Shown here piece after piece: positions 1 through 64,000 of a stretch of 64,000 nt of DNA; positions within the stretch are counted from its first letter, which is position 1; each line of letters starts with the position of its first letter. The stretch comes from Corynebacterium sp. HMSC27B11 (GTDB lineage: Bacteria; Actinomycetota; Actinomycetes; Mycobacteriales; Mycobacteriaceae), in the NCBI RefSeq assembly GCF_001815985.1, contig NZ_KV823578.1, positions 1 to 64,000 of the forward strand, written 5' to 3'. Under the pieces are notes generated by a model, which was not told where the DNA came from, ran no database searches, and was given only the letters and a program-made list of their open reading frames with translations. The translations under genes and the position numbers were made by a program.

Positions 1-27
1 GGGGCCCACGTTAAAAACGTGGGCCCC
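1..27. terminator. Bidirectional hairpin terminator
   Basis: An 11-bp perfect inverted repeat (GGGGCCCACGT / ACGTGGGCCCC) encloses a short A-rich loop and is followed on the plus strand by a pyrimidine-rich stretch. It lies beyond the stop of the minus-strand exonuclease gene and presumably also ends a plus-strand operon that lies before this window. Confidence 0.7.
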
Positions 28-121
28 GCCCTTTCTCTATGCCCTATTTAAAGCTTCCCGCTGTTCCTGCCTGAGGGATTTGCGCGTGCGGAAGCGTTGA
101 GCGGGGTGCGGTGAGCGCCCA

Positions 122-772
122 CTAACGCTGTGGGGGCTCTTGTGCGATTGTGTAGAGCCGATGGGTGAGATCGAAAGTCGTGGCCGCGTCCTGCTGCGCC
201 CGATGGGTAGGGGAGGAGGCCAACCCACAGTGTGCCGCGAGGTTCGCCAACGTATAACGCCCCACGGCCTCCCGGGGGATGAGCTCTCGCGCGGTCGCTG
301 CCGTGCAGAACGCTTGCGGGAGGCACTGCTCCGTCAAAGCCCGTGCCGCATCCGCGTGCCCCAGGCGAGCGTATTCCGCCGCGAGGAAGCCGACGTCGAA
401 CTTCACGTTGTGCCCCACGAGCGTCCTATTCAATACCTGGGGTAGGAGATCCTGAGCGACCTCGGCAAAAGTGGGTGAGTTGGCGACATCATCGTCTCTA
501 AGCCCGTTGATGTTGCTGGATTCCGCAGGAATGCTGCACTCGGGGTTGAGGAGGCAGTGGAACCTCCCCACGATGCTTCCATGCTCTACGGTCAGGACAG
601 CGATCTCGATGATTCTATCCGTGGCAGGCTCCAGCCCGGTGGTTTCCAGGTCCACCACCGCACAGCGTTCCAACGCTGCTGCCAACGCAGCCTCAAGGCG
701 TGGGCGCGGGTTCACCGACGAGCCATCATCACGATTGCAGCCGGGTTGAGTATTAGCCGGGGGAGTGCTCAT
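122..772 (-). CDS. DEDDh-family 3'-5' exonuclease (DnaQ/epsilon-like)
   Basis: A 216-residue exonuclease-fold protein of the DEDDh class, which removes nucleotides from 3' ends of DNA or RNA using two metal ions. The acidic motifs appear in order: VDLETTG near residue 40, an NGL segment, HNVKFD near residue 125 and the late HRAQQDA histidine-aspartate motif. There is no BRCT or polymerase domain. The open frame continues upstream to 979, but the preceding 69 residues look non-coding. A good minus-strand -10 (TATATT, plus 886-891) lies inside that extension, so I place the start at the ATG at 772, although no clear Shine-Dalgarno precedes it. The gene is divergent from the NlpC gene. Its exact substrate (proofreading or repair) cannot be told from sequence. 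Confidence 0.8.
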   Translation of the reverse strand: MSTPPANTQPGCNRDDGSSVNPRPRLEAALAAALERCAVVDLETTGLEPATDRIIEIAVLTVEHGSIVGRFHCLLNPECSIPAESSNINGLRDDDVANSPTFAEVAQDLLPQVLNRTLVGHNVKFDVGFLAAEYARLGHADAARALTEQCLPQAFCTAATARELIPREAVGRYTLANLAAHCGLASSPTHRAQQDAATTFDLTHRLYTIAQEPPQR

Positions 773-885
773 AGCTAAGGAGTCTAGGCGCGCTCCCGGA
801 CAAGCCCGTTCTTTGGCTGAGCAGCAGGTGTTCGATGTCCGGTTTTCTTCCCTCCAAACCGTGTTTCCAGCGCCAAAAAGCACCC

Positions 886-914
886 AATATAAAGAGGTGT
901 GAGCAAGATCACAT
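886..914 (-). promoter_or_regulatory. Promoter of exonuclease gene with GlxR-like operator
   Basis: The minus strand carries a -10-like TATATT (plus 886-891). At the matching -35 position lies a perfect CRP-type palindrome, TGTGA-N6-TCACA (898-913), which is the core of the corynebacterial GlxR motif. This placement would block the exonuclease promoter. The site is also about 330 bp upstream of the NlpC gene start. Confidence 0.55.
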
Positions 915-1103
915 TGCTGGAACTTCACCGCTATGCCTGCGGTGCTGGCGCCAGCAGTCGAGCGGTATAGCAAATGCAAGAACGCAGGTAGCGGGGTTAT
1001 TACGGTTTGGTAACTTTTGCGTGTTCGCGGGGTGAAGTTCCCAGGTCGGTGCCCTTGGTTGGCATGGAAACAGAAGAATTTTTACAAAATTTGGCCGTTT
1101 CAG

Positions 1104-1145
1104 TGGACAGGGCTTGTGATCGTTTCGTAATCTTTCCGTGATCTT
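1104..1145 (+). promoter_or_regulatory. nlpC promoter overlapped by three 11-bp-phased repeats
   Basis: A -35-like TGGACA (1104-1109) is separated by 18 bp from a -10-like TAATCT (1128-1133). Three direct repeats, GTGATC (1116), GTAATC (1127) and GTGATC (1138), recur every 11 bp across this promoter. Helically phased repeats are the usual target of OmpR-family response regulators. MtrA is the natural candidate, because it is known to control nlpC-type genes in corynebacteria. Overlap with the -10 suggests repression. The predicted leader is about 100 nt. Confidence 0.5.
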
Positions 1146-1240
1146 AAAGCAGAGGGCAGCCGCCCCGCCGGTAAACATCCGGAGAAAAGAAACCGAATAA
1201 GAACTCCTCTCAAGGGGAGTAGCGAAAGGCAAGAATTTCT

Positions 1241-1864
1241 ATGGGTAAGCACCGTAAGCAGGGCAACACCGTCCGCAACGCAGTCGCATTCGCAGCAGCA
1301 GGCGCAGGCCTCGCAGCGCTGGCTCCGGCCACCGCCACCGCCGCGCCGATCACCGTCCCGGACACCGACTTCTCCGTCGAGGCGCCGGACCACATCGCCA
1401 AGCAGGTGCAGCCGCACATCGATAACGCTCACCGCCAGGCAGTGAACGCAGGCCTCATTAAGCAGGCTCAGGCTCCAACCAAGGGCGCGAAGAAGGCTGC
1501 CCCTGCTAAGGCACACGTCAGCATCGGCCAGAAGATCGCCGACTACGCTATGAGCAAGGTCGGCGCCCCGTACGCCTGGGGTGCCGCTGGCCCGAACGCC
1601 TTCGACTGCTCCGGTCTGACCAGCTGGGCCTACAAGCAGGTCGGCAAGAACATCCCGCGTACCTCCCAGTCTCAGGCTGGCGGCGGCAAGCCGGTCGCCA
1701 TCAAGGATCTGCGCCCGGGCGACATCGTCTCCTACTACGGTGGCGCATCCCACGTTGCTATCTACATCGGCAAGGGCAAGGTCGTCCACGCCGTAAACTC
1801 CGGCACCCCGGTTCAGGTCAACGACCTCAACTACATGCCGGTCAACAACGCAGTGCGCTTCTAA
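1241..1864 (+). CDS. Secreted NlpC/P60 peptidoglycan endopeptidase
   Basis: A 207-residue exported hydrolase. An N-terminal signal peptide (basic GKHRKQGN, an Ala-rich core, an Ala-x-Ala-type cleavage region near residue 35) precedes a short linker and a C-terminal NlpC/P60 domain from about residue 95. The catalytic cysteine is in AFDCSGLTSWAY, one histidine is in SHVAIYIG and another in VVHAV. The family cleaves the D-gamma-glutamyl-meso-DAP bond of stem peptides, helping daughter cells separate. The 468-bp upstream region holds a GlxR-like site and 11-bp repeats over the probable promoter. A strong terminator follows. It pairs with a larger paralogue immediately downstream. The start ATG follows a purine-rich GAAAGGCAAG. 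Confidence 0.88.
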   Translation: MGKHRKQGNTVRNAVAFAAAGAGLAALAPATATAAPITVPDTDFSVEAPDHIAKQVQPHIDNAHRQAVNAGLIKQAQAPTKGAKKAAPAKAHVSIGQKIADYAMSKVGAPYAWGAAGPNAFDCSGLTSWAYKQVGKNIPRTSQSQAGGGKPVAIKDLRPGDIVSYYGGASHVAIYIGKGKVVHAVNSGTPVQVNDLNYMPVNNAVRF

Positions 1865-1883
1865 GCTTTCTAGCGCCAGATTG

Positions 1884-1931
1884 CCCGCCGGAGTGGCCCA
1901 GAATGCGGCCTCCGGCGGGTTTCTTGTTTCC
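1884..1931 (+). terminator. Rho-independent terminator after first nlpC
   Basis: A perfect 9-bp inverted repeat (CCCGCCGGA / TCCGGCGGG) with an 18-nt loop is followed by TTTCTTGTTTCC. It begins about 20 nt past the stop codon, so the first hydrolase gene is probably monocistronic. Confidence 0.85.
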
Positions 1932-2021
1932 TTCAGTTAACTCCTGTGGCTAACGAGGTCTGGCGTTACTGCGCTGCAGCTCAGCCCTCCGAAATGGCTA
2001 CTCATTGCGAGCCAACTGTGG

Positions 2022-2027
2022 CATAAT
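2022..2027 (+). promoter_or_regulatory. Possible -10 of second nlpC gene
   Basis: CATAAT preceded by TGTGG resembles a -10 hexamer. No convincing -35 is visible. If used, the leader before the chosen start at 2200 is about 165 nt long. Confidence 0.3.
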
Positions 2028-2199
2028 CACAAGTTGGTTGTTCCGCTGGGTTTCGGTTCGCCGCAGCAGGTGTCAGCCCAAGCCAACACGGCTGCACGAT
2101 CCCCCTGAAAACCCGGCTTGTGGCCGTGACGACCCCGTGAACGGCCCGTACATCCGCCCCCACACTGTGGCTCTTCGAAGCAAAGGTTTGGAAAAAATC

Positions 2200-3381
2200 T
2201 TGTCTAAGCAGAAATTCACCCTCGGGACTAGTGTTTGCGCTGCTGTACTCACCGCCGCGACGATCCTGCCGACCGCGCCAATCGCGCAGGCCGACCCCGC
2301 CGCGTCGACCCGAGACAACGGAGCCAACCAGGCGGACACGAAGAAGGGCAAGAAGAAGCTCAGCGAGTTCGACGCCACCCAGGCTGACGTCGACCGTCTG
2401 CTCAAGAGCCCCGCGCCGAAGGACGTCGACGGCCTGATCAAGCGCCTCGAAAAGATCTCCCGCACCGCGGCGGTCACCAGCGACCTCGTGGAGTCCACCA
2501 AGGGGCGCATCGCCAAGCAGAACGAGGCGCTGGACAAGGCCAACCGCGACGTCCGCGCCGCCAAGACCCAGCTCGACAAGACGCAGAAGAAGGTCGACGC
2601 CTCCCGCGCCTCCGTCTCCGAGATGTCCCGCTCCGCCTACCGTGGCGCGAGCGTGGACCCGGTCTCCGCGATCGCCGGCGCATCCGGTCCGGCCGCGGCC
2701 ATGGATCGCTCCGCATACCTGACCGCCCTGACCCGCGACGCGCAGTCCCGCATGGACGCCGTCACCCAGGACCAGCAGGACGCCCACGCCGCCCGCTCCA
2801 AGGCGCTGCGCACCAAGGCCCAGGCCGACCACCGACTCAACGAGCTGCGCTACCAGGAGAAGAAGCTCAACGAGCGCACCGAGGACCTGGACCGGCTCAA
2901 GGCCGAGGTCAAGACCATCGTCGATGGCTTCTCCCCGGAGGACCGCCGCCGCTGGGTCGACCGCAACGGCCCCATCGACGTCGACGTCGACGAGTTCCTC
3001 GGCAAGCTGAAGAAGTCCGCCAAGGGTGCGGCGAAGGGCAATTACGCCGGCGCCGTCGCCGCGGCGATGAGCAAGCTCGGCGCCCCGTACAGCTGGGGAG
3101 CCACCGGTCCGGACGCCTTCGACTGCTCCGGCCTGATGGTCTGGGCTTATCAGCAGATCGGCAAGTCCATCCCGCGCACCTCCCAGGCCCAGCTCTCCGG
3201 CGGCCAGAGCGTGAGCACCTCCGACCTCCAGCCGGGCGATATCGTCGCTTACTACCCGGGTGCGACCCACGTGGGCATGTACATTGGCGACGGCCAGCTC
3301 GTTCACGCCTCCGACTACGGCATCCCGGTCCAGGTTGTTCCGGTTGATTCCATGCCGATCGTCGGCGCCGTCCGCTACTAG
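2200..3381 (+). CDS. Secreted NlpC/P60 hydrolase with N-terminal coiled coil
   Basis: An exported peptidoglycan endopeptidase of about 393 residues. From the chosen TTG start it has a textbook signal peptide: KQK, a hydrophobic LGTSVCAAVLTAA core, then an Ala-Gln-Ala-type cleavage region. A charged helical segment follows (about residues 60-240), likely a coiled coil that restrains or positions the enzyme, as in RipA-like proteins. The C-terminal NlpC/P60 domain has cysteine in AFDCSGLMVWAY and histidines in THVGMYIG and LVHAS. The frame is open from 2005, so TTG at 2188, GTG at 2167 or GTG at 2137 are alternative starts. The signal-peptide boundary favours 2200. It ends 15 bp before pimB', so the two may be co-transcribed. 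Confidence 0.85.
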   Translation: MSKQKFTLGTSVCAAVLTAATILPTAPIAQADPAASTRDNGANQADTKKGKKKLSEFDATQADVDRLLKSPAPKDVDGLIKRLEKISRTAAVTSDLVESTKGRIAKQNEALDKANRDVRAAKTQLDKTQKKVDASRASVSEMSRSAYRGASVDPVSAIAGASGPAAAMDRSAYLTALTRDAQSRMDAVTQDQQDAHAARSKALRTKAQADHRLNELRYQEKKLNERTEDLDRLKAEVKTIVDGFSPEDRRRWVDRNGPIDVDVDEFLGKLKKSAKGAAKGNYAGAVAAAMSKLGAPYSWGATGPDAFDCSGLMVWAYQQIGKSIPRTSQAQLSGGQSVSTSDLQPGDIVAYYPGATHVGMYIGDGQLVHASDYGIPVQVVPVDSMPIVGAVRY

Positions 3382-3396
3382 CAGGTCCCACCCGGC

Positions 3397-4638
3397 GTGC
3401 CGGAGCAGAAGAACAGCGGCGTCCCAGCCCCGCGGGTTCTCGTCGTCACCAACGACTTCCCACCGACCCTCGGGGGCATCCAGACCTATATTCGCGACTA
3501 CCTCAACGCGCTGGTCGCCCACGCCGGGATCCCCGCGGAGAACATCGTGGTCTTCGCCTCTACCCAGGACGCCGACGCGGCCGCCGAGTTCGACGCCGCT
3601 GTCGACTACCACGTCGTACGGTGGCCCCGGAAGATCATGCTGCCGACCCCGCAGGTCGCCCGCCGCATGCGGCAGCTCATCCGCGACTACCGCATCGACA
3701 CCGTGTGGTTCGGTGCAGCAGCCCCACTCGCTGCGATGGCTCCCAGCGCTCGGGCCGCCGGGGCAACGCGGGTCGTAGCCTCCACCCACGGCCACGAGGT
3801 TGGCTGGTCCATGTTCCCCGGCACCCGTGCCGTGCTCCGCTATATCGGCCGGCACGTGGACACTCTCACCTTCGTCTCCCGCTACGTGCGCGGGCGCATC
3901 GCCGGGGTTTTCGGCCCCAATGTGGCGTGGGAACCCATGCCCGGCGGCGTGGATGCCGCAAGTTTCACCCCCGATGAGCAGGTCCGGCAGCGCCTCCGCC
4001 GACGCGTTGGCGTTGAGGAAAAGAAAGTTATCGTCGCGGTCAGCCGGGTCGTTCCCAGGAAAGGGCAGGACACCCTCGTGGCAGCGATGCCGCAGATCCT
4101 GCGGGAGGTCCCGGATGCCCACCTCGTGATCGTCGGCCCTGGCGATTACGCAACGAAGCTCCAGCGGCGTGCCGAGGCACTCCACGTCGCCCAGCATGTG
4201 ACCTTCACCGGGCCGGTGCAGCCAGCGGAGCTCGCCGGTTACTACAGCCTCGGTGATGTGTTCGCCCTGCCGGTGCGCACCCAGGGCGGTGGGCTCTCCG
4301 TCGAAGGGCTGGGCATCGTCTTCCTCGAAGCACAAGCCGCAGGGAGGGCCACCGTGGCCGGCGATGGTGGGGGAGCACCCGAGACCGTCATCAACGGAGT
4401 CACCGGCGAGATCGTGAACGGGCGTGACACCGCCGCCGTCGCCTCCTGCCTCAGCGCACTACTCAACGACCCGGAACGCGCCGCAAACCTGGCCGCAGCT
4501 GGGCAGGAGCGCGTCGCGGAGGCCTGGGACTGGCGCGTTCTCGCCCAGCAACTGGAGTACGTCCTGCGGGGCGACCAGCAGCCACGGCGGCGCACACCAC
4601 CCCGCCACAGTTGGAATTCCCCGGTCAATAAGAAGTAA
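3397..4638 (+). CDS. pimB: GT4 mannosyltransferase PimB' (PI-mannoside synthesis)
   Basis: A 413-residue GT-B glycosyltransferase of family 4. It is recognised as PimB', which transfers mannose from GDP-mannose to phosphatidylinositol monomannoside at the cytoplasmic membrane, an early step toward PIMs and lipomannan. Visible features are the N-terminal GGIQTY loop after VVTNDFPP, the AVSRVVPRKGQD segment near residue 215, and the EX7E nucleotide-sugar motif EGLGIVFLE near residue 305. The start codon is GTG, 15 bp after the upstream hydrolase gene. The assignment as PimB' rather than another GT4 rests on sequence pattern and on the conserved corynebacterial neighbourhood (nlpC-nlpC-pimB'-glk). 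Downstream is an inverted-repeat terminator. Confidence 0.82.
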   Translation: MPEQKNSGVPAPRVLVVTNDFPPTLGGIQTYIRDYLNALVAHAGIPAENIVVFASTQDADAAAEFDAAVDYHVVRWPRKIMLPTPQVARRMRQLIRDYRIDTVWFGAAAPLAAMAPSARAAGATRVVASTHGHEVGWSMFPGTRAVLRYIGRHVDTLTFVSRYVRGRIAGVFGPNVAWEPMPGGVDAASFTPDEQVRQRLRRRVGVEEKKVIVAVSRVVPRKGQDTLVAAMPQILREVPDAHLVIVGPGDYATKLQRRAEALHVAQHVTFTGPVQPAELAGYYSLGDVFALPVRTQGGGLSVEGLGIVFLEAQAAGRATVAGDGGGAPETVINGVTGEIVNGRDTAAVASCLSALLNDPERAANLAAAGQERVAEAWDWRVLAQQLEYVLRGDQQPRRRTPPRHSWNSPVNKK

Positions 4639-4714
4639 GTTCTATAAAGACCTCAACTCGCCAGTCGCGCGACACGATCGCCGCAACCTCAACCGAGGGG
4701 CGAGAACCACGGCG

Positions 4715-4742
4715 AATACCGGTGCTACGGGGCACCGGTATT
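4715..4742 (+). terminator. Inverted-repeat terminator after pimB'
   Basis: An 11-bp perfect stem (AATACCGGTGC / GCACCGGTATT) with a 6-nt loop lies in the gap before glk. The T-tract is short, so termination may be partial. Confidence 0.6.
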
Positions 4743-4770
4743 TCCACGCCTGAATCGAGAAAGGTTGCCG

Positions 4771-5751
4771 GTGCACAACCAGGAAGCACCAGCTGAACAC
4801 CCACAGCTGACGATCGGTATGGACATCGGAGGCACGAACCTCCGCGCGGCAGTCATCGACGCCGACGGCACGATCGTCGACCTCGAAAAACTCCCCACAC
4901 CATCCGAAGCCCCGGCGCTGGAGGACACCATCGTCCGCGTCGTCGACACGCTACGCGCCCGACACCCGCAGATCGGTGCGGTGGGCCTCGCGATCGCGGG
5001 TTTCCTGGCCCCGGACCTGCGCACCGTCCGTTTCGCGCCCCACCTGCCCTGGGAGGACGTCGACGTCGTCGCCCGACTGGAAAACCGCATCAAGTTGCCC
5101 ATCGTCGTGGAACACGACGCCAACGCCGCCGCCATCGGGGAACACCACCGTGGCGCGGCACAGGGGGTCAGCACGTGGGCGCTGTTCGCCATCGGCACCG
5201 GGGTGGGTGGCGCGCTCATGCACAACGGCGAGCTGTACCGGGGCTCCTTCGGCACCGCGCCCGAGTTCGGCCACATCACGGTGGTGCCCGGCGGCCGGGC
5301 CTGCCCCTGCGGCAAGCGAGGCTGCCTGGAGCGCTACTGCTCCGGCTCCGCGCTGCAGCTGGCCGCCCATGACCGCATCGCGGAGCGGGCCTACCCGGAA
5401 TCCGTGCTCTTCACCCGATTCCACCGGCAACCGGAGGAGATCTCCGGCCGGCACATCGTCAAGGCTGCTCGCGACGGGGACAAGCTGGGCCTTGAGATCC
5501 TCCGGGACGTCGGGGAGTGGCTCGGCCGTGGCCTGGCGATGGTGCAGGACATCCTGGACCCAGAGCTCATCGTCCTGGGCGGGGGAGTGAGCGCCGACGC
5601 TGACCTCTTCCTGGACACTGCGCGGGCAGAAATGGCGAAAAACATCGTCGGCCAAGGTCGCCGGCCCCTAGCCCGCGTCGTTCCCGCGGAACTGGGTGGG
5701 GACGCCGGTATGATTGGCGTGGCTCTACTCGCAGCGCAGGCGCTGGATTAA
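4771..5751 (+). CDS. glk: ROK-family glucokinase
   Basis: A 326-residue ROK kinase that phosphorylates glucose to glucose-6-phosphate with ATP. The N-terminal phosphate-binding DIGGTNLRAAV motif is near residue 18, a central IGTGVGG segment follows, and the ROK zinc motif is complete as CPCGKRGCLE. The catalytic aspartate lies in EHDANAAA. A TTG six bases upstream is also open, but an AAAGG sequence ends 6 nt before the GTG at 4771, so that GTG is the better start. The family also contains transcriptional repressors, but there is no N-terminal helix-turn-helix here. Polyphosphate-dependent homologues exist, and donor use cannot be settled from sequence. Confidence 0.87.
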   Translation: MHNQEAPAEHPQLTIGMDIGGTNLRAAVIDADGTIVDLEKLPTPSEAPALEDTIVRVVDTLRARHPQIGAVGLAIAGFLAPDLRTVRFAPHLPWEDVDVVARLENRIKLPIVVEHDANAAAIGEHHRGAAQGVSTWALFAIGTGVGGALMHNGELYRGSFGTAPEFGHITVVPGGRACPCGKRGCLERYCSGSALQLAAHDRIAERAYPESVLFTRFHRQPEEISGRHIVKAARDGDKLGLEILRDVGEWLGRGLAMVQDILDPELIVLGGGVSADADLFLDTARAEMAKNIVGQGRRPLARVVPAELGGDAGMIGVALLAAQALD

Positions 5752-5852
5752 AGAAGTTATAGCCCCGGGCAGCCCGGGCCTCGTGGCGTGCGGCCAAACA
5801 CGATCGGGGCTTCAAAGCTCGAGGCGAACTCTAGGAAGGCAAGACTTTTCCA

Positions 5853-6596
5853 ATGCGGAACCGGACTTACTGGTGGTTGAAGCACGTCTTCATCGGGCCG
5901 TGGCTGTGGATCTACAACCGGCCATTCACCCGCGGGCTGGATAAGCCCCCAGCGGACGGGCCCGTGATCTTCGCCTCCAACCACCTCGCCGTGATGGACT
6001 CCTTCTACTTTCCGCTGGTGAACAAACGCCAGCTGACCTTCCTGGCGAAGAAGGAATACTTCACCACCCCAGGCCTGGTCGGCGCGATCCAGCGCTGGTT
6101 CTTCTCCTCGGTGGGGCAGGTGCCGATCGACCGCGCCGACAAGGGGTCCCAGGAGGCCGCCCTGCAGACCGCGCTGCGGGTGCTGGAGAAGGGGGACGCG
6201 CTGGGCATGTACCCGGAGGGCACCCGCTCGCCGGACGGTCGCCTCTACCGTGGCAAGACCGGCATGGCTCGCATCGCGCTGGAGTCCGGCGTGAAGGTCT
6301 ATCCGGTGGCGATGATCAACACGAATAAGGTCAACCCGATCGGCTCCTGGATCCCGCGGCCCTACCGCTGCGGCGTGATCGTGGGCGACCCGATCGACCC
6401 CGCCGAGTTCAAGGACGTTGGGGATGACTACCAGCAGGCTCGTGCGCTGACCGACCGGGTCATGGAAGAGCTCGCCAAGCTCAGCGGCCAGGAGTACGTG
6501 AAGGATTTCTACGCCGCGGACGTGAAAAACTCCCTCGCTGCAGGTCAGGGCTACCCGGAGGGTTCCGCTCCGGGCGAGGGCGTGGTGTACTCTTAA
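5853..6596 (+). CDS. plsC: PlsC-type 1-acylglycerol-3-phosphate acyltransferase
   Basis: A 247-residue membrane-associated acyltransferase. The HX4D catalytic motif is present as NHLAVMD near residue 45, and the substrate-binding YPEGTRSPDG is near residue 115. The N-terminus carries an aromatic segment (WLWIYNR) that probably lies at the membrane. The family moves an acyl chain to the sn-2 position of lysophosphatidate to make phosphatidate, which feeds phospholipid and PIM synthesis and so fits the pimB' neighbour. An AGGAAGG lies upstream of the ATG at somewhat long spacing. Other lysophospholipid substrates are possible, since genomes of this group carry several paralogues. Confidence 0.82.
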   Translation: MRNRTYWWLKHVFIGPWLWIYNRPFTRGLDKPPADGPVIFASNHLAVMDSFYFPLVNKRQLTFLAKKEYFTTPGLVGAIQRWFFSSVGQVPIDRADKGSQEAALQTALRVLEKGDALGMYPEGTRSPDGRLYRGKTGMARIALESGVKVYPVAMINTNKVNPIGSWIPRPYRCGVIVGDPIDPAEFKDVGDDYQQARALTDRVMEELAKLSGQEYVKDFYAADVKNSLAAGQGYPEGSAPGEGVVYS

Positions 6597-6629
6597 AAAA
6601 CGTTAAGAAGTCGCGCTTCGATAAGGGGC

Positions 6630-7874
6630 TTGCCGGCCACGGATCCACACCGGGGCAGGGCAGAGCCCCATTGGCATAGAGGAGCAAACATCAAGACGAG
6701 CAGTGAGCAGACCGCGGACGCGACCGCGGCGAGCAGCGCGTCGGCGCCGGCCTCGACGCCCCGCAAGGCAAGCCGCGTCGAGTGGGCGGATACCGCGAAG
6801 GGCCTGTCGATCATCGGCGTGTGCCTGATGCACGTCGTCACGGCGGTTCCGGACGGCACCAGTACGCCGCTGGGGCTGCTGTCCTCCTTCCTCGACCCGC
6901 TGCGCATGCCGCTGTTCTTCCTGGTCTCCGGGCTCTTCGCCCACCGAGTGCTGGAGCGCACGCTGGGGGACCTGTGGTATCGCCGCCTGTGGTTCCTGCT
7001 CGTGCCCTATCTGGTCTTCACCCCCTTCCAGGCGCTGATCCGCCTCAACATGGCGGGCAATGCCGACCTGCCCCACCTGATCCAGGCGATCCTGTTCGGC
7101 GATCCCGGGCTGTGGTTCCTCTACACGCTGATGGTTTACAACATCGTCGCGTGGTTGTTGCGTCGCCAGCCCGCCGTCGTGGCCCTGGCGCTCTCTTTCG
7201 TTCCCATCTGTGCAGGCATGATGACCGGCTGGGTGCAGACCCAGAGCTTCCGCCAGGCCTTCATCTACATGCCGATCTTCTTTGCCGGCCTGCACTTCCG
7301 CACGTGGTTCTTTGCCCTGGCCAATAAGGCCGGCAACGCGGCGGTCATCCTCGGCACCTTCGGAATCTTCGTGGCCTGGGAGTTCGTGTACCGCTACATG
7401 GAGGCGGTGGTCTTCGAAGGCTGGGATATCGTCATTTCCAGCCAGAACGCATTCCTGGCGCTCATCCGCACCTTCACCGCTGTGCCGTTCGGCGTGGTGC
7501 TGGCCGTGTGGCTGAGCAACACCCCGCTGGTCAGCCGCTTCCTGACCTTTGTCGGAGCCAACACCCTGCCGATCTACGTCAGTCACCATGCGATGATGTG
7601 GCTGTTTATGGACGTCGGCGCCCGCGGCCTGGCCGATAGTGACCCGGAGCGCTTCGGGTTCCTTACCGAGACTTATCCGTTCATGCTCATCGGCTTCGCT
7701 GCTTGCCTGTTCGCCGGGACCCTGTTCTACAACGTCGGCAAGGTGCCGGTGCTCAAGTGGATTCTTTATCCGCCGGCTTTGCCCCGGGCGGGCGCTACCC
7801 GGTTACACTCGACGGCGGAACAACGCTCCACGCCGCGCCAGCAGTGCGCAAGCTCCACCCAAACGCGAAGCTAG
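6630..7874 (+). CDS. Acyltransferase-3 family membrane protein
   Basis: A multi-span membrane protein of 394-414 residues in the acyltransferase-3 group. These enzymes move acyl groups onto sugars or envelope glycans. The early RVEWADTAKGLSIIGVCLMH segment (first helix with the family histidine) and about ten hydrophobic helices support this. The start is uncertain. The frame opens at TTG 6630, which has no properly spaced ribosome site. The best site, AGAGGAG (6678-6684), lies 5 nt before an in-frame ATC at 6690, and no later ATG, GTG or TTG would keep the first helix intact. The coordinates use the conventional TTG. The true start may be the AUC. The substrate is unknown. Confidence 0.72.
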   Translation: MPATDPHRGRAEPHWHRGANIKTSSEQTADATAASSASAPASTPRKASRVEWADTAKGLSIIGVCLMHVVTAVPDGTSTPLGLLSSFLDPLRMPLFFLVSGLFAHRVLERTLGDLWYRRLWFLLVPYLVFTPFQALIRLNMAGNADLPHLIQAILFGDPGLWFLYTLMVYNIVAWLLRRQPAVVALALSFVPICAGMMTGWVQTQSFRQAFIYMPIFFAGLHFRTWFFALANKAGNAAVILGTFGIFVAWEFVYRYMEAVVFEGWDIVISSQNAFLALIRTFTAVPFGVVLAVWLSNTPLVSRFLTFVGANTLPIYVSHHAMMWLFMDVGARGLADSDPERFGFLTETYPFMLIGFAACLFAGTLFYNVGKVPVLKWILYPPALPRAGATRLHSTAEQRSTPRQQCASSTQTRS

Positions 7875-7886
7875 AAAGCAGTAGCA

Positions 7887-9817
<1,931 letters not shown>

Positions 9818-9869
9818 GCTGCTGCCGCTGTAGCCAGCGCCGGACCGCACCGGTCCCGCAGCGCAACGC

Positions 9870-9905
9870 AACCCCGGCGGAAGGAGTTATTCCTTCCCCG
9901 GGGTT
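9870..9905. terminator. Convergent aroG/pknL terminator
   Basis: A long stem combines AACCCCGG / CCGGGGTT with an inner GGAAGGA / TTCCTTCC pairing around a 4-nt loop. It lies 50 nt past aroG in the gap between two convergent genes and should act in both directions, although no long T-run follows. Confidence 0.7.
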
Positions 9906-10059
9906 ATTGCGTGCCCAGCCGGTTGCGTGGGGTCGGTTGATTGAGGGCCGGTTGCCCAGCCGGTTGTGCAGGGTGCACGGCAGCGATAGCCATCCAGGGT
10001 GTCAGGCGGGGGGCGGTGGGGAGACCGCAGTGGAGCTAACCCGAGCGCCCCAGCGGAGC

Positions 10060-12513
10060 CTAGAAGGTCGAAATCCGCACCGTGTCGCCCTTCTGCGCCT
10101 TCCGACCGGTGTTCGGCGACTGGCTCCACACCAAGCCGTCCTCCGAGCCCGAAATCTCGACCTCGAAGCCCGCGTCTTCCAGCTTCTCCCGGGCCTTCTC
10201 CGCCCGCATCCCCAACACGAAGGGGACCGACTCGGCGTTGGAGACCTTGAACTTCACCTGCGTGTCCCGGGACGGGTCGACGACCGTGCCCGCTTCCGGT
10301 GACTGGGAGGCGACGTCGCCGCCGGAGACGTCCTCGTCAAAAACCTCGCCATCATCGACCGGGTCCAGACCCGCATCGCGCAGCTCGGCGATGGCCTCAG
10401 ACTTGCTCAGTCCCGTGATGTCCGGGACCTCCGTGGCATTGTTGACCACGATGGTGACCTCGGACTTGCTCGGCACCTCCGTGCCCTTCGAGGGCGTGGT
10501 GCGCAGGACGGTGCCCGGGTCGGCGTCGGGGTCGAACTCCTTGATCGTCTTGCCCACCTTCAGACCGGCGGATTCCAGGGTCTTCTTCGCCCGGTCCAGC
10601 TTCTGACCCGCCACACCTGGAACCCGGACCGGCTTTGGCCCGCGGGAGACGTGGATCGTCACCGTGGACCCGGTGCGGACCTCGCTGCCGGGAGAGGGGG
10701 AGACCTCGGCGACGGTGCCCTTCTTTGCGTCGTCAGAGTAGACCTCCTCGCCGATCTCGGCGACGAGGGTGCGGGACGTCAGCTTGGCGGAATAGGTCTC
10801 CGCCGTATCCGTTTCACCAGGGATCGGGACGGTCGGCGCCCCGAGGCTGACGAGCACCGAAACCTGGCTTCCCTTCGGCGCCCGTTCACCAAAAGGGGGA
10901 TCGGTCCCCATCACTTTCTTCGCCGGGTGGTCGTCGGAGAATTGCTCATCCACCTGGGAGACGAAGCCTGCGTCCTCCACCTTGACGATCGCCGCTTCCC
11001 GGTCGAGGCCGACGACCGAGGGGATCTGGCCGTAGCGGCCGGAGGTCAGCCACCAGCCGCCGAGCCCGATCGCGATCACCAGCGCGGTGATGATCGCGGT
11101 CCACAGCAGACCCTTGATCGTGGAGCGGTTGCTGAGCTTCTTTGTCGGCGCCGGTGGGGGCGCGGGGCGGTGTTCGGGCGCTGGGTAGCCGGCGGACTGC
11201 TGCGCTGGGTAACCCGCTGGAGCAGCGGGGTAGTACTGCGGCTCCGCGTAGCCCGGCGCCTGCCCATACCCCTGGGGCTGGGCTGGCTCGGCCCACTGCT
11301 CGCCGGGCTCAGCCCATTGATGGCCTGGGTCTGCCCACTGGTCATAGCCCTGATCGGCTTCGGCGGGCGAGTAATCCCCGTAGGGGTCGACCAGTGCGGT
11401 CTCCGACGTCTCGTGAGCCTGGTCCGGAGCCGCGTAGCGGGTTTCCGCCGTGTTCCCGGCCTCATCGGTACCCGCTGCGGGGTCGAGCGTGACCGCACGG
11501 GTGGACATCGCCTCGTCGTCCCAGGCCAGGCGGTCTGTGAAACTCGAGCCTGCCAGGGCGTGCTGCACGGCGGAATCCGCGGGGACGGGCACCCGGAATG
11601 CCGGAAGCTGGAGTTCCGCAGCGGTCTGGCGGACCGCGGCGAGGAACTCAGAACCGTCCGCGAAACGATCCTCCGGAGTCCGCTGGCAGGCCCGCAGCAC
11701 CAGGTCGTCGATCTCCGGCGGCACGCCGTCGATGATCTCGGAGGGGGCGGGGACATCCTGGGTGAGCCGGCTCAGCGCCGTCTCGACGGGGCTGCCACCG
11801 CTGAAGGGGGTCTCGCCGGTCAGCAGCTCGTAGAGCAGCACCCCGGCGGAATAGACATCGGAGGCCGCACCCAGGGACTGGCCCTGAACCTGTTCCGGGG
11901 AAAGGTAAGCGACGGTGCCGATGACCTGCCCGGTGGCTGAGGTGCGCGCCGCCTCACCCGAGCCCGTCGCAACCGCGCGGACCAGCCCGAAGTCCGCGAG
12001 CTTGACCTGGTGATTGGCGCTGATCAGCACGTTATCCGGCTTAACGTCCCGGTGGATCATGCCCGTGGTGTGGGCAACCGATAGGGCGGTGAGCACCGGC
12101 TCCATGACCGAGAGCGCTGCGTGCGGCGGCATCGGGCCACGCTCCCGGAGCAGCTCCCGTAGCGAACCGCCGTCCACGAGCTCCATGACGAGGAAGACGA
12201 ACGGGCCATCCTCGCCCTGGTCGAAGACGTTGACCAGATCCGGGTGCGTGAGCTTTGCGACAGCCCGGGCCTCCCGCTCGAAGCGGGTGCGGAACGTCGG
12301 GTCGGTCGCGAGCTCCGGGTTCATGATTTTCACCGCGACCTCACGGTCCAGGCGAGTGTCCACGGCGTGGTAGACCGTCGACATTCCGCCCTTGGCGATC
12401 TTGGCGCCCAGGTGGTAGCGGTCGTCGAGGTAGCTGCCGGGTTGCGGTTCCATCACTTTTACTGCCGATAATCCTTGCTTATTTTTTTTCTTACGCTCTT
12501 CCCCGTTGTCCAT
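10060..12513 (-). CDS. pknL: PASTA-domain serine/threonine protein kinase PknL
   Basis: An 817-residue membrane kinase. The N-terminal Hanks-type domain (about residues 30-290) shows GGMSTVYHA, VAVKIM, HRDVKPDNVL and LADFGLV, so all catalytic elements are intact. A Pro/Gln/Tyr-rich juxtamembrane linker follows (about 370-465), then one transmembrane helix (WTAIITALVIAIGLGGWW, about 472-495). Five extracellular PASTA repeats fill the C-terminus and would bind muropeptides or lipid II. It is identified as PknL because it sits head-to-head with the Rv2175c-like gene and beside mptA. As I recall, mycobacterial PknL lacks PASTA repeats, so this corynebacterial form is the sensor-like version. ATG at 12453 is an alternative start. 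Confidence 0.88.
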   Translation of the reverse strand: MDNGEERKKKNKQGLSAVKVMEPQPGSYLDDRYHLGAKIAKGGMSTVYHAVDTRLDREVAVKIMNPELATDPTFRTRFEREARAVAKLTHPDLVNVFDQGEDGPFVFLVMELVDGGSLRELLRERGPMPPHAALSVMEPVLTALSVAHTTGMIHRDVKPDNVLISANHQVKLADFGLVRAVATGSGEAARTSATGQVIGTVAYLSPEQVQGQSLGAASDVYSAGVLLYELLTGETPFSGGSPVETALSRLTQDVPAPSEIIDGVPPEIDDLVLRACQRTPEDRFADGSEFLAAVRQTAAELQLPAFRVPVPADSAVQHALAGSSFTDRLAWDDEAMSTRAVTLDPAAGTDEAGNTAETRYAAPDQAHETSETALVDPYGDYSPAEADQGYDQWADPGHQWAEPGEQWAEPAQPQGYGQAPGYAEPQYYPAAPAGYPAQQSAGYPAPEHRPAPPPAPTKKLSNRSTIKGLLWTAIITALVIAIGLGGWWLTSGRYGQIPSVVGLDREAAIVKVEDAGFVSQVDEQFSDDHPAKKVMGTDPPFGERAPKGSQVSVLVSLGAPTVPIPGETDTAETYSAKLTSRTLVAEIGEEVYSDDAKKGTVAEVSPSPGSEVRTGSTVTIHVSRGPKPVRVPGVAGQKLDRAKKTLESAGLKVGKTIKEFDPDADPGTVLRTTPSKGTEVPSKSEVTIVVNNATEVPDITGLSKSEAIAELRDAGLDPVDDGEVFDEDVSGGDVASQSPEAGTVVDPSRDTQVKFKVSNAESVPFVLGMRAEKAREKLEDAGFEVEISGSEDGLVWSQSPNTGRKAQKGDTVRISTF

Positions 12514-12671
12514 CTGTGCACGCTACGAAGGCCATTGGGCCGTGCGCAGGGCACCGCATGCAGGGGAGGGGCGGGCCGGGTTCACACCGTGCCGGGCCGG
12601 GCCGCAGCCCGCGCCCTAAAGGCTCAAGTGTGCCTTGAAGGTGTCAACGATTCTAGCCTGTCACAGTCGAA

Positions 12672-12684
12672 TACAATGGCAGCC
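12672..12684 (+). promoter_or_regulatory. -10 element, predicted leaderless start
   Basis: TACAAT (12672-12677) lies 7 nt before the ATG at 12685. There is no ribosome site before either ATG (12676 or 12685). The earlier ATG overlaps the -10 itself, which favours 12685. Confidence 0.6.
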
Positions 12685-13146
12685 ATGAGCAACTCCACAC
12701 AGCCGGATCCGCAGTCTTCCCACCTAGAAGCCACCCCAGCAGCCAAAAGCCGCTCCGATCGCGGCCGCGTGACCAGTGGCGTGTTGCAGGAGGCCGCGGG
12801 CGGCCTGCCCGCGGGCGAGGTGCTGCTGAGCATCCCTGAAGCTGCCGAGCGCATGGGGGTGGGGCAGAGCAAGATCCTGGATCTGGTGCAGAAGAAAAAG
12901 ATCCTCGACACCAAGATCGACGGCGTGCGCTACCTCCCCGCCCGCTTCTTCGACGACGACGGCCAGGTCACCCGTTTCCTCCCCGGGGTGGTTGCCCTCC
13001 TTCTCGACGGCGGCTACCAGCCCACGGAGATCCTGGAGTACCTCTTTACCGAGGACGACTCCCTGCCTGGTCGGCCGGTTGATGCGCTGCACGGGCACTT
13101 GGCTCGCGAGGTTCGCCGCCGGGCGCAGGCGATGGCTCTGATTTAG
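12685..13146 (+). CDS. Rv2175c-like winged-helix DNA-binding protein
   Basis: A 153-residue protein resembling mycobacterial Rv2175c, a DNA-binding substrate of PknL. After a polar N-terminal tail (about 45 residues), LSIPEAAERMGVGQSKILDLVQ forms a MerR/excisionase-like helix-turn-helix, followed by a wing around KILDTKIDGVRYLPARFF and a helical C-terminal region. It is divergent from pknL, which supports the kinase-substrate pairing by context. The frame is open from 12475, but the promoter -10 at 12672 makes that extension unlikely. Its last 101 bp overlap the 3' end of mptA on the opposite strand. The DNA target is unknown. Confidence 0.78.
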   Translation: MSNSTQPDPQSSHLEATPAAKSRSDRGRVTSGVLQEAAGGLPAGEVLLSIPEAAERMGVGQSKILDLVQKKKILDTKIDGVRYLPARFFDDDGQVTRFLPGVVALLLDGGYQPTEILEYLFTEDDSLPGRPVDALHGHLAREVRRRAQAMALI

Positions 13147-14731
13147 CGGCCTTCGGCCACGGCTCGGCCTGCTCTTCCGGCATGCCGGGCGCGAAGCCCA
13201 GGGTGGCGCGCAGCGCGAACCACATCACCACGCCGATGGCGATGACCCACCACAGAACGTAGAGGCGGTTGTTGCCACCACCGTCGAACATGAAGCACAG
13301 CACTGCGCTCAGCCAGGCCACGATGAAGACCGCCCGGCGGTCACGGATGCACACGCCCACGATCACCAGCGGGGCGACGTAGTACCAGGGCAGCACCACC
13401 GAGTTGAACACGCAGGTCACCGCGTAGGCCAGGGTCGCACCCAGCAGGGCGCGGCGGACGTCGTGACGGAAGAGCCACCACACCACGACCAGACCGATCA
13501 GCATGATGACCATCGAGATCGGCCGGAAGATGCCGATCAGGACGTTGAACCCGATGTCGTCGTTGATGCGGGAGATGAAGGGCTCCAGGGTGCTGGCCAG
13601 CATCGTGGGGGCGGCCAGTGGGTTGATCACCTTCGAGTTGCCGGACATTTCCGCGATCCAGCCCCAGGTCTGCCCCGAGGCCCAGGTGATGGCGAACATC
13701 ACGGCCACGACCACCGCCACGGAGCTGATCCCCGTCCACAGCAAGGTGACGAAACGGGCGGCAGTTTCCTTGAACCAGCCACGGGGCGCGGGCCCAGCGA
13801 TGCGGGCGACGGCGATCCAAATTAGGAAGGGCAAGGCGATCGCGGCGGTGGCCTTCAACGCCACGCCAGCGGCGATCAGCACGCTGCCCAGCAGTAGCCC
13901 GGCGACCGGTCGCAGCCGCAGGCTCGCCAGAATGCCGAGCATCACGAGCGCCATCATCATCGACTCGGTGTGCAGTCCGCCGATGAGATGCACGATCACC
14001 AGGGGATTGGCCACGCCCAGCCACACCGCCAGGTCGGGGTCACTGCCGAGTTCGGCGGCCAGGCGGCGCACCACCCAGATCAGGGCCACGAAGGCCACAA
14101 GGGTCAGAAACTTGAATACGAAGATCCCGGCGGTGACGTTATCCCCGGTGATCGTGGTGACCCCCTTGCCCAGCCACAGATGGCCGGGGCCGTAGGGGGT
14201 GGTGGTGTTACGCCAGTCGGCAGAGACCTCGTAGAGCATCGGGCCCGGGTTGGCCGCCGCACCCACCCGGTAGGCATCCAGCCCCTCCTTCGCCAGCGCC
14301 CCCTGCATCAAATAGGAGTAAATATCGCGGCTCATCAACGGTGCAGCCAGCACCATCGGCCCGACCCACGCGGCGATCGCGCGCTGTGGCAAGGAGCGCC
14401 CGCCCCGGAGCACGAGCCCGCCGACGATCGCCCAACTGAGCACCAGCAGCGCAATACCCACCCACAGCACGACGGAGAAGATCCCCGCCATGTGCCCGAA
14501 GGTCAGCCAATCCAGGCCGAGGGCTTGCATGATGCCGCCGCGTTCGCGGGTAGCGCCCACCGTGTAGGAACACAGCGTGAGAACCACCGAGCCGATCAGC
14601 CCCATGCGGATCGCGCTGCTCATGCTGTGGGCCCGCAACCACGCGGTGGGGCGGGCAACGACGGGGTGCTCAGTGAAAGGTCGGCTGGTCGCCGCGGACT
14701 TATCCTGCGACTCCTGCAACTGCGTGCTCAT
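13046..14731 (-). CDS. mptA: GT-C alpha-1,6-mannosyltransferase MptA
   Basis: A 561-residue polytopic GT-C enzyme with about 12-13 hydrophobic helices. It uses polyprenyl-phosphate-mannose at the outer membrane face to extend the alpha-1,6-mannan core of lipomannan. The first periplasmic loop carries the acidic SRDIYSYLMQG segment expected for the catalytic GT-C loop. Beyond the last helix, a Pro/Ala/Glu-rich tail of about 50 residues is predicted to be unstructured. The start ATG overlaps the crtI stop (ATGA), implying coupled translation within idsA-crtI-mptA. Its 3' end runs 101 bp into the convergent Rv2175c-like gene. Sister enzymes such as MptB look similar, and context favours MptA. 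Confidence 0.8.
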   Translation of the reverse strand: MSTQLQESQDKSAATSRPFTEHPVVARPTAWLRAHSMSSAIRMGLIGSVVLTLCSYTVGATRERGGIMQALGLDWLTFGHMAGIFSVVLWVGIALLVLSWAIVGGLVLRGGRSLPQRAIAAWVGPMVLAAPLMSRDIYSYLMQGALAKEGLDAYRVGAAANPGPMLYEVSADWRNTTTPYGPGHLWLGKGVTTITGDNVTAGIFVFKFLTLVAFVALIWVVRRLAAELGSDPDLAVWLGVANPLVIVHLIGGLHTESMMMALVMLGILASLRLRPVAGLLLGSVLIAAGVALKATAAIALPFLIWIAVARIAGPAPRGWFKETAARFVTLLWTGISSVAVVVAVMFAITWASGQTWGWIAEMSGNSKVINPLAAPTMLASTLEPFISRINDDIGFNVLIGIFRPISMVIMLIGLVVVWWLFRHDVRRALLGATLAYAVTCVFNSVVLPWYYVAPLVIVGVCIRDRRAVFIVAWLSAVLCFMFDGGGNNRLYVLWWVIAIGVVMWFALRATLGFAPGMPEEQAEPWPKAAKSEPSPAPGGEPREPSARAAHQPADQAGSRPR

Positions 14732-16416
14732 CGGATGGAACCTCCACCAATAATTCTGCGTGCTGCCAAAGAACCAGAGAGCAGCGTGGTCGGCACACCC
14801 ACACCCGGGGTGGTGGAGGAGCCAGCCAGAATCACGTTCCCCAGGCCCGCCACCGGATAATTCCGTGGCCTAAAAGGACCGGTCTGTGCGACGGTGTGGG
14901 CCAGCCCGAACGGCGAGCCCCCGCCATGGCCCTGCTGCTGCCAGAACACAGGGGTATCGATCCGGGCCACCGACAGGTGATCCCGCAGACCAGTGAAGCC
15001 GCGACCCTCCAGCACCCCCAGCAATTCCTGGACGTAGTTTTCGGCGATCGCCTCCCAATCCAGGCCCGCCCGGTCCAGGTTCGGCACCGGGGCGAGGATG
15101 CTCACCGGCTCGACCGTGAGACCATCTTCGGTGCGGACCAGCCGCTCAGGGATCGTGACCGCCGGGCGGGTCAGTAGCAGCGATGGGTCCGACATCAGCC
15201 CCGCCCGACCGCGCGAGGCGGTGAGCTCGGCGAAGGTTTCGTTCCACGCCTCGCCGAAGCTGATGTTGTGGTTGTAGCCGCCTGCGTCTGCACCAGGCCA
15301 TGCCGCGGTGACGTCCACCGGGATACTGCCGTGCACCACGACTGCGGAGGGGGACCAATTCGGCTTCCGTCCCGCCAGCCGTGCCGGGGAGTCCAGTAGT
15401 TCCTCCACGACGGGCAAATCCGCGGTGACGATGACGGCATCCGCGGCCAGCTGCTCGCCGTCAGCGGTTCGGATCCCCGTGGCACGCGCACCATCATGGA
15501 TGATGCGCTCCACCCGGGTGTTGCAGCGCAGCACCCCGCCGGCTAGGCGGAAGGCCCTGGTCAAGACCTCAGGCACGTCCCCCATGCCGAAACGCGGGTA
15601 AAACACACCCATGGTCGTGTCCATGTGGGAGATCACCCCATAGACCGCGCGGGCCTTCGCCGGGGCCACGCCGGCGTAGAGGGCCTGGAAGCTGAACACC
15701 CGGGCCAGCTCTTCGTCCCCCAGGTGGCGGGAGGCGCGCTTACCCAGACTGCCGAACGCCCCGAGCTCCACGAGATCCGCCATGTCATTGGCGGTGGCGG
15801 GGGTCGCCACGGCGTCGAGGAGGGAATCGAAATCCGCGCCGATGAAGGACTCGAAGGAAGCATCGAAGATCCCGCCGATCCACTGGCGGTGCTGGCGGTA
15901 TCCCCGGGCAAGCCGGTCGACATCCGCGCTGTCGGCGCCGTACTTCCCGGCGGCGAAGCGGCGCACCTCGTGCTCCATGGTGTCGCCGTCCGAGTAGACA
16001 TCCAGCTCGCGGCCACTGGCGAACATCGCGTGATAGGCCGGGCGCAACTTGCGGTAACCCCAGCCAACGTCCTCGGCACTCACCCCCAGGTGCAGCAGGA
16101 GGTTATCCACCAGATCCGGCATCGTCAGCACCGTCGCCCCGGTGTCGGCGTAGAATTCGCCGTGGTCGCTGCGCAGCTGTTCCGTACGGCAGCGGCCCCC
16201 GACCTCGGGATTCGCCTCAACCAGCGTCACCTGCTTGCCAGCAGCCTGCAGCCGGCACGCAGCCGCCAAACCGGATAGCCCCGCACCCACGACAACCACG
16301 GATTCGACATCCCCGGGGACCCGATCGCGGGTCGTTGGGCGGGTGGTCGGAACCATCATCCGGCGCGTGGCCGCGAGTACCTGGCGAGGGGAGGGGATCG
16401 CGCTAAAAATCGGCAT
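14728..16416 (-). CDS. crtI: CrtI-type FAD-dependent carotenoid/isoprenoid desaturase
   Basis: A 562-residue flavoprotein of the phytoene desaturase family. A dinucleotide-binding motif VVVVGAGLSGLAAACRL lies near residue 40, followed by the EANPEVGGRC FAD contact. The C-terminal GNVILAGSSTTPGVGVP segment is typical of CrtI. These enzymes introduce double bonds into phytoene or related C30-C50 polyenes at the membrane. A GGAGG lies 9 nt before the ATG. The gene begins 3 bp after idsA and overlaps mptA by 4 bp. No phytoene synthase gene is present in the window, so the real substrate, and whether a pigment is made, is open. Confidence 0.75.
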   Translation of the reverse strand: MPIFSAIPSPRQVLAATRRMMVPTTRPTTRDRVPGDVESVVVVGAGLSGLAAACRLQAAGKQVTLVEANPEVGGRCRTEQLRSDHGEFYADTGATVLTMPDLVDNLLLHLGVSAEDVGWGYRKLRPAYHAMFASGRELDVYSDGDTMEHEVRRFAAGKYGADSADVDRLARGYRQHRQWIGGIFDASFESFIGADFDSLLDAVATPATANDMADLVELGAFGSLGKRASRHLGDEELARVFSFQALYAGVAPAKARAVYGVISHMDTTMGVFYPRFGMGDVPEVLTRAFRLAGGVLRCNTRVERIIHDGARATGIRTADGEQLAADAVIVTADLPVVEELLDSPARLAGRKPNWSPSAVVVHGSIPVDVTAAWPGADAGGYNHNISFGEAWNETFAELTASRGRAGLMSDPSLLLTRPAVTIPERLVRTEDGLTVEPVSILAPVPNLDRAGLDWEAIAENYVQELLGVLEGRGFTGLRDHLSVARIDTPVFWQQQGHGGGSPFGLAHTVAQTGPFRPRNYPVAGLGNVILAGSSTTPGVGVPTTLLSGSLAARRIIGGGSIR

Positions 16417-16419
16417 GCC

Positions 16420-17604
16420 CTAGAACCTCCGGTCGCTCAGCAAGCGTGCGAAGGCGACGAGCTCCTCGCTGATGCTGTCCTCCAGCCAGGAGTCCTCTAC
16501 CAGCGAGATTGCCCGCTCGGACAGGGCGTTGATCTTGTCCTCGATCTGCTGCGCCGCCCCGCAACCTTGAATGATCTGGCGCATCCCGTCGATCTGCTCC
16601 GCAGTGTGCTCCGCCGCGCCGGGAAGCGGACCGAAATCTTCCCGCAGTCGGGCCAGCTGCTCCGGGCTGCACTCCGCGAAAGCGGTATTCACCAACACCG
16701 TTCGTTTCCCGGTGCGCAGATCATCCCCGCTCGGTTTGCCAGTCACGGCAGGGTCGCCGAAGACGCCCAGCTGGTCGTCCCGAAGCTGGAAAGCCTGCCC
16801 CACCAGTGTCCCGTACTCCAGGAGCAGCTCGATCGTGCGCTCATCAGCGCCTGCCAGGGCCGCGCCGATGTGCAGTGGACGGGCGACCGTGTAGCTGGCG
16901 GTCTTGAAGTTGATCACCTGCAAGGCATCGGCGATCGACTCGCTCCCGTTGTTCTCCAACGCGATGTCCAGCTGCTGGCCGGCGATCACCTCAGTACGCA
17001 TCGCACGCCAAGGACCCCGCACCCGCTCGATAATCGCTGGGCTCAGTCCCGCGGTGGCGAGCAGATCATCCGCCCAGCTCAACGCGAGGTCACCAGCCAG
17101 AATGGCCTGGCTGATGCCGTAGTGTTCCGGGGATCCAAACCAGTCGCGCTCGCGGTGTTGGCTTTCAAACACTCGGTGGGTGGTGGGGTTGCCTCGGCGG
17201 GTATCGGACTCGTCGATGATGTCATCGTGGATCAGCGCACACGCCTGAACAAACTCGAGAGCACTGAGAGCCAGCAGCACGGTCGCCGGGTCGACGTCCT
17301 GAATGCTGCTGCCATCGGCCCCGCCGCCTTCCAGGCCGGCGCGGAAACCAGCCCAAGCGAAGGTCGGTCGGACGCGTTTGCCACCGCCCATGACGAAGCC
17401 CCGCAACACCGCCATGGCGTCGTTGAACTCGGGCGCGATCGCGGAAAACTCCGCCGCACTGTGGTCGAAATAGGCGTCCAGGGCACGGTCGACAGCAGCC
17501 GGAACGTCCTTCAGCGGTGAGCGCAGGTCCCAACCGGCCAGCTGGTTCGCAACCGGCGGCTGGGAGATCGTCGACAGGCCATGCGGGGAGGACGGAGTGG
17601 TCAC
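16420..17604 (-). CDS. idsA: Polyprenyl (geranylgeranyl) diphosphate synthase IdsA
   Basis: A trans-prenyltransferase of about 394 residues that builds C20 or longer prenyl diphosphates from isopentenyl diphosphate. The first aspartate-rich motif is IHDDIIDES and the second is QLRDDQLGVFGD, both intact. The GGGKRVRP lysine-arginine segment that binds IPP is near residue 90. The frame is open to 17667. I choose GTG at 17604, preceded by AAAGG, because the extra 21 residues look non-coding. It heads the tight minus-strand operon with crtI and mptA, so its product could supply both polyene and lipid-carrier pathways. Chain length cannot be set reliably from sequence. C20 is favoured by the linked crtI. 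Confidence 0.82.
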   Translation of the reverse strand: MTTPSSPHGLSTISQPPVANQLAGWDLRSPLKDVPAAVDRALDAYFDHSAAEFSAIAPEFNDAMAVLRGFVMGGGKRVRPTFAWAGFRAGLEGGGADGSSIQDVDPATVLLALSALEFVQACALIHDDIIDESDTRRGNPTTHRVFESQHRERDWFGSPEHYGISQAILAGDLALSWADDLLATAGLSPAIIERVRGPWRAMRTEVIAGQQLDIALENNGSESIADALQVINFKTASYTVARPLHIGAALAGADERTIELLLEYGTLVGQAFQLRDDQLGVFGDPAVTGKPSGDDLRTGKRTVLVNTAFAECSPEQLARLREDFGPLPGAAEHTAEQIDGMRQIIQGCGAAQQIEDKINALSERAISLVEDSWLEDSISEELVAFARLLSDRRF

Positions 17605-17813
17605 AGGGAGCACACCTTTCGGGGCTGTGGGGCAGGGCGGGGCGTGGATGCTGAGTGAGCAGCGCACGAAGCGCCCTGCTTTGAAGGTTCGATCTTGTGC
17701 CTCATAGTCTAAAGGTCGCTGCAGACACCGGCGAACAGGCGCAACCGGGGTGGGGGCCGGATAGGTCAGTGGGGGTGGGGGAACCCGACGGCACGCGAGT
17801 GTTAGCCCGGAAC

Positions 17814-17849
17814 GCGACCTAGACAGAGATGTCTACTATGATTTTCTTC
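17814..17849 (+). promoter_or_regulatory. metF promoter with McbR-type operator, leaderless
   Basis: A perfect inverted repeat TAGAC-N6-GTCTA (17820-17835) abuts a TATGAT -10 (17837-17842). The metF ATG follows 7 nt later at 17850. The repeat equals the known McbR consensus for methionine and sulfur genes in corynebacteria. Its position between -35 and -10 predicts repression. Confidence 0.75.
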
Positions 17850-18875
17850 ATGTCTGCATCCAACCCCCACGGTCACCACGAGAAGACCTCACCGCTGCCG
17901 GGCACACCACCACAGCCCACGCTCCAAGTTCCAGTGAGCGAAGCTATCCGTGGCTACAGCCCCGGTAAGATCCCGTTCTCCGTTGAATTCATGCCCCCGC
18001 GCGACGATGCCGCCCAAACCCGGCTGTGGAACGCTGCGGAGGCCTTCCACGACCTCGGCGTGAGCTTCGCATCCATCACCTACGGGGCCGGTGGCTCCAC
18101 CCGGGAGCGCACGATGGAGGTCGCCCAACAGCTGGCAGCCAAGCCACTGACCACCCTCATGCACCTCACCCTGGTGGACCACTCGGCCGACGAGCTGCGC
18201 GTCATGCTCCAGGACTACGCCCGCCGCGGCATGACGAACGTGCTCGCGCTGCGCGGCGACCCGCCGGGGGACCCGCTCGGGACATGGCAGCCCACGCCCG
18301 GCGGGCTGAACTATGCCTCCGACCTCATCGAACTGATCCGCAACACCCCGGAGTGCGAAAACTTCGATATCGGTATCGCCAGCTTCCCAGAGGGGCACTA
18401 CCGGGCCGAGGACCTGGAGCAGGACACGCAGGTGACCCTGCACAAGCTCCGGCTGGGGGCGGACTACTCGATTACCCAGATGTTCTTCGACGTGGAGAAC
18501 TACCTCCGGCTGCGCGATAGGCTCGCCGCCGCCGACCCGATCCACGGGGCAAAGCCCGTGATTCCGGGACTCATGCCGATCACTTCGATCCGTTCCGTGC
18601 GCCGCCAAATGGAACTGGCGGGTGGCGAGGTTCCCGTGAAGATCCTGGAGCGCCTGGAGAAGGCCGCAGCTGGCGATGAGGTTGCCAACCGTGATGCGGT
18701 CCGCGAGGTCGGCATCGACATCACCACCGAGATGAGTGAGCGTCTCATCGCTGAGGGTGCGCCGAACCTGCACTTCATGACTATGAATAACGTGCGGGCA
18801 ACCCAGGACGTGCTGCACAACCTGGGGATGGCGCCAGCATGGGGGCCGGGTTACGGCCAGGACATGGTTCGCTAG
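17850..18875 (+). CDS. metF: 5,10-methylenetetrahydrofolate reductase
   Basis: A 341-residue flavoprotein that reduces methylene-THF to methyl-THF, the methyl donor for methionine synthesis. The TIM-barrel family segments are clear: FSVEFMPPRDD at the first strand (with the catalytic glutamate), SITYGAGGSTR, NVLALRGDPPG, and TQMFFDVENYLRLRD. Length is normal for bacterial MetF. The frame extends 21 bp upstream to an ATG at 17829, but that lies inside the operator and promoter, so the leaderless ATG at 17850 is preferred. The operator implies repression when methionine-pathway metabolites are plentiful. It is divergent from idsA and convergent with the GNAT gene. Confidence 0.92.
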   Translation: MSASNPHGHHEKTSPLPGTPPQPTLQVPVSEAIRGYSPGKIPFSVEFMPPRDDAAQTRLWNAAEAFHDLGVSFASITYGAGGSTRERTMEVAQQLAAKPLTTLMHLTLVDHSADELRVMLQDYARRGMTNVLALRGDPPGDPLGTWQPTPGGLNYASDLIELIRNTPECENFDIGIASFPEGHYRAEDLEQDTQVTLHKLRLGADYSITQMFFDVENYLRLRDRLAAADPIHGAKPVIPGLMPITSIRSVRRQMELAGGEVPVKILERLEKAAAGDEVANRDAVREVGIDITTEMSERLIAEGAPNLHFMTMNNVRATQDVLHNLGMAPAWGPGYGQDMVR

Positions 18876-18877
18876 CT

Positions 18878-18942
18878 CACCGGCGACGCCTACCGGTGCG
18901 TTCGCCCCGTGGGGTGGGGCAGCTGCTGGGCAAGTCTGCCCC
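18878..18942. terminator. Hairpins between convergent metF and GNAT genes
   Basis: Two GC-rich inverted repeats fill the 84-bp gap: CACCGG/CCGGTG (18878-18898) and GGGGCAG/CTGCCCC (18916-18942). Neither has a T-run, so they are weak or Rho-assisted terminator candidates. Confidence 0.4.
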
Positions 18943-18959
18943 GGACCGGCGCGCAGGGG

Positions 18960-19643
18960 CTAGCGTGCCACCCGGTCCGCGTCTGACGCTGGTTCCCTCA
19001 CCGTGGTGGGGTCGCCTGGGGCGTTGTGCAGGCGCTTGCGAAGGATGCCGAAGGGGCGGGGATCGCCAGGGAAGCGGTGTTCCCGCAGTAGATCGGTGAA
19101 GCCCAAGCTGCGGTAGAGGTGCCACGCGTGATTATTCTCGCCGGGCACCTCCGGGGTGGAGAGCATTGCGTCGCGGGTGGGCAGGATGCCCAGGACCTCC
19201 GTTAATAGCCGGGTTCCGATGCCGGAGCCCTGAAATCGCGGAAGAACATGGATCTCCGAAATCTCGGTGTAGCTCGACAGAGTCTCGGTGACGTCCTCCG
19301 GCGGCATGCCCGAAGCCAGCAGGCCGTAGCTGACCTGCTGGTACCACCACGTTCCTCGGCTACCTTGGAAGCCAAAGCAGACACCCACGATCTTCTGCGC
19401 AGGGTTGGCTGGATCCGGTTCTTCTGCCGGTGAGTGTAAGAGCGCTACCAGGCTCGTGAAGTGTGGGTGGTTGGCGTTGCTGAGCCACAGGCTGCGCCGT
19501 TGTCGAAATGCCTCCGGCGGATACCCCATGGCCTTGAGGTGCAAAGCAACGAGTTCATCGAGGCGTCGCAGGAAGACCGCGCGGCTGATGGGTGCGAGGG
19601 AGACGAGGTGATCCTGGTCGGGTTGCGCGATGGGTTGGCTCAT
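18960..19643 (-). CDS. GNAT-family N-acetyltransferase
   Basis: A protein of about 227 residues with a GNAT fold. The acetyl-CoA pyrophosphate loop appears as RFQGSGIGTRLL near residue 150, after the EISEIHVLP strand. A late YRSLGFTD segment is the usual final GNAT helix and strand. The substrate is unknown: the N-terminal half (LDELVALHLKAMGYPPEAFRQR) matches nothing I recognise. The frame is open to a TTG at 19682, and the ATG at 19643 is preferred, though neither has a good ribosome site. A LexA-like palindrome lies about 60 bp upstream, in the region shared with the divergent HEPN gene. Confidence 0.72.
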   Translation of the reverse strand: MSQPIAQPDQDHLVSLAPISRAVFLRRLDELVALHLKAMGYPPEAFRQRRSLWLSNANHPHFTSLVALLHSPAEEPDPANPAQKIVGVCFGFQGSRGTWWYQQVSYGLLASGMPPEDVTETLSSYTEISEIHVLPRFQGSGIGTRLLTEVLGILPTRDAMLSTPEVPGENNHAWHLYRSLGFTDLLREHRFPGDPRPFGILRKRLHNAPGDPTTVREPASDADRVAR

Positions 19644-19703
19644 AGGGATATCGTCCCACGTATCAAGCGCGAGGGTGTGCAACGGGAGATGCTAAAGCGT
19701 GAT

Positions 19704-19719
19704 TAGAACACGTGTTCGA
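19704..19719. promoter_or_regulatory. LexA-like (SOS box) palindrome
   Basis: TAGAACACGTGTTCGA differs at one position from the actinobacterial SOS-box pattern TCGAACA-NN-TGTTCGA. It sits in the 160-bp divergent region between the GNAT and HEPN genes and could control either or both. Confidence 0.6.
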
Positions 19720-19803
19720 ATAGTGGGCGGGGGTGTCTGCGCCGAGCTTTAACGTCAGGGGTGCAAATTGCGAAACGGAAGTTCTCGAAAGGTGGGAGTG
19801 GCG

Positions 19804-20220
19804 ATGGCTGTGATGTCGAAGACAAGGGGGACGCTGCGTCCCAATCCAGCGGAATTTTTGATGCGCGCGGAAGCCCAACTCGTGTTGGCGAACGAGGCTT
19901 ATGGTCAGGGGGATCTGCCGCGGGCTGTTGTCTACGCCTATCGCGCCGGGCTACGTGCTGCGGGTGCTGTTATCGACGCCGAGCGGCCGGCTCGTCGCAG
20001 GCTTCCGGCCGGTTCGGCGTGGCTGCGTCTCCGGGCGGTGCGACCTGACCTCGGCGGCTGGGCTGACTCTTTCGAGCAACACGCCAGGCTGACGGAGCGG
20101 GCAGATATTGGCCTCGAGCGTGATGTAGCGGATTCTTCGTTTCAGGAGGTGTACTCGGATTCTGTCGAACTCCTGGAGCGTGTGCGAATGGAGCTGGGCC
20201 TTGGCCTGCAGGCTGCCTAG
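19804..20220 (+). CDS. HEPN-like protein of the SAV_6107 type
   Basis: A 138-residue, mainly helical protein. The pattern (AEAQLVLANEAYGQGDLPRAVVYAYRAGLRAAGAVI, then a long C-terminal helix) resembles the SAV_6107 HEPN family, whose role is undefined. A canonical HEPN RX4-6H RNase motif is not clear, so catalysis should not be assumed. GGGAG lies 6 nt before the ATG at 19804. An in-frame ORF start at 19768 is less likely. The nearby LexA-like box hints at DNA-damage induction. The gene is conserved in position near metF in corynebacteria, as I recall, with no assigned function. Confidence 0.6.
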   Translation: MAVMSKTRGTLRPNPAEFLMRAEAQLVLANEAYGQGDLPRAVVYAYRAGLRAAGAVIDAERPARRRLPAGSAWLRLRAVRPDLGGWADSFEQHARLTERADIGLERDVADSSFQEVYSDSVELLERVRMELGLGLQAA

Positions 20221-20286
20221 GGCTTTGGGCTGATTTAATCCTGCTCATTGGTTAGAGTGGGGAATCGAGTAGTAACTAAAACATGG

Positions 20287-20315
20287 GGAAGCCTCGCTGC
20301 GGCGGGGTGGCTTCC
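20287..20315 (+). terminator. Possible hairpin terminator after HEPN gene
   Basis: A 7-bp inverted repeat GGAAGCC/GGCTTCC with a 15-nt GC-rich loop lies 66 nt past the stop codon. There is no T-tract. Confidence 0.35.
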
Positions 20316-20373
20316 AGCAGACTGCGGCGTTGGCGCGATCTTCCGCCGGAGTAAATGAAGATCTGAAGCGCGC

Positions 20374-20379
20374 TACAGT
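20374..20379 (+). promoter_or_regulatory. Probable -10 of DUF3040 gene
   Basis: TACAGT matches the corynebacterial TANNNT -10 pattern and lies 69 bp before the ATG at 20449. No clear -35 is seen. Confidence 0.35.
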
Positions 20380-20448
20380 GGGTTATCAGGTCGCGTGCTG
20401 CGTTGTTGTGGCCACGCGGAGGATCAGTAGAGGGAAACGAGGACTGTC

Positions 20449-20841
20449 ATGGCTCTCTCGGAACAAGAAAAGCAGATGCTCGCAGAGATCGAGCGGGCTT
20501 TGATCGCGGAGGATCCGCGCTTTGCTCAGGGCGGGGATGACTCGGCGCCGTCGGGGGTGCGCTTCGATGTCCGTTCGATCTCGCTGATCATGCTCGGCAT
20601 CTGTCTGCTGGTCGGCGGTGTCGCTCTGGCACAGGTCTCCCTGTGGTTCGTGATCCTGGGCGTTGCGGGCTTCCTGGTCATGCTGGGTGGCGGAATGATC
20701 GCGCTGAATAACGGCGATTCCCCGGCGCCAGCGAAGAGTGCGAAGTCTCGTCGGGTTTCCGCTGGCGGAGCTGTCCGGCAGGGGGATGGCGGTTTGGGGG
20801 ACCGCATGGAGGATAAGTTCCGCAAGCGTTTCGAGCGCTAA
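20449..20841 (+). CDS. DUF3040 small membrane protein
   Basis: A 130-residue protein starting MALSEQEKQMLAEIERAL, the characteristic opening of DUF3040 proteins in actinobacteria. Two hydrophobic helices follow (ISLIMLGICLLVGGVAL and VSLWFVILGVAGFLVMLGGGMIAL, about residues 43-83), then a basic Ser/Lys/Arg-rich cytoplasmic tail. The function is unknown, but the gene commonly sits just before mraZ, suggesting an envelope role. A GAGGAC-type ribosome site precedes the ATG. A strong terminator follows, so it is transcribed separately from the dcw cluster. Confidence 0.75.
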   Translation: MALSEQEKQMLAEIERALIAEDPRFAQGGDDSAPSGVRFDVRSISLIMLGICLLVGGVALAQVSLWFVILGVAGFLVMLGGGMIALNNGDSPAPAKSAKSRRVSAGGAVRQGDGGLGDRMEDKFRKRFER

Positions 20842-20877
20842 GTCCCGCCGGTGAAGTAGCGGGCCCCAGCCCGAGAG

Positions 20878-20903
20878 CCCTCGCCACATGGCGAGGGTTT
20901 TTT
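20878..20903 (+). terminator. Rho-independent terminator before dcw cluster
   Basis: A perfect 8-bp stem CCCTCGCC/GGCGAGGG with a 4-nt loop is followed by six T residues. It isolates the DUF3040 gene from mraZ. Confidence 0.92.
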
Positions 20904-21120
20904 CGTGCTTTCTTCCGAATCCCCACTTTCACCCACTCTCGACCCGCTGAGACTCGAATTGGCGTTATTTAGAGTCAAAGCCACCATGAAAGGCGCCATT
21001 TTTGGGCCTTGTGGATCGGATTTCGGTGGCGGAAAGTTCGCGCTCCCCACCGGTCTCTGTCGTGAACCTGCAGGTTGTTTCGCTGGCTTGAGAAAAAACA
21101 CGCCTAAACACGCCAGCTGG
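20904..21120 (+). other. Non-coding leader region upstream of mraZ
   Basis: No convincing gene is present here. An open frame from 20905 to 21183 has no ribosome site or family resemblance. The notable element is a direct repeat AACACGCC at 21098-21105 and 21108-21115, spaced exactly 10 bp, just before the MraZ boxes. Confidence 0.5.
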
Positions 21121-21157
21121 GTGGTTAAGGTGGCGCAAGGTGGGGTAAAGTGGGGAA
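21121..21157 (+). promoter_or_regulatory. mraZ promoter with phased MraZ boxes
   Basis: GTGG recurs at 21121, 21130, 21140 and 21150 (the last two are GTGGGG), giving a 9-10 bp phased array like the GTGGG repeats bound by MraZ. A -10-like TAAAGT (21146-21151) is embedded in the array, so MraZ binding would block its own promoter. The predicted leader is about 135 nt. Confidence 0.7.
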
Positions 21158-21293
21158 TGTTGGTGATTGAGGGGGCTTCCTGAATGTAGGTAGCTCGCCG
21201 GTCCAGACCGGACGCACCGCAAGAGCCACAGATAACTTCACAGCGAAAACATGGCATGGCTGCACGAGAAAACGGCGAAAGGGGTCACAAGAC

Positions 21294-21725
21294 ATGTTCT
21301 TTGGCACCTTCACGCCGAAGCTCGACGATAAAGGGCGACTCACCCTTCCTGCGAAGTTCCGCGAGGAACTCAAGGACGGCCTGATGGTCGTTAAGGGGCA
21401 GGACCACAGCCTCGCGATCTACCCCCGCGAGGAGTTCCTCCTCCGGGCCCGCAAGGCTGCGGCCGCGAGTCGTAGCAACCCGCAAGCTCGCGCTTTCGTG
21501 CGAAACCTCGCGGCAAGCGCGGATGAGCAGGATCTCGACTCGCAGGGACGCATCTCCGTCTCCGCAGCGCACCGCGAATACGCGGGGCTGAAGAAGGAGT
21601 GCGTCGTCATCGGCTCGGTGGACTTCCTCGAGATCTGGGATGCCCAGGCTTGGGAGGAGTACAGCGCAGCCCACGAGGCAGATTTCGCCGCAGGCGACGA
21701 CGAAGCCTTCGCGAATTTCCTCTAG
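21294..21725 (+). CDS. mraZ: Transcriptional regulator MraZ
   Basis: A 143-residue MraZ with two tandem AbrB-like swapped-hairpin motifs: the first begins [23 protein letters not shown], and the second contains [23 protein letters not shown], near residue 80. MraZ forms ring oligomers that bind phased GTGGG repeats and repress the dcw operon, including itself. Exactly such repeats lie 140-170 bp upstream. Length and motif spacing are normal. It opens the dcw cluster and is followed by rsmH after a 240-bp gap without a terminator. Confidence 0.95.
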
Positions 21726-21965
21726 CCCGCCATGCCACATCGACCGGCCACGATCACGCCGGTGATGCCCGTGATGTGTGCAGGCCCTTGCCTGAGCGGA
21801 AGACGTGACCGTTTGATGCACTTCCCCAACATCAAGCCCACGCCCGCGCAGGTAAGGCCCTGTTCATATCAACCCAAGACAAAACCCAAGCAGTTTGACG
21901 GCGCCCGACCCACAGGCAGGCGCCCACCCCAAGTAACCCACCGACGAGCCCAGAGGAGCGTGACC

Positions 21966-23027
21966 GTGGCAACGAACACCCCCCACGATCCGAGCAGCCC
22001 AGGCCACGTTCCCGTCATGCGGCAGCGCATGGTGGAACTCGTCGGCATCGGTGTGACCGCAGACAGCGCCCCAGCCCAGCCCATCATCGTGGACGGCACC
22101 CTGGGGGCCGGAGGCCACACCGAAGCATTCCTTGAGGCCTACCCCAATGCCATCGTCATCGGGCTGGATCGCGATCCCAACGCGCTTGCTGAGGCCCGCG
22201 CCCGCCTCGAGCGCTTCGGTCAGCGATTCTTCAGCTACCAGACTCGCTTCGATGGCATCGGTGAGGCACTAGAGCACTTCTCCGAGGCCCCTGACTTCCC
22301 GGTCGACATCCGTGAGCAGGGGATCTCCGGGTTCCTGTTCGACCTCGGGGTGTCCTCCATGCAGCTGGACCAGGAGGATCGCGGTTTCGCCTACCGTGTC
22401 GATGCCCCACTGGACATGCGCATGGACCCCAGCAGTCGGCTGACTGCGGCGGAGATCCTCAACACCTACGAGCACGGCGAGCTTGCCCGCATCCTCAAGC
22501 GCTATGGCGATGAGAAGTTCGCGGGCAAGATCGCCTCCGCTGTCATCCGCGAGCGCGAGAAGCAGCCCTTCGACAACTCCGCGCGCCTCGTGGACCTGCT
22601 CTACGCAACCATCCCAGCCGCGGCACGACGGACCGGCGGGCACCCCGCCAAGCGAACCTTCCAGGCACTACGGATCGAGGTTAACGCGGAGCTGGAAAGC
22701 CTCGAGCTCGTCATCCCGGCAGCCTTCAGCTGGCTCCGTGTCGACGGCGCCGGGGTCTTCATGAGCTACCAGTCCCTCGAGGACAAGATCGTCAAACAAC
22801 AGCTCAAGGGCATGACCGAGTCCACAACACCGCCCGGGCTGCCAGTCGAGCTGCCCGGCACCGAACCGGAGTTCGAGCTCCTCACTCGCGGGGCAGAGAA
22901 AGCCAGCGAGCAAGAGATCGCTGAAAACTCCAGATCCGCCCCCGTGAGGGTCCGGGCAGCGCGGCGAATAGGCGCCCACACCTCCGGAACAGACGGGCCA
23001 CACTACCCGCTGGCGTCGCCACAGTAA
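21966..23027 (+). CDS. rsmH: 16S rRNA m4C1402 methyltransferase RsmH
   Basis: A 353-residue SAM-dependent methyltransferase that methylates N4 of 16S rRNA cytidine 1402 in the ribosomal P site. The opening [13 protein letters not shown] and the SAM-binding [17 protein letters not shown] are standard. [33 protein letters not shown] is the family signature. The frame is open back to 21732, but GAGGAG lies 7 nt before GTG 21966 and the earlier residues resemble nothing, so 21966 is chosen. A Glu/Pro/Arg-rich tail follows the catalytic fold. ftsL starts 94 bp downstream. Confidence 0.93.
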
Positions 23028-23121
23028 GTGGACCGAATAGCCCGACAGAAACCTCAACAACAACCGCGCACCGCACCACGAAGCCCACAACGAGCCCGAA
23101 GAACCAGGCAAAGGACAGGAT

Positions 23122-23943
23122 ATGACCACTCCCGGAATGCTGAAGGAGCACCCCAGGACTGCCACCAAGGTCGAGCGAGCAGAGCTGCGCACCAGCGCAC
23201 CCCGTTCGCTCAAGCGGCAGCCGGCCAAGCCCCGTCGCAGCCTGCACCGCGCTCCGGCCTACCGTGGCCGCCTCGGCTCGCAGCAGCGCGTCTCGGAACG
23301 CGGCCGCCGCCTGCAGCCCATCAAGCAGGAAAACTCCCGGGTCTTCCGCTTCGTGGCCTTCGCCGTTGCCGCGTGCATCATCGGCACCGCCGCCGTCATG
23401 CTGCTCGCCGGCATGACGACGGAGAAGACCTTCCAGATCACGGACGCAGAGGCCAAATCCAAGACGCTGGCTAACGAGATCACCACGCTGGAGCGAGACG
23501 TTGAAAAGGCGAAGTCCGCGCAGAACCTGTCCGCGAAGGCCGCCGAGCTGGGCATGGTTGCCCCGGGGCAGGCAGGCATTCTGGAGACCAAGGGCGACAA
23601 GGTTGACCAGCGTCGCGAGGCGGATAACTCCAAGGATCGCCGGGTCGTCGACGTCACCGGGAATAAGCGAACTCGCGAGGCAACGTCCTCCCCGGAGGAG
23701 ACCCGCAACGTCCCGGGGCTGGCGCCTTCTAGCCCGGCGGGTGCGGAAGCAGCCGGCAACATGAACTCCGGGGACCTGCCATATGCCAACCAGGGCCACG
23801 GCGCCCCAGCCCCCGCACCAGCTCCGGCCCCGGCCCCGGCCAACGGCGAGCAGCCGGCACCGCCGGCGCCACCAGCAGCACAGCCCGCACCGGCGGCACC
23901 CGCCGAAGCGAATCCGGCTCCGCCCGCCGCGCCGCGACCGTAA
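23122..23943 (+). CDS. ftsL: FtsL-like division protein with Pro/Ala tail
   Basis: A 273-residue bitopic membrane protein between rsmH and ftsI, the position of ftsL. A basic cytoplasmic N-terminus of about 75 residues precedes one transmembrane helix (FVAFAVAACIIGTAAVMLLAG, about 77-98). A short extracellular coiled coil follows (TDAEAKSKTLANEITTLERDVEKAKSA), which pairs with FtsB-type partners in the division complex. The last 100 residues are low-complexity Ala/Pro, including repeated AP dipeptides. FtsL is usually near 100-200 residues, so the tail is unusually long. The ATG follows a GGACAGGAT-type site. The identification rests on topology and context more than on sequence. Confidence 0.78.
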   Translation: MTTPGMLKEHPRTATKVERAELRTSAPRSLKRQPAKPRRSLHRAPAYRGRLGSQQRVSERGRRLQPIKQENSRVFRFVAFAVAACIIGTAAVMLLAGMTTEKTFQITDAEAKSKTLANEITTLERDVEKAKSAQNLSAKAAELGMVAPGQAGILETKGDKVDQRREADNSKDRRVVDVTGNKRTREATSSPEETRNVPGLAPSSPAGAEAAGNMNSGDLPYANQGHGAPAPAPAPAPAPANGEQPAPPAPPAAQPAPAAPAEANPAPPAAPRP

Positions 23944-24086
23944 CTGGCCGCACAGCGCCTAAGATTCTAAGCGCTAAAACTTCCGGGACACCGCCGCGTC
24001 CCGGCCAGTGAAGATCTGCGTCTCCAACCCAAGAACCATGCCGATCTTGCAACTGCGAAGACAAAGATCGAGGAGGACACACACCG

Positions 24087-25982
24087 TTGGCTCAGCAGTG
24101 GAACCGTCGGCCGGCAGACGGCTCGCGGAATACGCGAGCGCTGCTGCTCCTCGACAACAGCCCGCAGCGCTATAACAAGCGCCTGCGGCTCTCCCTGTTT
24201 GCCATCGTTATCGTCGTCCTCGCGCTCATCCTGCGCCTGACCTGGGTCCAGCTCATCGCGGGCCCAACGCTCGCGGAACACGCCGCTGCGCAGCGCACAG
24301 CCGTCATTGCTGAACCAGCCCACCGCGGCGCCATCGTCGACCGCGAGGGCCGCAACCTCGCCTACACGATGGAAGCCAAGTCGCTGTCGGTGCTGCCGAA
24401 TAAGCTGCGCGGCTACATGGACGAACGCCACAAGGCGAACCCGGATGAGGTCCCGCCAGCCGACGAGCGCATCGAGCAGATCGTCGAAGAACTGCCCGAC
24501 ATGATCCCGGCATCCGAAGGCCGGGTGAAGAAGGAAGACCTCCGCAAGAAACTCACCGACGAGAAGGTCACCTACACCGTCCTCGTCCGCAACGTCGCCC
24601 CAGACGTGGCACAGAAGGTCACCGAAAAGTTCCCGGAGATCACCGCGGAACGCCAGGACATCCGCCAGTACCCCAACGGCGCGGTGGCCCAGAACATCAT
24701 CGGCAAGATCAGCTCCGATAACCAGGGCCAATTCGGCCTGGAGCTCTCCCAGGACAGCCGACTGCAGGGTGTCAACGGCTCCAAGACCCTGGACATCGCT
24801 GGCGGCCTCACTATCCCAGGCTCCGCCCGCGACGAACACCCGCCGGTCAACGGCGATAACTTCGAGCTCACCCTCGACCTCGACGCGCAGGCCTTCATCC
24901 AGCAGCAGGTGCAGCAGGCGAAGGATAACTCCAAGGCCGAGTCCGCTTCCGCCGTCGTGCTGGACGCCAAGTCCGCTGAGGTCATCGCGATGGCCAGCTC
25001 CGACACGATCGATCCCAACGGTGACCTGCAAAAGCAGCTGCGGGCCAACAAGGCCTTCGGCGACCGCAATACCGCGGAAACCTTCGAGCCGGGCTCCATC
25101 GCCAAGATCATGACGGCCGCGGCCGCCATCGAGGAGAAGAAGACCACCCCGGACGAGGTGCTGAAGGTGCCCGGCTCCATCGAGATGGCCGGTGTCACCG
25201 TCCGCGACGCGTGGGAGCACGGCGTGGCCCCGTACACCACCACCGGCGTGTTCGGGAAGTCCTCCAACGTCGGCACCCTGATGCTCGCCGAGCGCGTCGG
25301 TCAGGAGAAGATGTACGAGTACTTCCGGAAGTTCGGTGTGGGGCAGGCCGCAGACGTCGGCATGCCACACGAGGCCGCGGGCTACATGCCCGAGCTCTCG
25401 CAGTGGTCGGGCGGCACATTCGCCAACCTCCCCATCGGGCAGGGCATGTCAATGAACCTGCTGCAGATGGCCAGCATCTACCAGACGATCGCCAACGACG
25501 GCGTCCGCGTCCAGCCGCGCTTGATCAAGTCCATCACCAACTCGGACGGTGAGGACGTCCCGCAGCCAGTCCAGGGCGAGACGCGCGCCGTGTCCGCAGA
25601 GACGGCGAAGACCGTCCGCGCGATGTTCCAGTCCGTCACCCAGGGTGACCCGAACGGTGTGCAAAACGGCACCGGTGCCGCGGCCGCAGTCGAGGGCTAC
25701 CAGATCGCCGGCAAGACCGGCACCGCCCAGCAGATTGATCCGGACACCGGCGCGTACTCGAATTCCAACTACTGGATCACCTTCGGCGGCATCGCCCCGG
25801 CGGATAACCCCCGTTTCGTCGTCGCGATCATGCTGGACAACCCGCAGCGCGGCACCGAGGAAGGCGGTGGCGGCGGGGGCTCGGCTGCGCCGACCTTCCA
25901 CAACATTGCATCCTGGTTGATGGATCACTACAACGTTCCGCCTTCCCCGAAGGCACCACGGCTCATGCTGGAGGCTCGATAA
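24087..25982 (+). CDS. ftsI: Septal peptidoglycan transpeptidase FtsI (PBP3)
   Basis: A 631-residue class B penicillin-binding protein that cross-links septal peptidoglycan with FtsW. A short cytoplasmic part and one membrane anchor (LSLFAIVIVVLALILRLTWVQL, about residues 33-54) precede the dimerisation domain. The transpeptidase domain has SIAK near residue 336 (active-site serine), SSN near 391 and KTGT near 541. There are no PASTA repeats. The start is TTG at 24087, with GAGGAGG 10 nt upstream. The stop is separated from the murE ATG by a single base, suggesting coupling. It is a beta-lactam target. Confidence 0.94.
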   Translation: MAQQWNRRPADGSRNTRALLLLDNSPQRYNKRLRLSLFAIVIVVLALILRLTWVQLIAGPTLAEHAAAQRTAVIAEPAHRGAIVDREGRNLAYTMEAKSLSVLPNKLRGYMDERHKANPDEVPPADERIEQIVEELPDMIPASEGRVKKEDLRKKLTDEKVTYTVLVRNVAPDVAQKVTEKFPEITAERQDIRQYPNGAVAQNIIGKISSDNQGQFGLELSQDSRLQGVNGSKTLDIAGGLTIPGSARDEHPPVNGDNFELTLDLDAQAFIQQQVQQAKDNSKAESASAVVLDAKSAEVIAMASSDTIDPNGDLQKQLRANKAFGDRNTAETFEPGSIAKIMTAAAAIEEKKTTPDEVLKVPGSIEMAGVTVRDAWEHGVAPYTTTGVFGKSSNVGTLMLAERVGQEKMYEYFRKFGVGQAADVGMPHEAAGYMPELSQWSGGTFANLPIGQGMSMNLLQMASIYQTIANDGVRVQPRLIKSITNSDGEDVPQPVQGETRAVSAETAKTVRAMFQSVTQGDPNGVQNGTGAAAAVEGYQIAGKTGTAQQIDPDTGAYSNSNYWITFGGIAPADNPRFVVAIMLDNPQRGTEEGGGGGGSAAPTFHNIASWLMDHYNVPPSPKAPRLMLEAR

Positions 25983-25983
25983 C

Positions 25984-27585
25984 ATGGCAACCCACCAGGC
26001 CACTGACAATTCCGACCGCAACACCAGCGGGGTAACCCTCCGCGAACTCGCGGCACTGACCGGCGGCACGGTCGCCGATACCCATCAGGACGTCACCGTC
26101 GACTCCGCCGCCATCGGTTCCGCAGACGTCCAGCCCGGCGGTCTGTTCTGCGCCGTTCCGGGTAGCCGCGTCCACGGCGCGACCTTCGCAGCCGACAGTG
26201 GGGCCGCTGCCGTCCTCACGGACGCCGAGGGCGCGGAGATCCTCGCCGATGCAGAGCTCCCGCTGCTGGTCGTCGACGACGTCCGGTGCTGGATGGGGCC
26301 CGTCGCCGCGGCCGTCTACGGCCATCCGAGCCGCGACCTGCGCATCATCGGCATCACCGGAACCTCGGGTAAGACCACCACGACGTACCTCATCGAGCGC
26401 GCCCTGATGGCCAAGCACAGCGTCGGCATCATCGGCACCACCGGTACCCGGATCAATGGCGAGCAGATCCCCACGAAGCTCACCACCCCCGAGGCGCCGA
26501 CCATGCAGGCCCTGCTGGCGCAGATGCGCGACCGCGGGGTCACCCACGTGGTCATGGAGGTCAGTTCGCATGCGCTCGCGCTGGGGCGGGTGACCGGCAT
26601 CGATTTCGACATCGCCGGCTTCACCAACTTGAGCCAGGACCACCTGGATTTCCACCCGACGATGGAGGACTACTTCGAGACGAAGGCTCAGCTGTTCCTC
26701 CAGGCTCAGGCCGAGGGCACGGAACTGCCCGCCGCCGTGGTCTGCGTCGATGACGACTGGGGCCAGCGCCTCGCCGGCATGATTGCGGACTCCGGTCAGC
26801 AGGCCCTCACCGTGAGCACCACGCAGCAGTCCGGCGCGGATTGGCAGGTCACAGACGTTCACGTCACCCCGGCCGGGCGCCAGGAGATCACCGTGGCCGC
26901 CGAGGGCGAGGAATTCAGCTACGACATCGGCCTGGTCGGCTCTTTCAACGTGGCCAACAGCCTGCTGGCGATCAGCTGCGTGGCGCAACTGGGGGAGGAC
27001 CCGCAGGCCGCAGCAGCGGCAATCGCGGATGTGCAGGTGCCGGGCCGCATGCAGGCCGTGGACGCCGGGCAGCCCTTCCTCGCGGTCGTGGACTACGCCC
27101 ACAAGCCGGGCGCCGTCGCCGCCGTTGTCCGAACCCTGAGCGACTACCTGCCGTCCCCGACGGGGCGCATCGGCATCGTGCTGGGCGCCGGCGGTAACCG
27201 CGACCACGATAAGCGTCCCATGATGGGCGAAGAGGCCGCGAAGATCGCCGACGCCGTCTTCGTCACCGACGACAACCCGCGCGATGAGGAACCCGCCCCG
27301 ATTCGGTCGATGATCCTGGACGGGGTGCGCAAGGCAGCCAAGGCGCGCGAGGCGAACGGCGAGAAGGTTTTTTATGACGACGTCCCGGGTCGCGCGGACG
27401 CCATCCGCGCGGCGGTCGCATGGGCTCGCCCAGGCGATGCGATCGTGGTGGCCGGCAAGGGACACGAGACCGGCCAAGAGGTCCGCGGGGAAATCCACCC
27501 ATTCTCCGACCTCGAGGAGCTCGCCGCTGCGCTTGAGCAGCGGGCGGGCGTTGACCAGCAGGCACACACGAAGATCCGCGACTAA
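25984..27585 (+). CDS. murE: UDP-MurNAc-tripeptide (meso-DAP) ligase
   Basis: A 533-residue Mur ligase that adds meso-diaminopimelate to UDP-MurNAc-L-Ala-D-Glu. The P-loop reads GTSGKTTTTYL near residue 125. The central domain has MEVSSHALALGRV, and the substrate-selective DNPR appears as TDDNPRDEEP near residue 428, which marks the DAP-specific rather than lysine-specific enzymes. This fits the DAP-type wall of corynebacteria. It starts one base after ftsI and runs into murF after 17 bp. Confidence 0.95.
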   Translation: MATHQATDNSDRNTSGVTLRELAALTGGTVADTHQDVTVDSAAIGSADVQPGGLFCAVPGSRVHGATFAADSGAAAVLTDAEGAEILADAELPLLVVDDVRCWMGPVAAAVYGHPSRDLRIIGITGTSGKTTTTYLIERALMAKHSVGIIGTTGTRINGEQIPTKLTTPEAPTMQALLAQMRDRGVTHVVMEVSSHALALGRVTGIDFDIAGFTNLSQDHLDFHPTMEDYFETKAQLFLQAQAEGTELPAAVVCVDDDWGQRLAGMIADSGQQALTVSTTQQSGADWQVTDVHVTPAGRQEITVAAEGEEFSYDIGLVGSFNVANSLLAISCVAQLGEDPQAAAAAIADVQVPGRMQAVDAGQPFLAVVDYAHKPGAVAAVVRTLSDYLPSPTGRIGIVLGAGGNRDHDKRPMMGEEAAKIADAVFVTDDNPRDEEPAPIRSMILDGVRKAAKAREANGEKVFYDDVPGRADAIRAAVAWARPGDAIVVAGKGHETGQEVRGEIHPFSDLEELAAALEQRAGVDQQAHTKIRD

Positions 27586-27602
27586 CGAGAGGCGACGAAG
27601 CA

Positions 27603-29105
27603 ATGATTGAGCTTTCAGCAGGTGAAATTGCCGCCATCACGGGTGGCGAATTGATTGACGGCGCCGCCGCGGAGACTATCGTGGCGGGGCCCGTGGAGTT
27701 CGACTCGCGCAAGGTAGCGCCGGGGAGCATCTTCATGGCGCTGCCCGGGGCCACCGTGGACGGGCACGACTACGTGGCCGCCGCGGGTGAGCAGGGCGCG
27801 GCATTGGCCATCGTGGGCCGGCCCGTCGACTACCCGGCGCTGCTGGCTCCGGCCAGCGAGCGGGCTGAGGGCACCGATAATTCCGCGGTCTTCGGCGCAG
27901 ATGAGGAGGGCTACGGGGCGGCGGTGCTCGCCGCCGTCGATAAGCTCGCGCGCCACAACACCGACGTCCTTGCCGACGAAGAGGGCATGGTCGTCGTTGG
28001 TGTGACCGGCTCGGCCGGGAAGACCTCCACGAAGGACCTGATCGGCGCGCTGCTGGGTGACCTGGGAGAGACCGTCGCCCCGCCGGGCAGCTTCAACAAC
28101 GAAATCGGCCTGCCCTACACCGCGCTGCGCGCGGACCGAGACACGAAGTTCCTGGTCTCCGAGATGTCCGCCCGCGGTGTGGGCCACATTGCCCACCTGA
28201 CCACGGTCACCCCGCCGAAGATCGGTGTCGAGCTGAACGTTGGCAGCGCACACCTCGGCGAGTTCGGCTCCCGGGAGGCGATCGCACAGGCCAAGGGAGA
28301 GCTCGTCGAAGCACTCCCTGCCGCAGCGGATGGCGGGATCGCGATCCTCAACGCAGACGACGACGCGGTGATCGCCATGCGGCACCGCACCCGCGCGCGG
28401 GTCGTCACCTTCGCGCTTGACGAGCGTTCCAAGACTGGGGAGCGGGCCGACTACTGGGCCAGCGACATCCGCCTGGACGAGGTCGCCCGGGCGTCCTTCC
28501 GCCTGCACCACCCGTACGGTGAGCCGGTGGACATCCGCCTGGGCGTGTTCGGTGCCCACCAGGTCTCCAACGCGCTCGCCGCCGCTGCGGTTGCGATCGA
28601 ATCCGGCATGCTGCCGGCGTCGGTGGCCCGAGTGCTGGGCAACCACGTCGCCGCCAGCGCCAACCGCATGGATGTGCGAACCCGGCGCGATGGTGCGACT
28701 ATTATCAACGATTCCTACAACGCCAACCCGGAGTCCATGCGCGCTGGCATCGACGCCCTGGCCTACACGGCCGGTGGTCGTCCGGAGGCCAGTAGCTGGG
28801 CTGTGCTGGGGCAGATGGGCGAGCTGGGTGAGGAATCCGCCGAGGAGCACACCGAGCTAGGCAAGTTCCTCGGCACCCGGGGCATCGATCACGCCGTGAT
28901 CGTTGGCACCGGGGTCAATCAGCGTGCCATCGCCGATGCGGCGCGGGAGCACGGTGTGGATACCCGCAGCGTCGAGGATGTCGACGCGGCAGTGAATTTT
29001 GTGGATCAACATGTCAAACCCAAGGATGTTGTGCTCGTGAAGGCGTCATACTCTGATGGTCTCTGGGCGGTCGCCGAAGGGCTTTTGGCGGACGAAGGAG
29101 CATAA
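27603..29105 (+). CDS. murF: UDP-MurNAc-tripeptide--D-Ala-D-Ala ligase
   Basis: A 500-residue Mur ligase that completes the cytoplasmic pentapeptide precursor by adding D-alanyl-D-alanine. The ATP loop GSAGKTSTKDLI is near residue 135, SFNNEIGLPYTAL near residue 165 is a MurF mark, and NDSYNANPESMRAGIDAL near residue 365 is the family's C-terminal signature. The leader GAGAGGCGACGAAGCA gives a reasonable ribosome site. Length is slightly above average owing to an acidic insertion around residue 90. The gene is tightly packed between murE and mraY. Confidence 0.95.
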   Translation: MIELSAGEIAAITGGELIDGAAAETIVAGPVEFDSRKVAPGSIFMALPGATVDGHDYVAAAGEQGAALAIVGRPVDYPALLAPASERAEGTDNSAVFGADEEGYGAAVLAAVDKLARHNTDVLADEEGMVVVGVTGSAGKTSTKDLIGALLGDLGETVAPPGSFNNEIGLPYTALRADRDTKFLVSEMSARGVGHIAHLTTVTPPKIGVELNVGSAHLGEFGSREAIAQAKGELVEALPAAADGGIAILNADDDAVIAMRHRTRARVVTFALDERSKTGERADYWASDIRLDEVARASFRLHHPYGEPVDIRLGVFGAHQVSNALAAAAVAIESGMLPASVARVLGNHVAASANRMDVRTRRDGATIINDSYNANPESMRAGIDALAYTAGGRPEASSWAVLGQMGELGEESAEEHTELGKFLGTRGIDHAVIVGTGVNQRAIADAAREHGVDTRSVEDVDAAVNFVDQHVKPKDVVLVKASYSDGLWAVAEGLLADEGA

Positions 29106-29114
29106 GGAAAACCC

Positions 29115-30215
29115 ATGATGCAGATCTTCATCGCGGGCGCCGTGGCGTTCCTCGCGGCTGTACTTTTCACCCCGGTTCTCATCCGGAAGTTCTCGGACGA
29201 AGGCCTGGGACAGGAGATCCGCGAGGAGGGGCCGAAGTCCCACCTGAAGAAGCGCGGCACTCCCACGATGGGTGGCATCGCCATCCTCGTGGGCATCACC
29301 CTTGGCTATATTGTCGCGGTGCTGGTCGGACTGATCTTTACCGGCTCCGGCCCCGGCGTGTCCGGCTGGCTGGTGCTGGGCCTGACCCTCGCCCTGGGCG
29401 GGGTGGGCTTCGCCGATGACTACATCAAGCTGGTCAAGGGGCGGAACCTGGGGCTCAACGCCCGGGCGAAGCTCATCTGCCAGCTGGTGATCGCCATCGC
29501 CTTCGGCGTGCTGATTCTGCAGTTCCCGGATTCCAATGACATCACCCCGGGATCCACGTACCTCTCCTTCGTCCGGGAGATGCCGACGTTCAACATCGCC
29601 GTGGGCGGCGCCGTCATCGGCATGATCCTGTTCCTGATCTTCATCAACATCGTCATCTCCGCCTGGTCGAATGCCGTGAACCTCACGGACGGCCTGGACG
29701 GGCTGGCGTCCGGCGTGACGGCCATCGTGATGGGGGCGTATGTGCTCATCACCTTCTGGCAGTTCCGCAACTCCTGCGCCGATGGGGCGGCGGCTGGGTG
29801 CTACTTCGTGCGCGATCCGCTGGACTTGGCGATGCTCGCCTCCGCCGGCTTGGGCGCCTGCCTTGGCTTCCTGTGGTGGAACGCCGCCCCGGCGAAAATC
29901 TTCATGGGGGACACCGGTTCGCTGGCCCTGGGCGGTCTTGTTGCCGGCCTGTCGATTACCTCCCACACCGAGCTGCTGATGATCATCGTGGGCGCGATCT
30001 TCGTGCTGGAGACCGTCTCCGTGGTCATCCAGGTGACCTACTTCAAGACGACCGGTAAGCGCGTGTTCCGCATGGCACCGATCCACCACCACTTTGAGAA
30101 CGGCGGTTGGGCCGAGACCACCGTCGTCGTCCGCTTCTGGCTGCTCGCAGCCCTGGCCGCGATGACCGGCTTCGGCCTGTTCTACGGCGAGTGGCTGACC
30201 GCCACGAGCTTCTAA
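29115..30215 (+). CDS. mraY: Phospho-MurNAc-pentapeptide transferase MraY
   Basis: A 366-residue integral membrane enzyme with about ten helices. It transfers phospho-MurNAc-pentapeptide to undecaprenyl phosphate, forming lipid I. The catalytic acidic motif is GFADDYIKL near residue 99, followed by [15 protein letters not shown] near residue 192 and the [12 protein letters not shown] segment near residue 266. The HHHFE motif ([11 protein letters not shown]) near residue 325 is intact. It starts 9 bp after murF. Confidence 0.96.
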
Positions 30216-30236
30216 ACCCGCGAAAGAGGGCCTATC

Positions 30237-31721
30237 ATGTCCACCGATTCGATCCTTCACCCCCAGTCCGCTGTTGACATCATGCGCTCGCAGACGGTCT
30301 TCGTCGCCGGCGCCGGCGTGGCGGGCAAGGGCATCGTCGCCATGCTCGAGGGCATCGGTGGACGCTTCAAGGTTGTCGACGACCGCGCCCAGGCTGCGGA
30401 TCTCAACACCGCCGAGGCTATTGCCGCGGTGTCTTCGGCTGAGACCGCGCCCGCACTGCTGATCACTTCGCCGGGGTGGCGCCCGGACTCTGAGCTGCTG
30501 CTCGCAGCCCAGGCCGCGGGCGTGCCGGTGATCGGTGACATCGAGGCCGCCTGGCTCGCGGACCAGGCCGGGGCCTTCGGGACCCCGCGCACTTGGATTG
30601 CGATCACCGGCACGAACGGTAAGACCACCGCCACCGCGATGACCACGGCGATGCTGCAGGCAGGGGGCCTGGCCGCCGTGTCCGTCGGCAACATCGGCAC
30701 CCCGCCGGGGGCCGCGTTGGTGGCCGACGAGCGGGCGGACTACCTCGTCGCCGAAGTCTCCAGTTTCCAGCTGCATTGGGCGCCCAGCTTCACCCCGGAC
30801 ACCGGCGTGGTGCTCAACCTCGCGGAAGATCACCTGGATTGGCATGGTTCCATGGCAGGCTACGCCGGGGATAAGCTCCGCGCCCTTCGGGGACCGCGCC
30901 CGGTGGTTGCAGTGGACGAGCAGCTCGTCCGCGAGCTCGCTGCGGACAACGGTGTCCCCAACGTGGTGGCCTGCAGCATGCAGGATCCTGCCGAGGTGCT
31001 CGCCCAGGCACATTTCCCGCTCGTTGTGGGGGTGGTGGAGTCCGAGGCGGGGGCGGTCATCACCGAGGTAGCCACCGCCGAGAACGGTGAACTGCAGGTC
31101 ACCCCCATCGCCTCGGCGGAGGCGATTTCCCCACCGGGGCCGGCGGGCATCGCCGATGCTGTGGCGGCCTGCGCCCTCGTGCGAGCCTTCGACGTGCCGC
31201 CAGTAGCCATTTCGCAGGCGCTGCACGGCTTCGAAGTGCAGGCGCACCGTGGCCAAGCCGTGCACCTGGCAGAAGGGGTGATCTGGATTGATAACTCCAA
31301 GGCCACGAACCCGCACGCAGCCATCGCCGCGCTCGGCGGGCTAGAGAACATCGTGTGGGTCGCCGGCGGCCAGCTCAAGGGCGCGGAGGTTCACGACCTC
31401 ATCGCCACCGTCGGACCTGGGCTGCGAGGCGCGGTCGTCCTCGGCTGCGACCGGGCGGAGATCATTCGCGAACTGGCAGCGCAGTTCCCAGACCTGCCTG
31501 TCACGGAGGTCTCGAACACCGACCCGGAAGGAGCGATGGCCGAGGCGGTGGCCGCCGCCCGTAGCCTCGCTGCACCAGGGGACAGTGTTGTCCTTGCGCC
31601 CGCGGCGGCGTCTCTGGACATGTACACCGGCATGGCACAGCGCGGCGAACTCTTCGCCGCCTACGCTCAGCGCACAGGCGCCGAGGCTTGCACCAGCGAA
31701 CGGGAGGGCGAGAACCAATGA
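30237..31721 (+). CDS. murD: UDP-MurNAc-L-alanine--D-glutamate ligase
   Basis: A 494-residue Mur ligase that adds D-glutamate to UDP-MurNAc-L-alanine. An N-terminal Rossmann segment ([14 protein letters not shown]), the P-loop [11 protein letters not shown] near residue 124, [14 protein letters not shown] near residue 195, and [13 protein letters not shown] near residue 345 match the family. The stop overlaps the ftsW start (ATGA), so translation is coupled. Confidence 0.95.
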
Positions 31722-33334
31722 CTATGACTTCACACCACGGCTCAGGCCGTGATCGTGCCCGGCGCCAACCCGCCCGCACCGAGTACCCCCGCCGCCACGC
31801 GGATCAAACGCGACCGAAGCAGAGCGGTGGCGGGCAGAACTCCACCGCCAAGGGCGTGGGAGCCAAGATCAGCGCGGTGCTGGATGCCCCGCAGCTGAAC
31901 TACAAGGTGATCCTGAGCATCACCCTGATGCTCACCGCCATTGGTTTGACGATGGTGCTGTCCTCCTCGATGGTCACCGCGCGCACCCCGGATACCTCCG
32001 TGTGGTCCGTATTCCTCAACCAGGCCCTGTACGTCGTCCTCGGCCTCGTGGTTGCCTGGCTTGCCCTGCGGCTCCGGCCGGACACCATCAAGGCCATCTC
32101 CCCGTGGCTGCTCGGCCTCGCACTGTTCCTGCAGGTAGCACTGTTCATCCCGGGGGTTGGTGTTGGCGCGGAAATCGGTTCCCACTCGTGGATCCGCTTC
32201 GGCTCCTTCGGTATTCAGCCTTCCGAGCTGTCCAAGGTGGCGCTGGCTGTGTGGGGTGCGGCGGAGATCAGCTCCAAGACGCGCCAGACCGACGAATTCC
32301 GCCCCGCTCTAGGTCGATTCCTGGCCGTGGGCACGGCCATGGTGCTTCTGGTTCTGCTGCAGAAGGACCTCGGCATGATGCTCACCGTGGGCATCGTGTT
32401 GATGGCTTTGTTCTTCTTCTCCGGCGTCTCGGCCCGTCTCATTGCCCTCGTCGGCGGTGTCATCGCGCTGCTGGCCACTGGCGCGACCATCGCCCAGGCC
32501 TACCGAAGCGACCGCATCACGACGTGGAAGGACACCCTGTTCCTGAACTTCCGGGAGGGCAGCACCAGCGGGCCGTCCTACCAGTCCTATCAGGGGCTGC
32601 TGAGCCTCTCGGACGGCTCCCTGACCGGCACGGGGCTGGGGCAATCTCGCGCGAAGTGGTACTACCTGCCGGAGGCGAAGAATGACTTCATCTTCGCAAT
32701 CATCGGGGAGGAGCTCGGCTGGGTGGGGGCCATCATCGTGGTCGCGCTCTTCGCCTTCCTCGGCTGGTTCGGCATCCGCACCGCCCTGGCGCAGGCAGAC
32801 CCGTTCCTGTCCATGCTCGCCGCAACCCTGACCCTGGGCATCGTCGTGCAGGCGTTGTACAACATCTCCTACGTCGTGGGCCTGATGCCGATGACGGGTA
32901 TCCAGCTGCCACTGATCTCCGCGGGTGGTACCTCCATGGTCATCACCCTGGGCTCGCTCGGCCTCCTCGCCAATTGCGCACGCCACGAGCCCAAGGCGAT
33001 CTCCTCGATGCAGCACGAGGGTCGTAGCCTCTTCGACCGGATGTTCCTGCTGCCGGAGCCGCTGCCGTACCGGGCGGGGGAGGAGCGCCGCATCGAGCGT
33101 CGCAATACGACTCAGCGCTACGGTCGACCGGTGACCCGCCGGGAGTCCACCGCGGGCACCGCGGGGCAGGATGTCCGCCGGGAACGTGACCGGAACCGTC
33201 GCGCGCAGGAGCGGCTGCCGCACCGCGATCGCGTGCCGGATTACGATGGCACTAATAGCTGGCACCGGCAGGAACCACTGCCGCAACGTCGAAGCCGCAG
33301 TAGCGCGAACCGCTACTCGACAAGGAGGAAGTAG
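31718..33334 (+). CDS. ftsW: SEDS septal peptidoglycan polymerase FtsW
   Basis: A SEDS protein of about 538 residues that polymerises lipid II at the septum with FtsI. A basic, polar cytoplasmic N-terminus of about 60 residues precedes ten hydrophobic helices. The family motifs [15 protein letters not shown] and the [16 protein letters not shown] segment near residue 400 are present. The C-terminus is a long Arg-rich cytoplasmic tail of about 110 residues, likely a protein-interaction arm. ATG 31718 overlaps the murD stop and has GGGAGGG upstream. The ATG at 31724 is an alternative. Confidence 0.93.
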
Positions 33335-33340
33335 AAACCC

Positions 33341-34474
33341 ATGGGCCACAGCACACACCGGGAGGATCATCCAGCAGGCGGGCGTACCGATGCCGCGCCG
33401 TCGGTGGTCGTCGCAGGAGGCGGAACCGCTGGCCACATCGAGCCAGCGCTCGCGGTCGCCGAGGCTGTGAAGCGCCTGGCCCCGAACGCCCGGATCACCG
33501 CACTGGGTAGCCCCAAGGGATTGGAAGCCTCGATCGTGCCTGACCGCGGCTTTGACCTGCGCATGATCCCGCCGGTTCCGGTCCCGCGGAAGGTGAATAA
33601 GGACCTATTCACCCTGCCGCTGCGTTTGAAGCAGGCCATCGACGAGACCAAGGCCCACCTCCGTGACGTCCAGGCGGACGTCCTCATCGGCTTTGGTGGC
33701 TACGTCTCCGCTCCGGCCTATCTCGCCGCCCGCTCGCTGGGAATCCCGTTCTTCGTGCACGAGGCCAACGCCCGTGCCGGCATGTCTAACAAGCTGGGCG
33801 TTCGCCTCGGTGGGACTGCGCTGGCCGCCGTGCCGGGCTCGGGCCTGAAGGACGAGAAGATCGTGGGCATCCCGGTCAAGGAATCCGTGTTGAACCTGGA
33901 CCGCGCAGCGTTGCGCGCCGAGGCCCGCGAGTTCTTTGGCCTTGACCCCGAAGGACCGGTCCTCCTGGTCACCGGTGGTTCCCAGGGTGCCGCCAGCATC
34001 AACCGCGGGGTTGTTGACGCCGCCGATGCCCTCCACGAGGCGGGCGTGGGCGTCCTCCACGCTTTCGGCAAGAAGAACGAGATCACCGCACCCGAATTCG
34101 ACACCGCACCCCGCTACCAGGCGGTGCCGTATATCGACCGCATGGATCTCGCGCTCGCCGCAGCCGACGCCGTACTGTGCCGCGCGGGTGCGATGACCGT
34201 CGCCGAGGTCTCCGCCGTCGGCCTGCCTGGCATCTACGTCCCGCTGCCGCACGGCAACGGGGAGCAGGAGCTCAACGCCCGCCCTGTTGTCGACGCCGGT
34301 GGCGGGGTGATTGTCCCCGATGCCGAGCTCGACGGCGCGCGCGTCGCCTCGGAGGTCACCGCACTGCTCGGCGACGAGCAGCGGCTGGCCCAGGCCAGCG
34401 CGGCAGCCGAGTCCGCCGGTCACCGCGATGCGGCGGACGAGATTGCTCGAGCTCTGCTTTCAGCAGCCCGCTAG
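33341..34474 (+). CDS. murG: Lipid II-forming GlcNAc transferase MurG
   Basis: A 377-residue GT-B enzyme (family GT28) that adds GlcNAc from UDP-GlcNAc to lipid I on the inner membrane face. The N-terminal glycine loop [20 protein letters not shown], the ATP/UDP-contact [13 protein letters not shown] near residue 210, and [17 protein letters not shown] near residue 285 are typical. A good AAGGAGGAAG lies upstream. It directly follows ftsW, so lipid II synthesis and polymerisation are co-expressed. Confidence 0.95.
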
Positions 34475-34594
34475 GCGCCCAGACCCGCTTCAACCGGACG
34501 CCGGGCCACAGCACCAGCAGGTGGCCTCTCCCGGTGCGACCACTACGACACCCCTTTCAAGGCAATAGCCCTTCCCACGAAGATTGAGGATCCC

Positions 34595-36058
34595 ATGACC
34601 ACGCAGCCTGAACAGATTGATCTGAGCCGCACCCACATGGTGGGCATCGGCGGGGCCGGGATGTCCGGCATCGCCCGAATCCTGCTCGCCCGGGGCTACA
34701 GCGTCACCGGCTCCGACATGAAGGATTCCCGCAGTGTTCTGGCGCTGCGTGCAGCCGGGGCGGAGGTCGTTATCGGACACGACGCCGCCAACGTCACCGG
34801 TGGCGCGGCACTTCCGACGGTTGTCGTGACCTCCTTCGCCGCGATTCCGCAGGATAATCCTGAGCTCACCGCTGCCCGCGAGGCCGGGATCCCCGTCGTC
34901 CGCCGCTCCGACGTGCTCGCCGCCCTCATGTCCGATCGCCGGGCGTTCCTACTGGCGGGCACCCACGGGAAGACCTCCACGACCTCGATGGCGGTGGTGG
35001 GCGTGCAGGCCGCCGGCCTCGATCCTTCGTTTGCCATCGGCGGGCAGTTGAATCGCGCGGGCACGAACGCCCACCACGGCACCGGGGAGATCTTCATCGC
35101 CGAGGCCGACGAATCCGATGGCTCGTTCCTCTCCTATAGCCCGGAAGTTGCGGTGATCACGAACATCGAGCCGGATCACCTCGACTACTACGGCACGGAA
35201 CAGGCCTATGTGGCGATCTTTGATGAGTTCGCCACGAAGGTCACCCCGGGTGGCTACCTGGTGTGCTGCCTCGACGACCCGGGCGCTGCCGCGCTGGCAG
35301 CCCGGGTTCGCGCCGCGGGTTCGGCGCCCACGGTGTTGGGTTACGGCACCCGCGCGGCCGTCGACCAACACCCGGATATCCCGGCCGCCGCAATTATCGA
35401 GGAGATGCGCCCCGACGCACGTGGTACGGCTGCGAAGGTTCGGTTCACCCTGCCCGGCCAGGAGGAACGCTGTGAGGACATCCGCGTGGCCATCCCGGGG
35501 GCACACATGACGCTCAACGGGGTCGCCGCGATCACCGGCGGTGCGCTCCTGGGCGCGGACCTGGAGAAGGTCATCGCTGGTGTGGCCGATTTCGACGGGG
35601 TGCGCCGCCGTTTCGAGTACCACGGTGAGGCCGGTGGCGTGCGGGTCTACGACGATTATGCGCACCACCCGACCGAGGTCACCGCGGTGCTCACCGCCGC
35701 TAAGGAGCTGGTCGAGGCGACCGACGCCGGACGCATCATCGCGGTATTCCAGCCCCACCTGTACAGCCGCACCATGAACTTCGCCGCTGAATTCGCCCGT
35801 GCCCTGTCCCTGGCGGACGAGGTTGTTCTGCTGGATATTTTCGGCGCGCGTGAGCAGCCGGTGGAGGGCGTGGATTCCCGCATCATCGGTGAGAAGCTGA
35901 CCTGCGACTGGCACTTCCAGCCAAACTTCTCCGCTGTTGCGGAGCAGGTCATCGGCATCGCGAAGCCGGGGGACGTGGTGCTCACCATCGGTGCTGGCAC
36001 GGTCACCATGCTCGCCGATGAGATCCTGCGCTGCGGCCGGGAAGCGCAGGGGGAGTAG
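34595..36058 (+). CDS. murC: UDP-MurNAc--L-alanine ligase
   Basis: A 487-residue ligase that adds the first stem-peptide residue to UDP-MurNAc. The opening [16 protein letters not shown], the P-loop [13 protein letters not shown] near residue 122, [13 protein letters not shown] near residue 168 and [12 protein letters not shown] near residue 350 identify MurC. It sits after murG with a 120-bp gap that shows no terminator. ftsQ starts 5 bp downstream. Confidence 0.95.
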
Positions 36059-36063
36059 GGGCC

Positions 36064-36828
36064 ATGGCGGAAGAAAAGACCACTCGCGTTCGGCGCGGCC
36101 CCCGCAGCGCGGGAGCGCAGGCCCGGGAACGTCGCAGGCGAAGCAAGCACGCGCGGCGCCGGTGGGCGTTTGTGGCGGTGCTGGCCGTCGTTGTCGCGTG
36201 GGCGGTGCTCTTCTTCTTCCCGGTTCTTACCGTCAAGAACGTCGACGTCCAGGGCGCCACAAACGCTGATGTGCAGCAGGTCAGCGAAGCGAGCGGGGTG
36301 GGCCAGCAGAGCAACATGCTGCGCCTGGATACCGAGCAGGTCGCCCGGAACGTCGCCCCGACGCCGTGGGTGAAGAAGGTAACCGTCTCGCGCAGCTGGC
36401 CGAGCACCGTGACAATTCAAATCACCGAACACGAGGCCGTCGGCGTGCTCGACGAGGGTGGGGAGACATCCCTGATCGACCGGGACGGCAAGGTCTTCCT
36501 CAAGGGCCCGGCCCCGGAGGGTGCGGTGCCGTTTACCAAGGTCAAGGACGGCGACACCCGGGCACTGGCTGCCGGTGCGGCGGCGGTGAATGCGCTGCAG
36601 CCGGAGAACCGCAAGCAACTGGTGGAGGTCGCGGTCCCGAACGCTGAGGCGGTCGAGATGACCTTCGAGCTGCCCGCCCCTAAGGGGGAGGCCAAGCCCC
36701 GCAAGGTCGTGTACTTCGGTGCAGCCGAGCAGCTGACGGAGAAGGCCGAGGCGGTGCGCGTGGTGCTGCAGCGCGAGCAGCCCACGTGGAACGTGTCCAA
36801 TCCCGCCATGCCGACAGCCCGGGATTAA
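36064..36828 (+). CDS. ftsQ: Division protein FtsQ
   Basis: A 254-residue bitopic protein. An Arg-rich cytoplasmic tail (about 35 residues) leads into one transmembrane helix (WAFVAVLAVVVAWAVLFFFPVL, about 37-58). A POTRA domain follows (VKNVDVQGATNADVQQVSEASGV), then a beta domain of FtsQ type with the WPSTVTIQITE segment. FtsQ bridges the FtsB/L pair and the divisome. Position between murC and ftsZ is canonical. A GC-rich hairpin lies just past the stop. Confidence 0.9.
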   Translation: MAEEKTTRVRRGPRSAGAQARERRRRSKHARRRWAFVAVLAVVVAWAVLFFFPVLTVKNVDVQGATNADVQQVSEASGVGQQSNMLRLDTEQVARNVAPTPWVKKVTVSRSWPSTVTIQITEHEAVGVLDEGGETSLIDRDGKVFLKGPAPEGAVPFTKVKDGDTRALAAGAAAVNALQPENRKQLVEVAVPNAEAVEMTFELPAPKGEAKPRKVVYFGAAEQLTEKAEAVRVVLQREQPTWNVSNPAMPTARD

Positions 36829-36840
36829 GTGGGATTTTTC

Positions 36841-36864
36841 CGCCGCGTTGGGGTTGGCGCGGCG
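36841..36864 (+). terminator. GC-rich hairpin after ftsQ
   Basis: A 7-bp perfect repeat CGCCGCG/CGCGGCG with a 10-nt loop lies 12 nt past the ftsQ stop. It has no T-tract. It may attenuate read-through from the dcw operon into ftsZ. Confidence 0.35.
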
Positions 36865-36876
36865 CTACTGAAGCGC

Positions 36877-36940
36877 GTGTGACTAGTGTGACTCATGTGC
36901 CGATAATCGCAGGTCGGAACCTTAAAGTAGAACTTTAAAG
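36877..36940 (+). promoter_or_regulatory. ftsZ upstream repeats, palindrome and putative -10
   Basis: The ftsQ-ftsZ gap holds a direct repeat GTGTGACT (36877 and 36886) and an imperfect palindrome, CTTAAAGT-AGA-ACTTTAAAG (36921-36940). A TANNNT-type -10, TAAAGT (36923-36928), falls inside the palindrome, giving a predicted leader near 135 nt. No known regulator is assigned. Confidence 0.45.
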
Positions 36941-37071
36941 ATACGACACGCTCCCGAAATGTGCGCCAAATCCTTGGCCCCACGGGTCAAGATGGAAGGC
37001 AACGAAAAGGCTCCACACATTAGCGCGGACCTTTCCCCGAAGGCTCGCGCACAAGGAAGGCGGAAAACTTT

Positions 37072-38337
37072 ATGACAACTCCTGGAAACCACCTCGCAGA
37101 AATCAAGGTGGTTGGTGTCGGCGGCGGCGGAGTCAACGCCGTCAACCGCATGATCGACGAGAAGCTGCAGGGCGTGGAGTTCATCGCGATCAACACCGAC
37201 GCGCAGGCTCTCATGCTCACCGATGCTGACGTGAAGCTCGACATCGGCCGCGAGGAAACCCGTGGTCTTGGCGCCGGCGCCAACCCGGATGTCGGCCGCA
37301 AGTCCGCCGAGGACCACAAGGACCAGATCGAGGAGATCCTCGCTGGTGCGGACATGGTCTTCGTCACCGCCGGTGAGGGCGGTGGCACCGGCACCGGTGC
37401 CGCCCCGGTCGTCGCAAACATCGCGAAGAAGCAGAACGCCCTGACCGTCGGTGTCGTCACCCGCCCGTTCACCTTCGAGGGGCCGCGCCGCACCAAGCAG
37501 GCCCTGGCGGGTATCGAGGAGCTCCGCGACGTCTGCGACACCCTCATCGTCATCCCGAACGACTCCCTGCTGAAGCTCTCCGACGAGCAGCTGTCCATGA
37601 TGGACGCCTTCCGCAAGGCAGACGAGGTGCTGCTGTCCGGTGTCGAGGGCATCACCAAGCTGATCACCACCCCGGGCGTGATCAACGTGGACTTCGCGGA
37701 CGTCCGCTCCGTCATGACCGACGCCGGCTCCGCCCTGATGGGCATCGGCACCTCCCGCGGTGAGCAGCGCGCCGTCAAGGCCACCGAGGCCGCGATCAAC
37801 TCCCCGCTGCTGGAAAACACCATGCAGGGCGCCAAGGGCGTGCTGCTCTCCTTCGCGGGTGGCTCCGACCTGGGCCTGATGGAGGTCTCCGAGGCCGCAT
37901 CCCTGGTCCAGACCATGGCCGACGAGGACGCCAACATCATCTTCGGCACCATCATCGACGACCAGCTCGGCGACGAGGTTCGCGTCACCGTCATCGCCAC
38001 CGGCTTCGACGACTCCCCGTCGGCATCCTCCAGCGCCCAGCGCGGCGGGGCTGCCCACGCTGCCGAGAACCGCGGCGCTAGCATCTTCGGTGACTCCGAG
38101 GCCCCGCGCGTCGAGGCTGAGCCACTGCAGGAGGCCGCACCGGCCCAGCCAGCGACCCCAGCAAGCGAGCCGCGCCAGGAGCGCCAGAGCTCCTTCGCCG
38201 CCCGCGAGGGCCGCGCGGGCCAGAACCCCGCACGCGGCGGTGGCCTGTTCACCTCTGACGAGCCGGCTCGCCCGCGCCACGAGCGCACCGACGGCCCGGA
38301 CGAGGGCGACGACCTCGACCTCCCGTCCTTCCTCTAA
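37072..38337 (+). CDS. ftsZ: Tubulin-like division GTPase FtsZ
   Basis: A 421-residue FtsZ. The GTP-binding signature [13 protein letters not shown] is near residue 104, and [16 protein letters not shown] opens the Rossmann fold. The core ends near residue 315 and is followed by an Ala/Glu/Arg-rich linker. The C-terminal DDLDLPSFL peptide binds SepF, encoded 1.5 kb downstream, which replaces FtsA and ZipA in actinobacteria. The ATG is preceded by AAGGAAGGCGG. A 243-bp upstream gap suggests a dedicated promoter in addition to dcw read-through. Confidence 0.97.
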
Positions 38338-38342
38338 CAGCG

Positions 38343-39077
38343 ATGGCTACGGCACACCCGACCGAGCGCCCCGTCCGGATGGTGTTTACCACCCGGGACG
38401 GTGGCGTCTCCGAGGCTCCCTACGGCAGCTTTAACCTGGGAGATCACGTCGGGGACGACCCGGCGGCGGTCGCCGCCAACCGCGGACGACTCGCCGAGAT
38501 CCTGGGGCTCGACGCGGAGCGCTTCATGTTCATGGAGCAGCTGCACACCCCGACGGTCACGGAGGTCACCGCGGACATGGTGGGGTCGGGGCCCGTGTCG
38601 GCCTCCGACGCTCTCGTCACGACGCTGCGGGACGTCCCGCTGGTCGTCCTGACTGCCGACTGCGTCCCCCTCCTGCTCGCCGATCAGGACGCCCGCGTCA
38701 TCGCCGCGGTCCACGCCGGGCGGATCGGGGCCCGCAACGGCATCGTTGCCCGGGCCGTGGAGCGCATGGTGGAGCTTGGCGCCAACCCCGCCGCGATCCA
38801 TGCGGTGATGGGGGCTGCGGCCAGCGGCGAAAACTACGAGGTTCCGGCCGACATGGCGGCGGACGTGGAGTCCCGCCTGCCTGGGGCGAAAACCCGTACG
38901 AAGCAGGGGACCACCGGGCTCGACATCCGGGCGGGCATCGCCCGCCAGCTCGAAAGCCTCGGCGTGGGCGCGGTGGACATCGACCCGCGTTGCACCATTG
39001 CCTCCGAGAGCCTGTTCAGCTACCGCCGCGAGGGAACCACCGGTCGCCAAGCTGGCGTAATCTGGATGCCATCATGA
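38343..39077 (+). CDS. pgeF: Peptidoglycan editing factor PgeF (laccase-domain, YlmD)
   Basis: A 244-residue multicopper-oxidase-like fold protein of the YfiH/YlmD family. Homologues hydrolyse mis-incorporated UDP-MurNAc-L-Ser and keep stem peptides correct. The metal site residues appear in MEQLHTPTV, LTADCVPLLLAD and AAVHAGRIGARNGIV. The last motif varies from the more usual HAGWRG. The gene begins 5 bp after ftsZ, and its stop overlaps the yggS start by 4 bp, so ftsZ-pgeF-yggS look like one transcript. Confidence 0.85.
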   Translation: MATAHPTERPVRMVFTTRDGGVSEAPYGSFNLGDHVGDDPAAVAANRGRLAEILGLDAERFMFMEQLHTPTVTEVTADMVGSGPVSASDALVTTLRDVPLVVLTADCVPLLLADQDARVIAAVHAGRIGARNGIVARAVERMVELGANPAAIHAVMGAAASGENYEVPADMAADVESRLPGAKTRTKQGTTGLDIRAGIARQLESLGVGAVDIDPRCTIASESLFSYRREGTTGRQAGVIWMPS

Positions 39078-39784
39078 CAAGCCCAGATGGAGATAAGGCC
39101 CGCGCCCAGCGGGCAGAGCAGCTGGCGGAGAACCTCCGAGCCGTGCGACACCGCATCGCCGTGGCCGGGGGAGCAGACCTCCTGCCGATCACGAAGTTTC
39201 ACCCGGTAGAAGACATCGAGCTCCTGCGCGCCGGCGGCATCCACGCGGTCGGGGAAAACCGCGAACAGGAAGCCAAGCGCAAGGCCGCTGACCTGGCGGG
39301 AAGCGTCGAGATCCACATGGTGGGTCAGATCCAGACCAACAAGGCCAACTCCGTGGCTCGGTGGGCAGCCGCCGTCCACACCGCGGACTCGGAGCGACTC
39401 ATCACCGCCCTCGAACGCGGCGTCGGTCTGGCGCTGGAGCGCGGCGACCGGGCGGAGAAGCTGCCGGTACTGGTGCAGTTCAGCGCCGACGGTGACCCCC
39501 AGCGCGGCGGTGCCCCGGAGGACCAGATCGACCAGCTCGCGGACCTGGTTGCGGGATCGGAACACCTCGAGCTGCGCGGCCTCATGACCGTCCCTCCTTT
39601 GGGCAGTGACCCGGCCGAGGTCTTCGCCCGCGGCCGCGCGCTGCTGGACGGCATCAGCGACCGCGTTCTGGGCGCGCCGGTGTACTCCGCGGGCATGAGC
39701 CACGACCTGGAGATCGCTATCGGCGAGGGCTCCACGTTGGTGCGTGTCGGTACGGACATCATGGGCCCGCGACCAGTACGTTAA
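39074..39784 (+). CDS. yggS: YggS/PLPBP pyridoxal-phosphate homeostasis protein
   Basis: A 236-residue single-domain TIM-barrel PLP-binding protein. The lysine that carries PLP is in LLPITKFHP near residue 36. GENREQEAKRKA, EIHMVGQIQTNK and the late YSAGMSHDLEIAIGEGSTLVRVGT with its phosphate-binding segment are family hallmarks. The protein has no known catalytic activity and buffers free PLP. The ATG at 39074 overlaps the pgeF stop. The longer open frame from 38990 is coding in another frame. The order ftsZ-pgeF-yggS-sepF-yggT-divIVA is conserved in Gram-positives. Confidence 0.92.
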   Translation: MTSPDGDKARAQRAEQLAENLRAVRHRIAVAGGADLLPITKFHPVEDIELLRAGGIHAVGENREQEAKRKAADLAGSVEIHMVGQIQTNKANSVARWAAAVHTADSERLITALERGVGLALERGDRAEKLPVLVQFSADGDPQRGGAPEDQIDQLADLVAGSEHLELRGLMTVPPLGSDPAEVFARGRALLDGISDRVLGAPVYSAGMSHDLEIAIGEGSTLVRVGTDIMGPRPVR

Positions 39785-39840
39785 CGAACAACGAATACCC
39801 CAATAAACAGTGATTGCAGCAAGCGAAAGGAAACCCAAGC

Positions 39841-40401
39841 ATGGCTGAGGGCTTTGGCGATAAGTTCAAGGAGTTCTTCGGGCTCGGGGGCGTAGAAAGC
39901 TACGAGGACCCTTACTACCGGGATAACTTCGAAGAGCGCCCCGAGCGCACCGAGCGCCACGAGCGTGAGGACCGTTCGGCCGGACGCTACGACTCCGATC
40001 ACTACGGTTCCTACCGCTCCAGCGAGCGACGCTCCGAGGCTGGCTCCTCTCACGGCTACAGCTCCGACCGGGAGCACGCGGCCCCGGCACGTTCCCGCTA
40101 CGGTGCTACCGAGCGTGAGGCTGCCCCGGCGCAGAAGAATCCGATGGTTATCCGCCTGGCGCTGAACGAGTACAACCAGGCGCGCGAGATCTCCGAGGCG
40201 CTGAAGACCGGCGACGTCGTCGTCTTCAACCTGGGTGGGATGGAGAAGTCCGCCGCAACCCGCGTGCTGGACTTCGCCGCAGGCCTGAGCCTGGGCCTGG
40301 ACGCCGAGCTGAAGAAGCTGGGTGGGGTTCGTAACTTCGTGCTGATCCCGCACGGCATTGAGCTCGAGCAGTCCCAGCTGGATCAGCTGACGGAGGGCTG
40401 A
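39841..40401 (+). CDS. sepF: FtsZ membrane anchor SepF
   Basis: A 186-residue SepF. The N-terminal amphipathic helix (MAEGFGDKFKEFFGLGG) binds membrane, a charged Ser/Arg/Glu linker spans residues 25-95, and the C-terminal domain (NPMVIRLALNEYNQAREISEALKTGDVVVFNLGG) binds the FtsZ tail and dimerises. GAAAGGAAA lies upstream of the ATG at 39841. SepF is the main FtsZ anchor in these bacteria, which lack FtsA. Confidence 0.93.
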   Translation: MAEGFGDKFKEFFGLGGVESYEDPYYRDNFEERPERTERHEREDRSAGRYDSDHYGSYRSSERRSEAGSSHGYSSDREHAAPARSRYGATEREAAPAQKNPMVIRLALNEYNQAREISEALKTGDVVVFNLGGMEKSAATRVLDFAAGLSLGLDAELKKLGGVRNFVLIPHGIELEQSQLDQLTEG

Positions 40402-40407
40402 TCCCGA

Positions 40408-40695
40408 GTGGTCAACCTCATCGGAGCACTCATCCTGCTCGTCCGCCTTTTCACGCTGCTCCTCATCGTGCGGATCATCGTGGAGATGGTGCAGTCCTTC
40501 TCCCAGAATTGGCGCCCGCAGCGCTGGTTCATCATGCTTGCCGAGCCGATCTTCGCGATCACCGATCCGCCGGTCAAGGGGCTGCGTAAGCTCATCCCGC
40601 CGCTGAATATGGGCGGGGTTGCCCTCGACGTTTCTGTCTTGGTGCTGTTCTTTGGTCTGCAGATTCTCACGATGATTCTGTACTCCCTCCTCTAG
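40408..40695 (+). CDS. YggT-family membrane protein
   Basis: A 95-residue protein with two hydrophobic regions (LIGALILLVRLFTLLLIVRIIVEMV at the N-terminus and LDVSVLVLFFGLQILTMILYSLL at the end) separated by a cytoplasmic loop containing the family's DPPVKGLRKLIPP. The YggT family has no firm function but is persistently linked to sepF and divIVA, suggesting a role at division sites. The start codon is GTG, 6 bp after sepF. Confidence 0.85.
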   Translation: MVNLIGALILLVRLFTLLLIVRIIVEMVQSFSQNWRPQRWFIMLAEPIFAITDPPVKGLRKLIPPLNMGGVALDVSVLVLFFGLQILTMILYSLL

Positions 40696-40764
40696 CGAGG
40701 AATCCCGGGAGCCCGGCCAGGGCGAAGGTTTTTCAGAACTGGTGAAGAAAACCAGCTCTTGATG

Positions 40765-40793
40765 GGAACAAAGCCTTTTCGCGCTGGTATGGT
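40765..40793 (+). promoter_or_regulatory. wag31 promoter
   Basis: A -10 TATGGT (40788-40793) lies 17 bp downstream of a weak -35, GGAACA (40765-40770). The predicted leader to the ATG at 40874 is about 75 nt. The 178-bp gap after yggT supports separate transcription. Confidence 0.5.
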
Positions 40794-40873
40794 GGACTAC
40801 AGTCTTTCTGAAGAATAAAACCATCCTGCAGACAGGCATTGCCGAAAATAACCGAGAGCGAAGGGAAGTATTG

Positions 40874-41944
40874 ATGGCGCTCACACCAGCTGACGTTCAC
40901 AATGTTGCGTTCAGTAAGCCCCCGATTGGTAAGCGTGGCTACAACGAGGACGAGGTCGATCAGTTCCTCGACCTCGTTGAGGACACCCTCGCCGAGCTCC
41001 AGGACGAGAACGCTGAACTTCGCAGCCAGGTGGGCGACGGTGGCCAGCCGACCGCTGCCGCAGCGGACAGCAAGGTCGACGAGGAGGCGCTGCGCAAGCA
41101 GATCCGCTCCGAGGTTGAGGCCGAGGTCCGCGAGGAGGCTCGCCGCGAGGCGCAGAACACCCAGTCCAAGGGTGCTGCCGAGGTCTCTGGCCTGCAGTCC
41201 AAGCTGAAGGAGGCGGAGCAGCGCGCTGAGGCCGCTGAGCGCCGTGCTCAGGAGGCTGAGGAGAAGGCCAAGAAGGCTCAGCAGGATGCCGAGGCCGCGA
41301 AGTCCCAGGCTGGCAAGGCCGCCCCGCAGGCTTCCGGTGTCGCCGGTGGTGCAGCCGCCAAGGGCGCTGCCACCGAGGACACTCACATGCAGGCCGCTCG
41401 CGTGCTGTCCCTGGCGCAGGAGATGGCCGACCGCCTCACCAACGACGCGAAGACCGAGTCCAGCGCCATGCTGGATGAGGCCCGCGCCGAGGCGAAGAAG
41501 ACCCTGGATAACGCGGACTCCACCGCGAAGAACCAGCTGGCGGATTCCCAGAAGCGCTCCGAGGAGCAGCTCTCCGACGCGAAGACCCGCTCCGAGAAGA
41601 TGCTGGCTGACGCGAAGCAGAAGTCCGAGACCCAGCTCTCTGACGCGAAGCAGAAGTCCGAGACCCTGGTCTCCGACGCCAACGCTCAGGCAGAGGCCAC
41701 CGTGCGCCAGGCACAGGAGAAGGCCAACGCCCTGCAGCAGGACGCCGAGCGCAAGCACACCGAGATCATGACCACGGTCAAGAAGCAGCAGACCGCTCTC
41801 GAGGCCCGCATCGAGGAGCTGCGCACCTACGAGCGCGAGTACCGCACCCGCCTGAAGACCTTCCTCGAGTCCCAGCTTGAGGACCTCAACAGCCGCGGCA
41901 CCGCAGCGCCGAAGGCCGTCGAGGGCGAAGGCGAGCGCAACTAG
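40874..41944 (+). CDS. wag31: Polar growth protein Wag31/DivIVA
   Basis: A 356-residue DivIVA homologue that marks cell poles and recruits the elongation machinery. The N-terminal membrane-binding domain ([20 protein letters not shown], then [15 protein letters not shown]) is standard. The rest is predicted coiled coil. Residues 218-272 form at least five 11-residue repeats of the form SExxLSDAKxK, visible as 33-bp DNA repeats. ATG 40874 is preferred over the TTG 3 bp upstream, given AAGGGAAG before it. A short membrane-protein gene follows at 5 bp. Confidence 0.95.
41525..41689 (+). repeat. 33-bp tandem repeats inside wag31
   Basis: Five in-frame units of 33 bp (41525, 41558, 41591, 41624 and 41657) encode 11-residue hendecad coiled-coil repeats. 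Units 3 and 4 share the identical stretch GACGCGAAGCAGAAG. The pattern can expand or contract by recombination without shifting frame. Confidence 0.8.
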
Positions 41945-41949
41945 CGATC

Positions 41950-42114
41950 ATGCTCGTGGCCTCATTGGGCCTCGCGGTCCTCGGATTTGCAGCGCTCCTG
42001 GTGGCGCTCTATTTAGGCTCAGTCACCTGGGCCTGGATCTGCGTGATCATCGCAGCCATCGGAGTCCTGCTCTCCATCGCGGAGGCCATCCAGCACCGTA
42101 AGAGCAAAAAATAA
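41950..42114 (+). CDS. 54-residue two-helix membrane protein
   Basis: A short open frame, below the size usually listed. ATG at 41950 begins 5 bp after the wag31 stop and ends with TAA at 42114. The product has two hydrophobic helices (VASLGLAVLGFAALLVALYL and WAWICVIIAAIGVLLSIAEA) and a basic tail ending HRKSKK, giving a membrane hairpin with the tail in the cytoplasm. Spacing after wag31 implies co-transcription. No function is recognised. Hydrophobic codon pattern and position argue that it is real. Confidence 0.65.
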   Translation: MLVASLGLAVLGFAALLVALYLGSVTWAWICVIIAAIGVLLSIAEAIQHRKSKK

Positions 42115-42133
42115 CTACATAGCTTTACCCCTA

Positions 42134-42160
42134 GGGTTGGCAGCCACACCGAGCCAACCC
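42134..42160 (+). terminator. Hairpin at start of ileS leader
   Basis: An 8-bp perfect repeat GGGTTGGC/GCCAACCC with an 11-nt loop lies 20 nt past the small membrane gene. It could terminate the wag31 transcript weakly (no T-tract) or be the first helix of the ileS leader. Confidence 0.4.
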
Positions 42161-42162
42161 AA

Positions 42163-42391
42163 CGCTAGGACCCGGCCATCACCGGCGAGCGCCTCGGAAG
42201 AACAGCCCCCACCAGGGAAGCCCAGTAGAACCGAGCGGAGTCGCGTCCCGTAGAACAACGCAAGATAAGAGGAAGCCTTTCCAACGGGCGGGTGGCGCCC
42301 ACGGCAGGCTTCAAGCAGGGTGGTACCGCGAATCCTCGTCCCTGTGCTTGAAAGAAATTTCACTTTAAGCACCAGAGACGAGGATTTTCTT
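42163..42391 (+). promoter_or_regulatory. T-box riboswitch of ileS (translational, short Stem I)
   Basis: The T-box sequence AGGGTGGTACCGCG (42317-42330) precedes ileS. A compact hairpin (CGCT..CCGG / CCGG..AGCG, 42163-42191) carries an isoleucine AUC codon in its terminal loop (42178-42180), as in the ultrashort-Stem-I class of actinobacterial ileS leaders. AATCCTCGTC (42331-42340) pairs perfectly with GACGAGGATT (42377-42386), which contains the ribosome site, and an inner GTGCTT/AAGCAC extends the stem. Uncharged tRNA-Ile should free the site. The TTTTCTT after the stem leaves some room for termination control. Confidence 0.9.
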
Positions 42392-45300
42392 ATGGCTACA
42401 CCAGCTGGCGGCGTCTACCCCCGCGTCGACATGAGCGGCGGAGGCAGCAACTTCCCGGCCATGGAAGAAGAGGTACTGAAGTACTGGAAGAAGGACAATA
42501 CCTTCCAGGCCAGCCTCGATAACCGCAAGGACAACGAGGAGTACGTCTTCAACGACGGCCCGCCGTTCGCTAACGGCCTGCCACACTACGGCCACCTGCT
42601 CACCGGTTACGTCAAGGACATCGTCCCGCGCTACCGCACCATGGCCGGCTACCACGTCCCGCGCGTCTTCGGCTGGGACTGCCACGGCCTGCCCGCCGAG
42701 CTGGAGGCGGAGAAGCAACTGGGCATCAAGGACAAGGGCGAGATCGAGTCCATGGGGCTGGACCGCTTCAACGAGTACTGCGCCAAGTCCGTCATGCACT
42801 ACGCCGATGAGTGGGAGAACTACGTCACCCGTCAGGCCCGCTGGGTGGACTTCGAAAACGGCTACAAGACCATGGACCAGGACTACATGGAGTCCGTCAT
42901 GTGGGCCTTCAAGGAGCTCTACGACAAGGGCCTGATCTACCAGGGCTTCCGCGTGTTGCCGTACTCCTGGGCCGAGCACACCCCGCTGTCCAACCAGGAG
43001 ACCCGCCTCGACGACTCCTACCGCGACCGCCAGGACCCGACCGTCACCGTGACCATGCCGTTTACCGGCGCACGTGAGGGCTACCCGGCCACCAAGACCT
43101 GGGAAGCGCACCCCGAGCTGCACGACGCCGCGGCCATCGCCTGGACGACGACCCCGTGGACGCTGCCGTCCAACCTCGCCCTGGCCGTCGGCCCGGAGAT
43201 CGAGTACTCCCTGGTGAAGGTCGGCGAGGACGGTGTGGAGGGCTTCGTCGGCGCGAAGCTGCTGCTGGCTAGTGCACTGCTGGGTGCCTACGCCAAGGAG
43301 CTGGGCAAGGAGCCAGAGGTGCTGGCCACCTTCACCGGTGCTGAGCTCGAGGGCCTGGAGTACACCCCGGTCTTCGATCACTTCGCTGATCAGGAAAACG
43401 CCTTCATGGTGCTCGTCGCGGATTACGTCTCCACCGAGGACGGCACCGGTGTCGTCCACCAGGCTCCGGCCTTCGGTGAGGACGATATGGAGGTCTGTAA
43501 GGGCTACGGCATCGACCTGGTCATCCCGGTGGACGCCGACGGCAAGTTCACCTCCCTGGTGCCCGAGTACCAGGGCAAGCTTGTCTTCGACGCCAACCGC
43601 GACATCATCCGCGACCTGAAGGCCAAGCAGCGCGTCGTGCGCGACCAGACGATCGTCCACTCCTACCCGCACTCTTGGCGCTCCGGCGAGCCGCTGATCT
43701 ACATGGCCCTGCCCGGCTGGTTCGTGAACGTGCTCGAGATCCGCGACCGCATGGTGGAGCTCAACCAGGAGATCGAGTGGATCCCGGAGCACATTCGCGA
43801 CGGCCAGTTCGGCAAGTGGCTGGAGGGTGCCCGCGACTGGAACATCTCCCGCACCCGCTACTGGGGTTCCCCGGTCCCAGCCTGGGTCTCTGATGACCCG
43901 CAGTACCCGCGCGTGGACGTCTACGGCTCCCTCGCTGAGCTGGAGGCCGACTTCGGCGTCCGCCCGAAGTCCCTGCACCGCCCGGACATCGACGAGCTGG
44001 TCCGCCCGAACCCGGATGACCCGACCGGTAAGTCCATGATGCGCCGCGTCCCGGACGTCCTCGACTGCTGGTTCGAGTCCGGCTCCATGCCTTTCGCCCA
44101 GTACCACTACCCGTTTGAGAACGTGGCGGCCTTCGAGGAGGAGCAGCCGGCGGACTTCATCGTCGAGTACTCCGGCCAGTCCCGCGGCTGGTTCTACGTC
44201 CAGCACGTGCTCTCCACCGCGCTATTCGACCGACCGGCCTTCAAGAAGGTCGTCGCCCACGGCATCGTCCTGGGCTCCGACGGGCTGAAAATGTCCAAGT
44301 CCAAGGGCAACTACCCGGACGTCAACGAGGTCTTCGACCGCGACGGCTCCGACGCGATGCGCTGGTTCCTGATGTCCAGCCCGATCCTGCGTGGCGGCAA
44401 CCTGATCGTCACCGAGCAGGGCATCCGCGAGGGCGTGCGCCAGGCGCTGCTGCCGATTTGGAATGCGTACAGCTTCCTGCAGCTCTACGCCTCCGAGGAG
44501 GCGCGCTGGTCCGTGGATTCCGATAACGTGCTGGACCGCTACATCCTCGCCAAGACCCACGACCTGGTGGCCAATGTGGACAAGGCCCTGGCCGATACCC
44601 GCATCGCGGACGCCTGCGACGAGGTGCGCCAGTACGCCGACATCCTCACCAACTGGTACGTGCGCCGCTCCCGTGACCGCTTCTGGGCCGGCCAGGAGGC
44701 CCACCCGGAAGCCTTCGACACCCTGTACACGGTGCTCGAGGTGGCCACCCGCGTGACCGCGCCGCTGCTGCCGTACATCTCCGAGGTCATCTGGCGCGGG
44801 CTGACCGGCGAGCGCTCCGTCCACCTGGCGGACTACCCGAAGGCCGAGGACTTCCCGGCCGACGCGGAGCTCGTCGACGCGATGGACGCCACCCGTGCGG
44901 TCTGCTCCTCGGCCAGCTCGGTGCGCAAGTCCAATAAGCTGCGCAACCGTCTGCCGCTGCCGAAGCTCACGGTCGCGCTGCCGGAGTCCGCACGGCTCGC
45001 GGAATTCGCCGCCACCATCCGCGATGAGGTCAACGTCAAGGACGTGGAGTTGACGGATGACGTCGACTCCGCGGGCAGCTTCGAGGTCGTCGTCAACGCG
45101 AAGGTCGCTGGTCCGACGCTCGGCCGCGACGTCCAGCGTGCCATCAAGAACGTCAAGGCCGGTAACTACGTCCGCGAAGGCGAGAACGTGATCGTCGACG
45201 GAGACATCGTCCTGACCCCGGAGCTGTATACCGAGCGCCTGGTTGCGGAGAACCCGGACTCCACCGCGCGCGTCGCGGGCCCGGGTGGGCTCGACGGCCT

Positions 45301-45586
45301 GGTGGTCCTCGACACGACCGTCACCCCGGAGCTGGAGGCCGAAGGCTGGGCGGCGGACGTCATCCGCGGCCTGCAGGACGCCCGCAAGAACGAGGGCTTC
45401 GAGGTCTCCGACCGCATCCGCCTGCGCCTGGCGGTGCCGGCGGAGAAGAAGGACTGGGCAGACCAGCACATCGGACACATCGCTGAAGAGGTCCTCGCGG
45501 TGGAGCACGAGGTACTCACCGGTGAGAAGCTGGGCCACGAGATCGTGGACGGCGTGACCGCCGAGGTGGCAAAGGTGGCTCGCTAA
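42392..45586 (+). CDS. ileS: Isoleucyl-tRNA synthetase
   Basis: A 1064-residue class I aminoacyl-tRNA synthetase that charges tRNA-Ile. The HIGH-type motif reads [14 protein letters not shown] near residue 70, and [11 protein letters not shown] near residue 633 completes the catalytic site. A CP1 editing insertion lies between. Length and motif pattern fit the larger, eukaryote-like class common in actinobacteria, which is often less sensitive to mupirocin. The frame opens at 42320 inside the T-box. ATG 42392, with GAGGA 7 nt upstream, is the start. dinB follows after 6 bp. Confidence 0.95.
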
Positions 45587-45592
45587 GCCGCC

Positions 45593-47026
45593 ATGCGCTG
45601 GGTCGCCCACATCGACATGGACGCGTTCTATGCGTCCGTGGAGCAGCTCACCCGGCCGACCCTGCGCGACCGGCCCGTCCTCGTGGGCGGGATGTCCGGG
45701 CGCGGGGTCGTGGCCGGGGCGAGCTACGAGGCGCGCGTGTACGGCGCGCGCTCAGCCATGCCGATGCACCAGGCGATCCGGCTGTGCCGCAACCGGGCGA
45801 TCGTGGTCCAGCCCCGGTCGGTGCTGTATAAAACCATTTCCCGGCGAATCTTCCAGGTCATCGCCGAGCGCGCGGGCGTGGTCGAGCAGCTCTCCGTGGA
45901 CGAGGGCTTCGCCGAGCCCCAGGGATTGGCGGATGCCGCGGCCGCCCGGCGGTGGGCCGAGGACCTCCAGCGCGCGGTGGAGGAGGCCACGGAGCTGCCC
46001 TGCTCCATCGGCATGGCGAGCACCAAGCTGGACGCGAAGATGGCCAGTGACCTCGCCAAGCCCCACGGGATCTTCGTGGTGGAGGACCGGATGGCCACCT
46101 TCGGCCCGCGCCCAGTGGGCGACCTGTGGGGGATTGGCCGGGTCGCTCAGGCCAAGCTCGCCGACGTAGGCGTGTACACGATCCAGCAGTTCGTGGACAT
46201 GGACCCCACCGACGTGAAGTCGCTGCTCGGCAAGGTCGGCCTGGAGGTTCAGGTCATGGCCGGCGGCGACGACCCCCGGCCCGTGGCCCCACGCGCGGAG
46301 GCGAAGCAGATCAGCGCCGAACAGACCCTGCCGGTGGACGCGCGGACCTACCGGGACGTGCTGAACATCATGGAGCTCTCCGCCCGGCAGGCCTATCGGC
46401 GGCTGCGCAAGGACGGCCGGGCGGCGCGCACCATCACCGTGAAGATCCGTACCAGCGACTTCGCGCTGCACACCCGATCGACCACGCTGCCCGCACCCAC
46501 TGATGACTTCGAGCAGTTGCTGCGCGCCGCCCGCGCGGTGCTGCCCCGGCCGGAGGATTCCGGCGCGGTGCGCTTGGTGGGCGTGGGATTCTCCGGGCTC
46601 AGCCACGACCGGCAGGAGATGCTCTTCCCGGAGCTCAGCCACCCCGCGGTGCCACACCAGAGCGTCACCCAGAGCGCCACTACCGTGGCCGGCCGGGGTG
46701 AGGTCCCCGCGGGGGCCGAGGCTGCTGGCGAGTCACATCCCGGGGGAGCAGCGGAGCGGAAAGAAAGCCGCTGGCAACAGACCCAGGACGTCTGGCATCC
46801 GGATTATGGCCACGGCTGGGTGCAGGGAAGTGGGGTGGGCGTGGTGACCGTGCGTTTCGAGACCCGCGAAACCGGACCCGGCCGCATCGCGACCTTCGAC
46901 ACCGACGACCCGCAGCTCCAGCCCGCGGACCCGCTGGACAGCCTGGCCTGGGGCACGGATGCGGACGATGACGGTGAGCAGCTGGCGCTCGGTGGGGAAG
47001 GGCCAACTGACTCCACCGGGGAGTGA
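45593..47026 (+). CDS. dinB: Y-family DNA polymerase IV
   Basis: A 477-residue translesion polymerase. The metal-binding HIDMDAFYASVEQ opens the palm and LSVDEGFAEP supplies the second acidic pair. The steric-gate region is DAFYAS. Helix-hairpin-helix (GDLWGIGRVAQAKL) and little-finger domains follow. After about residue 350 there is an Ala/Glu-rich linker and an extra C-terminal segment (VWHPDYGHGWVQGSGVGVVTVRFETRE) seen in mycobacterial DinX-type enzymes. No beta-clamp motif was read confidently. It begins 6 bp after ileS. No LexA box is seen in front. Confidence 0.9.
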   Translation: MRWVAHIDMDAFYASVEQLTRPTLRDRPVLVGGMSGRGVVAGASYEARVYGARSAMPMHQAIRLCRNRAIVVQPRSVLYKTISRRIFQVIAERAGVVEQLSVDEGFAEPQGLADAAAARRWAEDLQRAVEEATELPCSIGMASTKLDAKMASDLAKPHGIFVVEDRMATFGPRPVGDLWGIGRVAQAKLADVGVYTIQQFVDMDPTDVKSLLGKVGLEVQVMAGGDDPRPVAPRAEAKQISAEQTLPVDARTYRDVLNIMELSARQAYRRLRKDGRAARTITVKIRTSDFALHTRSTTLPAPTDDFEQLLRAARAVLPRPEDSGAVRLVGVGFSGLSHDRQEMLFPELSHPAVPHQSVTQSATTVAGRGEVPAGAEAAGESHPGGAAERKESRWQQTQDVWHPDYGHGWVQGSGVGVVTVRFETRETGPGRIATFDTDDPQLQPADPLDSLAWGTDADDDGEQLALGGEGPTDSTGE

Positions 47027-47124
47027 GATCCGCCGCACACCACTGTCCGCGGAGGCGGGCTTTGGCCGCCCGGGCGAGTAGGATCAAGGCTTTGACACCC
47101 CCGCGTCGAAGGAGAATGTTGACC

Positions 47125-47640
47125 GTGAAGATCTGGAAGTCCGTGGCCGTGGCAACCGCTGCCGTCGCCGGCCTCACGCTGACCGCCTGCGGTTCGGAGG
47201 ATGCGGATACCGCCGCCACCACCGAGCAGACCACCGCCAGCAGCGCACCGTCCTCGACCGCGCCGGAGGAGAAGCTGCCGACCCCGCAGGAACTGCAGGA
47301 GGTCCTCCTCAAGGCGGTCGACCCGCGCGTTCCAGCCGAGGAGAAGGTCAACTCCGTCGTCGACGGTGACCAGGCACCGGAGATCTTCGAGGCACTGACC
47401 CGCAGCCAGAGCGAGGCCCAGGCGAAGCTCGAGGTCGTGGACCCGGTGCTGCCGGGCGTGCTGCCGGACATGGCCGAGGCCACCATCAAGCTGCAGGCCC
47501 CGGAGAGGGACCCGCAGGTCATCAGCGGTGTGGAGTTCGTCCACGAGGATGGCAAGTGGAAGCTGGACACCCGCTGGGCATGCACCCTCGTCGAGACGGT
47601 CCTGCCGGAGCAGGTCCCGCCGATGTGTAAGGAACTCTAA
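47125..47640 (+). CDS. Lipoprotein with MTB12-like C-terminal domain
   Basis: A 171-residue exported lipoprotein. The signal (VKIWKSVAVATAAVAGLTLTAC) ends in a lipobox LTAC, so the cysteine near residue 22 is lipidated. A Thr/Ser/Glu-rich linker follows, then a domain resembling the mycobacterial low-molecular-weight antigen MTB12 (C-terminal part VEFVHEDGKWKLDTRWACTLVE). The function is unknown. AAGGAGA precedes three possible starts: ATG 47116 and TTG 47119 are too close, so GTG 47125 is chosen. The gene ends at a hairpin shared with a convergent lipoprotein gene. Confidence 0.7.
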   Translation: MKIWKSVAVATAAVAGLTLTACGSEDADTAATTEQTTASSAPSSTAPEEKLPTPQELQEVLLKAVDPRVPAEEKVNSVVDGDQAPEIFEALTRSQSEAQAKLEVVDPVLPGVLPDMAEATIKLQAPERDPQVISGVEFVHEDGKWKLDTRWACTLVETVLPEQVPPMCKEL

Positions 47641-47660
47641 AGGGGACTCGAAGCCCCCGG

Positions 47661-47684
47661 GGCTTGCGCGCTAGGGCGCAAGCC
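47661..47684. terminator. Convergent lipoprotein-gene terminator
   Basis: A 9-bp perfect stem GGCTTGCGC/GCGCAAGCC with a 6-nt loop fills the 46-bp gap between two convergent genes. There is no clear T-tract. Confidence 0.6.
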
Positions 47685-47686
47685 GC

Positions 47687-48607
47687 CTACTTCCATTCGC
47701 TGCGCGACGTGATGGTCTGCAACACGCGCAGCGGGGCGTCGTCCTTGCCGTAAGTGACGGTCGTTTCCACGCTGACCTTGCCCTCGGCGGGCAGCGGACG
47801 GGACAGATCAACGGTGATCCGCCCCTCGGAGGTCGAATCCGCCTCCAGCACCTTCAGATCCGTATCCGCCAGGCTCGCGACCGCCGGTCGGCGCTTGGCC
47901 GCGACGTCGAGGACGACCTTGTCGCCGTCCCGCTCCACGAGCGTGTACGTCAGCTCCTGGCGCAGGGAGACCCCCTCGTCCACGCGCCCGCTGACTGTCC
48001 ACTTCGCGCCCGGGCCCACTTCCTCCTCGGGGAAGACGATCGGCAGGTCCGTCATCTGCGTCAGAGCCTGCTCCACGCTGGCCCGAGCCCCGTCCGTGGC
48101 GCCTTCGGGGGCGCCGAAGGAGCGGGTCTTCACCCGGCCGCTGGGCTCCATCGTCTGGTGCATCTCGAAACCCTCGGCGGAGGCCATGTCCTCGTTCAGC
48201 TCCGCGTTCGTCCCGTCCGGGCGCCCCACCACGACGGTCGTGGCGATCTCCTCGCCCTCCTCGCTCGCCGTGGCGTTCAGTGGCAGGTCCATCGTGACAT
48301 CGCCGTAGGGGACGTCCTCGCCCTCGCCGTGGGCGGTTTTCTGCTCCAGCCCCTGGGTCGCCGAATAGGTCAGCTCCTGGGAAGCCTCCTCCTCGCCGAT
48401 GCGGTAGGCGAGGGTTGCGCGGGGGCTGTTGCCGGGCTCAAGCAGCTGCACGCGCACGCCCTCGACCGGCGCCTCGACGGCCTCTGGGCTCGACGAATCA
48501 GCAGTGCACGCGGCCGTGCCGAGGAGTCCGAGGGAACACATCAAAGCGGCGATCGCGCGCCGGCCGGTGCGGTGGGAGCGGGTGCGTGAGGGAGTAAACA
48601 CGGTCAT
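47687..48607 (-). CDS. Secreted lipoprotein, DUF6263-like
   Basis: A 306-residue lipoprotein. An Arg-rich start (SRTRSHRTGRRAI) leads to a hydrophobic stretch and lipobox GTAAC near residue 34. The mature part is beta-rich with repeated PVEGVRVQLLEPG, LPIVFPEEEVGPGAKWTVSG and VEDGDKV-type strands. The second motif, a statement of total function followed by tryptophan, is typical of DUF6263 proteins. The role is unknown. It is divergent from lspA across only 38 bp, so their promoters must overlap. Notably, LspA processes lipoproteins of this kind. Confidence 0.68.
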   Translation of the reverse strand: MTVFTPSRTRSHRTGRRAIAALMCSLGLLGTAACTADSSSPEAVEAPVEGVRVQLLEPGNSPRATLAYRIGEEEASQELTYSATQGLEQKTAHGEGEDVPYGDVTMDLPLNATASEEGEEIATTVVVGRPDGTNAELNEDMASAEGFEMHQTMEPSGRVKTRSFGAPEGATDGARASVEQALTQMTDLPIVFPEEEVGPGAKWTVSGRVDEGVSLRQELTYTLVERDGDKVVLDVAAKRRPAVASLADTDLKVLEADSTSEGRITVDLSRPLPAEGKVSVETTVTYGKDDAPLRVLQTITSRSEWK

Positions 48608-48632
48608 AACCGTAGCAGTTTGCAGCTCAAGC

Positions 48633-48645
48633 TAGACTTGCTGGA
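48633..48645 (+). promoter_or_regulatory. lspA -10, predicted leaderless start
   Basis: TAGACT (48633-48638) is followed by 7 nt and then the GTG start of lspA at 48646. No ribosome site is present. Confidence 0.5.
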
Positions 48646-49149
48646 GTGAAGCAGCAGAGTAACCGAGGAACCGTGACCGCCGTGGCCCTGGCGACCCTGG
48701 CGGTTGTGGTGATCATCGACCAGCTGAGCAAGTGGCTGGCCGTGGCCACCCTGCCGCCGCGCGAAGCCGTGCCGGTGCTGGGGGATTGGTTCCGTTTCTT
48801 GTTGGTCCGCAACCCGGGGGCGGCATTTTCGATGGGTACGGACGCCACCATCGTGCTGGCATTCGTCCAGCTCATCGCGGTGGGTGTGGCGGTATTCCTC
48901 GCCTTTCGAGCCCGCACCGGGCTTGGTGCCCTGACCATTGGGCTGATCGGGGGAGGGGCGGCCGGCAACCTGATCGACCGCATTTTCCGGGAGCCGGGCG
49001 GTATGCACGGCCACGTCGTGGACTTTTTCAGCTTCTGGAACTTCGCGATCTTCAACGTGGCGGATATCGCCATCACCGTCGGGGTAGTCCTCTACCTCGC
49101 CATCGTTTTCATCGTTGAGCCCCGAGCAGAAAGGAAGGCGCAGGAATGA
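48646..49149 (+). CDS. lspA: Lipoprotein signal peptidase II
   Basis: A 167-residue aspartic membrane protease that removes lipoprotein signal peptides after lipidation. Four hydrophobic helices are evident. The catalytic aspartates are in GNLIDRIFR near residue 108 and FNVADIAIT near residue 136, and RNPGAAFSM is the conserved second motif. The GTG start has a -10 just upstream and is probably leaderless. Its stop overlaps the rluA-family start (ATGA). Target of globomycin-type inhibitors. Confidence 0.93.
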
Positions 49150-50090
49150 CCGAACGTGAGCAGCGGATGATGCCCGTGCCGGACGGCCTGGCGGGGATGC
49201 GTGTCGACGCAGGCCTGTCCAAGCTGCTGGGCCTGTCCCGGACGGTGGTGGCCGACCTCGCGGCCGCGGGGGACATCACCTCCGAGGGCAAGGCGCTGGG
49301 CAAGTCCGACCGGCTTGTTTCCGGCCAGTGGTTGGACGTCACCCTTCCCGCCCCTGAACGCGACCTGGCTGCCGAGCCACCCCAGCTCGTCGCGGGCATG
49401 GACATTCTCTATTCCGACGACGACGTCATCGCCGTGAATAAGCCCGTCGGTGTCGCCGCACACCCGACCTTGGGCTGGGAGGGCCCCACTGTGACTGCAG
49501 GCCTGGCGGCCGCGGGCTTCCGTATCTCTACCTCCGGGCCCCCGGAGCGCAAGGGTATCGTCCAGCGGCTCGACGTGGGCACCTCCGGGGTGATGATCGT
49601 CGCCGCGAGCGAGCGGGCCTATACCCACTTGAAGCGCGCCTTCCGCAACCGCGAGGTGGAGAAGATCTACCACGCGCTGGTGCAGGGCCACCCCGACCCG
49701 ACCTCCGGGACCATCGATGCCCCGATCGCGCGCCACCCCTCGGCGGGTTGGCGCTTCGCCGTGCGCGACGATGGCAAGCACGCGGTGACGCACTACGACA
49801 CCCTCGAGGCCCACCGCCAGGCCAGCCTGCTGCGGGTGAACCTGGAGACCGGCCGGACCCACCAGATCCGCGTGCACTTCTCCTCCCTGCACCACCCGCT
49901 GTGCGGCGACCCCATGTATGGCTCCGACCCGGAGCTGGCCGAGAAGCTGGGGCTGATCCGCCAGTGGCTGCACGCAGTCTCCCTGCGCTTCGAGCACCCC
50001 ACGGGCCGGATGATGCAGATCGACAGCCCGTACCCAGCGGACCTCCAGCAGGCCCTGGATAGGCTGCGGGAGGCCAACGATGGAATCTAG
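49146..50090 (+). CDS. RluA/RluD-family pseudouridine synthase
   Basis: A 314-residue rRNA pseudouridine synthase. The N-terminal S4 domain ([24 protein letters not shown]) binds RNA. The catalytic aspartate lies in [16 protein letters not shown] near residue 138, and [23 protein letters not shown] is the family's later signature. A glutamine replaces the usual histidine of HRLD. It is likely RluD-like (23S rRNA), but the exact site cannot be assigned. AAGGAAGGCGCAGGA gives a good ribosome site. The gene follows lspA, as in many bacteria, and overlaps the next gene by 11 bp. Confidence 0.9.
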
Positions 50091-50703
50091 GTCTCCGCAG
50101 GTGGTCAAGCCCAACCGCGCCCGCCAGCGGGAACTGGACTGGGAGGATACCCGCCGACCCGCGTGGGTGGCGTGGCTCGGCGGGATCTGCGCCGTCGCCC
50201 TGCTCGTGGGGATCATGGTCATGGCCCAGTCGGACCGCACCAGCAAGCCGATGCACATCAACGGCGACCAGCTGGGGCCGTTCTACATGTCCGACCAGGC
50301 GTACGAGGAGCACTCCCGCCAGCTCCTTGACGAGGCCGAGGGGAACGAGCCCCGCTGGGCGCTGGTCTCGCCCACCACGGCGATGGCGCCAAAGGACTTC
50401 GCCAAGGTCTTCGACATCCCGCACGCGGCCCGGGTGCGCGTGTCCACGCTGCTGATCGGCCCGGTGGTACAGCGCCCGATCCCGGAACCGGCCGCCGGGC
50501 TGCGCCGCGAGGACGTCTTCACCATCGCCACCGAAGGACTGGAGGGGGAGGACGTCGCGATCAACGGCGCCCTTGTCTACGCCGCGCCCGCCGAGCTCAA
50601 GGCGATCGCGAAGAACCCGAAAGTCATGGCCGTTGAACCGGCCCCGGTGGACGCAGCCTATGGTCGTATGGGCATCCGCGCCGTGACGCACGAGGAGGAA
50701 TAG
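50080..50703 (+). CDS. Hypothetical single-pass membrane protein
   Basis: A 207-residue protein of unknown function. A basic N-terminal segment of about 28 residues precedes one transmembrane helix ([21 protein letters not shown], about 28-49), and the remaining 155 residues lie outside. No known domain is recognised. The external part contains a conserved-looking [20 protein letters not shown] segment near residue 67 and proline-rich strands. It starts within the 3' end of the pseudouridine synthase gene and ends 3 bp before rarD, so all three are likely co-transcribed. Confidence 0.65.
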
Positions 50704-50706
50704 CCC

Positions 50707-51609
50707 ATGCTGTGGGGTTTTGCCGCATACATCATGTGGGGATTCTTCCCCGCGTTCTTCCCACTGCTGGAACCGGCCGCACCGGTGGAGATCCTGGCGC
50801 ACCGCTTCATCTGGACCCTGGTCTTCGTGCTGCTGCTCCTGCTGGCGCTGCGCCGCATCAAGCTGCTGCGCGAGATCACGCCCCGCGAGTGGATCCGGGT
50901 CGCGGTGGCTTCGCTGCTGATCTCCGTGAACTGGGGACTCTATATCTACGCGGTCAACAGCGGACACGTGGCGGACGCCGCGCTGGGCTACTTCATCAAC
51001 CCGCTGGTCTCCGTCGTGCTCGGCGTGCTCCTGCTGCGCGAAAGCCTGCGCCCGATGCAGAAGCTCTCGGTGGCCATCGCCGCGGTGGCGGTGGTGATCC
51101 TCACCATCGCGCTGGGCCAGCCGCCGATCATTTCCCTGGGCCTGGCCTTGAGCTTCGGTTTCTACGGTCTGGCGAAGAAGCGGATGCGGCTGGAGCCGCT
51201 GCAGTCGCTGGCTGCCGAGACGATGGTGCTTGCCCCCATCGCCGTGATCTACCTGCTGTGGCTGGGGCCGGAATCGACCTTCACCACCGAGGGCGGCGGA
51301 CACACGGCTCTGCTGATGGTTGCGGGTGTGGTCACCGCTCTGCCGCTGCTGGCCTTCGCCCGCGCCGCCCAGGAGATGTCCCTGACTTCGCTGGGCATGA
51401 TCCAGTACCTCACCCCGGTCATGCAGATGCTTTGGGCCGTGTTCGTCACCAAGGAGCATATCGAGCCGATGCGTTGGGTGGGCTTCTCCATCATCTGGGT
51501 AGCCGTGGTGATCTTCATCATCGACATGGTCATCCAGACCCGCGCTACCCGGCGTAACGCCTCCCTGGAGAAGCTCGGCACGGATACCCCGGCCACGGAG
51601 GAAGGCTAA
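50707..51609 (+). CDS. rarD: RarD/EamA-family transporter
   Basis: A 300-residue membrane protein with ten helices arranged as two EamA repeats. The opening WGFAAYIMWGFFPAFFPLL and the INWGLYIYAVNSGHVADAALGYFINPL-type segment near residue 77 are characteristic of RarD. Substrates are not established; many members move amino acids, drugs or metabolites. Its TAA stop overlaps the TAG stop of the convergent racemase-like gene by a 4-bp overlap of reading frames. Confidence 0.85.
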   Translation: MLWGFAAYIMWGFFPAFFPLLEPAAPVEILAHRFIWTLVFVLLLLLALRRIKLLREITPREWIRVAVASLLISVNWGLYIYAVNSGHVADAALGYFINPLVSVVLGVLLLRESLRPMQKLSVAIAAVAVVILTIALGQPPIISLGLALSFGFYGLAKKRMRLEPLQSLAAETMVLAPIAVIYLLWLGPESTFTTEGGGHTALLMVAGVVTALPLLAFARAAQEMSLTSLGMIQYLTPVMQMLWAVFVTKEHIEPMRWVGFSIIWVAVVIFIIDMVIQTRATRRNASLEKLGTDTPATEEG

Positions 51610-52799
51610 ACGAAGGCCTGACCCTCGCCCCGGTAGGTCGGCCACCGGTCCACGATTTCTCCTCCTGATACGACGACTACCTCGTCGAACCACTCCGCCT
51701 GCTCGCCGGCCTTCGCGTGGCGGAACCACACGTGATCGCCCAGCTGCAGGCTCTTGGCCGCAGGCCCCTTCAGCGGGGTCTGCACTTCGCCCGGACCCTC
51801 CAGCGGCGCCATGCGCAGCCCCGCGGGGTAGTCCACGGTCGGCAGCCGGTCCGCCCCCGGTGGCCCAGAGGCCACCCGGCCACCACCGGCCACCGTCACC
51901 ACATCCGGGGCGGGGCGGCGCACCACCGGTACCACGAACCACTGCGCGGGCTCCGGCTGGAAGCTCTTATAGCGGTCGAACAGACCCGGAGCGAGAACAC
52001 CCGAGCCCGCGCCGATCTCCGTGATCACCGTTTCCGCCGAGGTGGTCTCGATCGACCCGGTGCCCCCGCCATTGACGAACTCCAGTGGCGGCTGTCCCGC
52101 GCTCGCCAGCAGCTGCTCCACCGCCCGCACGATTTTCCCGCGCCGGGTAGCCAGCTCGCGGGTGGAGATGCCCTTCATCACCGAGACCGCCGGAGAGCTA
52201 TCCGTGGTTCCAGCGATCTGCCCCTCGTAAGCCATGAGACCCACCAGGCGGAAACCCGGCCGGGCAACAATGACCTCCGCCAGGCGACGGACCTGCTCCA
52301 CGGAGTGGACCGGGGAGCGCAACGCCCCCAGGTGCACCGGCCCCATGGCCAGGCTGGCGTCGACGTCGATGCACACCCGAATCTCCCCGCGCTCGGCGCC
52401 GGAAGCCTTTTGCCCAGCAACCGCGTCGTCGATGAAATCCAGGTGGGCAGGGGAGTCCACCATCACGGTGATGGACTCCCGGAGCGTCGGGGACGCGGCG
52501 AGCGTGCGCAGCGCCTCGCGGTGGGTGGTGGGGTAAGCCACCAGGACGTCGTCGGTGACCCCGGTCTCGACCAACCAGATGGCCTCGGAAAGGTGGAAGC
52601 CCAACACCCCGGCGTAGCCCGGCAGCTCCAGCACGCGGCGCAGCATCTCACGGATACGCACCGACTTGCTGGCAAGCCGGATCGGGGTGCCATTCGCGCG
52701 CCGAACCATATCGCGGGCGTTCGCGAGCGCGGCGTCGAGATCCATGACGGCGAACGGGGCATCCAAATGGGCAACTGCAGACCTGGTCAAATACTTCAC
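51606..52799 (-). CDS. Alanine racemase-like PLP protein (D-threonine aldolase type)
   Basis: A 397-residue protein with a fold-type III PLP barrel. The lysine in PIRLASKSVRIRE near residue 44 is the expected PLP anchor. LRMAPLEGPGEVQTPLKGPAAKSLQLGDHVWFRHAKAGEQAEWFDEVVVV near the C-terminus carries the histidine and acidic residues of the metal-site domain in D-threonine aldolase-like enzymes. The likely reaction is a D-amino-acid lyase or deaminase, but the substrate cannot be read. It is divergent from dnaE and convergent with rarD. Confidence 0.72.
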   Translation of the reverse strand: MKYLTRSAVAHLDAPFAVMDLDAALANARDMVRRANGTPIRLASKSVRIREMLRRVLELPGYAGVLGFHLSEAIWLVETGVTDDVLVAYPTTHREALRTLAASPTLRESITVMVDSPAHLDFIDDAVAGQKASGAERGEIRVCIDVDASLAMGPVHLGALRSPVHSVEQVRRLAEVIVARPGFRLVGLMAYEGQIAGTTDSSPAVSVMKGISTRELATRRGKIVRAVEQLLASAGQPPLEFVNGGGTGSIETTSAETVITEIGAGSGVLAPGLFDRYKSFQPEPAQWFVVPVVRRPAPDVVTVAGGGRVASGPPGADRLPTVDYPAGLRMAPLEGPGEVQTPLKGPAAKSLQLGDHVWFRHAKAGEQAEWFDEVVVVSGGEIVDRWPTYRGEGQAFV

Positions 52800-52844
52800 G
52801 GAGCAAAAGCTTAGTGCCCGAGTTTCGCAGTGTCCGGAAAACGA

Positions 52845-52858
52845 TAGGATAGCCAGTT
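52845..52858 (+). promoter_or_regulatory. dnaE -10, predicted leaderless start
   Basis: TAGGAT (52845-52850) lies 8 nt before the dnaE ATG at 52859. No ribosome site is present between them. Confidence 0.5.
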
Positions 52859-55800
52859 ATGAGCCGCTCGTCTTTCGTCCACCTGCATAATCACACGGAA
52901 TACTCCATGCTCGACGGCATGGCGAAGGTAGACATGCTCGCCGAGGAGGTCGCCCGCCAGGGAATGCCCGCGGTGGGCATGACCGACCACGGCAACATGT
53001 TCGGCGCGGATGCCTTCTACCGCACCATGACGGCGGCCGGGATCAAGCCGATCATCGGCATCGAGGCCTACATGGCCCCCGACTCCCGCTTCAACATGAA
53101 CCGCGTGCGCTGGGGTAGCCCGGAGCAGAAGAAGGACGACGTCTCCGCCTCCGGCGCGTACCTGCACCAGACCATGCTCGCCGAAAACGCCACCGGCCTG
53201 CGCAACCTCTTCTATCTTTCCTCGATGGCCTCCTACGAGGGTCAGCTGGGCAAGTGGCCGCGCATGGACGCCGAGCTCATCGCCGAGCACGCCGAGGGCG
53301 TCATCGCGACCACCGGCTGCCCCTCCGGCGACGTGCAGACCCGCCTGCGCCTCGGCCAGTTCAACGAGGCCCTCGAGGCAGCGGCCATGTGGCAGGACAT
53401 CTACGGCAAGGACAACTTCTTCCTCGAGCTCATGGACCACGGGCTGGAGATCGAGAAGCGCGTCCGCGACGAGCTCATGGAGATCGGCCGCAAGCTGGAC
53501 CTGCCGCCGCTGGTGACCAACGACTGCCACTACGTGCTGGAGAACCAGGCCGCCGCCCACGAGGTCATGCTGTGCGTGCAGACCGGCTCCACCATGGACG
53601 AGCCCACCATCGACGAGGGCGGTAAGCGCTTCGCCTTCAGCGGTTCCTCCTACTACATCCGTACCGCGGAGGACATCCGTAACCAGTGGGACCACGTCGT
53701 CCCGGATGGCTGCGATAACACCCTGTGGATCGCCGAGCGCGTCCAGGACTACGGCGAGATCTGGGAAGAGCACCCCTACGACCGCATGCCGGTCGCCGAG
53801 GTGCCGGAGGGGCACACGCCGACGTCTTGGCTGACCCACGAGGTCATGCGGGGCCTGGAGGAGCGATTCAACGGCGGCCCGGTGCCACAGGAATACATTG
53901 ACCGCGCTGAATACGAGATCAGCGTCATCGACATGAAGGGATACCCCTCCTACTTCCTCATCGTCGCCGAGCTGATCAAGTACGCCCGCTCCGTGGGCAT
54001 CCGCGTCGGCCCCGGCCGTGGCTCCGCCGCCGGCGCCCTGGTGGCATACGCGCTGACGATCACGAACATCGACCCCATCGAGCACGGGCTGCTCTTCGAG
54101 CGCTTCCTCAACCCGGAGCGCCCGTCCGCACCCGATATCGATATCGACTTCGACGACCGCCGCCGCGGCGAGATGATCCGCTACGCCTCCGACCGCTGGG
54201 GCGAGGACAAGATCGCCCAGGTCATCACCTTCGGCACGGTGAAGACCAAGCAGGCGATTAAGGACTCCGCCCGAGCCTGGTACGGCCAGGCCGGCTTCCA
54301 GATGGCCGACCGGATCACCAAGGCCCTGCCGCCGGCAATCATGGCCAAGGACATCGAGCTCAAGGGCATCAAGGACCCGGAGCACCCGCGCTACGCGGAG
54401 GCCGCCGAAGTCCGCCAGCTCATCGACACCGACCCGCAAGTCAACAAGATCTACGAGGACGCCCTCGGCCTGGAGGGCGTGGTGCGCCAGGCGGGTGTGC
54501 ACGCGTGTGCCGTGATTATGTCCAGCGTGCCACTGCTGGACTGCATCCCGATGTGGAAGCGCAAGCAGGACGGCGCGCTGATCACCGGCTGGCCGTACCC
54601 GGCCTGTGAGGCCATCGGCCTGCTGAAGATGGACTTCCTGGGGCTGCGCAACCTCACCGTCATCGGTGATGCGATCGACAACATCAAGAAGAACCGGGGC
54701 GAGGACTTCGACCTCGAGGGCCTGGCCACCGAGGACAAGTCCACCTACGAGCTGCTCGCCCGCGGCGACACCCTGGGCGTGTTCCAGCTGGACTCCGGCG
54801 GCATGCAGGAGCTGCTGAAGCGCATGCAGCCTACCGGCTTCAACGACATCGTCGCCGCACTCGCGCTCTACCGCCCGGGCCCGATGGGCGTGAAGGCGCA
54901 CTGGGAGTACGCGGACCGCAAGAACGGGCGCAAGCCCATCACCCCGATCCACCCGGAGCTGGAGGAACCACTCCAGGAGATCCTGGAGGAGACCTACGGC
55001 CTCATCGTGTACCAGGAGCAGATCATGAGGATCTCGCAGAAGGTCGCGAACTACACCGCTGGCCAGGCAGATGGTTTCCGCAAGGCCATGGGTAAGAAGA
55101 AGCGTGAGGTGCTGGACCAGGAGTACGAGACCTTCTCCGGCGGCATGATCGACAATGGCTACTCCAAGGACGCCATCGACACGCTATGGAACACGATCCT
55201 GCCGTTCGCGGACTACGCGTTCAATAAGTCCCACGCCGCGGGCTACGGCCTGGTCTCCTTCTGGACGGCCTACCTCAAGGCCAACTACACCGCCGAGTAC
55301 ATGGCCGCCCTGCTGACCTCGGTGTCCAACCAGAAGGACAAGTCCGCGATCTACCTCGCCGACTGCCGCCACCTGGGCATCAAGGTGCTCTCGCCGGACG
55401 TCAACGAGTCCGCCTTCACCTTCCAGTCCGTCGGCGAGGACATCCGCTTCGGCCTGGGCGCGGTCCGCAACGTCGGCGAGGACGTCGTCGAGTCCATCAT
55501 CGCCAGCCGCGAAGAGAAGGGCGACTTCAAGGACTTCTCCGACTACCTGGACAAGATCGACGCCGTCGCCGCCTCCAAGCGCGTCACCGAATCCCTGATC
55601 AAGGCCGGTGCCTTCGACTCCCTCGGGCACCCGCGCAAGGGCCTCGTCCTTGTCCACGAGGATGCCGTTGACGCCGTCGTCGCGACGAAGAAGGCCGCCG
55701 CCAAGGGACAGTTCGACCTCTTCGCCGGCCTGGGTGCCGAGGAGGCCGGGGACGTCTTCAAGGTCGAGGTCCCGGACCAGGAGTGGGAGCGCAAGCACGA

Positions 55801-56425
55801 GCTCGCCCTGGAGCGCGACATGCTGGGCCTGTACGTGTCCGGCCACCCCTTGGACGGCTTCGAGGACGCCCTGGACGCCCAGATCGACACCCCGCTGCCC
55901 ACCGTGCTCTCCGGCGAGCTGCCGAATAACAAGGACGTTAAGATCGGCGGCATCATCTCCAGCGTCGAGCGGCGCGTGGACCGCAACGGTGCGCCCTGGG
56001 TCATCGCCACCCTGGAGGACCAGCACGGCGCACAGGTGGAACTGCTCGTCTTCGCGAAGACCTACCAGATGGTCGCCCCGCAGATCGTGGAGGACAACAT
56101 CGTCCTCGCGAAGGCGAAGATCCGCTACCGCGACGACCGCATGAGCATCTTCTGCGAGGACCTGAAGTCCGCCGAGCTCTCCATCGGTGCTGGCACCGGC
56201 GTTCCGCTGCGGCTGAACATCCGCGTCGACCAGGCCACCCCGGAGAACATGCAGCGACTCAAGCAGGTGCTGAGCAACAACAAGGGCGACTCGGACGTCT
56301 ACCTCACCCTCATCGACGGTGAGCAGGAGGTGCAGTTCCTCCTCGGCCCAGAGATGCGGGTGACCAAGTCCCCGGCGCTGATGGGCGACCTGAAGGCCAG
56401 CACCTGGGAGGGCATCTTCGCCTAA
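52859..56425 (+). CDS. dnaE: DNA polymerase III alpha subunit
   Basis: The 1188-residue replicative polymerase. The N-terminal PHP domain opens [17 protein letters not shown] and contains TDHGNM; it keeps metal-binding histidines, so intrinsic 3'-5' proofreading is possible, as in mycobacterial DnaE1. The polymerase catalytic acid cluster is [14 protein letters not shown] near residue 425. A helix-hairpin-helix segment and an OB-fold near residue 1030 follow, with the beta-clamp region between. Length matches DnaE1 rather than the shorter DnaE2 mutasome enzyme. No intein is present. The gene is probably leaderless. Confidence 0.96.
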
Positions 56426-56476
56426 AACCCAGGTAGCCCCGGCCCAGAAAAACCACGAGCAGGAAAACAACACCCA

Positions 56477-57163
56477 GTGAGCAAGAAGAAGCAGGCCCCC
56501 GAGGCGGAGGGCGCAGAAGAGTTCACCCGCCTCGAGCCCTACCGCCGCCCGACGGCAAAAGAGTGGCAGGCGGAGCTCGAGATCAAGCGCTCCACCTTCA
56601 TCGGACTAGTGCGGCAAACCCCCACGGAGGCTTCAGCCCGCGCCTTCATCGACGAGGTCCGGGACCGCTACCCGGACGCTCGCCATCACTGCAGCGCCTA
56701 CCTCGTCCATCAGGACGGCGCGCAGCCCATCGAGCGCTCCAGCGACGACGGCGAGCCCGCCGGCACCGCCGGGCAGCCCATGCTCGAGGTGCTGCGCGGC
56801 AGCGGGGCGTTGGACATCACCGCCGTGGTCGTCCGCTACTTCGGCGGCGTGCTGCTCGGCACCGGTGGTCTGGTCCGCGCCTACCACGACGCCACCAAGG
56901 CCGCGCTCGATGAGGTCACCTGGGTCACGCGCACCCAGCTGGAGCTCTACCGCGTGGAGCTTAACCACGACGAGGCCGGGCGCGTGGAGTCCGAGATCCG
57001 TAACGCCGGCTACCAGATCCTGGAGACCGACTACGCCGCCAAGGTGGGCTTCCTCATCGCCGGGGACGACGCGCTAGCCACGCACCTCGCCAGCTGGACC
57101 CAAGGCCGCGTGGAACCCACCCGCGCGGGCCAACGTTGGGTAGATTTACCCACCGGAAGCTAA
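56477..57163 (+). CDS. YigZ/IMPACT-family protein
   Basis: A 228-residue protein. The N-terminal UPF0029 domain has IKRSTFIGLVRQTPTEASARAFIDEVR, then the family signature DDGEPAGTAGQPML near residue 91 and VVVRYFGGVLLGTGGLVRAY near residue 120. A C-terminal ferredoxin-like domain completes it. Members are implicated in translation-related stress but have no settled activity. The start codon is GTG at 56477. Confidence 0.88.
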   Translation: MSKKKQAPEAEGAEEFTRLEPYRRPTAKEWQAELEIKRSTFIGLVRQTPTEASARAFIDEVRDRYPDARHHCSAYLVHQDGAQPIERSSDDGEPAGTAGQPMLEVLRGSGALDITAVVVRYFGGVLLGTGGLVRAYHDATKAALDEVTWVTRTQLELYRVELNHDEAGRVESEIRNAGYQILETDYAAKVGFLIAGDDALATHLASWTQGRVEPTRAGQRWVDLPTGS

Positions 57164-57240
57164 AAATTTTCCCAGGCACCCCGGCGACCCGATGAGCACC
57201 CGGGCCACAACACCAAGAACGCGATAGAGGAAGAAGCACC

Positions 57241-57474
57241 ATGACCCTCAGCCCCTACGGAGACAACCCGATCACCCAGCGCAAGGCCGCCGTGCGCAAG
57301 CACTCCAAGGCCATCCAGATCACCGCTGGCGTCGGCGGCGGACTCATCGTCCTGGGCGCCCTCACCGGCGCCGGCATGGGCTTCATCATCACCGTCCTGG
57401 TGATCTCCCTGATCGTCGCCGGCTACAACGGCTGGCAGATCAACAAGATCATCAATCAGAAGGACAACTGGTAA
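57241..57474 (+). CDS. Small two-helix membrane protein
   Basis: A 77-residue protein with a polar N-terminus (about 28 residues) and two hydrophobic helices, ITAGVGGGLIVLGALTGAG and GFIITVLVISLIVAGYNGW, then a short basic tail. No family is recognised. The ATG has GAGGAAGAAGC upstream. The stop precedes the S4-domain gene by 3 bp, so the two should be co-expressed. Confidence 0.65.
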   Translation: MTLSPYGDNPITQRKAAVRKHSKAIQITAGVGGGLIVLGALTGAGMGFIITVLVISLIVAGYNGWQINKIINQKDNW

Positions 57475-57477
57475 ACC

Positions 57478-57846
57478 ATGGTCCGCGTCGACGCCTGGGT
57501 CTGGGCCGTCCGGCTCACCAAGACCCGAGCGCAGGCCGCGGCCGCATGTCGCGCCGGGCATGTGAAAATCAACGGCGAATCGGTCAAACCCGCCCAGCAC
57601 GTGGCCGTGGGGGACCAGGTGCGGGTCTGGGTCAACCACCGGGAACGCATCGTTGAGGTCGCGGAGCTGTTGCACAAGCGGGTGGGGGCGCCGGTGGCGC
57701 AGAAGGCCTATATCGATCACTCGCCGCCACCGCCGCCCAAGGAGATCATCGCCTCCATGCCGCGGCGTGACCCCGGGGCCGGGCGCCCAACTAAGAAGGA
57801 GCGCCGCGAGCTGGATAAGTTCATGCGCAACCAGCGGCGCCGCTGA
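57478..57846 (+). CDS. S4-domain RNA-binding protein (Hsp15/RqcP-like)
   Basis: A 122-residue protein with an N-terminal S4 fold: VRVDAWVWAVRLTKTRAQAAAACRAGHVKINGESVKPAQHVAVGD. A basic C-terminal tail (GRPTKKERRELDKF, RNQRRR) follows. Such proteins bind stalled 50S-tRNA complexes (Hsp15) or act in ribosome quality control (RqcP). Which applies here is open. It is convergent with the alarmone synthetase gene. Confidence 0.85.
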   Translation: MVRVDAWVWAVRLTKTRAQAAAACRAGHVKINGESVKPAQHVAVGDQVRVWVNHRERIVEVAELLHKRVGAPVAQKAYIDHSPPPPPKEIIASMPRRDPGAGRPTKKERRELDKFMRNQRRR

Positions 57847-57912
57847 ATTCAGCTGGGCGACCACAGCTGGACGCAGCAGCCTGGGGTCGAGAACTGGACG
57901 GTATCAGCGCGT

Positions 57913-58905
57913 TCAGTCGCGCGCAGCGGGGGAGTAGACCTGCTGGCCGAGCTGCTGCCAGCGGTTGCCGAGGCGCCCCGGCCGGGTCTCGATATTCTCC
58001 CCGATGTGCACGGTCCGGCGGATATGGTCCCGGCCGTAGGTGAACAACAGCAGATCGTCGATGAGGCGCACCTGCCCGGGCTCGAAGGGATAAGCCATCG
58101 CCTCGTTGAGCGCGGCGATCCGATCCGGGTCCAGCAGCTCCTTGAGCTCCGCGACGGTGGTGATGCCGTGGGCGGCCAGCATCGCGATCGCCCAGCCGTA
58201 ATAATCCGCCCGCGAGGTGGGGTAGGAGCTGCCAAGCAGGCGGGTGAGCAGGCCCGGCAGCGAGCGGGTGTCGAGCTCGGTGGCGTCCTGCTCCTGAGTG
58301 CGGGCATCGACGATGCGGGCGATCTTGTCGAACTGCTCGTCGGCGAGCTCGATGAGCCCGGCGGCGAGCGTGAAAGCCCGGTCCACCTCCGGGTTGCCGG
58401 ACATCTCCGGGTTCTTATAGCGCATATCGTGCTCGAACTCGGCCCACGCGTGCTGCAGCACGGTGCGCAGCTGCACCTCCACCCGCCGGCCGAGTTGCTC
58501 TGAGTAGCCGATCACGTGGTGGGAGGCGTAGCCGAAGCGCCCGCTCTTAGCGGTCTCGGCAGCCTTATCGACCACGGTGTCGATGGCGAAAATGGTGCTC
58601 ACCGCCGCAAGCAGCTGCTCGATCTCGCCGGAGTGGAAGGTGGTCACCCGGATGCCGACGATGTCGTGGGCGCTCGCGAAGTCCTGATACTCCGGGTAGT
58701 TGGGGTTCTTCAGCTTCGCGACGAAGCTGGAACGGTCCTTCAACCTCACCGAGACCTGGTCGAAGCTGATGCCCGCGTCGTCGAGCGCGGCGGCGACGAG
58801 CTCTTTCGTTTCGCGCTCGGCGGCTGGGTGCTGGTCGAGCCAGGTGTCGTAGTCCTTCAGCGCCTGGGTGATGGTGCTGGCGGTTGGCGAGGTGGAGTTT
58901 CCCAT
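57913..58905 (-). CDS. relS: Small alarmone synthetase (RelA/SpoT synthetase domain)
   Basis: A 330-residue (p)ppGpp synthetase without hydrolase or TGS domains. Synthetase motifs are visible: SVRLKDRSSFVAKLKN near residue 55, AHDIVGIRVTTF near residue 80, FGYASHHVIG near residue 125, and RRVEVQLRTVLQHAWAEFEHDMRYKN near residue 145 with the catalytic glutamate. The extra C-terminal half is helical. It corresponds in place to RelS of C. glutamicum, hence the symbol. The usual arginine in the GYRSxH motif is alanine here, which could affect activity. A -10 (TAGAAT) ends 6 nt before the ATG, so it is probably leaderless. Confidence 0.82.
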   Translation of the reverse strand: MGNSTSPTASTITQALKDYDTWLDQHPAAERETKELVAAALDDAGISFDQVSVRLKDRSSFVAKLKNPNYPEYQDFASAHDIVGIRVTTFHSGEIEQLLAAVSTIFAIDTVVDKAAETAKSGRFGYASHHVIGYSEQLGRRVEVQLRTVLQHAWAEFEHDMRYKNPEMSGNPEVDRAFTLAAGLIELADEQFDKIARIVDARTQEQDATELDTRSLPGLLTRLLGSSYPTSRADYYGWAIAMLAAHGITTVAELKELLDPDRIAALNEAMAYPFEPGQVRLIDDLLLFTYGRDHIRRTVHIGENIETRPGRLGNRWQQLGQQVYSPAARD

Positions 58906-58917
58906 GCCCAGATTCTA
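58906..58917 (-). promoter_or_regulatory. relS -10, predicted leaderless start
   Basis: On the minus strand TAGAAT (plus 58912-58917) is followed by 6 nt and then the ATG at 58905. No ribosome site is visible. Confidence 0.55.
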
Positions 58918-58949
58918 AGCCACCGCGTGAAGGGGCGGGAGAGCGGTTT

Positions 58950-59516
58950 CTAGAGGAAGTCGAAAGTCACGCAGAAGCCAGTGCGCAGGTCGAAGGGGCC
59001 GTGCCAGTCCTGGCGCTCGATAGCCAACGGCAGCGGGCAGACCTGCACGCGCTCGCCGGCGACGTAGAACGCCGCCACCCCGTCCAAGACCCTTTCCATC
59101 CGCTCCGTAAGCCCCTGAGCCAGCCTCGGGTGGGTCAGCATCGCGGTCGGCGGTGGAGCGCCCGCGGAACCGGTGAGCTCCACCCAGCCATAATCCCGGG
59201 AATCGAGGCGGTGGACACGGTAGGCCTCGCCGGCTTCGCCAACCACCTCGCTGATGCTGTCTGCAGTCTCACCCCACAGCTGCAGAAGCGTGTGATAATC
59301 CTTCTCCGAGAACTCCGGCAGCTCTGCGGTGAAGCCGGACCCCACGGGCACCCGCACCGGGCGGCTATAGCAGGCCTCCGGCAGGCGGGTCAGCCGAGCC
59401 ACCCCGGGCAGGCTGCGACCCGCAGGGCTCCTCGGCTCGGCCGTGCACTGAGTGGCCACCTCCGCGGCCGGGGCGATCGTCGTCCTGGTTCTACGCGTTG
59501 TCACTGTGCTCGTCAT
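58950..59516 (-). CDS. Conserved hypothetical protein
   Basis: A 188-residue protein of unknown function. The N-terminus is Thr/Arg-rich (TSTVTTRRTRTTIA); the remainder is mixed alpha/beta with FTAELPEFSEKDYHTLLQLWGETADSI near residue 70 and a C-terminal strand-rich end (GPFDLRTGFCVTFDFL). No motif is recognised. The frame is open to 60047, but those residues overlap the BRCT gene in another frame and look spurious, so ATG 59516 is chosen. A start further in, after residue 20, is also possible. It lies downstream of, and on the same strand as, the BRCT gene. Confidence 0.55.
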   Translation of the reverse strand: MTSTVTTRRTRTTIAPAAEVATQCTAEPRSPAGRSLPGVARLTRLPEACYSRPVRVPVGSGFTAELPEFSEKDYHTLLQLWGETADSISEVVGEAGEAYRVHRLDSRDYGWVELTGSAGAPPPTAMLTHPRLAQGLTERMERVLDGVAAFYVAGERVQVCPLPLAIERQDWHGPFDLRTGFCVTFDFL

Positions 59517-59608
59517 GACAGTGTTAGACAACGCGGGAGCCCATTTGGTTCCCGGAAACGGCGGAAAACCCAAAAAATTCTTGGGGAGCCACCCACCGCG
59601 CCGGGGCG

Positions 59609-60382
59609 CTAGCCCTGCACTCCCAGCTTCTGAAGCAGTTCCTCGAAGGTCCAGATCGCCAGCTCCTGGCCCTGTTCCTGCAGTTCCCGGGCGCGCTTCT
59701 CCTTGCTGGTCACCGTCGCCCACTCGCCGACGATCAGCAGCGTGGTCTTCTTCGTCACGTTCTTCGCCACGATGGCGCCGGCATCGGCCAGCATGTCCCA
59801 GACCTCGCCCTTGGAGTAGGGCTCCACGTCCCCGGTGATGACGACCGTCTCGCCGAACACGGGCCCGTCCACGTCCGCTTCCGTGTTCTGCTCCGGCACC
59901 TTGTCCGGCGTGGCCACCCGGTCCCAGGGGGCGCGCCGGTTGCCGCTCTTCTTCGGTGTCTTCTTTGTCGACGACGACGTCGGCGCGGCCGCTGGTGCTG
60001 CGGAGCTGCCCGCCGCTGGGGCGTCCGACTCGAAGGAGGCCGACCACTCTGCGGCATCGATGGTCGCGACGTCGACGTCGAAACCGGCCTGTAGGCGGGA
60101 AAGTTGCTCGTCGATCTCGGTCAGCATCTCCGCCTCGCCGGGGAAGAAGTGTACGGTGGCCGGGTTCAGGCGTGCCTCATCGAAGCTGCGGATGAAGCCG
60201 TTGGTGCTGGCCCCAGCAAGCAGGAAGTGCAACCACCCCGGCGAGCTGGCCGTCGGCGCCGAGATGCGCCAACCCAGCAATTGCTCCGGTGCGATGGCGA
60301 GATCGGGGGAGAGGGAGCGGGCGAGCAGCGAACGGTGGACCTGAATGCCGTCGCTGGTGATGGTGATCGAGGAGTCCGTCAT
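59609..60382 (-). CDS. BRCT-domain protein
   Basis: A 257-residue protein. The C-terminal BRCT domain (about residues 175-255) reads FGETVVITGDVEPYSKGEVWDMLADAGAI, then KNVTKKTTLLIVGE and a closing WTFEELLQKLG, as in DNA ligase and DnaQ-linked BRCT modules. The N-terminal half (ITITSDGIQVHRSLLARSL to about residue 115) is not recognised. A Lys/Ser/Ala linker joins them. There is no nuclease motif. A -10 (TAGCGT, plus 60090-style position 60390-60395) ends 7 nt before the ATG, suggesting a leaderless start. A DNA-repair scaffold role is a guess. Confidence 0.72.
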   Translation of the reverse strand: MTDSSITITSDGIQVHRSLLARSLSPDLAIAPEQLLGWRISAPTASSPGWLHFLLAGASTNGFIRSFDEARLNPATVHFFPGEAEMLTEIDEQLSRLQAGFDVDVATIDAAEWSASFESDAPAAGSSAAPAAAPTSSSTKKTPKKSGNRRAPWDRVATPDKVPEQNTEADVDGPVFGETVVITGDVEPYSKGEVWDMLADAGAIVAKNVTKKTTLLIVGEWATVTSKEKRARELQEQGQELAIWTFEELLQKLGVQG

Positions 60383-60395
60383 GGCTTCGACGCTA
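60383..60395 (-). promoter_or_regulatory. BRCT-gene -10, predicted leaderless start
   Basis: On the minus strand TAGCGT (plus 60390-60395) is followed by 7 nt and then the ATG at 60382. It fits the TANNNT pattern, but is a weaker hexamer than the others. Confidence 0.4.
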
Positions 60396-60444
60396 CCCGA
60401 TGGAGCTAGGCACAGGACACGCGAGCGACTAGGCTTCTAAAGCT

Positions 60445-61110
60445 ATGAAGATCTCAGCAGTTTCCAGCTCTGGACGGCGCGCCCTCGCGGTGTGCCTGGC
60501 AGCAGGGCTCGCCCTGTCCGCTTGCTCGAAGGAAGAGGAAGCGTCGAAGGATGAGAAGTCCACCTCGACCACCACCTCGCAGGCCGACGCGAAGAAGTCC
60601 GAGGACAAGGACAAGAAGAAGGCCGAAGAAAAGAAGGCTGAGGAAAAGAAGGCCGCCGAAAAGAAGAAGGCGGAAGCCGAGAAGAAGCGGGCTGAGGCCA
60701 AGAAGGCAGAGGCCGCCAAGCAGGCCCAGCAGGAGCAGGCGAAGGAGCAGCCCAAGGCGCCGGGTGGCGCGCCGGCCCAGGGCAACGCGGCGAATGACGA
60801 GAAGGAGATCCGCGACCTCGTCATGGGCATGAACGCCCACGTCAACAACCCGCACGCCTACATGAACTACCGCCGTGACAACGCCTGCCAGCGCGTCCGC
60901 AACGAGGTTGGCGACGGCGCCTTCGACGAGGCAGCGAACAACCTCGCCGGGACCGGCCTGAACCTGATCCCGCGCATCGATAACATCAACAGCGTGCAGG
61001 TCAACGGCAACACCGCGCGCGTCGAGACCACCGCCAGCGCACAGGGGCAGTCCCAGCCAGCGCCGATTGACCTGGTCAAGGAAGACGGGCGCTGGAAGTT
61101 TTGCGGCTAG
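60445..61110 (+). CDS. Lipoprotein with Lys/Glu/Ala spacer
   Basis: A 221-residue lipoprotein. The signal ends in lipobox LSAC near residue 27. Residues 32-105 are almost entirely Lys, Glu, Ala, Asp and Gln and should form a long charged helix reaching from the membrane into the wall. The C-terminal domain (about 115-221), beginning NDEKEIRDLVMGMNAHVNNP and ending DLVKEDGRWKFCG, resembles NTF2-like/DUF4878 lipoprotein domains. Function unknown. A TAGGCT -10-like element is 9 nt before the ATG. The next gene begins inside its 3' end. Confidence 0.68.
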   Translation: MKISAVSSSGRRALAVCLAAGLALSACSKEEEASKDEKSTSTTTSQADAKKSEDKDKKKAEEKKAEEKKAAEKKKAEAEKKRAEAKKAEAAKQAQQEQAKEQPKAPGGAPAQGNAANDEKEIRDLVMGMNAHVNNPHAYMNYRRDNACQRVRNEVGDGAFDEAANNLAGTGLNLIPRIDNINSVQVNGNTARVETTASAQGQSQPAPIDLVKEDGRWKFCG

Positions 61111-61625
61111 CTAGCATCGCACGCAAGGCGCAGCCGGTCTCCGCGGTATTCCTCTTCGCGATGCTGGCCTACGGCGTTGTCGGTGTGCTGTGGGGGCTGT
61201 GGCACCCGACCGTTGACGTCGAGGTGACCGCCAACGGTGCACTCGACCCCGTGCCCGGCACCGAAGATGCCAGCTTCGTGGGCTTTGCGTGCTTCGTCAT
61301 CGTCACCGGCCTGCTGGCCTTCGCCGTCGCCGGGTGGTCTTTCCTCACCAAACCGCGCGGACCGGCCATGATGATGTGGACCACGCTCGTGGTGTTCTCC
61401 GGCACCTGGTGGGCCTTCGCGATTGGGGCGCGGATCACCAGCTGGATGAATACCCTGCCCGAGGGGCACCCCGCCCCGGGGGACGTTCTCCACTTGGCCA
61501 GCGCCGATATTTCGCTGACCGCGCTGCTGCTGCCGATGACCATCGCCCTGGTCTTCTACTGGTGCGCGTCCGTGATGAGCGACAGCGAGACCTTCAGCGA
61601 TAGTGCGGCTTCGGCCCAGAGTTAG
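61101..61625 (+). CDS. Hypothetical four-helix membrane protein
   Basis: A 174-residue polytopic protein with helices near VSAVFLFAMLAYGVVGVLWGL, GFACFVIVTGLLAFAVAGWSF, MMMWTTLVVFSGTWWAFAIGA and LTALLLPMTIALVFYWCAS. No family is recognised. The TTG start overlaps the upstream lipoprotein stop by 10 bp and has a GGAAG just ahead, indicating translational coupling. Its 3' end overlaps the convergent repeat-protein gene by 4 bp. Confidence 0.65.
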   Translation: MRLASIARKAQPVSAVFLFAMLAYGVVGVLWGLWHPTVDVEVTANGALDPVPGTEDASFVGFACFVIVTGLLAFAVAGWSFLTKPRGPAMMMWTTLVVFSGTWWAFAIGARITSWMNTLPEGHPAPGDVLHLASADISLTALLLPMTIALVFYWCASVMSDSETFSDSAASAQS

Positions 61626-63169
61626 TCGCCGAGCTCCTCTTTGACCTGCGTGAATACCGCGTCGAGCTCTGCGGGGCGCGCGAACTCCGCGGGCATGGCC
61701 ACGTTTGCCTGGGCGTAGGCCTGCCGCGCCAGGTCAGTTTCCCCCATCGCCAGCTGGGCGCGAGCCTCCGCTAGCAGCGCGAAGGCCTCCTTGACCGGGT
61801 GCCCCAACTGCTCGAAGGCGCTGGTCGCCCGGCGCGCGAAGTCCACGGCCGCCCCGCCCTCGGCGAACTGGGCCATCGTGAGCAGCCACTCGGCGACGTG
61901 CCACTCCTTGCCCTCCTCTTGGCTGGCCTCGATGAGCTCCCAGGAGCGGCGGAGATACGCGGTCGCGGCGTCCTCGTCGAGGTAGGCCAGGGTCTGGAAG
62001 ACCTCGGCGGCATCCAGCAGCCGGCCGGATGCCTTCAACAACTCCGCCCGGCGGTGCTGCAGGTCGAAGACCTCTTCGGCTAGCCCCAGGCGCAGGCCCG
62101 CGAAGGTGGCGATCGCGTAGCAGGAGGCGGTGCGCTGGTCATTGGGGGTCATCTCCGACCAGTGGATCACCGACCTCGCGGTGTCCCAGGCCTCCTCGAA
62201 GAGGTTGTTTTCGAAGGCGGACTGGGCGATGACCTCCTGCAAATCCAGCAGGATGGGGCCGACGGGGACGCCGTCGACCCAGGTGACCATGTCGTGTGAG
62301 AGCTGCCAGGCCTCTCCCGCGCGGTCCTGGGAGAAGTACACGCGGGCGGTGAGCTCCGCGTGACGCATCGCGATGACCGGGGCATCCATGATGCGAGCCA
62401 GCTCCACGCAGCGTGCCCAGTGCTCAGCCACGCCTGCCTCGTCGCCTTCCAGCAGGGCGAAGTGCCCCAGCATGTCGTGGGCGTCGAAGCGGGAGACCGA
62501 GGTGGTGTCTGAGCTGCTCAGCACCTCGCTGGCCAGGGCATAGGCCTGCTGTTTGCGGCCGGAGAACCAGTGCCGCTGGGCGTACCAGAGCAATCGGTCT
62601 GCCTCGGTGGGGTAGGCGGTGCCGAAGCGGCGCACCAGCCCAGCGAAGACCTCTGCCAGCTGCTCGCTGACATTCACGGCCACCGAATATGCGGTCGTGG
62701 CGGCGGTGGCGAGCTTCACCGCATCGGGGCGGTCGATGCTCTCACCGCGAATGGTCGGTTCCTCGCCGACAGTGGGGGAATCCGGGGTGGGGCGCCAGGC
62801 ATGGAAGTCCTCGAGCAGAGCGCGCAGCCGGTCCTCGGGTTCGCCGAGCGGGTACACAGAGGGCTCATCCTGGTTGAGCGCGTGGAAGGCCAGGTGAGCC
62901 TTGCCGACGAGCGTGAGCGCATCGTCCCCGCGACTGTCCGCCCAGGTGTTGAGCTCGCTGAGCGCGGCGATGGCCTCGTCGGTCATCCCCATCACATCTG
63001 CGGCCCCGGCCCGCAGGAAGTAGAACTCGCCGACGAGCTCGGGGCTGACGTCCTCGGCGGTGGCGAGCCAGTGGAAGCGGGCGAATTCGCTCATCTGCCG
63101 CCAGGCCGTGCGCCCCTGAGCGACATCGTGGGCGCTATCGGCCAACAATGCGTTCAAAGTCAGTGGCAT
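61622..63169 (-). CDS. TPR-like helical repeat protein
   Basis: A 515-residue, almost wholly helical cytoplasmic protein. Repeated pairs of helices with Ala/Leu/Tyr spacing (for example EEAWDTARSVIHWSEM, AEEVFDLQHRRAELL, AEVFQTLAYLDEDAATAYLRRSWELI) suggest degenerate TPR repeats, so a protein-scaffold role is likely. No effector or DNA-binding domain was found. GGAGG lies 10 nt before the ATG. It is divergent from hisD. Confidence 0.65.
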   Translation of the reverse strand: MPLTLNALLADSAHDVAQGRTAWRQMSEFARFHWLATAEDVSPELVGEFYFLRAGAADVMGMTDEAIAALSELNTWADSRGDDALTLVGKAHLAFHALNQDEPSVYPLGEPEDRLRALLEDFHAWRPTPDSPTVGEEPTIRGESIDRPDAVKLATAATTAYSVAVNVSEQLAEVFAGLVRRFGTAYPTEADRLLWYAQRHWFSGRKQQAYALASEVLSSSDTTSVSRFDAHDMLGHFALLEGDEAGVAEHWARCVELARIMDAPVIAMRHAELTARVYFSQDRAGEAWQLSHDMVTWVDGVPVGPILLDLQEVIAQSAFENNLFEEAWDTARSVIHWSEMTPNDQRTASCYAIATFAGLRLGLAEEVFDLQHRRAELLKASGRLLDAAEVFQTLAYLDEDAATAYLRRSWELIEASQEEGKEWHVAEWLLTMAQFAEGGAAVDFARRATSAFEQLGHPVKEAFALLAEARAQLAMGETDLARQAYAQANVAMPAEFARPAELDAVFTQVKEELGD

Positions 63170-63201
63170 GCCCCATGAACCTCCGGAAAACCTGGCTTGA
63201 T

Positions 63202-63207
63202 TAGAAT
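63202..63207 (+). promoter_or_regulatory. hisD -10 element
   Basis: TAGAAT lies 56 bp before the hisD ATG, giving a leader near 50 nt. No strong -35 is seen. Confidence 0.5.
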
Positions 63208-63262
63208 AAGGATCACCCTAGCAACCCACCATTTTTAGCCCCTTTAAGGGAGAGGATCTGGC

Positions 63263-64000
63263 ATGCTCCAGCGCATTGATCTTCGAGGCACCACACCCAC
63301 CACCGCGCAGCTTCGGCGGGCGCTGCCCCGCGGCGGCACGGATATTGATGCGGTGCTGCCGACCGTCTCGCCCGTCGTTGAGGACGTCAAGGCCCGCGGC
63401 GTGGCGGCGGCGAATAAGTACTCCCAGCAGTTCGATGGCTGCGTCCCGGCGAGCCTCCGGGTGCCGGCCGAGGTCATCGATCAGAGCCTTGACACCCTGG
63501 AGCCGAGGGTGCTGGACGCGCTCAAGGAGGCGATCCGCCGGGTGCGGGCCTTCCACGAGGCACAGCGGCCGGAGGACCAGGACGTCGAGATCGCCGAAGG
63601 CGGCATGGTCTCCGAGCGATGGATCCCGGTGGAGCGGGTGGGCCTGTACGTCCCGGGTGGCAAGGCCGTGTACCCATCCAGCGTGAGCATGAACGCAGTT
63701 CCCGCGCAGGCCGCCGGCGTCGGCAGCCTCGTGGTGGCCTCCCCGCCGCAGGCGGATAATGGCGGCTGGCCGCACCCGACGATCCTCGCGGCCTGCAAGC
63801 TGCTGGGCGTGGACGAGGTCTGGGCCGTGGGCGGCGCGCAGGCCATCGCGCTGCTGGCCTACGGCGACGAGGATCTGGAGCCGGTGGACATGATCACCGG
63901 TCCGGGCAATATCTTCGTCACCGCCGCCAAGCGACTGTGCCGCTCCGTCGTCGGTATCGACGCGGAGGCAGGTCCCACTGAGATCGCGGTCCTGGCCGAC
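63263..64000 (+). CDS. hisD: Histidinol dehydrogenase (5' part)
   Basis: The first 246 codons of hisD, cut by the window end with the frame still open. HisD oxidises L-histidinol to histidine in two NAD-dependent steps. The visible part includes [20 protein letters not shown] near residue 125, [16 protein letters not shown] near residue 190, and [15 protein letters not shown] and [13 protein letters not shown] at the end, all family marks. A full protein is about 430-440 residues. GGGAGAGGA is the ribosome site. It probably heads a his operon continuing to the right. Confidence 0.93.

Follow-up and report, generated by a model that had tools for sequence, protein, structure and literature searches.

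The gene ileS (42392 to 45586, + strand) lies in a window of 64,000 nucleotides, the whole stretch of DNA analysed here, and its ATG is directly preceded by a leader (42164 to 42391) that raises the question of whether this gene is under the control of a T-box riboswitch and, if so, at which level of expression. A sequence-only reading had placed an ileS T-box at 42163 to 42391, which is approximately the whole leader. According to our analysis, the element is very probably a T-box riboswitch of the ultrashort-Stem-I type, which responds to tRNA-Ile(GAU) and controls the translation of ileS. The leader is flanked at its 5′ side by a 54-aa membrane-protein-like open reading frame (ORF) (41950 to 42114), which follows wag31/divIVA (NF050102), and at its 3′ side by ileS, which is followed by a DNA polymerase IV gene. 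The features of the leader and its gene are as follows, with the basis of each assignment in parentheses.

42164 to 42190, + strand: Stem I (27 nt), a CCGG/CCGG helix on a kink-turn-like GGA/CGA base (sequence, Rfam alignment, layout across the genus)
42178 to 42180, + strand: specifier AUC, within the apical loop CCAUCA (complementary to the anticodon GAU of tRNA-Ile of the same genome)
42193 to 42235, + strand: Stem II, with S-turn strands GGAAGAAC (42196 to 42203) and AGTAGAACC (42224 to 42232) (strands conserved across the genus)
42235 to 42261, + strand: candidate Stem IIA/B pseudoknot (complementarity by inspection, 4 + 4 bp)
42272 to 42312, + strand: Stem III, with AAGAG before it and AA after it (MFE fold; position relative to the published motif)
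42315 to 42345, + strand: antisequestrator with the T-box sequence AGGGTGGTACCGCG (42317 to 42330) and the UGGU bulge (42321 to 42324) (Rfam, folds, sequence)
42331 to 42386, + strand: sequestrator hairpin, formed by AAUCCUCGUC...GACGAGGAUU and enclosing an inner helix (computed folds)
42380 to 42383, + strand: Shine-Dalgarno (SD) sequence GAGG, 8 nt before the ATG at 42392
42385 to 42391, + strand: T-rich run TTTTCTT, which overlaps the spacer between SD and ATG and is a candidate terminator U-tract (terminator score)
42392 to 45586, + strand: ileS, isoleucyl-tRNA synthetase, 1064 aa (TIGR00392, 828 bits, over its cut-off)

When the leader was scanned with Rfam at the gathering threshold, no T-box match was returned, since its score lies under the T-box gathering score of 93. 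The covariance model scan proposed in the sequence-only reading did recover the element in a permissive search, in which RF00230 (T-box) aligned end to end with 42158 to 42346, scoring 34.8 bits with an E of 2.3e-6, short of that cut-off, as the sole T-box match in the genome. A match to mir-961 on the opposite strand (E 0.048) corresponds to the reverse reading of the sequestrator hairpin and was regarded as due to chance. Over its full length, the leader has a plain MFE only slightly lower than that of shuffled sequences (z −2.17), as is expected of a folding model without pseudoknots and tRNA.

The stretch CCGG-CCAUCA-CCGG (42172 to 42185) within Stem I displays the specifier as had been claimed, that is, as AUC in the terminal loop of a hairpin shorter than 30 nt. 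The genome encodes a tRNA-Ile(GAU) with discriminator A, whose gene ends in ACCA and which matches the element twice, through its anticodon GAU at the specifier AUC and through its 3′ ACCA at the UGGU bulge. For the candidate pseudoknot, GCGG/CCGU (42235 to 42238 with 42248 to 42251) would form IIA and GCGU/ACGC (42243 to 42246 with 42258 to 42261) would form IIB, while the surroundings of Stem III can be set beside the published motif RRRNG-StemIII-AA (PMC7778990). A longer Stem I with another specifier was sought upstream and none was found; the only structure there is an inverted repeat, GGTTGGC...GCCAACC (42135 to 42159, 7 bp), which is not T-box-like. This repeat, just 5′ of Stem I, keeps its pairing via a G-U change in the leader L003 and may lie near the transcription start.

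The same architecture recurs throughout Corynebacterium, where the exact 13-base T-box core is present in 239 of 242 genomes. The AUC specifier occurs in all 123 distinct leaders that were fetched, as determined with a search pattern that demanded AU at the first two positions and that every leader matched; the automatic parse gave AUC in 122 of them, and the exception is a parsing artefact whose loop, GCUAUCA, also holds AUC. Stem I is near-invariant across the genus, with the same layout, and in a few leaders its pairing is kept by two-sided changes (CCGA...TCGG in L044 and L055, CCTAG...CTAGG in L159). The assignment to an ileS T-box is borne out by the Rfam match, the downstream ileS, the matching tRNA and this comparison.

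Downstream of the aptamer, the SD sequence lies inside the sequestrator hairpin, which in the computed folds excludes the antisequestrator: AATCCTCGTC (42331 to 42340) pairs with GACGAGGATT, and this pairing is impossible once the antisequestrator has formed. The sequence-only reading, according to which the sequestering stem hides the ribosome site and ends in a T-rich run, agrees with these folds. The hairpin has a predicted stability of about −27 to −28.4 kcal/mol, the latter value being matched by none of 2000 mononucleotide shuffles, and its sequence is also found in two named MAG records, Candidatus Corynebacterium intestinavium and Corynebacterium urealyticum. The anatomy of the leader, its gene, its cognate tRNA, its mutually exclusive computed folds and its comparative conservation are shown by these analyses.

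The energy gap between the ON and OFF states was computed by folding the segment that runs from Stem III to the start codon under the constraint that the antisequestrator be formed. In nearest-neighbour energies that leave out tRNA and pseudoknots and are a guide only, the constraint carries a penalty of 15.1 kcal/mol for the leader in the window and of 9.8 kcal/mol for that of the sibling G107, whereas the median across 116 leaders is 0. No other leader of the 116 has a gap as large as these two, in a ranking that is approximate for several unusual or long platforms (e.g., L006, L008, L009, L036, and L179) where the script that picked the start codon was wrong or doubtful. Since the hairpin is about 15 kcal/mol more stable than the antisequestrator state in the absence of tRNA, switching at equilibrium would be hard unless folding is co-transcriptional.

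How the tRNA binds, how the leader switches and in which direction it regulates ileS are inferred from the published class, as follows. Accumulating uncharged tRNA-Ile would pair through its anticodon with AUC in Stem I, a contact that Stem II and the candidate IIA/B pseudoknot would buttress, and its ACCA would pair with the T-box UGGU, stabilising the antisequestrator (42315 to 42345). The latter would keep AAUCCUCGUC off GACGAGGAUU and leave the SD sequence free, so that IleS could be made; with charged tRNA, the hairpin at 42331 to 42386 would form instead and hide the SD sequence.

Most other corynebacterial leaders appear to use another sequestrator design. Between IIA/B and Stem III they carry an element, typically CUCCUUCACCACA, whose complementarity to the SD region, GUGAGUGAAGGAG, extends for about 8 to 16 bp; we observed it in L139, L148, L159 and L078 and in some 60 further ileS leaders of the genus. 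Among 61 distinct leaders, the pairing within genomes averages −16.3 kcal/mol, compared with −13.5 kcal/mol (sd 0.27) for permuted partners, and none of 10000 permutations reached the observed value, a significance that is overstated because relatedness was uncontrolled. Compensating differences between species, exemplified in L159 by CTCCTTTAAAAAC with GTTTTTAAAGGAG, suggest that this is a long-range anti-SD element, which may overlap the strand that would be assigned there to IIB. No such element is present in the window clade: in L001, upstream pairing reaches −9.6 kcal/mol versus −28.3 kcal/mol for the local hairpin.

Whether the platform also affects transcription can be viewed in more than one way. 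The first possibility, which we hold to be somewhat unlikely, is that the switch is translational and that Rho-dependent termination would ensue when the SD sequence is hidden, the T-rich spacer merely keeping the start unstructured. A translational platform with Rho-dependent termination is claimed for an M. tuberculosis Mbox (PMC12810186), and unrelated leaders devoid of strong hairpins also have T-rich SD spacers; the argument is nevertheless one of analogy throughout.

The second possibility, raised in the sequence-only reading as dual control and in our view unlikely, is that the hairpin hiding the SD sequence would also be an intrinsic terminator ending at TTTTCTT, so that charged tRNA would stop transcription before the start codon and, as a second layer, block translation of the transcripts escaping termination. 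The hairpin and its tail were evaluated by the d'Aubenton-Carafa formula, with values above 0 taken as a pass, and they score +1.7 in the window and +8.1 in the sibling G107, but the former value runs from −31.5 to +1.7 depending on the stem end chosen. Only the four-genome window clade exceeds 0 among 121 distinct leaders, the next best scoring −8.1, and the 64-kb window, both strands taken together, has five sites with a positive score, of which this is one. The large ON/OFF gap, furthermore, fits a kinetic decision. Against this, a stricter terminator scan gave no call at the hairpin and TTTTCTT, and the four clade genomes, 96-98% identical to the query, are too alike for their conservation to be informative. 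At least six T in the eight bases before the start occur in 6 of 112 leaders, so T-rich spacers are not rare, and what is rare is their pairing with a strong SD hairpin. What stands of the dual-control claim is a terminator score that just passes, and only in this clade, whereas the margin is thin and the stricter scan silent; on these model scores, intrinsic termination at the predicted hairpin and TTTTCTT is possible.

The top hairpin-plus-T-tail sites of the window by the same score are those at 20897 (+ strand, +43) and 1919 (+ strand, +22). In a distant species (L158, genome G167, T-box at 1501), we also observed a similar two-layer hairpin with the SD sequence GCGAGG followed by TTTTATTC; considered as independent support for a terminator, this hairpin was rejected, as it scores only −14.9.

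The origin of the translational T-box platform in this clade can be approached through IleS itself. In the IleS tree, the four-genome window clade falls inside a 16-row cluster (support 100/99), whose other fetched members have IleS proteins starting V/I-G-G/N-V-Y-P and mostly carry the anti-SD element. The N-terminus of the window IleS resembles instead that of other lineages, starting TPAGGAYPR, which are without this element. When the window IleS is compared with members of its own cluster, identity amounts to about 40-60% in the first bin (a few untranslated lead-in residues are counted in it) and in most cases to 70-97% thereafter, while L023, which represents a TPAGG lineage, is 70% identical to it in the first bin. 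A junction is placed before about codon 54 because VFNDGPP is common to the window and its sisters, whereas the TPAGG lineages have VFYDGPP. The best matches to the IIA/B linker outside the clade, L035, L175 and L023 (37, 31 and 29, against a chance level of 27, a small margin for the last two), are all of the TPAGG type. L023 and L175 have look-alikes of the 54-aa ORF in the corresponding position, and a search in L139, L148, L025 and L029 yielded none. On the tree of the IleS body, the TPAGG trait needs at least five changes, and a topology that unites all TPAGG rows in a single clade is rejected (p-AU 8e-7), which alone is no proof of transfer. Taken as sequence patterns, these observations suggest that the region from 41950 to about 42520, comprising the 54-aa ORF, the leader and the first ~25 to 45 ileS codons, is a recombined cassette that resembles TPAGG-type corynebacteria, the rest of ileS grouping with VGG-type species, and recombination would be the simplest reading. 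That the clade both gained its T-box cassette by recombination and turned the hairpin into a tRNA-controlled terminator, with transcription and translation both controlled, is quite unlikely.

T-boxes with SD-sequestering hairpins were described in several Actinobacteria ileS leaders in 2005, in a genome set including three corynebacteria (PMC1262725), and the structure and mechanism of ultrashort ileS T-boxes are treated in PMC7583486, PMC10651847 and PMC10482949. The leader studied here is a real, ordinary member of this already published ultrashort translational class, the class to which the sequence-only reading had assigned it. With the ultrashort (class III) ileS T-boxes of Nocardia farcinica and Mycobacterium tuberculosis (PMC10482949, PMC7583486), it shares the short Stem I whose apical loop displays the specifier, the S-turn of Stem II, the IIA/B region, the T-box, SD sequestration and ileS as the target. 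Unlike them, it has an unusually stable sequestrator followed by a U-rich run; what is unusual in this member is that its expression platform is very stable and terminator-like, a combination restricted to one small clade. Stem I, Stem II, the T-box and the AUC specifier are likewise common to the other Corynebacterium ileS T-boxes, which hold CUCCUUCAC, complementary to the SD sequence, in contrast to the window clade with its local hairpin, and most of which differ from the window in the IIA/B sequence. Transcriptional T-boxes such as those of B. subtilis tyrS and glyQS resemble this leader in the T-box bulge, a competing OFF hairpin and a U-rich tail, but the leader lacks their long Stem I with its elbow-binding double T-loop motif, its own Stem I being 27 nt, and its OFF hairpin contains the SD sequence. 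Ultrashort ileS T-boxes are thought to be translational, the slower tRNA binding expected from the absence of the elbow-binding motif being tolerable there (PMC7583486); a transcription-terminating ultrashort member, if true, would be a direct test of that argument. Within the genus, one aptamer is combined with at least two designs of sequestrator, and these, together with the apparent exchange of switches between lineages, make the evolution of the expression platform testable.
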